Of a DNA stretch of 20,724 bases, positions 1 to 20,724 are shown piece by piece; the first letter of the stretch is position 1; every line of letters begins with the position of its first letter. This stretch comes from a virus. Below the pieces are notes generated by a model. It had not been told where the DNA came from. It ran no database searches and was given only the letters and a program-made list of their open reading frames with translations. A program made the position numbers and the translations under genes. The DNA lies in IMG/VR virus record IMGVR_UViG_3300011113_000266, positions 1 through 20,724 of that record. One strand, given 5' to 3'.

Positions 1-2
1 CA

Positions 3-587
3 GTAAAAGAATTAATCGGTGAAGATAAGTTCACCAAGCTGCGTGTCCTATTAGGACTTGAAGCGGCAGCACCTATGCCTGAAGAACCCAAAAAAGAAGA
101 AAAGATGATGGGCGAGGGCAAGCTAAAAGATGGCACAATGGTCACCTACGATGAACTTGAAGTCGGCTACCCATTGATGGTCGTAACGGAGCAAGGCACA
201 AATCCTGCACCCGATGGAACACACGAAATGCAAGATGGCACAAAAGTATCGACCGTGAACGGTTTGATTACCGAAATCATTCCTGCGTTACCCGTTGCAC
301 CTGCCGAAACAGAAGCCGGTATGTACCCAAAGAAAGATGAAGAAGATATGGGCAAAAAGTTGAAAGAACTGATGGATGCGATTAACGCAAAGATGTCTGC
401 AATCGAAACCGAAATCAGCAAGCAGCAAGAAACCAACAAGCAGATGTTTGAACTGATTGAGAAGATTGGCGACCTGCCGACTTCAGAGCCTAAAAAAGAA
501 AATCAGGCATTCACAACTGCAAAAGACAAAAAACAAGAAAAAATCGATTCAATATTAACAACATTAAAAACACTTAAAACTAAATAA
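3..587 (+). CDS. Capsid scaffold / prohead protease C-terminal part (5' truncated)
   Basis: The reading frame is open from the left edge, so the true start lies upstream and the ATG at 75 is probably internal. The visible part is acidic and lysine-rich. It has two similar short segments built around KDGT and QDGT, each followed by a run of beta-prone residues. A long charged coiled coil follows (roughly from the MGKKLKELMDAI stretch to the end), finishing in a Lys/Thr-rich tail. The position is one base before the major capsid gene, and the low-complexity helical character fits a scaffolding domain, often the C-terminal part of a prohead protease. No protease catalytic residues are visible because the N-terminus is missing. 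The role is inferred from context and composition; a separate small scaffold protein is the alternative. Confidence 0.5.
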   Translation, partial: VKELIGEDKFTKLRVLLGLEAAAPMPEEPKKEEKMMGEGKLKDGTMVTYDELEVGYPLMVVTEQGTNPAPDGTHEMQDGTKVSTVNGLITEIIPALPVAPAETEAGMYPKKDEEDMGKKLKELMDAINAKMSAIETEISKQQETNKQMFELIEKIGDLPTSEPKKENQAFTTAKDKKQEKIDSILTTLKTLKTK

Positions 588-588
588 C

Positions 589-1530
589 ATGGCATTTTCA
601 GTTTCATCGTTAACCGACTACGTTAACCAAACCAGTAAGGAGTTGCTCACTGCCTTACACTTCGAATCAGAAACCGCTGCATTGGCAAACGTGCAGGTTG
701 GAGTAAAGAGCAAAATGGCTTTGCAAATTTTAACAAACACGCCAATCCCACAGAATGGTGATGGATGTTCATTCCTTGCATCAGGCACAACTGCATTCAC
801 GCAGCGTGAAATCGATGCAAAAGCGGTTAAGTATCAGGACACACTTTGTCCACGTACACTTGAAGCGAAATGGACACAGATACTTTTGAAGAACGGACAG
901 AAGTACACTGAATCCGATATACCTGCAAAGATTGTGACCGACATCGTGGAGCAAATCAAGAAGCATCAAGAAACTGCCGACTGGCAGGGCGATACAGGTT
1001 CAGGTAGTGCATACTTGTCTATCTATGATGGTTTGATAAAAATCATTAAGGCGGCAACGGGAACAAACGTAGCCACAGCAGTATCAGGACCAGTGACCAC
1101 TTCAAACGTGCGTACTATCATGCAGAATGTTGTTTCTAAAATACCCGTTCAGCTGAAAGGCAATGCAGGCGTTAAAATATTCTGCGGTTATGACATCGCT
1201 GAATTATATCGCCAAAAGATGTTCATCGATAACTTATTCCACTTCCCAGTGGGCGGCAATCAGAAAAACATATTTGCAGAGGGTTCAGTACACGAAATTA
1301 TCCCGGTGCACGGTCTTGATGGTTTAGGTTCAAACAGTGGTGACAACCCATTCATCTTTGCGATGGACCCAGACCGCAATTTGTTCTTGGGCGTTGACTT
1401 GCTTAACGAAGAAGAAACTGCAGAAATGTGGTACAGTCAAGATGACCAAAACGTGAAATATTCGTTCCGTTATCGTCGTGGTTGGCAGGTTGCGTTCCCA
1501 TCTGAAATCGTTGAATATTCTAATTCTTAA
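589..1530 (+). CDS. Major capsid protein (HK97-like)
   Basis: This 313-residue protein has the usual size and composition of an HK97-fold major capsid protein and follows the scaffold-like gene with a one-base gap. Visible signs are an N-terminal helical segment, a central region with long mixed alpha/beta stretches, and a C-terminal part rich in aromatic and acidic residues. The C-terminal part reads FIFAMDPDRNLFLGVDLLNE and then YSFRYRRGWQVAFPSEIVEY. Such an ending, describing strand-rich recruitment into a lattice after a conserved R-x-R-x-G-W-x-V stretch, is common in Bacteroidota phage capsid proteins. It would assemble the icosahedral head in the host cytoplasm. The call is based on family resemblance and gene order, not on a search. 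Confidence 0.82.
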   Translation: MAFSVSSLTDYVNQTSKELLTALHFESETAALANVQVGVKSKMALQILTNTPIPQNGDGCSFLASGTTAFTQREIDAKAVKYQDTLCPRTLEAKWTQILLKNGQKYTESDIPAKIVTDIVEQIKKHQETADWQGDTGSGSAYLSIYDGLIKIIKAATGTNVATAVSGPVTTSNVRTIMQNVVSKIPVQLKGNAGVKIFCGYDIAELYRQKMFIDNLFHFPVGGNQKNIFAEGSVHEIIPVHGLDGLGSNSGDNPFIFAMDPDRNLFLGVDLLNEEETAEMWYSQDDQNVKYSFRYRRGWQVAFPSEIVEYSNS

Positions 1531-1554
1531 CATCACTAAAACCACCGAAATACT

Positions 1555-2076
1555 ATGAGTTGTTTATTAACACAAGGGTTCAGTTTAGACTGTCTTGGCG
1601 ATAATGCAGGTGGTGTAAAAGAAATATATATCACCGAGTTCAATAACGTAACGGCAATTACTACTGCATCGGGTGCTATCACTGCCATCACAATGACAGC
1701 AGGTAAGCAGTTTTGGACATACGAACTATATTCAGAGCAGGGCGAAGTAACCGAAACGGCAATTAAAAAGCCTGAAAACGGTACTATCGCACACGAGCAG
1801 TCAGTTAAAATACCGTTGTACAAACAAGAAACGAACAAGCGCAATGAATTATACATCGTTGCGAAAAATCGTGTATTGATAATTGTTAAAGATTCCAACG
1901 ACAAGTACTGGTTATATGGTGAAGGCTACGGCTTGAACCTTATCAACCGTGTTGCTACGTTCGGAAAATTGATTGATGACCGAAATGGCTACGAGTTAGA
2001 ATTTACCGGCAAAGAGCCATTGCCTGCCAAAGAAGTTGCTTCAGGAATTATTCCTGCGTTACTTTTGCCTGCGTAA
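1555..2076 (+). CDS. Conserved phage structural protein (possible tail tube or head decoration)
   Basis: This 173-residue protein starts MSCLLTQGFSLDCLGDNAGGVKEIYI. The same type of opening (Met-Ser-Cys, a short TQGF-x-LDC motif, then a Gly-Gly-aliphatic strand) recurs in proteins next to the capsid gene in Bacteroidota phages. The rest is beta-rich with alternating hydrophobic residues, and it ends in a hydrophobic GIIPALLLPA tail. It lies 24 bases after the capsid gene and just before a terminator, so it is probably made with the capsid at high level. That favours an abundant structural component such as a tail tube or decoration protein. The exact role cannot be read from sequence alone. 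Confidence 0.6.
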   Translation: MSCLLTQGFSLDCLGDNAGGVKEIYITEFNNVTAITTASGAITAITMTAGKQFWTYELYSEQGEVTETAIKKPENGTIAHEQSVKIPLYKQETNKRNELYIVAKNRVLIIVKDSNDKYWLYGEGYGLNLINRVATFGKLIDDRNGYELEFTGKEPLPAKEVASGIIPALLLPA

Positions 2077-2104
2077 TTGTTTTGTTTCATTATTTTGAAT
2101 TTGA

Positions 2105-2132
2105 GCCTGCCGTTTTTACGGTGGGCTTTTTT
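2105..2132 (+). terminator. Intrinsic terminator after the capsid genes
   Basis: An eight-base-pair stem (GCCTGCCG with CGGTGGGC, two G-U pairs) around a six-base loop is followed directly by six T residues. It sits 28 bases after the stop codon of the structural protein gene and before the next start, so it would end or attenuate the capsid transcript. Confidence 0.78.
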
Positions 2133-2164
2133 ATTACACTTTGCCCTTTATTCTATTTACCTAT

Positions 2165-2527
2165 ATGCTGATAATAGAAAAGAATAGCATCAACAGATTA
2201 GTGGTCACTGCATCAGAGATGACTGACTATGACGATTCGAGCTTCGTGTTGCAGTTCAAAAGCAAGCAGACGTTGGAAGTGGTGCAATGCACAGCGACAG
2301 ACACGAGTGCCTTTAAGAAGCGATACAACTACTTGACGATTACAGATACAGCAACGCCAACGGCATCTAATGAGGTTAACCTGAAGTTAGGCTATCACGA
2401 ATACACGGTATTAAGCAATGCAGGCGATGTGCTTGAACGTGGCTTGGCACTGGTTATATGGCAGCGTTCTGCGGTCACTGAACACACAAGAAATAACACT
2501 AATATTGTTTATGAGAAAAACTACTGA
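2165..2527 (+). CDS. Conserved small phage protein, probable minor virion component
   Basis: The chosen ATG gives 120 residues beginning MLIIEKNSINRLVVT. An upstream in-frame TTG at 2141 lies nearer the terminator and adds only eight hydrophobic residues. The protein looks like a small beta sandwich: alternating hydrophobic strands, a KKRYNYLTITD segment, a LGYHEYTVLSNAGDVLERGLA segment and a final NNTNIVYEKNY. Proteins of this pattern are familiar in Bacteroidota phage structural clusters but have no assigned function that I know. Its 3' end overlaps the portal gene by 17 bases, which suggests translational coupling. A connector or neck-associated role is possible but unproven. Confidence 0.6.
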   Translation: MLIIEKNSINRLVVTASEMTDYDDSSFVLQFKSKQTLEVVQCTATDTSAFKKRYNYLTITDTATPTASNEVNLKLGYHEYTVLSNAGDVLERGLALVIWQRSAVTEHTRNNTNIVYEKNY

Positions 2528-4454
2528 CAAAGCAAACCTATACGAAGTAAAATTAGAGGCGCACAAGATACCCGTGAACATCGAACGACCACGTGATGGG
2601 TATGTCACCTATGGCGAGGACAATCTATATCCAAACTATCTGATTGAATTATACAACCGTTCAGCGAAGCACAATGCGATTGTCAATTCAAAGATTACCT
2701 ATGTATATGGTCAGGGCTTGCAGGTAAACGTGCAAGATGCAAGGGTGCAGGCATTATACGATTCAGTGAACAGATGGCAGTCGCTAAATGAATTTGCCTA
2801 TCAGCTGATTACAGACTTGGAACTGTACAACGGTTGTGCGATTGAATGTATATGGAATCGGGCAGGTACGTCGTATGAAATGAAAGTATTGGAGTTCAAG
2901 AATGTGCGGTCGAACGTCGATGGCAGTATGTTTTATTATTCGCCACAGTGGGCGCAGTATAACACGAATGACATCATTGAATATCCTGCATTCGATGTTA
3001 CCAAACGTAAAGGCAGTCAGATATTTTACTACAAAGTTTACAGACCCGGCTGCAAGGTGTACCCAATCCCGAACTATATCGGTTGCATACCGTATATCGA
3101 AACAGACATCGAAATCAGCAACTATCACTTAAACAACATCAAAAATGGCTTTTGGGGCGGCAAGGTTATCACTTTCATTGCACAACAGCCAACAGCGGAA
3201 GAAATGCGAGCGATAAGCAAGCAGTTCAAATACACGAAAGCAGGCACAGACAATGCAGGTAAATTCGTGTTGAACTTTGTGCCGAATAAAGATGCAGCAC
3301 CTATCATTGAAAGTCTTGAACCCGATGACAGCGATACCAAGTTCGAGATATTGAATAAAACCGTGTTGCAGGAAATATTTGTCGGTCATCAGATTACAAG
3401 TCCGATGCTGATGGGTGTACGTGTTGAGGGGCAACTGGGTGGGCGAACTGAAATGCTTGATGCGTATGAGTTATTCAAAAATACCTATGTAAACGGCAGG
3501 CAGCAGATAGCGGAAAAGATTATCAACTTCCACGCAGAAAACATCACGGGAACAGCAAATGCGTATTCGATAATACCGACCGAGCCGATAACACCTGCAC
3601 AGCAGGAAGTGCAAGCCAAAGAGATGCAGGGCGAAAAGCAACAAGCTGAAGTGAACGATGCACTACGCAACCTAACGGGCAGGCAGTTGCAGAACGTGAT
3701 GCGCATCATAAACAAGTACGGCAAAGGGGTATTGACCTATGAGCAGGCAGTAACGATGTTGAGGGGTGGATATGGCTTGACCGATACAGACATCGATGCA
3801 ATGTTGGGCGAAACATCAGAATTCGCAAGTGAAAGCAAAGACTGGCAAAAGCACTTACAGATTGCAGAAACATTCGGCATCGCTGAAGAACTGGTTACGA
3901 TAGTAAAAGTCGTGCGTGAACACTTTTATAGCATAACAGAGGCGGAGCATTACGCAATGGCATCAGAAGAAATCGTTACGAATAAGATATTAAAAATCCT
4001 GCAAGAAACACCCGACATCAGCATCGAGAATATTGCAAAGGCGATACGTGAGAAAACAGACCGCATTGAAACATTAATCAACAAGATGATTGATGACAAG
4101 TTGATTAAGCCGACAGAAAAAGATGGTCAAATACTGCGAACGCCAACAGCAAGGGGTCGGGATGGCATCACGCCAATCGGCAAGATACCGACCATCACGA
4201 CGATGTATCGGTATGCGTTAAGAAGCGATGCGCCGCCATTAAGTCCGGGCGGTGAAAGCCGTGAATTTTGCCAAAAGATGATGGACAGAAAAAGGTTATA
4301 CAGCAAGCAGGATATTGACCGTATGAGTGCGATATTCGGATATGATGTATGGCGAATGAAAGGTGGTTGGTACACCGTACCCGACACAGCAGGGTTATTA
4401 CACGTACCATACTGCAGGCATACGTGGGAGCAAGTTTTAGTCATCGAAAAATAA
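2511..4454 (+). CDS. Portal protein with long C-terminal extension
   Basis: The start at 2511 (MRKTTDKANLYEVKLEAH) gives 647 residues. An upstream ATG at 2418 would only read through the previous gene out of frame. The N-terminal part has the motif YGEDNLYPNYLIELYNRSAK followed by an AIVNSK helix, which I recognise from Bacteroidota phage portal proteins. The portal forms the dodecameric ring at the capsid vertex through which DNA passes. After about residue 390 there is a Gln/Glu-rich helix. A winged-helix-like segment follows at about 490-542, then a terminal region with C587 and a YCRHTW motif at 634-639. That ending resembles the C-terminus of Mu gpF/SPP1 gp7-type minor head proteins. It suggests that portal and minor head functions share one chain. 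Confidence 0.82.
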   Translation: MRKTTDKANLYEVKLEAHKIPVNIERPRDGYVTYGEDNLYPNYLIELYNRSAKHNAIVNSKITYVYGQGLQVNVQDARVQALYDSVNRWQSLNEFAYQLITDLELYNGCAIECIWNRAGTSYEMKVLEFKNVRSNVDGSMFYYSPQWAQYNTNDIIEYPAFDVTKRKGSQIFYYKVYRPGCKVYPIPNYIGCIPYIETDIEISNYHLNNIKNGFWGGKVITFIAQQPTAEEMRAISKQFKYTKAGTDNAGKFVLNFVPNKDAAPIIESLEPDDSDTKFEILNKTVLQEIFVGHQITSPMLMGVRVEGQLGGRTEMLDAYELFKNTYVNGRQQIAEKIINFHAENITGTANAYSIIPTEPITPAQQEVQAKEMQGEKQQAEVNDALRNLTGRQLQNVMRIINKYGKGVLTYEQAVTMLRGGYGLTDTDIDAMLGETSEFASESKDWQKHLQIAETFGIAEELVTIVKVVREHFYSITEAEHYAMASEEIVTNKILKILQETPDISIENIAKAIREKTDRIETLINKMIDDKLIKPTEKDGQILRTPTARGRDGITPIGKIPTITTMYRYALRSDAPPLSPGGESREFCQKMMDRKRLYSKQDIDRMSAIFGYDVWRMKGGWYTVPDTAGLLHVPYCRHTWEQVLVIEK

Positions 4455-4461
4455 AAATAAT

Positions 4462-5037
4462 ATGATACGATTTATATCAGAAGCAGACCTAAAGAATAAC
4501 AGCGTAATGAGCGACAACATCGACTACAAGATGTTAGGGCAGCTTATTGACGATGTGCAAGAGCAAAGGATTCACCCGATACTTGGCACTGAATTATACA
4601 CAAGGCTCAAGACCGATGTGACGAATAACACATTGGCAGGCAATTACCTGACCTTGATGAATGATTACATACAGCGTTGTATGATTGCTTATATCATTGC
4701 CGATTCACCGATGTATATCAGCGTAAAGTATCTGAATAAGGGCATAATGACCAAGATATCAGAAACGGCAACGCAGGTAAATATGACCGATATGAAAGAG
4801 GTCATTGATTGGTGGCAAAATAGAGCGCAATGGTATGCTGAAAGAATTACTGCCTACCTATGCGAAAACAGCACCTTATTCCCTGAATACGAGAACGGCA
4901 ACGATGCAGAGGATGACATACAGCCAAACATTCAAAACTACTTCAGCGGTATGCTTTTAGACGATGGCGATAACGATTTCATTGACCGGGCAGGCATACC
5001 GAGATTTCAAGAACCATACAAGAAACGCAAATGGTAA
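4462..5037 (+). CDS. Head-tail connector-like protein
   Basis: This 191-residue, mostly helical protein follows the portal by seven bases. It contains the pattern IDDVQEQRIHPILGTELYTRL, then a second helical block MNDYIQRCMIAYIIADSPMYI and a WWQNRAQWYAERI helix. This arrangement (an I-HPILG-x-LY helix pair, then a tyrosine/tryptophan-rich helix) is typical of the all-helical adaptor proteins behind portals in Bacteroidota phages; I believe this is the family catalogued as DUF6712, but have not checked. It would bind the portal underside and close the channel. The C-terminus is acidic, then basic (KKRKW). Confidence 0.65.
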   Translation: MIRFISEADLKNNSVMSDNIDYKMLGQLIDDVQEQRIHPILGTELYTRLKTDVTNNTLAGNYLTLMNDYIQRCMIAYIIADSPMYISVKYLNKGIMTKISETATQVNMTDMKEVIDWWQNRAQWYAERITAYLCENSTLFPEYENGNDAEDDIQPNIQNYFSGMLLDDGDNDFIDRAGIPRFQEPYKKRKW

Positions 5038-5172
5038 ATGAGCAAAGAGGCGAACAACAGAAATATCATCAAGCTAATTAAATACGAAGCAAAGCGTGAA
5101 AACAAAGTACAGCATCAATCGGCTTATCAGGTCGTTAAAAAGCATCGCAGAAAAGCATCTACAAATAAATAG
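5038..5172 (+). CDS. Possible 44-residue basic peptide
   Basis: An ATG directly after the connector stop opens a 44-codon frame (starts MSKEANNRNIIKLIK, ends HRRKASTNK, stop TAG). It is lysine- and arginine-rich with no recognisable domain. More than half of it overlaps the next gene in another frame. Its position could couple translation to the GTG start at 5096, acting as a leader. It may equally be chance. Confidence 0.2.
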   Translation: MSKEANNRNIIKLIKYEAKRENKVQHQSAYQVVKKHRRKASTNK

Positions 5173-5731
5173 CTTCGGCACTGGCAGTCTTTATGATGTC
5201 AGCTTTAGGAAGTTATTATATGGTGGTATGCCCGACAAGAACACCGAAACGGCACAGCCGACATACCCATTGATGTGGTTCAACGTGATTGACTCGAGTT
5301 TGCAGGGCAGGGCATCGTATTTGAACTTTCAGTTGTTATTTGCTGACCTTGTTACGGATGGCGAAAAAAACGACTTCGAGATATACAGCGACCTGCAATT
5401 AGTGGCGCAGGATGTGGTTGCATTACTGCAACGTGAAAGCGTAAAAGAAAAAGACTTCAGCATTGATGCGAGCGTGACGATGCAGCCCTTTGCAGATAGG
5501 TTTGAAGATAGCCTAAATGGGTGGGTGGTGAACCTACGTATCAAAGTACCGTATGGCTTTGAAAATTGCAGCGTTCCGGTATTTGAACCTGATACGACAG
5601 AGGTCGTTGGCGGTGTTGACGATGTGCGAAGTCTTGAAGCGACGAAGCCACAAACGACAGTGGTTGGTGGGGTTGACGATGTGCAATACGATAATCCGAT
5701 ATTTGAACAAAACAAGATAAATTCTATTTAA
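5096..5731 (+). CDS. Tail-completion / tail-terminator-like protein
   Basis: The only usable start after the in-frame stop at 5075 is GTG at 5096 (then KTKYSINRLIRSLKSIAEKH), giving 211 residues. The N-terminal helix is followed by NSFGTGSLYDVSF. A PLMWFNVIDSS segment, a strand region ending LLFADLVTDGEKND, and a long helix (QLVAQDVVALLQRE) come next. The pattern resembles a conserved Bacteroidota phage protein placed after the connector, and the alpha/beta order is compatible with a tail terminator fold; this is inference. The C-terminus carries two copies of VVGGVDDV 60 bases apart that are not part of the conserved core. Translation may be coupled to the upstream gene. Confidence 0.55.
   Translation: MKTKYSINRLIRSLKSIAEKHLQINSFGTGSLYDVSFRKLLYGGMPDKNTETAQPTYPLMWFNVIDSSLQGRASYLNFQLLFADLVTDGEKNDFEIYSDLQLVAQDVVALLQRESVKEKDFSIDASVTMQPFADRFEDSLNGWVVNLRIKVPYGFENCSVPVFEPDTTEVVGGVDDVRSLEATKPQTTVVGGVDDVQYDNPIFEQNKINSI
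5594..5684 (+). repeat. Two imperfect direct repeats encoding TT(E)VVGGVDDV
   Basis: The two units lie at 5594-5627 and 5654-5684. They share ACGACAG and GTTGACGATGTGC, and the second lacks three bases (one codon). Both are read in the same frame, so the duplication is visible in the protein tail. Confidence 0.6.
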
Positions 5732-5735
5732 GGTT

Positions 5736-6686
5736 ATGGCAATATTTACGAGAACAATCAACACGCAGGATAGCAGAATGATTCAGAAGCTATCGACCGT
5801 TACGGGGCAGGTGCCGACAGTTGCCCCATCGGACAACCACGTCGATGGCACTTGGGATAGTTTAGACATTTACATCGGCGAGTTATTTATGAATGCGGCT
5901 GATGGCAAGATGTGGTGCAGGACAAACAACGGCATAAAAGAAATATTCGTAGTGCCTAATAACGCCGCAACGGGTGATGTATTTTATTTGAGTGGTGGCA
6001 ACATCACACGACTGCCAGTTGGTACATCGGGGCAGGTGCTTACCGTTTCATCGGGCAACGTGCCAAAGTGGGAAGATGCAACGGGTGGCGGTGGCAGTAC
6101 CGATACATTATTTCAGTATAGAGATGGCACATCGTTCATCACAGCACCGTATGCAGAGGGTGAAAATTCTGCATTGACAACGGGTTCAAACGGAAGAAGA
6201 ACGCAGGTGATGCCCATCTATGTGCCAGTGGATTGCACGGTGGAAGGTTTTTATTCACAAGTGACAACAAGCGGCACGCTTTGCTTGGTATCGTTCGGGA
6301 TTTATTCATACACAAATCCGATACTTGCAGGGCAGGAGTTTCAACTGATTGGTGGTGCAACCGATTATGATTGTTCGGGTGTACAAATTATAAACGCAGC
6401 ACCTGACAGCCCTATCACATTAACAAAAGGGTGGTATATGTTGGCTATGTTCAGGAATGCAGCAGCGACAGGTCAGACGTGGATGCAGTTTAGGAACGGT
6501 TCAGTTTTGCCTATATTCGGGTGGAATACGTTTGAAATTGGTGATACGCCAAAATCATTTTATGAAAATACACTGACTGACCTTGCGGCAGGAACTTTGC
6601 CTGCAACGATTAATGAAGATACAGACCTTGACTTCAGCGGAAATTCAAACATATACGCATACGCAATACGGATAACACCATTATAA
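5736..6686 (+). CDS. Tail fibre / receptor-binding-like protein
   Basis: The protein has 316 residues. The N-terminal third contains the short collar-like repeats typical of fibres and spikes: GELFMNAADGKMWCRTNNG, then LPVGTSGQVLTVSSGNVPKWEDA. The latter GTxGQVLTV--G-P-W motif is widespread in phage tail-fibre and spike proteins and probably trimerises. A glycine hinge (GGGGS) leads into a C-terminal beta-rich domain of about 190 residues that would carry the binding surface. No chaperone domain or peptidase motif is visible. Its place between tail-completion and lysis genes fits a distal tail or fibre component. Confidence 0.62.
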   Translation: MAIFTRTINTQDSRMIQKLSTVTGQVPTVAPSDNHVDGTWDSLDIYIGELFMNAADGKMWCRTNNGIKEIFVVPNNAATGDVFYLSGGNITRLPVGTSGQVLTVSSGNVPKWEDATGGGGSTDTLFQYRDGTSFITAPYAEGENSALTTGSNGRRTQVMPIYVPVDCTVEGFYSQVTTSGTLCLVSFGIYSYTNPILAGQEFQLIGGATDYDCSGVQIINAAPDSPITLTKGWYMLAMFRNAAATGQTWMQFRNGSVLPIFGWNTFEIGDTPKSFYENTLTDLAAGTLPATINEDTDLDFSGNSNIYAYAIRITPL

Positions 6687-6687
6687 G

Positions 6688-6948
6688 ATGACAACACACA
6701 CGGTTAAAAGGGAAGTAAACTTGATGCAGTTAGTTGCAGTAGCAACGCCGTTACTGCTTACGATGGTTGGCGGTTGGATAACCACGCAGAACGACATCGC
6801 AACAATAAAGAATGAAGTCGAGAACATCAAGCAACAGCGGTCAGCAGACAAGCAGGAATTGAGAGATGAGATGAAAGAAATAAAGACCGACATCAAAGAA
6901 ATAAAGCACATATTGATTCAACAGTCGTTAGACAATGCAGGTAAGTAA
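6688..6948 (+). CDS. Membrane-anchored coiled-coil protein (holin or spanin-like)
   Basis: This 86-residue protein starts one base after the fibre gene. Residues about 13-31 (LVAVATPLLLTMVGGWITT) form one membrane segment. From about residue 35 to the end is a regular charged coiled coil with repeating I-K-E/I-K-N heptads. One membrane anchor plus a coiled coil is the layout of small holin-like or spanin-like lysis proteins, and the next gene (overlapping by 14 bases) is the endolysin. There is no lipobox, so an outer-membrane spanin is not indicated. The exact lysis role is inferred from context. Confidence 0.6.
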   Translation: MTTHTVKREVNLMQLVAVATPLLLTMVGGWITTQNDIATIKNEVENIKQQRSADKQELRDEMKEIKTDIKEIKHILIQQSLDNAGK

Positions 6949-7360
6949 GCACATATCGTACCGGGAAGCGACGTACAGCCCTACTGCAATAAGGTTGGGC
7001 ATAACGAATCACCCTGATGCGAATCAGCTTATTGCAATGAAAGCAGTTGCAGATAATTGCTTTGAGCCTGCAAGGGAGTGGTATGGCAAGCCGATATACA
7101 TCAACTCTTTTTATCGTTCGTTTAAGTTGAACTTGCGTGTAGGTGGTGCGGCGAACTCACAGCACATGAAAGGGGAAGCGATTGACATCGATACAAGGAG
7201 CAGGGATGAAAACAGAATATTATACGAGTGGATGCGTGACAATCTGAAGTATGATCAGTTGATATGGGAATATGGCAATGACGATGGACCGGATTGGATT
7301 CACGTATCGTACACAAAAAACAACAGACAGCAAACAATCAAAATACTTAAAAAATTCTAA
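6935..7360 (+). CDS. M15-family peptidase endolysin
   Basis: The 141-residue protein is a single-domain zinc peptidase of the M15 type (D-Ala-D-Ala carboxypeptidase or L-Ala-D-Glu endopeptidase fold), expected to cut the peptide stems of peptidoglycan. Key residues are visible: S75-Q-H77-x6-D84 in SQHMKGEAIDID, and H123 in WIHVSY. H77, D84 and H123 are the expected zinc ligands, and E112 (WEYG) is a candidate for the catalytic acid. The YINSFYRSFKLN stretch before them is also typical of the family. No signal peptide is present, so release must depend on the neighbouring holin-like proteins. It overlaps the previous gene by 14 bases. Confidence 0.85.
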   Translation: MQVSKHISYREATYSPTAIRLGITNHPDANQLIAMKAVADNCFEPAREWYGKPIYINSFYRSFKLNLRVGGAANSQHMKGEAIDIDTRSRDENRILYEWMRDNLKYDQLIWEYGNDDGPDWIHVSYTKNNRQQTIKILKKF

Positions 7361-7362
7361 CG

Positions 7363-7722
7363 ATGAAAAAGACCATTCTATTCAATGTACTTTCACTTGT
7401 AGTACTCACTTTGACAAGTTATTCAGTAATTGCATCACCAACGCTTGCGGCGTGGTTCGGGGTGATTATTGCAGGCATTACGGTATTCTTAAACAACGCA
7501 TACACGATGTCGGGCAAATGGGTTGCAGAGGGGTGGTCGTATGCACAGTGGATTGTGGTGCTTGCAAACATCATTCTTAATGCTGCGGCACTGGTAAATT
7601 CATCTGCACTTGTGCCGGTTGATGTGGTGAACTTCGTCACCATTGGCGCAACGATAGCCATTCAGTTCTTCGGTAAAAATTATATTACAGAGGTGAGCGA
7701 TGGCGACTGGCGCAAAGGATAA
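7363..7722 (+). CDS. Multi-pass membrane protein of the lysis module (holin-like)
   Basis: The 119 residues hold up to four hydrophobic segments: about 5-27 (FNVLSLVVLTLTSYSVIA), 29-45 (LAAWFGVIIAGITVFL), 62-80 (QWIVVLANIILNAAALV) and 86-105 (VDVVNFVTIGATIAIQFF). The C-terminus is short and charged. It starts two bases after the endolysin and overlaps the next holin-like gene by 23 bases. Topology and context point to a holin or anti-holin; I do not recognise a named family. Confidence 0.6.
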   Translation: MKKTILFNVLSLVVLTLTSYSVIASPTLAAWFGVIIAGITVFLNNAYTMSGKWVAEGWSYAQWIVVLANIILNAAALVNSSALVPVDVVNFVTIGATIAIQFFGKNYITEVSDGDWRKG

Positions 7723-8200
7723 AAAGAAATTCAGAGATACAGCGGTCGGCAAATTCATCAACGAAAAAGCACCGCAGGTATTGGATGCAGTCGGCGATGT
7801 ACTGCCTGATAAAGGCGTGTTCGGCATTGTGAAGAACATCATCAGCAAAGACGAAAGCATATCGCAGGAAGTGAAACAAGAGATGATGCAGTTGTTAGAG
7901 CTTGAACTGAATGACCTTGCAGATGCACGAAAGCGTGAAAGCGAAATTGCAGCGAGTGAAAATGCACCGTTATTGAATAAGATTGTTTCGCCAATACTTG
8001 CACTGGTCATTGTCGGGTTGACGTTTATCTTATTCTATATGGTTATGTTCAAGCAGATAACTTCGGTTGAGAAAGATATACTTGTATATGTACTGGGGGC
8101 ATTGACATCCTATGTCGGGATGGTTTTGTCTTATTATTTCGGCAGCAGCAACGGCAGCAGGATAAAAGATTCAGCGATAAAAGAACTGATAAAGCGATGA
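7700..8200 (+). CDS. Holin, probable 3TM-type family
   Basis: This 166-residue protein has a charged N-terminal half with a helical segment (EVKQEMMQLLELELNDLADARKRES). Two strong membrane helices follow at about 93-117 (IVSPILALVIVGLTFILFYM) and about 124-146 (VYVLGALTSYVGMVLSYYFG). The ending YYFGSSNGSRIKDSAIKEL is characteristic of the holin family of gene-transfer-agent 3TM type (a Y-F/W-G-SS-G-S-R-K motif). It would open the inner membrane for the endolysin. It overlaps the gene before by 23 bases and the small gene after by four (ATGA). Confidence 0.75.
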   Translation: MATGAKDKKKFRDTAVGKFINEKAPQVLDAVGDVLPDKGVFGIVKNIISKDESISQEVKQEMMQLLELELNDLADARKRESEIAASENAPLLNKIVSPILALVIVGLTFILFYMVMFKQITSVEKDILVYVLGALTSYVGMVLSYYFGSSNGSRIKDSAIKELIKR

Positions 8201-8292
8201 ATGATATAGAGTTTGGGTTAATGGTAATGGGCGTGATGGTATTTGTTTACGTCGTGGTTAAAGTATGCACTGAAAAATTGCCTGAAGAATAG
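8197..8292 (+). CDS. 31-residue single-pass membrane peptide
   Basis: An ATGA overlap with the holin opens a 31-codon frame encoding MNDIEFGLMVMGVMVFVYVVVK and a short charged tail that ends PEE. Nearly the whole peptide is one hydrophobic helix. The overlap geometry matches other real gene junctions in this window, and the terminator lies about 40 bases downstream, which supports translation as the last gene of the lysis operon. It might modulate the holin; this is inference. Confidence 0.5.
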   Translation: MNDIEFGLMVMGVMVFVYVVVKVCTEKLPEE

Positions 8293-8332
8293 TAATATTG
8301 TAGCGGATTAGTTTCATAGTTTTTTATTAGGT

Positions 8333-8356
8333 AAGGGGGCGCAATGCCCCTTTTTT
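8333..8356 (+). terminator. Strong intrinsic terminator at end of lysis operon
   Basis: The stem AAGGGGGC/GCCCCTTT (eight pairs, five of them G-C, one G-U) encloses a GCAAT loop and runs into six T residues. It separates the late virion/lysis operon from the early genes. Confidence 0.82.
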
Positions 8357-8421
8357 ATTAAATTTTATTACCTTGTATATCAATCAGTTATGCAGTAATT
8401 AAAAAAAATGTTGCAGATTTA

Positions 8422-8454
8422 TTTGTTAATATGCTGTAAATGTTATTATATTTG
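8422..8454 (+). promoter_or_regulatory. Bacteroidota-type promoter for the early genes
   Basis: TTTG at 8422-8425 and TATATTTG at 8447-8454 match the Bacteroidota -33 (TTTG/TTG) and -7 (TAnnTTTG) elements, with 21 bases between TTG and TA. The ATG at 8477 lies about 20 bases downstream, and a terminator ends just upstream. Confidence 0.75.
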
Positions 8455-8476
8455 CACTATCAAAACAAACAAAACA

Positions 8477-8674
8477 ATGAAAGATCAATTAGAACTAATC
8501 GAAGATGCGCACAACATCGAAATGTGCAAGTGCCCGGTATGCAACAGTACTGATGAACAGTGCGGATATTGTTACGGCGGCTTGATATACCCAGTGCAAG
8601 CGGCAATGCTGAAGAAGATGATGCAGGATGAGATTGATGCCGACAATTACGAACCTGATTACGATAACGAATAA
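8477..8674 (+). CDS. Small cysteine-rich (zinc-ribbon-like) early protein
   Basis: The ATG at 8477 lies about 20 bases after the -7 element; a longer frame upstream would run through the promoter, so it is not used. The 65 residues contain CKCPVC and, eleven residues on, CGYCYGG, i.e. two closely spaced cysteine pairs that could bind one zinc ion. The C-terminus is strongly acidic (DEIDADNYEPDYDNE). The second pair followed by Gly-Gly recalls the CxxCxG knuckles of DnaJ-type modules. As first gene behind the promoter it may be an early takeover or regulatory factor; the partner is unknown. Confidence 0.55.
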   Translation: MKDQLELIEDAHNIEMCKCPVCNSTDEQCGYCYGGLIYPVQAAMLKKMMQDEIDADNYEPDYDNE

Positions 8675-8700
8675 TTAACCAAAACAAAAAACAAAACAAA

Positions 8701-8970
8701 ATGAAAAGCGAATCAAAACTTTACGAATTAAAGGTTGAATGGTCAGCCAATCTGAATGAACACATGGTATATCTGTACTGCAATCACAACATCAATGGCG
8801 TGGTTACATCAAAGATACTTACCGGTAAATTGCAATCTTCATTCAAGTCAGATGAAGAACTTGACAAATGGTTTGAAGATCAAGTTGAAAAAGACCAAAT
8901 CGACCGCACGCCGAGAACAATCAAGACAAAGCAGATAATAATTTCAACACAAACAGAATTAAACTTATGA
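8701..8970 (+). CDS. Hypothetical 89-residue early protein
   Basis: I do not recognise this protein. It starts MKSESKLYELKVEWSANLN after an A/C-rich leader (several AAAACA repeats) of the kind seen before other genes here. It has an alternating strand pattern (MVYLYCNHNINGVVTSKIL), then an acidic helix (SDEELDKWFEDQVEKDQ) and a basic end. It overlaps the next gene by ATGA, so both are probably co-translated. Confidence 0.5.
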   Translation: MKSESKLYELKVEWSANLNEHMVYLYCNHNINGVVTSKILTGKLQSSFKSDEELDKWFEDQVEKDQIDRTPRTIKTKQIIISTQTELNL

Positions 8971-9176
8971 TTAACATCAAAAGAAACGGCAGGGCAGTAA
9001 GTGTACCTGCCGACACCATCAAGAACTGGAAGCTGAAATACCGGCACGGCGATTATCAACTTATATCCGAGCAGTCGGGCGTACATCGTGCAACGGTCAT
9101 CCGAGCATTCAGGGGCGAAGCCCAACCCGAATTGATAAACTTCATAAACATCTACTATGAGCCAATCACAGCATAA
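8967..9176 (+). CDS. Small helix-turn-helix protein
   Basis: The 69 residues include DYQLISEQSGVHRATVIRAF, which reads as a helix-turn-helix: a first helix, the turn SGVHR, and a recognition helix ATVIRAFRGE. The DNA-binding segment covers most of the protein, so it could be a small repressor or activator of the early genes. It shares four bases with the gene before and 20 bases with the next. The target is unknown; the promoters at 8422 and 9331 are nearby candidates. Confidence 0.55.
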   Translation: MINIKRNGRAVSVPADTIKNWKLKYRHGDYQLISEQSGVHRATVIRAFRGEAQPELINFINIYYEPITA

Positions 9177-9333
9177 GCCGTTACGTGTTGCAGTACCTGA
9201 TTACAAGCCTGCATTCAATGAATGGATAAAATACATCTATGAGCAGTGCAAGGTATATCGGGAGCAAAAAAAGCAACACAATGCACATTGCGAATGTGCA
9301 AATGTTATGATAAATGAAAGTAAAAAAAAGTAA
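9157..9333 (+). CDS. Small unrecognised protein (58 residues)
   Basis: The ATG at 9157 lies inside the end of the previous gene (20-base overlap). The frame encodes 58 residues beginning MSQSQHKPLRVAVPDYK. Codon use (GCA, CAG, TAC, AAG) resembles the neighbours. Two aromatic helical stretches (FNEWIKYIYEQCKVY) precede a basic end with HCEC. The overlap and the tight fit to the next promoter-like site support a real gene; the function is unknown. The stop codon TAA is also the first three bases of the next TAnnTTTG element. Confidence 0.5.
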   Translation: MSQSQHKPLRVAVPDYKPAFNEWIKYIYEQCKVYREQKKQHNAHCECANVMINESKKK

Positions 9334-9338
9334 ATTTG
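9331..9338 (+). promoter_or_regulatory. Candidate -7 element before the recombination genes
   Basis: TAAATTTG matches the Bacteroidota -7 consensus and lies 23 bases before the next ATG at 9361. No clear TTTG is seen at the expected -33 distance, so strength is uncertain. A short A/C-rich leader follows. Confidence 0.5.
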
Positions 9339-9360
9339 TAAAACCTAATAAAACAAAACA

Positions 9361-9918
9361 ATGAAACAAAAACCACTACCTGCATTGCAGGATTTGTATG
9401 CCGACGTTGAGCAGGCGGCAAGAAAAAATGATCTGCTTACATTACTGAACCAACCACCAAAGCCTGAATGGGTAAAACAAAACAAGTTCGCCAATAACAC
9501 GAACTACATACCCATTGACAAGGTTGAATACCTGCTCACTGCCATATATCAGTCGTGGCGATTCGAGATTAAGAATGTGCAGGTAATTGCCAACAGCATC
9601 GTGGTTACCGGCAGGCTTCACATACTTGACCCGATAACCAACCAATGGGATTGGCAGGATGGTGTGGGAGCCAGTCCGATACAAACTGCAAAGGGCGCAC
9701 CTGCAACAGACTTCAATCAGGTAAACACATCGGCGGTTCAGATGGCAGCACCTGCGGCTGAATCGTATGCGCTTAAAGATGCGGCTGAAAAGTTGGGCAG
9801 GATATTCGGCAAGGACATCAACCGCAAAGACACCATTGACATCACGCCATCGTTGCAGAACAAAGCCGAGCAGTTCAGAATGAAAATCAATTCACTTAAT
9901 AAAGTAACACAAGACTAA
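9361..9918 (+). CDS. Rad52-like single-strand annealing protein
   Basis: The 185 residues show the pattern of the Rad52/Sak-type annealing proteins: YIPIDKVEYLLTAIYQ-SW-FEI early on, then a strand pair (VQVIANSIVVTGRLHIL), a loop DGVGASPIQT, and the helix AAPAAESYALKDAAEKLGRIFG. The latter helix, with alanines and the AEKLGRIFG end, is characteristic. These proteins anneal complementary single strands during phage recombination and repair and form rings on DNA. The exonuclease gene a few hundred bases downstream would make the 3' overhangs. I am confident about the superfamily, less about the subgroup. Confidence 0.75.
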   Translation: MKQKPLPALQDLYADVEQAARKNDLLTLLNQPPKPEWVKQNKFANNTNYIPIDKVEYLLTAIYQSWRFEIKNVQVIANSIVVTGRLHILDPITNQWDWQDGVGASPIQTAKGAPATDFNQVNTSAVQMAAPAAESYALKDAAEKLGRIFGKDINRKDTIDITPSLQNKAEQFRMKINSLNKVTQD

Positions 9919-9921
9919 ACT

Positions 9922-10188
9922 ATGAACACGGACAAGCTGCATAAATTCATTCAAGAATTACAGACGATGCGCAGGACATTATCTGCAACCGAAATACAAA
10001 GACTTGCAACAGAGCATCAAATTACCATCAACATCATCACCATATTGCAGCGTGCAAATTATGCACAGAAAATCAAAAGGGGTTTATATCTTATAGACCC
10101 CGATATGGACATCAAAACTATATTGCAGGCAGAGAAAGAAATTAATCATTTAAGAACAATCAAAAAACGAAACAAACAATATGAGTAA
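9922..10188 (+). CDS. Small helical protein between recombination genes
   Basis: I do not recognise this 88-residue protein. It starts three bases after the annealing gene and overlaps the exonuclease by eight. The sequence is basic and largely helical, with a short tri-helical pattern (LSATEIQRLATEH, INIITILQRANYAQK, then GLYLIDPDMDIKTIL). This could be a winged-helix-like DNA-binding fold with a short wing around KRGLYLI. Its place between annealing protein and exonuclease suggests a partner role; this is inference. Confidence 0.5.
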   Translation: MNTDKLHKFIQELQTMRRTLSATEIQRLATEHQITINIITILQRANYAQKIKRGLYLIDPDMDIKTILQAEKEINHLRTIKKRNKQYE

Positions 10189-10885
10189 TTACACACAATG
10201 GATTCAAGACCGATGCGGCAAATTGACTGCATCAGAAATTTACAAGATAATGGGCAAAGGTCGTAACAAAGATGCCTACTTCGGGCAACTGGCTGAAACC
10301 TATATGCTTTCAAAGGTTGCAGAGATTTTAACGCTCGAACCGAATAACGGTGGGCGAACCAATACCGATGCAATGGATTGGGGAACGGCACACGAAAGCG
10401 ATGCAGCAGAACATTTTCAAAAGCAGCACCCACACTTGAAGCTGAACTATTACGGCATTATGAACCCAAAGTTTTACCCTTACAACGAATACTGCGGCGG
10501 CAGCCCCGATGGCGTATTCGAAGCGGCAAGCGGTGATTCCGGTATCATCGAAATCAAATGCCCATACAATTCTACCGAACACGTCAAGCATTTACTTGTA
10601 ACCGATGCCAGTGCTTTGTTAGACATCGCACCTGAATACTATTGGCAAATGGTTGCAAATATGTTATTCACAGAAACACGTATCGGTTATTTCATCAGTT
10701 ACGATCCACGTATGGCGTTGGAGCGTTTGCAGTTACACGTTGTACCGATTGAACCGATTGATGGGCATATCGAACTGTTGAAAGAGCGCATTGAAGAAGC
10801 AAGCAAGTGGATATTGACCAACGTGAATATACTGAACGAAACGATTGATGCAGAACATTATTCACCTGACAATCGCATAGTATGA
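10181..10885 (+). CDS. YqaJ / lambda-type recombination exonuclease
   Basis: This 234-residue protein has the family's landmarks: RCGKLTASEI near the N-terminus, WGTAHE at 67-72, GGSPDG at 106-111, and IEIKCP at 123-128. Glu72, Asp110, Glu124 and Lys126 correspond to the metal-binding and catalytic residues of the PD-(D/E)XK fold. It would resect double-stranded DNA ends 5' to 3', feeding the Rad52-like protein encoded upstream. It overlaps the gene before by eight bases and the next by four (ATGA), consistent with one operon from the 9331 element. Confidence 0.85.
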   Translation: MSNYTQWIQDRCGKLTASEIYKIMGKGRNKDAYFGQLAETYMLSKVAEILTLEPNNGGRTNTDAMDWGTAHESDAAEHFQKQHPHLKLNYYGIMNPKFYPYNEYCGGSPDGVFEAASGDSGIIEIKCPYNSTEHVKHLLVTDASALLDIAPEYYWQMVANMLFTETRIGYFISYDPRMALERLQLHVVPIEPIDGHIELLKERIEEASKWILTNVNILNETIDAEHYSPDNRIV

Positions 10886-11250
10886 TAAAAGGATTCGACA
10901 AAGAAACTGCGCCGCTTACCAATGATGAACTTGTGTTGGCGAAAATAGTGGCGCAGGGGTTGGCAACGAAAACAAAGAGCAACCCTGCATCATCAAAGTA
11001 CATTTGCGAAACGCTGAATATGAAGTACCCGGACATCAACCTGACCGACATCAGGCTTCGCAAGATCGTAAACTTCCTGCGATGCACGTCAATGCCGAAT
11101 ATATGTGCAGACAATCGGGGGTATTATTGCACAGACAACATCAAAGAGTTGCAGGACTATGCCTTGTCATTAGGTCAGCGAATCGGGGCGCAGGAAAAAG
11201 TATATCAGCAACTGGTTAGATTCATTGAACATAAACAAAAGCAGAAATGA
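10882..11250 (+). CDS. Hypothetical helical protein, possible DNA-binding
   Basis: This 122-residue protein is coupled to the exonuclease by ATGA. It begins with LTNDELVLAKIVAQGLAT, continues SSKYICETLN and then LTDIRLRKIVNFLRCT, a helix set compatible with a winged helix. A short strand pair (NICADNRGYYCTDN) and a final helix follow. The NRGYYC bend suits a wing. I recognise no family. A regulator of the replication or recombination genes is possible. Confidence 0.5.
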   Translation: MIKGFDKETAPLTNDELVLAKIVAQGLATKTKSNPASSKYICETLNMKYPDINLTDIRLRKIVNFLRCTSMPNICADNRGYYCTDNIKELQDYALSLGQRIGAQEKVYQQLVRFIEHKQKQK

Positions 11251-11465
11251 TGAAGCCGTATGAATTTGAGGTTGAGCAGGATAAATGGCGTGACCGCATT
11301 GTGTATGGGTTCTTAAAATCAGGCGGCAAGATATATCGCACTGACCATTTTGTATTCGGCAAGCGAAATTTGAAAGAGTTCGACAAGTATTTGAGCAGAT
11401 GCAAGTTCGCACGCAGGAACATCGATGCCGATTATAAAGTGTTTTACACGTTTAGAGAAATTTAG
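11247..11465 (+). CDS. Hypothetical 72-residue basic protein
   Basis: Two adjacent ATG codons at 11247 and 11250 start it. The 72 residues are basic and aromatic, with a helix-like middle (NLKEFDKYLSRCKFARRN) flanked by strands (KIYRTDHFVFG, YKVFYTFREI). It overlaps the previous gene by four bases. The stop codon is one base before the -7 element of the next transcript. No family is recognised. Confidence 0.45.
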   Translation: MMKPYEFEVEQDKWRDRIVYGFLKSGGKIYRTDHFVFGKRNLKEFDKYLSRCKFARRNIDADYKVFYTFREI

Positions 11466-11473
11466 TAAATTTG
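11443..11473 (+). promoter_or_regulatory. Candidate promoter for the structured RNA and initiator gene
   Basis: TAAATTTG (11466-11473) matches the -7 consensus. A TTT at 11443-11445 is 20 bases upstream, a weak -33 match. Initiation five to seven bases after the element would put the RNA 5' end at about 11478-11480, exactly at the first hairpin. Confidence 0.55.
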
Positions 11474-11479
11474 TAAAAA

Positions 11480-11568
11480 TGATGTGTACGGACATCACTT
11501 AAAAACATCAACAATCCCAAGTTGGGGGAGGCTCCGTACAGCCGAACCCGATTTGGGATTTTTATTTT
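11480..11568 (+). ncRNA. Structured RNA with complementary hairpin loops, ending in a terminator
   Basis: Hairpin 1 (11480-11497) has a six-pair stem TGATGT/ACATCA and loop GTACGG. Hairpin 2 (11513-11560) has a 14-pair stem AATCCCAAGTTGGG/CCCGATTTGGGATT (two G-U). It then has a symmetric GGA/GAA internal loop suited to tandem G-A pairs, a GGCT/AGCC stem, and loop CCGTAC. The two six-base loops are exact reverse complements, so a kissing interaction is possible. The lower stem runs into TTTTTATTTT, making hairpin 2 an intrinsic terminator. The ATG of the initiator follows at once. It may be a small RNA or an attenuating leader; I know no named class that it matches. Confidence 0.6.
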
Positions 11569-12318
11569 ATGTTAGTTTACACAAATATTCAGCACAATTT
11601 TAGAAAGAAACATAACCTTAGCTGCAATGAATATGTGCTATTGGATATGATTTATGTATTGCATACCAACCCTGACAATAAATTAGATAACTGGTGCTAT
11701 ATGTCAAAAAACAATCTTGCAAAAGAAATCGGCATCAGCAAAATGGGTTTAATGAAGATGATAGACCGATTAGTCGTTGATGGTTTTATCATTAAAAATG
11801 ATGCAACAAAGCACTTAAGAACTACTGAAAAATGGTGGTCAAATTATGTGGATAACCAAGGTAAAGAAAGTTTACCGATGGTAAACAAAGTTTACCAAGG
11901 GAGTAAACAAAGTTTACCGGATGGCGGTAAACAAAGTTTACCACATGGCGGTAAACAAAGTTTACCTAATAATAATACTATAGATAATAATACTATAGAT
12001 AATAATACTGATAAGGCAAATGAGCGCATTGATATTTACACTTTTGATGAATGGTGGGATTTATACAATAAGAAACTTGACAGAAAAGACTGCGAAAAAA
12101 AATGGAACAAAATACCTGCATACCTAAAGGCGCAGATATTTTTGCACACGAAAAAATACATAGCCGCAACACCTGATGTTCAATACAGAAAAAACCCATT
12201 AACTTATCTCAACAAAGAATCTTGGAACAACGATATTGTGGTAAATACAGCAAATACTGCAAAAGAACTTGGACCAACCGCTTCATTCAAAACAACCGAT
12301 TACTCACAAAAACTTTAA
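11569..12318 (+). CDS. Replication initiator (helix-turn-helix, DnaD/O-like)
   Basis: The 249 residues fall into three parts. The first about 90 residues are a winged-helix domain: KHNLSCNEYVLLDMIYVL, then a NLAKEIGISKMGLMKMIDRL helix-turn-helix with VVDGFIIKN as the wing. The middle (about 100-146) is low-complexity, with repeated KQSLP and NNTID units that are the readout of DNA repeats. The last part is FDEWWDLYNKKLDRKDCEKKWNKI, ending YRKNPLTYLNKESWNND. This W-x-LY-KK/KDCEKKW and NP-TYLN-ESW pattern is typical of phage replisome organisers. It probably binds the internal iterons and, with the helicase loader encoded just after it, opens the origin. Its ATG abuts the terminator of the RNA above, so expression may depend on read-through. 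Confidence 0.7.
   Translation: MLVYTNIQHNFRKKHNLSCNEYVLLDMIYVLHTNPDNKLDNWCYMSKNNLAKEIGISKMGLMKMIDRLVVDGFIIKNDATKHLRTTEKWWSNYVDNQGKESLPMVNKVYQGSKQSLPDGGKQSLPHGGKQSLPNNNTIDNNTIDNNTDKANERIDIYTFDEWWDLYNKKLDRKDCEKKWNKIPAYLKAQIFLHTKKYIAATPDVQYRKNPLTYLNKESWNNDIVVNTANTAKELGPTASFKTTDYSQKL
11860..11966 (+). repeat. Five palindromic 17-bp iterons
   Basis: Copies of GGTAAACAAAGTTTACC lie at 11860-11876 (C to G at position 7), 11880-11896, 11902-11918 (first G to A), 11926-11942 and 11950-11966. Each is an inverted repeat GGTAAAC/GTTTACC around AAA. Spacings between starts are 20, 22, 24 and 24 bases. Copy 2 is out of frame with the others, so it encodes a different peptide although its DNA is the same; selection therefore acts on DNA. 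Confidence 0.88.
11971..12009 (+). repeat. AT-rich direct repeats beside the iterons
   Basis: AATAATACTATAGAT occurs at 11971-11985 and 11986-12000, and its first nine bases again at 12001-12009. The stretch is almost wholly A/T and follows the last iteron by four bases, as expected of a DNA unwinding element. Confidence 0.8.
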
Positions 12319-12320
12319 CA

Positions 12321-13163
12321 ATGCAAACAATTACACTAACAGATCAAGAAATCACCGCTGCAATATTGCAGGCGAAGAAAAAACAATACCATCAAGACCT
12401 GATGCAGGGCAAGGTTCGGGCAACATTAAAGCCGCCAGTGAACTACTTTGTTGATTATAGCACCTACCCTTTGACCGAAAACGAACAGAAAGAGGTATTA
12501 GAGCGATTAAAAGAAAAAAAGCAGTCAGACATCAAGGCAAAAGAATACTTCGCAAAAATCAAACAAGAAGAGCGTTTTTTGGCAATTACAGATGAGCAGC
12601 TATTCAGACTGATACTTGGCAGGTTGTATAAAATCATAAACACGAACACCCGAACCGAAAAAGCGATAACCGAGCAGAATGCAGACATCGTTCGTAATTT
12701 AGTTCCTTATTTGCTCGGATTTGAAAATGAACTTTACGACCTTAACAAGGGTTTGTTATTCATCGGCGGCACCGGAACGGGCAAGACAGCGATAATGACT
12801 GCAATAGGCGACACCCCGATGGGCAGGTTCGACCTGCATTCGTGCGAACTGGTTGCAGACTATTATGCAGAAGATTCGACCTATTTTTTCAATCAGTATG
12901 TAACCAATCCAATACAGCCGAACATATTCTTTGACGACTTCGGGTTTGAAACGGCAAAGCAGCAGCCGTATCAGAAAGCGGTTGAGGAGCCGATGCTAAT
13001 TGCATTGGTGAAGCGGCACGAATTGGGTTTGTTCCGGCAAACAAGAATAACCACGAACCTGAATGGCGATATGATAGAACAGCGATATGGTCAGCGATTA
13101 CGCAGCAGGTTGCGAGAGATGTGCAACGTGATTATTCTGAACGGTAAAGATTTGAGGGTATAA
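12321..13163 (+). CDS. DnaC-like helicase loader ATPase
   Basis: The ATG at 12321, two bases after the initiator stop, gives 280 residues; a longer frame upstream only reads through the initiator gene. The first 110 residues are helical and basic and would contact helicase or initiator. The AAA+ core has Walker A GGTGTGKT at 149-156, Walker B IFFDDFG at 202-208 with the acidic pair at 205-206, a sensor-1-like TTN at 244-246, and a GQRLRSRLREM segment near 257-267 that supplies the arginines. The protein would load the replicative helicase at the origin encoded just upstream. Its stop codon TAA starts the attC-like sequence that follows. Confidence 0.8.
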   Translation: MQTITLTDQEITAAILQAKKKQYHQDLMQGKVRATLKPPVNYFVDYSTYPLTENEQKEVLERLKEKKQSDIKAKEYFAKIKQEERFLAITDEQLFRLILGRLYKIINTNTRTEKAITEQNADIVRNLVPYLLGFENELYDLNKGLLFIGGTGTGKTAIMTAIGDTPMGRFDLHSCELVADYYAEDSTYFFNQYVTNPIQPNIFFDDFGFETAKQQPYQKAVEEPMLIALVKRHELGLFRQTRITTNLNGDMIEQRYGQRLRSRLREMCNVIILNGKDLRV

Positions 13164-13213
13164 CGGTTTGCAGCTATGCGCTCGTTTTAATGGCGCATAG
13201 GTGCTGTTAGGTG
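13158..13213 (+). repeat. attC-like hairpin sequence at left end of the acetyltransferase cassette
   Basis: A perfect 7-bp inverted repeat TATGCGC (13175-13181) / GCGCATA (13193-13199) surrounds an 11-base loop. Outside it CAGC pairs with GCTG across a three-base bulge (GGT). TAAC (13161-13164) and GTTA (13206-13209) can pair outermost. The right end reads GTTAGGT, which fits the integron core consensus GTTRRRY. The left partner GTATAAC fits poorly. It resembles, but does not fully meet, an integron attC site. Confidence 0.4.
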
Positions 13214-13896
13214 TCTGTTTGTTTTTAAATTTTTAGCGTGGGAATTAATAAATGAAAAATATGAAATTAGGAAAATTTGATTGTTCAACTGGACTGATAA
13301 ATGTGCTTTATAGCGACCCGATAAAAAACATATCTGTTAGGACTTCAACTGTTAAAGACATTCTTTTGATTGATAAACTACAAAAGGAAAATTCTTATGC
13401 GGTAGGGTTTATTCAAAAGACAATTTGGGATAAATATGTTTTTGGAGGGGAACGTAACTTTGTCGTATTTATTTGTGAAGCCAATAATGATGCAGTAGGT
13501 TATGTTTTAATAACTCCTGGCAGAGGGGCTTACAAGTATGGTAAAATACAACAAATTGCAGTTAGAAATGATGCAAGACGTTTACATTATGGAACGGCTT
13601 TATTAGATGTGTGTAGGCAATTTTGCGAACAATTCCATAGGGTAGGATTTACTTTGAGGTGCAGACAAGATTTAGAAAGTAATAATTTTTGGAAGGCATT
13701 GGGTTTTGAAAATTATGCAGTATGGGAAAAGGGTAAAATTAACCACGTTGGATTTAAAGCAAGTGATGATATTAACCTTTGGAAGATAGAATTGAACAAG
13801 AATATAATTACATTATTTGACGATATTAATGAAGCAGATGTCCAATTATTCTCTAAAGGTGCGTGGGAAAAAATTTAAAAACAAATTGCACCTAAC
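13206..13896 (+). mobile_element. Possible inserted gene cassette with acetyltransferase
   Basis: The segment is bounded by GTTAGGTG (13206-13213) and CACCTAAC (13889-13896), an exact 8-bp inverted pair, and holds one gene. Its coding region is visibly richer in A/T codons than the neighbours and has no link to replication. It interrupts the otherwise tight operon (gaps of 88 and 73 bases here, against overlaps elsewhere). No integrase is seen in the window. Confidence 0.4.
13252..13878 (+). CDS. GNAT-family N-acetyltransferase (cassette gene)
   Basis: This 208-residue protein (an alternative ATG at 13261 removes three residues) has the GNAT order. There is an N-terminal beta-alpha start, a strand pair FVVFICEANNDAVGYVLIT, then the acetyl-CoA strand-helix IQQIAVRNDARRLHYGTALLD, and a later strand-helix LRCRQDLESNNFWKALGFENYAVWEKGK. 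The pyrophosphate loop fits Q/RxxGxG/A as R109-x-x-H112-x-G114, so the first glycine is replaced by histidine. SNNFWKALGF is typical GNAT C-terminal core. The substrate is unknown. Base and codon use differ from flanking phage genes, in line with recent acquisition. It could modify a host protein, an antibiotic or a toxin-type target. Confidence 0.75.
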   Translation: MKNMKLGKFDCSTGLINVLYSDPIKNISVRTSTVKDILLIDKLQKENSYAVGFIQKTIWDKYVFGGERNFVVFICEANNDAVGYVLITPGRGAYKYGKIQQIAVRNDARRLHYGTALLDVCRQFCEQFHRVGFTLRCRQDLESNNFWKALGFENYAVWEKGKINHVGFKASDDINLWKIELNKNIITLFDDINEADVQLFSKGAWEKI

Positions 13897-13915
13897 TAAC
13901 ATATTGGCGCAGCAC
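13889..13915 (+). repeat. Right-end inverted repeat of the acetyltransferase cassette
   Basis: CACCTAAC (13889-13896) and CAGCAC (13910-13915) are the reverse complements of GTTAGGTG and GTGCTG at the left end (13206-13213 and 13201-13206). Here an 11-base insert plus CG separate the two parts. ACCTAAC fits the RYYYAAC inverse-core consensus of integron cassettes. No matching right-hand partner of an attC is clear. Confidence 0.4.
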
Positions 13916-13951
13916 TAAAAATTAAAACTTGTTACATTCGCATAAAAAACG

Positions 13952-16213
13952 ATGCGAATCACACTACTCTTTATGCTGATATGTTCAGCATTATCTGCAC
14001 AAGTACCGATACTGCAATCGCTTCCCACTTCGCAGAATGTCTTATATCTTGACTTCGATGGCGCAGTGGTGAACAATCCGAACTGGAGCGCAACGACGAT
14101 AAACGCCGCCCCATCAGGATTCACTGCGGCACAAATAACCGAATGCTTCAACATCATTGCGAATCATTACACGATATTCGACCTGAACGTCACCACATCG
14201 CTTGCAGTATATAATGCGGCGGCGGCAACAAGAAGATCAACAATAGTATTCACATCAACCTGCCAATTCGTTGGATGTCCGGGTGGAATTGCTATGTTTG
14301 GCACGTTTGGTTTTCCATCGTATGAGCCTTGCGGATGGGTATTTGCAGGCATATCGGATAAAAGACCAAATGTTGCAGCAATAGCAGGAGCGCACGAGAT
14401 TGGTCATTTATTAAATTTAGCGCATCACGGTTCATACAATGCCAGTGGACAAAGACTAAACGCATACAATTACGGCAATGCGAATGGTGAAATGGCTTGG
14501 TGCCCGAATATGGGAGCAGCCTATAATGCCAATGTGATTCAATGGGTACAAGGACCGACATCATATATGACAGCACCTGAAGCAAATTCATCAGGCTTTA
14601 CCGTTAAAAATTGGCAAGAAGATTTCAAAGAAATGGTATTGGAAAAGATAGGCGGCAATGGATATGCAGGACATCCTGCAAGTAAAGTGACATTCAAAGC
14701 AGACGACATCGGAAGCACGACCGCAACGGCAAAGGCAATCAACATCGTAAACAATGCCATATCGGATTCAGGAATCATCGGTCGTTCGTTTGGAAGTGTT
14801 ACTAAATTCACAGCAACGGATAATTTACAAATCACATACGATGATGACTACTTCAGGGTAACGACAACTTCGGCACAGAATATGACTATCAACTGCCGAC
14901 CGTGGTCATTGAGCAAATCAGTATTAGATAACCAATATGCAACGCTTGACGTGCGGCTGATCATTCGCAATTCGGCAGGAACGGTCATCGCTATTGATTC
15001 AAACATAAACAAGCTAAACGCATCAATAACACTATTCAATCAACCTGCCGGAACATATTTCATTCAGGTATCGGCATCGGGCAATTCAAGTTATTCAGAT
15101 TTATGGTATACGACAAATCCATTTAACAATCAACCTGCGAATACAAGATATGGCAGCGTGGGTCGTTATTACCTGACCGGAACATTTGCATCGGCGACAT
15201 CATTGCCAGTGGCGAACTTTACGCAACCGAGTTCAACGTGTGTAGGCAATACATTGACGATGAACAACCAATCACAGCAGGCGACGACATACACTTGGAA
15301 CTTCGGAGCAGGAGCAACGCCATCCACTTCAACGGCGTTTAACCCGACCGTTACCTACACGACAGCAGGCAACAAGACCATCACGCTAACGGCAACGAAT
15401 ACAAATGGCAGTAACACGACCACACGAACAGTGAACATCACATCGGCACTGGTAGCAACGATACAAGCACCTGCATCGGTTGTATCAGGTACATCAACGG
15501 TCATCACGGCAAATGCAACGGGCGGCACAACACCATACACTTACAAGTGGTACACGGTCAATCCGAATCAGACAACGCAGTCGATAACAATTGCACCTAC
15601 AACCGCAACGGGGTACAACGTACTTGTAACTTCAGCAAACGGATGCACTTCAGATGCCTATGCCTATGTGAATGTGGGCGCACCGCCACCACCACCACCA
15701 AGTTGTGCACAACCGACCATATCGGCAACAACCACCTGCAACGGCACTACGTTAAACATAACCCCGAACACAGCATATCAATCATTCCTTGTTCAGCATA
15801 GCGTAAACAATGGCAGCATCAATTCACAGACCATCACCGGAACAAGTGCATCGTTTAACTTTCAGGCGAACGCATCGGTAAGGTTCATCGTTACGGCAAC
15901 GTGTACGAATGGGGCGAAATCGACAGCATCCGAAATAACATCGGTAATACCTGCAATTACACAAGCCGCACCCGACTTCAGCCTTGCATCAAGCAATGGC
16001 AGGATAACGACTACATTCGTAAATAACGGCAGCAAGTTCTACGCAATACGATATAGGGCAAATGGCACAACGGCGTGGACAGAAAACACAACAAACGGAT
16101 TGACGATAACCGTTGGGGCAGTACGTGGCACCACATACGAAGTGCAATCGCAATCACGATGCCAAACGGGTCAGGGCAGTTGGTCAACATCTAAAACAAT
16201 AACCGCACAATAA
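13952..16213 (+). CDS. Secreted metzincin-type metalloprotease with PPC- and PKD-like domains
   Basis: The 753 residues begin with a signal peptide (MRITLLFMLICSALSA, cleavage after A16). The zinc site is H148-E-x-x-H152-x5-H158 in AHEIGHLLNLAHH, a metzincin HExxHxxGxxH with asparagine in place of the glycine. The Met-turn is probably M187 in WCPNMGAAY. A PPC-like beta domain (about 240-412), a PKD domain (about 418-497, with WNFG and a TYTTAGNKTITLTATN strand pair), a second Ig-like domain (about 500-575), a PPPPPP linker, and an Fn3-like C-terminal region follow. No type IX secretion signal is obvious at the C-terminus. It would be exported by the infected cell. A surface-degrading or lysogeny-related role is possible but unproven. 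Confidence 0.78.
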   Translation: MRITLLFMLICSALSAQVPILQSLPTSQNVLYLDFDGAVVNNPNWSATTINAAPSGFTAAQITECFNIIANHYTIFDLNVTTSLAVYNAAAATRRSTIVFTSTCQFVGCPGGIAMFGTFGFPSYEPCGWVFAGISDKRPNVAAIAGAHEIGHLLNLAHHGSYNASGQRLNAYNYGNANGEMAWCPNMGAAYNANVIQWVQGPTSYMTAPEANSSGFTVKNWQEDFKEMVLEKIGGNGYAGHPASKVTFKADDIGSTTATAKAINIVNNAISDSGIIGRSFGSVTKFTATDNLQITYDDDYFRVTTTSAQNMTINCRPWSLSKSVLDNQYATLDVRLIIRNSAGTVIAIDSNINKLNASITLFNQPAGTYFIQVSASGNSSYSDLWYTTNPFNNQPANTRYGSVGRYYLTGTFASATSLPVANFTQPSSTCVGNTLTMNNQSQQATTYTWNFGAGATPSTSTAFNPTVTYTTAGNKTITLTATNTNGSNTTTRTVNITSALVATIQAPASVVSGTSTVITANATGGTTPYTYKWYTVNPNQTTQSITIAPTTATGYNVLVTSANGCTSDAYAYVNVGAPPPPPPSCAQPTISATTTCNGTTLNITPNTAYQSFLVQHSVNNGSINSQTITGTSASFNFQANASVRFIVTATCTNGAKSTASEITSVIPAITQAAPDFSLASSNGRITTTFVNNGSKFYAIRYRANGTTAWTENTTNGLTITVGAVRGTTYEVQSQSRCQTGQGSWSTSKTITAQ

Positions 16214-16214
16214 T

Positions 16215-16634
16215 ATGAAAACACTTGCATACCTAATCAGCAGAATATACCTAATCGGATTGACATTCTGCATAACTATTAACGCATCCGCACAGATTAA
16301 GATGGCAGACAAAATCATAATCAGGGGAACGTCATTTGACCAGTTATCTGATGCAATAGATGGCGACACGTTAGACATCGAATTTCACGATGGTAAGCTA
16401 TTCACAAAGGCAACGAAGTTGAAGATGAACCTTGTGCACGACACGGAATATGTGCGCAGCTTCACCATCACGGGGTTGACCGTAAAGGCACGTTTGAACA
16501 TCAATATGGATGGCACGGGCAGGATTCACGGCAACCTGCAAATGGATGGCAGCGATGAAATCTATATACTTGATTCATACGATGGCAAATACAACTTCAT
16601 CCGCAAGCCTAAAGAAGTGCTAATCATAGATTGA
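16215..16634 (+). CDS. Secreted or periplasmic small protein
   Basis: The 139-residue protein starts one base after the protease stop. A signal peptide is likely: a basic start, a hydrophobic core (YLIGLTFCITINASA), and cleavage near ASA-Q. The mature part is beta-rich with repeated Asp-Gly turns (DGDTLDIEFHDGK, DGTGRIHGNLQMDG). I do not recognise a domain. Export and the position next to the protease suggest a partner or an independent host-modifying factor. Confidence 0.55.
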   Translation: MKTLAYLISRIYLIGLTFCITINASAQIKMADKIIIRGTSFDQLSDAIDGDTLDIEFHDGKLFTKATKLKMNLVHDTEYVRSFTITGLTVKARLNINMDGTGRIHGNLQMDGSDEIYILDSYDGKYNFIRKPKEVLIID

Positions 16635-17068
16635 CGTACATCAACCACATATTATATATCGGCATTGACCCTGACCTTGATAAGTCGGGGTTATGCATTT
16701 ATGACCGATACGCACAAGACAAGATGCAGTTGATAAACGCTTCATTCTTTGATGTGCTTGACATCCTGAATGAAAGCTATAAGACACGCAGGACAATCAC
16801 ACATATAGAAGCAGGGTGGTTGAACAAGAAAAGTAACTGGCACGCAGGCAACAACATCGTATCGCAAAAGATAGCCAAGAACGTTGGCGAGAACCACGCA
16901 ACGGGCAAATTGATTGAACAGTACTGCATCCGCAACAACTATCAGTATAAACTTATCGTACCTAAAAAGTCAAAGGTCGATGCGGCAATGTTCAAGAAGC
17001 TAACCGGGTATGACAAGCGAACAAATCAGGAACTGCGAGATGCGGCAATGTTAGTGTATGGCTTATGA
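16631..17068 (+). CDS. RuvC-like Holliday junction resolvase
   Basis: TTG at 16631 overlaps the previous stop (TTGA) and is the only fitting start, giving 145 residues. The RNase H-type fold is indicated by YIGIDPDLDKSGLCIYD (Asp13), a strand ending in HIEAGW (Glu60), the GENHATGKLIEQYC helix, a strand KLIVPKKSK, and the final ELRDAAMLVYG with Asp137. These acidic positions match the metal-binding set of RuvC enzymes. It would resolve branched recombination or replication intermediates before packaging. The next gene starts within the last four bases (ATGA), indicating an operon. Confidence 0.78.
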   Translation: MTYINHILYIGIDPDLDKSGLCIYDRYAQDKMQLINASFFDVLDILNESYKTRRTITHIEAGWLNKKSNWHAGNNIVSQKIAKNVGENHATGKLIEQYCIRNNYQYKLIVPKKSKVDAAMFKKLTGYDKRTNQELRDAAMLVYGL

Positions 17069-18765
17069 CATTCCAAGACTTATACACGGGCGATGAACTG
17101 AAGAAAATCTGTAAAAAGATAACGAACAACCACTGCCTAACTGACGACCTATATCAGGAAGTACTTATATGCCTGCTTGAATACGACAAAAAGAAGCTAA
17201 ACGCAATCGAACAGCAGGGAGCGAACAACATCAAGTGGTTTGCAGTGCGCATCACGATGACAATGTGGAATAGTCCGAGAAGCACATTCAACTACAAATA
17301 CAGAAAGCACCTGCACGATGAACTGACCGACAAGCATACAAATATCATTACCTTTGACGAAACAAATCAATACGATGAAGCCACGCTCGAAGAGTACATC
17401 AAAGAACAAGAAAAGCAGCAATCAAGCAAAGGGAAATACCCCTACGATGCACGCATATTGCAGCACTATGTCGCAGAGGGTTCAATACGAAAGTTGCACA
17501 AAGAAACAGGCATCCCCATTTCGGCTATACACTTCAGCCTAAAAAAAAGCAAACAACAAATCAAAGAATATATGAACAATCAACCGTACAAGGTGCTGAT
17601 GCTTCGCAATGTGCCAGAGGGCGGCGTGGAATACCATCGCAGCCTTATTCCTGCCTACCATATCGGCGAGAATTACAAGCACATCGACATCACGCTAATC
17701 AATAACATTGAAGATGCAACGGAGCAGTTCTTTAAAGACTATCAGTTGTTGGTCATCACGAGGCAGGCATCCCGATTCACGAATCCGGTTACAATCATTG
17801 AACGGGCAAAAAAAGCAGGTTGCAAGGTCTTATACGACATTGATGACTATTGGATATTGCCACACGACCACGTTTTATACGACACCTTCAAAAAGGAATA
17901 CAGCAATATGATTGTTGACACGATAAGGGCAGCAGATTATATCACGACTACAACGACATACCTTGCTGACAAGCTACGCAACTACAACCCGAATATTGAA
18001 GTACTGCCGAACGCAATCAATCCTGAACAGCCGCAATGGTCAAGCACGGCAACGCCATCGGAATTGGTTCGGGTAGGGTGGCAGGGCGGCATTTGTCATT
18101 TACCTGACTTGTCATTAATGGACAACTGCATACACAGACTGCATCAAGACGACAATATGAAAGGCAAGTATCAGGTTGTATATGGTGGGTTCAGCAATGG
18201 TCAAAAGCACTTACAGATAGGCGAGGATGGCAAACTGATTGAAGTACCAACGCCGATGCAGATGCAGGAATCGTACAAGTACGAACTAATCTTATCCGAC
18301 CGATACACGTGTTGCAGTGATGAATACAAAGCAGAGTTAAAGAAGTTTGAGCCTGCGGCAATAACCACAAACGAACGCTATAAACGTATATGGGGCAAAG
18401 ACGTATTCAACTACGGCTACATACTTGACGAGATGGATATATGCCTTGTGCCGTTAAAAGACAATGAGTTCAACCGATGCAAGTCGCCATTGAAACTTGC
18501 AGAAGCAGGGTTCAAGAAAAAGCCTTGCATCGTTTCAAACATATTACCTTATTCACCGCACTATAACGGCAGTAACTTCGTGGCGGTCGATTCGCACAAA
18601 AATCACAAAGACTGGTACAAGCAGATGAAGCGACTTATCGAATCCCCTGCAATGCGACAAGAGTATGGCGAAGCCTTATATGAATCAGTGAAAGTAAAAT
18701 TTCACATCGACACAGTAAATAAAAAAAGAGTGCAGCTATGGAACTTCATTGTGAATGGATATTAA
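17065..18765 (+). CDS. Sigma-factor-like domain fused to a GT4-type glycosyltransferase
   Basis: One uninterrupted frame of 566 residues. Residues 1-168 look like a small sigma-70-type protein: region 2-like helices (TDDLYQEVLICLLEYDKK, IKWFAVRITMTMW), then a region 4 helix-turn-helix (GSIRKLHKETGIPISAIHFSLKKS). From residue 174 (YKVLMLRNVPEGGVEYHRS) it is a two-lobed glycosyltransferase: CKVLYDIDDYW at 253-263, VLPNAINP at 313-320, and CKSPLKLAEAGF at 472-483, where the glutamate would bind the donor. The two parts join almost without linker. ATG at 17572 (residue 170) could start the transferase alone. Eight A residues at 17541-17548 lie just before the junction; losing one would end the sigma part at TGA 17573-17575, overlapping that ATG. 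Confidence 0.7.
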   Translation: MTFQDLYTGDELKKICKKITNNHCLTDDLYQEVLICLLEYDKKKLNAIEQQGANNIKWFAVRITMTMWNSPRSTFNYKYRKHLHDELTDKHTNIITFDETNQYDEATLEEYIKEQEKQQSSKGKYPYDARILQHYVAEGSIRKLHKETGIPISAIHFSLKKSKQQIKEYMNNQPYKVLMLRNVPEGGVEYHRSLIPAYHIGENYKHIDITLINNIEDATEQFFKDYQLLVITRQASRFTNPVTIIERAKKAGCKVLYDIDDYWILPHDHVLYDTFKKEYSNMIVDTIRAADYITTTTTYLADKLRNYNPNIEVLPNAINPEQPQWSSTATPSELVRVGWQGGICHLPDLSLMDNCIHRLHQDDNMKGKYQVVYGGFSNGQKHLQIGEDGKLIEVPTPMQMQESYKYELILSDRYTCCSDEYKAELKKFEPAAITTNERYKRIWGKDVFNYGYILDEMDICLVPLKDNEFNRCKSPLKLAEAGFKKKPCIVSNILPYSPHYNGSNFVAVDSHKNHKDWYKQMKRLIESPAMRQEYGEALYESVKVKFHIDTVNKKRVQLWNFIVNGY

Positions 18766-19001
18766 TACTTTCACCGTTCATAGCGGCGGCAATCTACCCG
18801 GTTAGCAACGTGGTGCAGACGTTCAAATGGTTCTTTAATATCAAGAGATTAAAGCCATTCGATTGCACGAAGTGCTTATCTTTTTGGATATGCCTAATGC
18901 AGGGCATAATGTTCAATATATCATTGCAAATATTAATACCTTTGTGCTTCACTTCGATGTTCGCAGGGTACTTGATTTCAAAATACATAACCAAACAATG
19001 A
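18738..19001 (+). CDS. Small membrane protein with CxxC motif
   Basis: The 87 residues have two to three hydrophobic helices: LILSPFIAAAIYPV near the start, SFWICLMQGIMFNI in the middle, and ILIPLCFTSMFAGYLI at the end. FDCTKCLSFW puts a cysteine pair at a membrane boundary. Similar PFDC-KCLSFW proteins occur in Bacteroidota phages near glycosyltransferases. It overlaps the transferase by 28 bases and the next gene by four. A membrane partner in glycan handling is possible. Confidence 0.55.
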   Translation: MELHCEWILILSPFIAAAIYPVSNVVQTFKWFFNIKRLKPFDCTKCLSFWICLMQGIMFNISLQILIPLCFTSMFAGYLISKYITKQ

Positions 19002-19267
19002 ACCAATCACAATACGAGCGATTAAAGTCAGCGTTCACGACATACAACACGTGGCGAGTGGCAGGCTTTGTTGCAGGCGATAATCAGTCGCAGTCGCACT
19101 TGATGACGATGCTATCGGTACACGTTGAGATATTCAGCACGATGCCGCCGCCTGACCTATCGTGCCCATCTTGTGTGCAGGATATGATGAAGCGGTTATA
19201 CGAACAAACAAACTACACGATATATGAAAAAAGCACTATTAACGGGAGCAAGCGGGTTCGTCGGTAG
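18998..19267 (+). CDS. Small hypothetical protein with CxxC (89 residues)
   Basis: The ATG at 18998 overlaps the previous stop (ATGA), which fixes the start over a longer upstream frame. The protein begins MNQSQYERLKSAFTTYNTW and holds an LSCPSCVQDMMKRLYEQ segment, i.e. a cysteine pair on a helix that could bind zinc with other residues. The last 44 bases overlap the epimerase gene. I recognise the layout from Bacteroidota phages but no function. Confidence 0.5.
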   Translation: MNQSQYERLKSAFTTYNTWRVAGFVAGDNQSQSHLMTMLSVHVEIFSTMPPPDLSCPSCVQDMMKRLYEQTNYTIYEKSTINGSKRVRR

Positions 19268-20159
19268 GTACTTCTGTCAATACCTGAAACAAGAGGGGTG
19301 GGAAGTTCACGCAAACGACATCGTGAAAGAAACGCACAACTATTGGGATAAATATTACGAAACCGATTGCAGGAAGTTATTTGCAATCATAAAGCCTAAA
19401 TTCGACCTAATCATTCATTGTGCCGCAGTGGTTGGCGGTCGCCTGAATCTTGAAAAAAATCAGATAGCAGTCGCATCAGACCTATCCATCGATGCAGAGT
19501 TCTTCAACTGGGTAAAGTCTTGCCCCAAGCATACACGTATTGTGTATTTCAGCAGTTCAGCGGCATATCCGATACACTTGCAGGAATCAGTATATAAGCT
19601 GAAAGAAGTTGACATTGACCTATACGACATCAGGCAACCCGATATGACTTACGGGTGGGTTAAATTAACGGGCGAAATGGTAGCACATCGATTACATATT
19701 GAATACGATAAAAAGGTCACGGTACTTCGTCCATTCAGCGGCTATGGGCTGATGCAGGACCTAACCTATCCATTCCCGAGCATCATAAAGCGTGTAGTTG
19801 AAAAGCAGCACCCTATTGAAATATGGGGGAACGGCAATCAAGTACGTGACTTCATTCACATATCAGACATCGTCAATGCGACAATGATATTGAGTGAGGA
19901 ACGCACGAAAGCGAATGCAATAAACCTATGCACGGGCATACCGACATCATTCATTGAACTGGCAACGATGGCATACGAACAGATGTGGGGGCAAACGCCG
20001 TACATTAAGACCGATACAACCAAGCCGACCGGACCTGCATACCGATGCGGCGACGAAACCGAACTACTTAAATATTACCTGCCGACCGTAACATTAGAAC
20101 AAGGAATAAACATCAAACTAAATGAATCCAAAAGTATTAGTCTGCATTCTACATTGTGA
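19224..20159 (+). CDS. NAD-dependent sugar epimerase/dehydratase (extended SDR)
   Basis: The 311 residues form an extended short-chain dehydrogenase. TGASGFVG at 7-14 gives the GxxGxxG dinucleotide loop, and DLIIHCAAVVGG (61-72) is the beta-4 motif. FSSSAAYP (109-116) carries the catalytic serine, and Y143-x3-K147 in YGWVKLTG the tyrosine and lysine. A RPFSGYG stretch and RDFIHISDIV follow, as in NDP-sugar 4-epimerases, 4,6-dehydratases and GDP-fucose synthase-like enzymes. The exact sugar is not decided by the sequence. With two glycosyltransferases nearby it probably supplies a modified sugar donor. It overlaps neighbours by 44 and 38 bases. Confidence 0.8.
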   Translation: MKKALLTGASGFVGRYFCQYLKQEGWEVHANDIVKETHNYWDKYYETDCRKLFAIIKPKFDLIIHCAAVVGGRLNLEKNQIAVASDLSIDAEFFNWVKSCPKHTRIVYFSSSAAYPIHLQESVYKLKEVDIDLYDIRQPDMTYGWVKLTGEMVAHRLHIEYDKKVTVLRPFSGYGLMQDLTYPFPSIIKRVVEKQHPIEIWGNGNQVRDFIHISDIVNATMILSEERTKANAINLCTGIPTSFIELATMAYEQMWGQTPYIKTDTTKPTGPAYRCGDETELLKYYLPTVTLEQGINIKLNESKSISLHSTL

Positions 20160-20724
20160 CCGAAAGTCACACAATCAGATGAACTGCCTGCAATCGGTAT
20201 ATTCACTGTCATACGACAATTACGAAGTATATCACAACGTAGAAACGAAAGACAAAGCAAACTTTCAGCCGTTGATTGACTTTACGCAGGGCAATGCAAT
20301 AAAAACGCATTTCGACTTTTGGAACTACGAGAGCACTTGGTGGAAGAAACCTACATACGACCAAGACCAAGCACGACTGGTGCCGATATGTGAGGGGCGC
20401 AACCGAAGCATAGATGCAGCTATTGACTTACAAGCTGACTACATTCTATTTGTCGATACTGATATGGTCATCCCGACCAACACCATCACGCAATTACTTT
20501 CACGCAATAAGCAGATCATAGGCGGCTATGTACGGGGCAGGAATGAACACAAGGGTGCAGAATATATCTTTGGGCATCAGTACGGCATAAAAGAAATAGC
20601 CCCGAACCTGATTGAATGCGACCACGCAAACATAGGTTTCTGTTTAATCAGCAGAAACGCATTTGAGGTATTACGCTTCAGACGTGGAAGACATTGCACG
20701 CTTGGGCATTTACAGAGCGATGAC
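20122..20724 (+). CDS. GT-A-type glycosyltransferase (3' truncated by the window)
   Basis: An ATG inside the epimerase gene starts a frame that stays open to the window end (201 codons). It begins MNPKVLVCILHCDRKSHNQM, then LQSVYSLSYDNYEVYHNVET. The DxD motif D112-T-D114 in LFVDTDMVIP marks a GT-A fold transferase that binds a nucleotide-sugar through metal. GGYVRGRN and ANIGFCLISRNAFEVL follow, as in phage family 2-like transferases. The last 15 or so codons read poorly in this frame. Acceptor and sugar are unknown. Confidence 0.72.
   Translation, partial: MNPKVLVCILHCDRKSHNQMNCLQSVYSLSYDNYEVYHNVETKDKANFQPLIDFTQGNAIKTHFDFWNYESTWWKKPTYDQDQARLVPICEGRNRSIDAAIDLQADYILFVDTDMVIPTNTITQLLSRNKQIIGGYVRGRNEHKGAEYIFGHQYGIKEIAPNLIECDHANIGFCLISRNAFEVLRFRRGRHCTLGHLQSDD

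Follow-up and report, generated by a model that had tools for sequence, protein, structure and literature searches.

Our analysis points to a structured RNA at the head of the replication operon of a 20.7-kb phage contig of Bacteroidota type, which carries portal, structural, exonuclease, and replication genes and was analyzed over its whole length (the window). Two hairpins with mutually complementary loops, the second of which is an intrinsic terminator, lie between a promoter box and the start codon of the replication initiator. This RNA class is strongly supported, and we propose, with a probability of roughly one in two, that the promoter-RNA-terminator cassette attenuates the replication operon, with the loop-loop contact tuning read-through and the free RNA adding feedback in trans.

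The element is read from the plus strand, beginning with the -7 promoter box TAAATTTG (positions 11466 to 11473), which fits TAnnTTTG, the -7 consensus of the Bacteroidota housekeeping sigma factor, sigma-ABfr (PMC7366714). The initial annotation had proposed a -7 element at this site, and a box of this kind precedes nearly all of the related RNAs; for the metagenomic contigs, this promoter type points to hosts from the Bacteroidota. Six bases separate the box from hairpin 1 (11480 to 11497), whose 6-bp stem UGAUGU/ACAUCA (11480 to 11485 and 11492 to 11497) encloses kissing loop 1, GUACGG (11486 to 11491), and which is supported by the predicted fold, by column covariation, and by complementarity across about 20 loop types. 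A 15-nt linker predicted to be single stranded (11498 to 11512; the fold of L127- and L129-type linkers holds an additional hairpin, GGUUAAAC(C/A)UUUAACC) leads to hairpin 2 (11513 to 11560), which forms the stem of the intrinsic terminator, as indicated by the fold and by compensatory lower-stem changes in relatives. Hairpin 2 consists of a lower stem of 14 pairs (11513 to 11526 and 11547 to 11560), an internal loop of GGA (11527 to 11529) facing GAA (11544 to 11546), an upper stem of 4 bp (11530 to 11533 and 11540 to 11543), and kissing loop 2, CCGUAC (11534 to 11539), and the T-rich tail of the terminator (11557 to 11568) extends up to the start codon. Thus, both hairpins within 11480 to 11568, the 14-pair stem, the internal loop, and the tail were borne out by sequence and fold exactly where they had been annotated, as was the direct contact of the terminator with the initiator ATG at 11569. 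The minimum free energy of positions 11470 to 11575 is -35.2 kcal/mol, compared to -20.4 ± 3.2 kcal/mol for shuffled sequences (z = -4.6; 0 of 200 shuffles). The six-base loops are exact reverse complements, and their complementarity reaches 8 nt (UGUACGGA/UCCGUACA); neither 8-mer occurs again in the window. A further suggestion, that the GTAC within the loops mediates dimer contacts, did not hold up, and dimerization by this route was dropped: the palindromic GUAC is missing in most relatives (e.g., GUCGCAG/CUGCGAC) and is therefore not conserved.

The nearest relative, IMGVR_UViG_3300011116_000391 (L125), is about 92 to 97% identical to the window overall and 100% identical from hairpin 1 to the ATG; the first difference, TAAATTTG to TAATTTTG, falls on a free n position of the promoter consensus. 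Contigs suited for covariation were reached through exonuclease homologs. In L127, L129, L130, and L131, a TAnnTTTG box precedes the RNA, and the terminator is followed by the ATG of a different, DUF1376-like initiator; the loops are GAACGA/UCGUUC in L127, L130, and L131 and ACGCAG/CUGCGU in L129. As MAFFT failed to align the window correctly with the L127 group, covariation was counted on a cleanly aligned subset and on the loop pairs directly. Five of the six loop-loop pairs are altered on both sides in identical columns, while the hairpin 1 stem is invariant; further double changes in the same alignment affect the terminator stem twice and the upper stem once. All alignment cells (100%) are paired, compared to 26 to 47% in slid versions, and none of 500 shuffles reached the observed covariation. 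A covariance model built from the relatives without the window recovers the window at an E value of 1.7e-5; minus-strand matches of the covariance models reflect the palindromic stems. Loop complementarity is hence maintained by compensatory change, as in a kissing-loop RNA. The initial annotation had proposed seeking covariation in the stems and the loop pair of homologs, and it is present in the loop pair and in the stems of hairpin 2; together with the position of the element in all testable relatives, this strongly supports the annotated reading of a discrete, terminated RNA with a genuine loop-loop contact.

For a broader survey, loci were picked by a scan for the initiator protein, without any RNA criterion, and 80 of 230 initiator relatives were examined. 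One locus with insufficient upstream sequence was left out of the count; in 79 of the 79 testable loci the element was found upstream of the initiator and on the same strand, using a relaxed detector (promoter box, hairpin 1, complementary loop in the terminator hairpin, T-tract, and ATG, up to 720 nt upstream). The same detector matched 8 of 758 controls, namely, minus-strand ATGs of the same loci (5/240), ATGs of other viral contigs (2/360), and shuffled regions (1/158). A stricter detector gave matches in these loci solely on the coding strand ahead of initiators; it returned two copies of one sequence from 2.16 Mb of other viral contigs, both strands included, and one match from 1.74 Mb of bacterial contigs. 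The RNA class is apparently common in Bacteroidota phages. A chance pairing of two ordinary hairpins might be argued for, since neither intrinsic terminators nor small hairpins are rare. However, a full match between two random six-base loops has a probability of 0.00024, the match is preserved in about 20 loop pairs, the pairs covary, and the control rate is as low as stated; likewise, promoter box and T-tract confer a strand polarity that argues against a feature acting at the level of DNA. A chance origin of the loop match is excluded, and taken together, these two explanations have a negligible likelihood.

The space between terminator and ATG is conserved in character, being made up in all relatives of 4 to 12 nt of A and T exclusively. 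In the relatives, the RNA is located 200 to 650 nt farther upstream of the initiator, and the first gene is often a small open reading frame (ORF). ORFs of 66 to 74 amino acids without a known family are often found between RNA and initiator, as in L313 (2772 to 2993), L312 (2795 to 2992), and their relatives. A second RNA of the same plan was observed in L129 (5841 to 5965) and L130 (5267 to 5391), with a -7 box TATATTTA and the loops ACCGCCA/UGGCGGU (7 bp); it precedes an inserted gene for a ParB-like/DNA methyltransferase protein, and the cassette is consequently not strictly tied to initiators.

The loops themselves are highly diverse. Among the 19 loop pairs listed, 18 are fully Watson-Crick and 1 contains a G-U pair, so that the loop complementarity of the annotated element is preserved in its homologs; when partners are re-dealt, a mean of 1.2 pairs is complementary. 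Examples include GUCGCAG/CUGCGAC, GUACGAG/CUCGUAC, GUACAAG/CUUGUAC, GUAGAAG/CUUCUAC, GUUGCAG/CUGCAAC, and GUCAGAU/AUCUGAC, as well as UGAACCC/GGGUUCA and UGGAACC/GGUUCCA, in which the partner is predicted to lie in an internal bulge of the terminator hairpin rather than in its apical loop. In family A relatives such as L311, L313, L315, and L361, loop 1 tends to GUnnnAG and loop 2 to CUnnnAC, so that most of the variation falls on the three inner positions. Changes in related sequences are not independent of each other, yet about 20 different pairs demand many independent events.

Comparisons of near-identical regions show how these changes are distributed. L313 and L366 share 93% identity upstream and 97% downstream of the RNA, whereas the RNA itself is merely 56% identical: the scaffold matches up to the loop, the loop core differs, and the entire terminator hairpin has been replaced in step. 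Loop and terminator have been replaced likewise between L381 and L386, and L343 and L348 share an identical downstream gene but have different loops. L129 and L130 have the N-terminal domain of the initiator in common and differ in their loops; L127 and L131 have the loops in common and differ in this domain. The loop type is thus independent of the initiator type. The initiators of L127, L129, L130, and L131 are mosaics, with conserved ends or a conserved C terminus and swapped N-terminal or central parts, and the initiators Freya1_55 and Danklef1_43 of two cultured phages are likewise mosaic; the swapped parts are probably DNA binding.

These two phages, the Polaribacter phages Freya and Danklef, carry an identical element with the loops GGUGGAA/UUCCACC (7 bp). 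The Freya element was found by reading the gap before the initiator; the detector misses its larger loop. Behind the element the two genomes diverge, with the junction right after the terminator: in Freya the initiator follows, while in Danklef a GIY-YIG nuclease gene is followed by an initiator with a different N terminus. This homing endonuclease-like gene (L392, Danklef_1, 1179 to 1547) is missing in Freya. Since loops are swapped while the RNA is kept before a replaced gene, the cassette is modular. The Freya RNA is predicted to have its 5' end just after TATATTTG and its 3' end at the T-tract, with minor read-through into Freya1_55. No tyrosine or serine integrase was found in the 14 metagenomic contigs tested, whereas an integrase has been reported for Polaribacter phages, including Freya and Danklef (PMC8776804), and the element is therefore not tied to lysogeny.

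The RNA class appears to be undescribed, in line with the initial annotation, which knew of no named class with this plan. None of the Rfam 15 covariance models, including that of C4 antisense RNA (RF01695), matched the window or 10 relatives at the gathering score; permissive searches gave exclusively subthreshold, chance-like matches (e.g., L312 to TEG147 with 25 bits, the cutoff being 56.1). Such an RNA class was likewise not found in the open literature. The RNA diverges too fast for BLASTN against phage records to have detected the family, and a search with the exact core GGCTCCGTACAGCCGAAC returned the near-identical contig alone. A pattern for the L127 subfamily recovered known members, along with chance matches, from viral contigs; bacterial genomes yielded no member. 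Model R2 gave one weak match in 396 Bacteroidota genomes, a terminator that follows an ABC-protein gene and has no kissing loops; inspection of the neighborhoods of initiator relatives in bacterial genomes (L303 to L306) revealed no such RNA, and distant relatives of the upstream gene (L138 to L147) are without the element. For phages 11b, 1/32, RAP44, and Fpv5, the detector matched nothing in the stretches that were read, which is a weak negative, as it also misses the larger loop of Freya. A DNA pattern combining the window loops with a gap of 10 to 40 nt was rejected, as it returned chance stretches only (the true gap is 42 nt); these stretches later served as negative controls.

Downstream of the element, the window encodes a DnaD/O-like replication initiator (11569 to 12318, plus strand; phrog_270, E = 5.2e-22, also phrog_678) and, as the second gene of the operon, a DnaC-like helicase loader (12324 to 13163, plus strand; phrog_50, E = 2.4e-14). 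Farther downstream, we observed a PKD domain protein with a HEIGH metalloprotease-like motif (13952 to 16213) and glycosyltransferase-like and NAD-dependent epimerase genes (17065 to 20159), a surface-sugar cargo that is unusual for a small phage. A repeat search identified five iteron-like repeats, GTAAACAAAGTTTACC, in register on the plus strand within the initiator gene (11861 to 11974), which mark a probable replication origin. Five iterons inside the initiator gene could suggest that the RNA is an origin primer or an activating transcript, comparable to ColE1 RNA II or to lambda-type transcriptional activation. We consider this highly improbable, since the RNA stops before the iteron-bearing gene and, in relatives, lies 200 to 650 nt farther upstream of the initiator.

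Replication control by read-through attenuation, one of the roles initially suggested, fits the position and the anatomy of the element. An intrinsic terminator between a TAnnTTTG box and the ATG, as in a transcription attenuator, is present in the window and in its relatives. Furthermore, the genes upstream are all transcribed in the same direction, into this terminator, and the initiator thus relies on read-through unless an unseen promoter exists. In the scenario that we infer for the transcript ends, for the regulatory effect and its direction, and for the component in trans, the sigma-ABfr-type promoter would start the RNA at or near hairpin 1 and hairpin 2 would act as the default stop, with a discrete RNA of about 85 to 90 nt (relatives reach about 135 nt) as the main product. 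The mRNA for initiator and helicase loader would come only from polymerases that read through. Loop 1 would pair with the unpaired loop of the terminator hairpin and set how frequently the terminator is completed, thereby tuning the supply of initiator. By a rough length estimate, in which the values for L361, L358, and L386 hinge on the predicted extent of the terminator stem, kissing in cis with both hairpins zipped is just possible in most members and impossible in L310 unless the RNA is bent. Given this tight geometry, kissing may compete with the closing of the lower stem, favoring read-through, or may instead occur between molecules. Inspection revealed no antiterminator fold, and the stability of the lower stem is such that almost all transcripts could terminate, whether or not the loops are in contact. 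As each finished RNA carries both loops, the free RNA could also pair with a leader that is still being transcribed and has loops of the same type, which would result in copy-number feedback and in cross-repression between phages with the same loops, analogous to P4 CI RNA and plasmid incompatibility RNAs. In the latter, specificity loops change quickly while staying self-matching; by analogy, the fast-changing, self-matching loops described here suggest a self-specific control of the P4 or plasmid type.

The kissing structure might, alternatively, gate ribosome access in a read-through mRNA, similarly to the pseudoknot of ColIb-P9 repZ, given that the hairpin ends 4 to 12 A/T bases from an ATG in all relatives. 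However, the T-tract that consistently follows hairpin 2 is the mark of a terminator, and many relatives start with a small ORF and have their initiator 200 to 530 nt later, which makes translation control improbable. Promoter and terminator are the usual marks of a small RNA gene, and the element might encode a stable RNA whose targets are other mRNAs of phage or host, with kissing serving only to compact or protect it and with its position being incidental. This, too, is hardly probable: the element lies ahead of the replication operon in all 79 testable loci as well as in Freya and Danklef, loop variability makes a conserved external target unlikely, and the window lacks a second 8-nt match to either loop region. 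It is also conceivable, if rather unlikely, that the element functions mainly in trans, as an immunity or incompatibility RNA that shuts the operon of another genome through its nascent leader, the match within one molecule being a by-product of self-recognition. The tight cis geometry of L310 and the precedent of P4 CI RNA (PMC4825925) are in favor of this, and loops that vary fast, stay self-matching, and swap within near-identical regions form the pattern of a specificity determinant. Nevertheless, an intramolecular contact would yield the same covariation, and classical prophage immunity would be unneeded in the 14 metagenomic contigs without an integrase.

A bolder extension of the attenuation model, which we offer tentatively, is that a swappable self-recognition code of 6 to 7 bases gates the replication operon both in cis and between coresident phages, amounting to an RNA-only incompatibility and superinfection system that spans Bacteroidota phages. 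Should the loop code operate from one phage to another, it would represent an incompatibility mechanism made of RNA alone and would provide synthetic biology with orthogonal kissing-loop attenuators. The element adds an unlisted structured RNA at a replication switch point in phages with few known RNA regulators; its natural loop variants are a ready set of compensatory mutants, and Freya and Danklef provide cultured carriers.

Several known systems share parts of this design. The pRNA of phage phi29 also has two mutually complementary loops that covary between phages and pair intermolecularly in the ring of the packaging motor. It resembles our element in having a complementary, covarying loop pair on one phage RNA; the element described here, however, heads a replication operon and doubles as a terminator, a position that argues against a pRNA role. 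Lambda OOP RNA and C4 antisense RNA (RF01695) are small phage RNAs as well, the former adjoining replication gene O as an opposite-strand transcript and the latter controlling a downstream phage gene; self-complementary kissing loops are not known in either. In the control RNAs of plasmids (ColE1 RNA I/II, pT181, and IncFII/ColIb-P9), loop-loop recognition takes place before a replication gene, and the loops diverge between types while staying complementary, with attenuation in pT181 and a leader pseudoknot in ColIb repZ. In these plasmids the antisense RNA is a distinct transcript of the opposite strand, whereas here both partners reside on one sense RNA and we noticed no antisense promoter that is conserved; a promoter scan around the window element, using a sigma-70 consensus rather than the Bacteroidota type, gave no minus-strand site. 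Leader RNAs that control replication genes are thus known already, and P4 is the precedent for self-complementary leaders on the sense strand: its leader CI RNA pairs with seqA and seqC of the same transcript, resulting in termination before the replication genes (PMC4825925). P4 CI RNA matures by processing of a longer transcript and has an upstream and a downstream target, while the element described here has its own promoter and terminator and a single partner pair, one member of which lies within the terminator hairpin; the two share no sequence match, and action in trans would hold for our element by analogy. Both are small sense-strand RNAs in the untranslated leader of a replication operon, with complementary segments on one transcript, and both would act by premature termination before replication genes, with specificity conferred by short RNA-RNA matches. 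By this analogy, P4 CI RNA is the nearest functional precedent for the kissing-loop leader of Bacteroidota phages.
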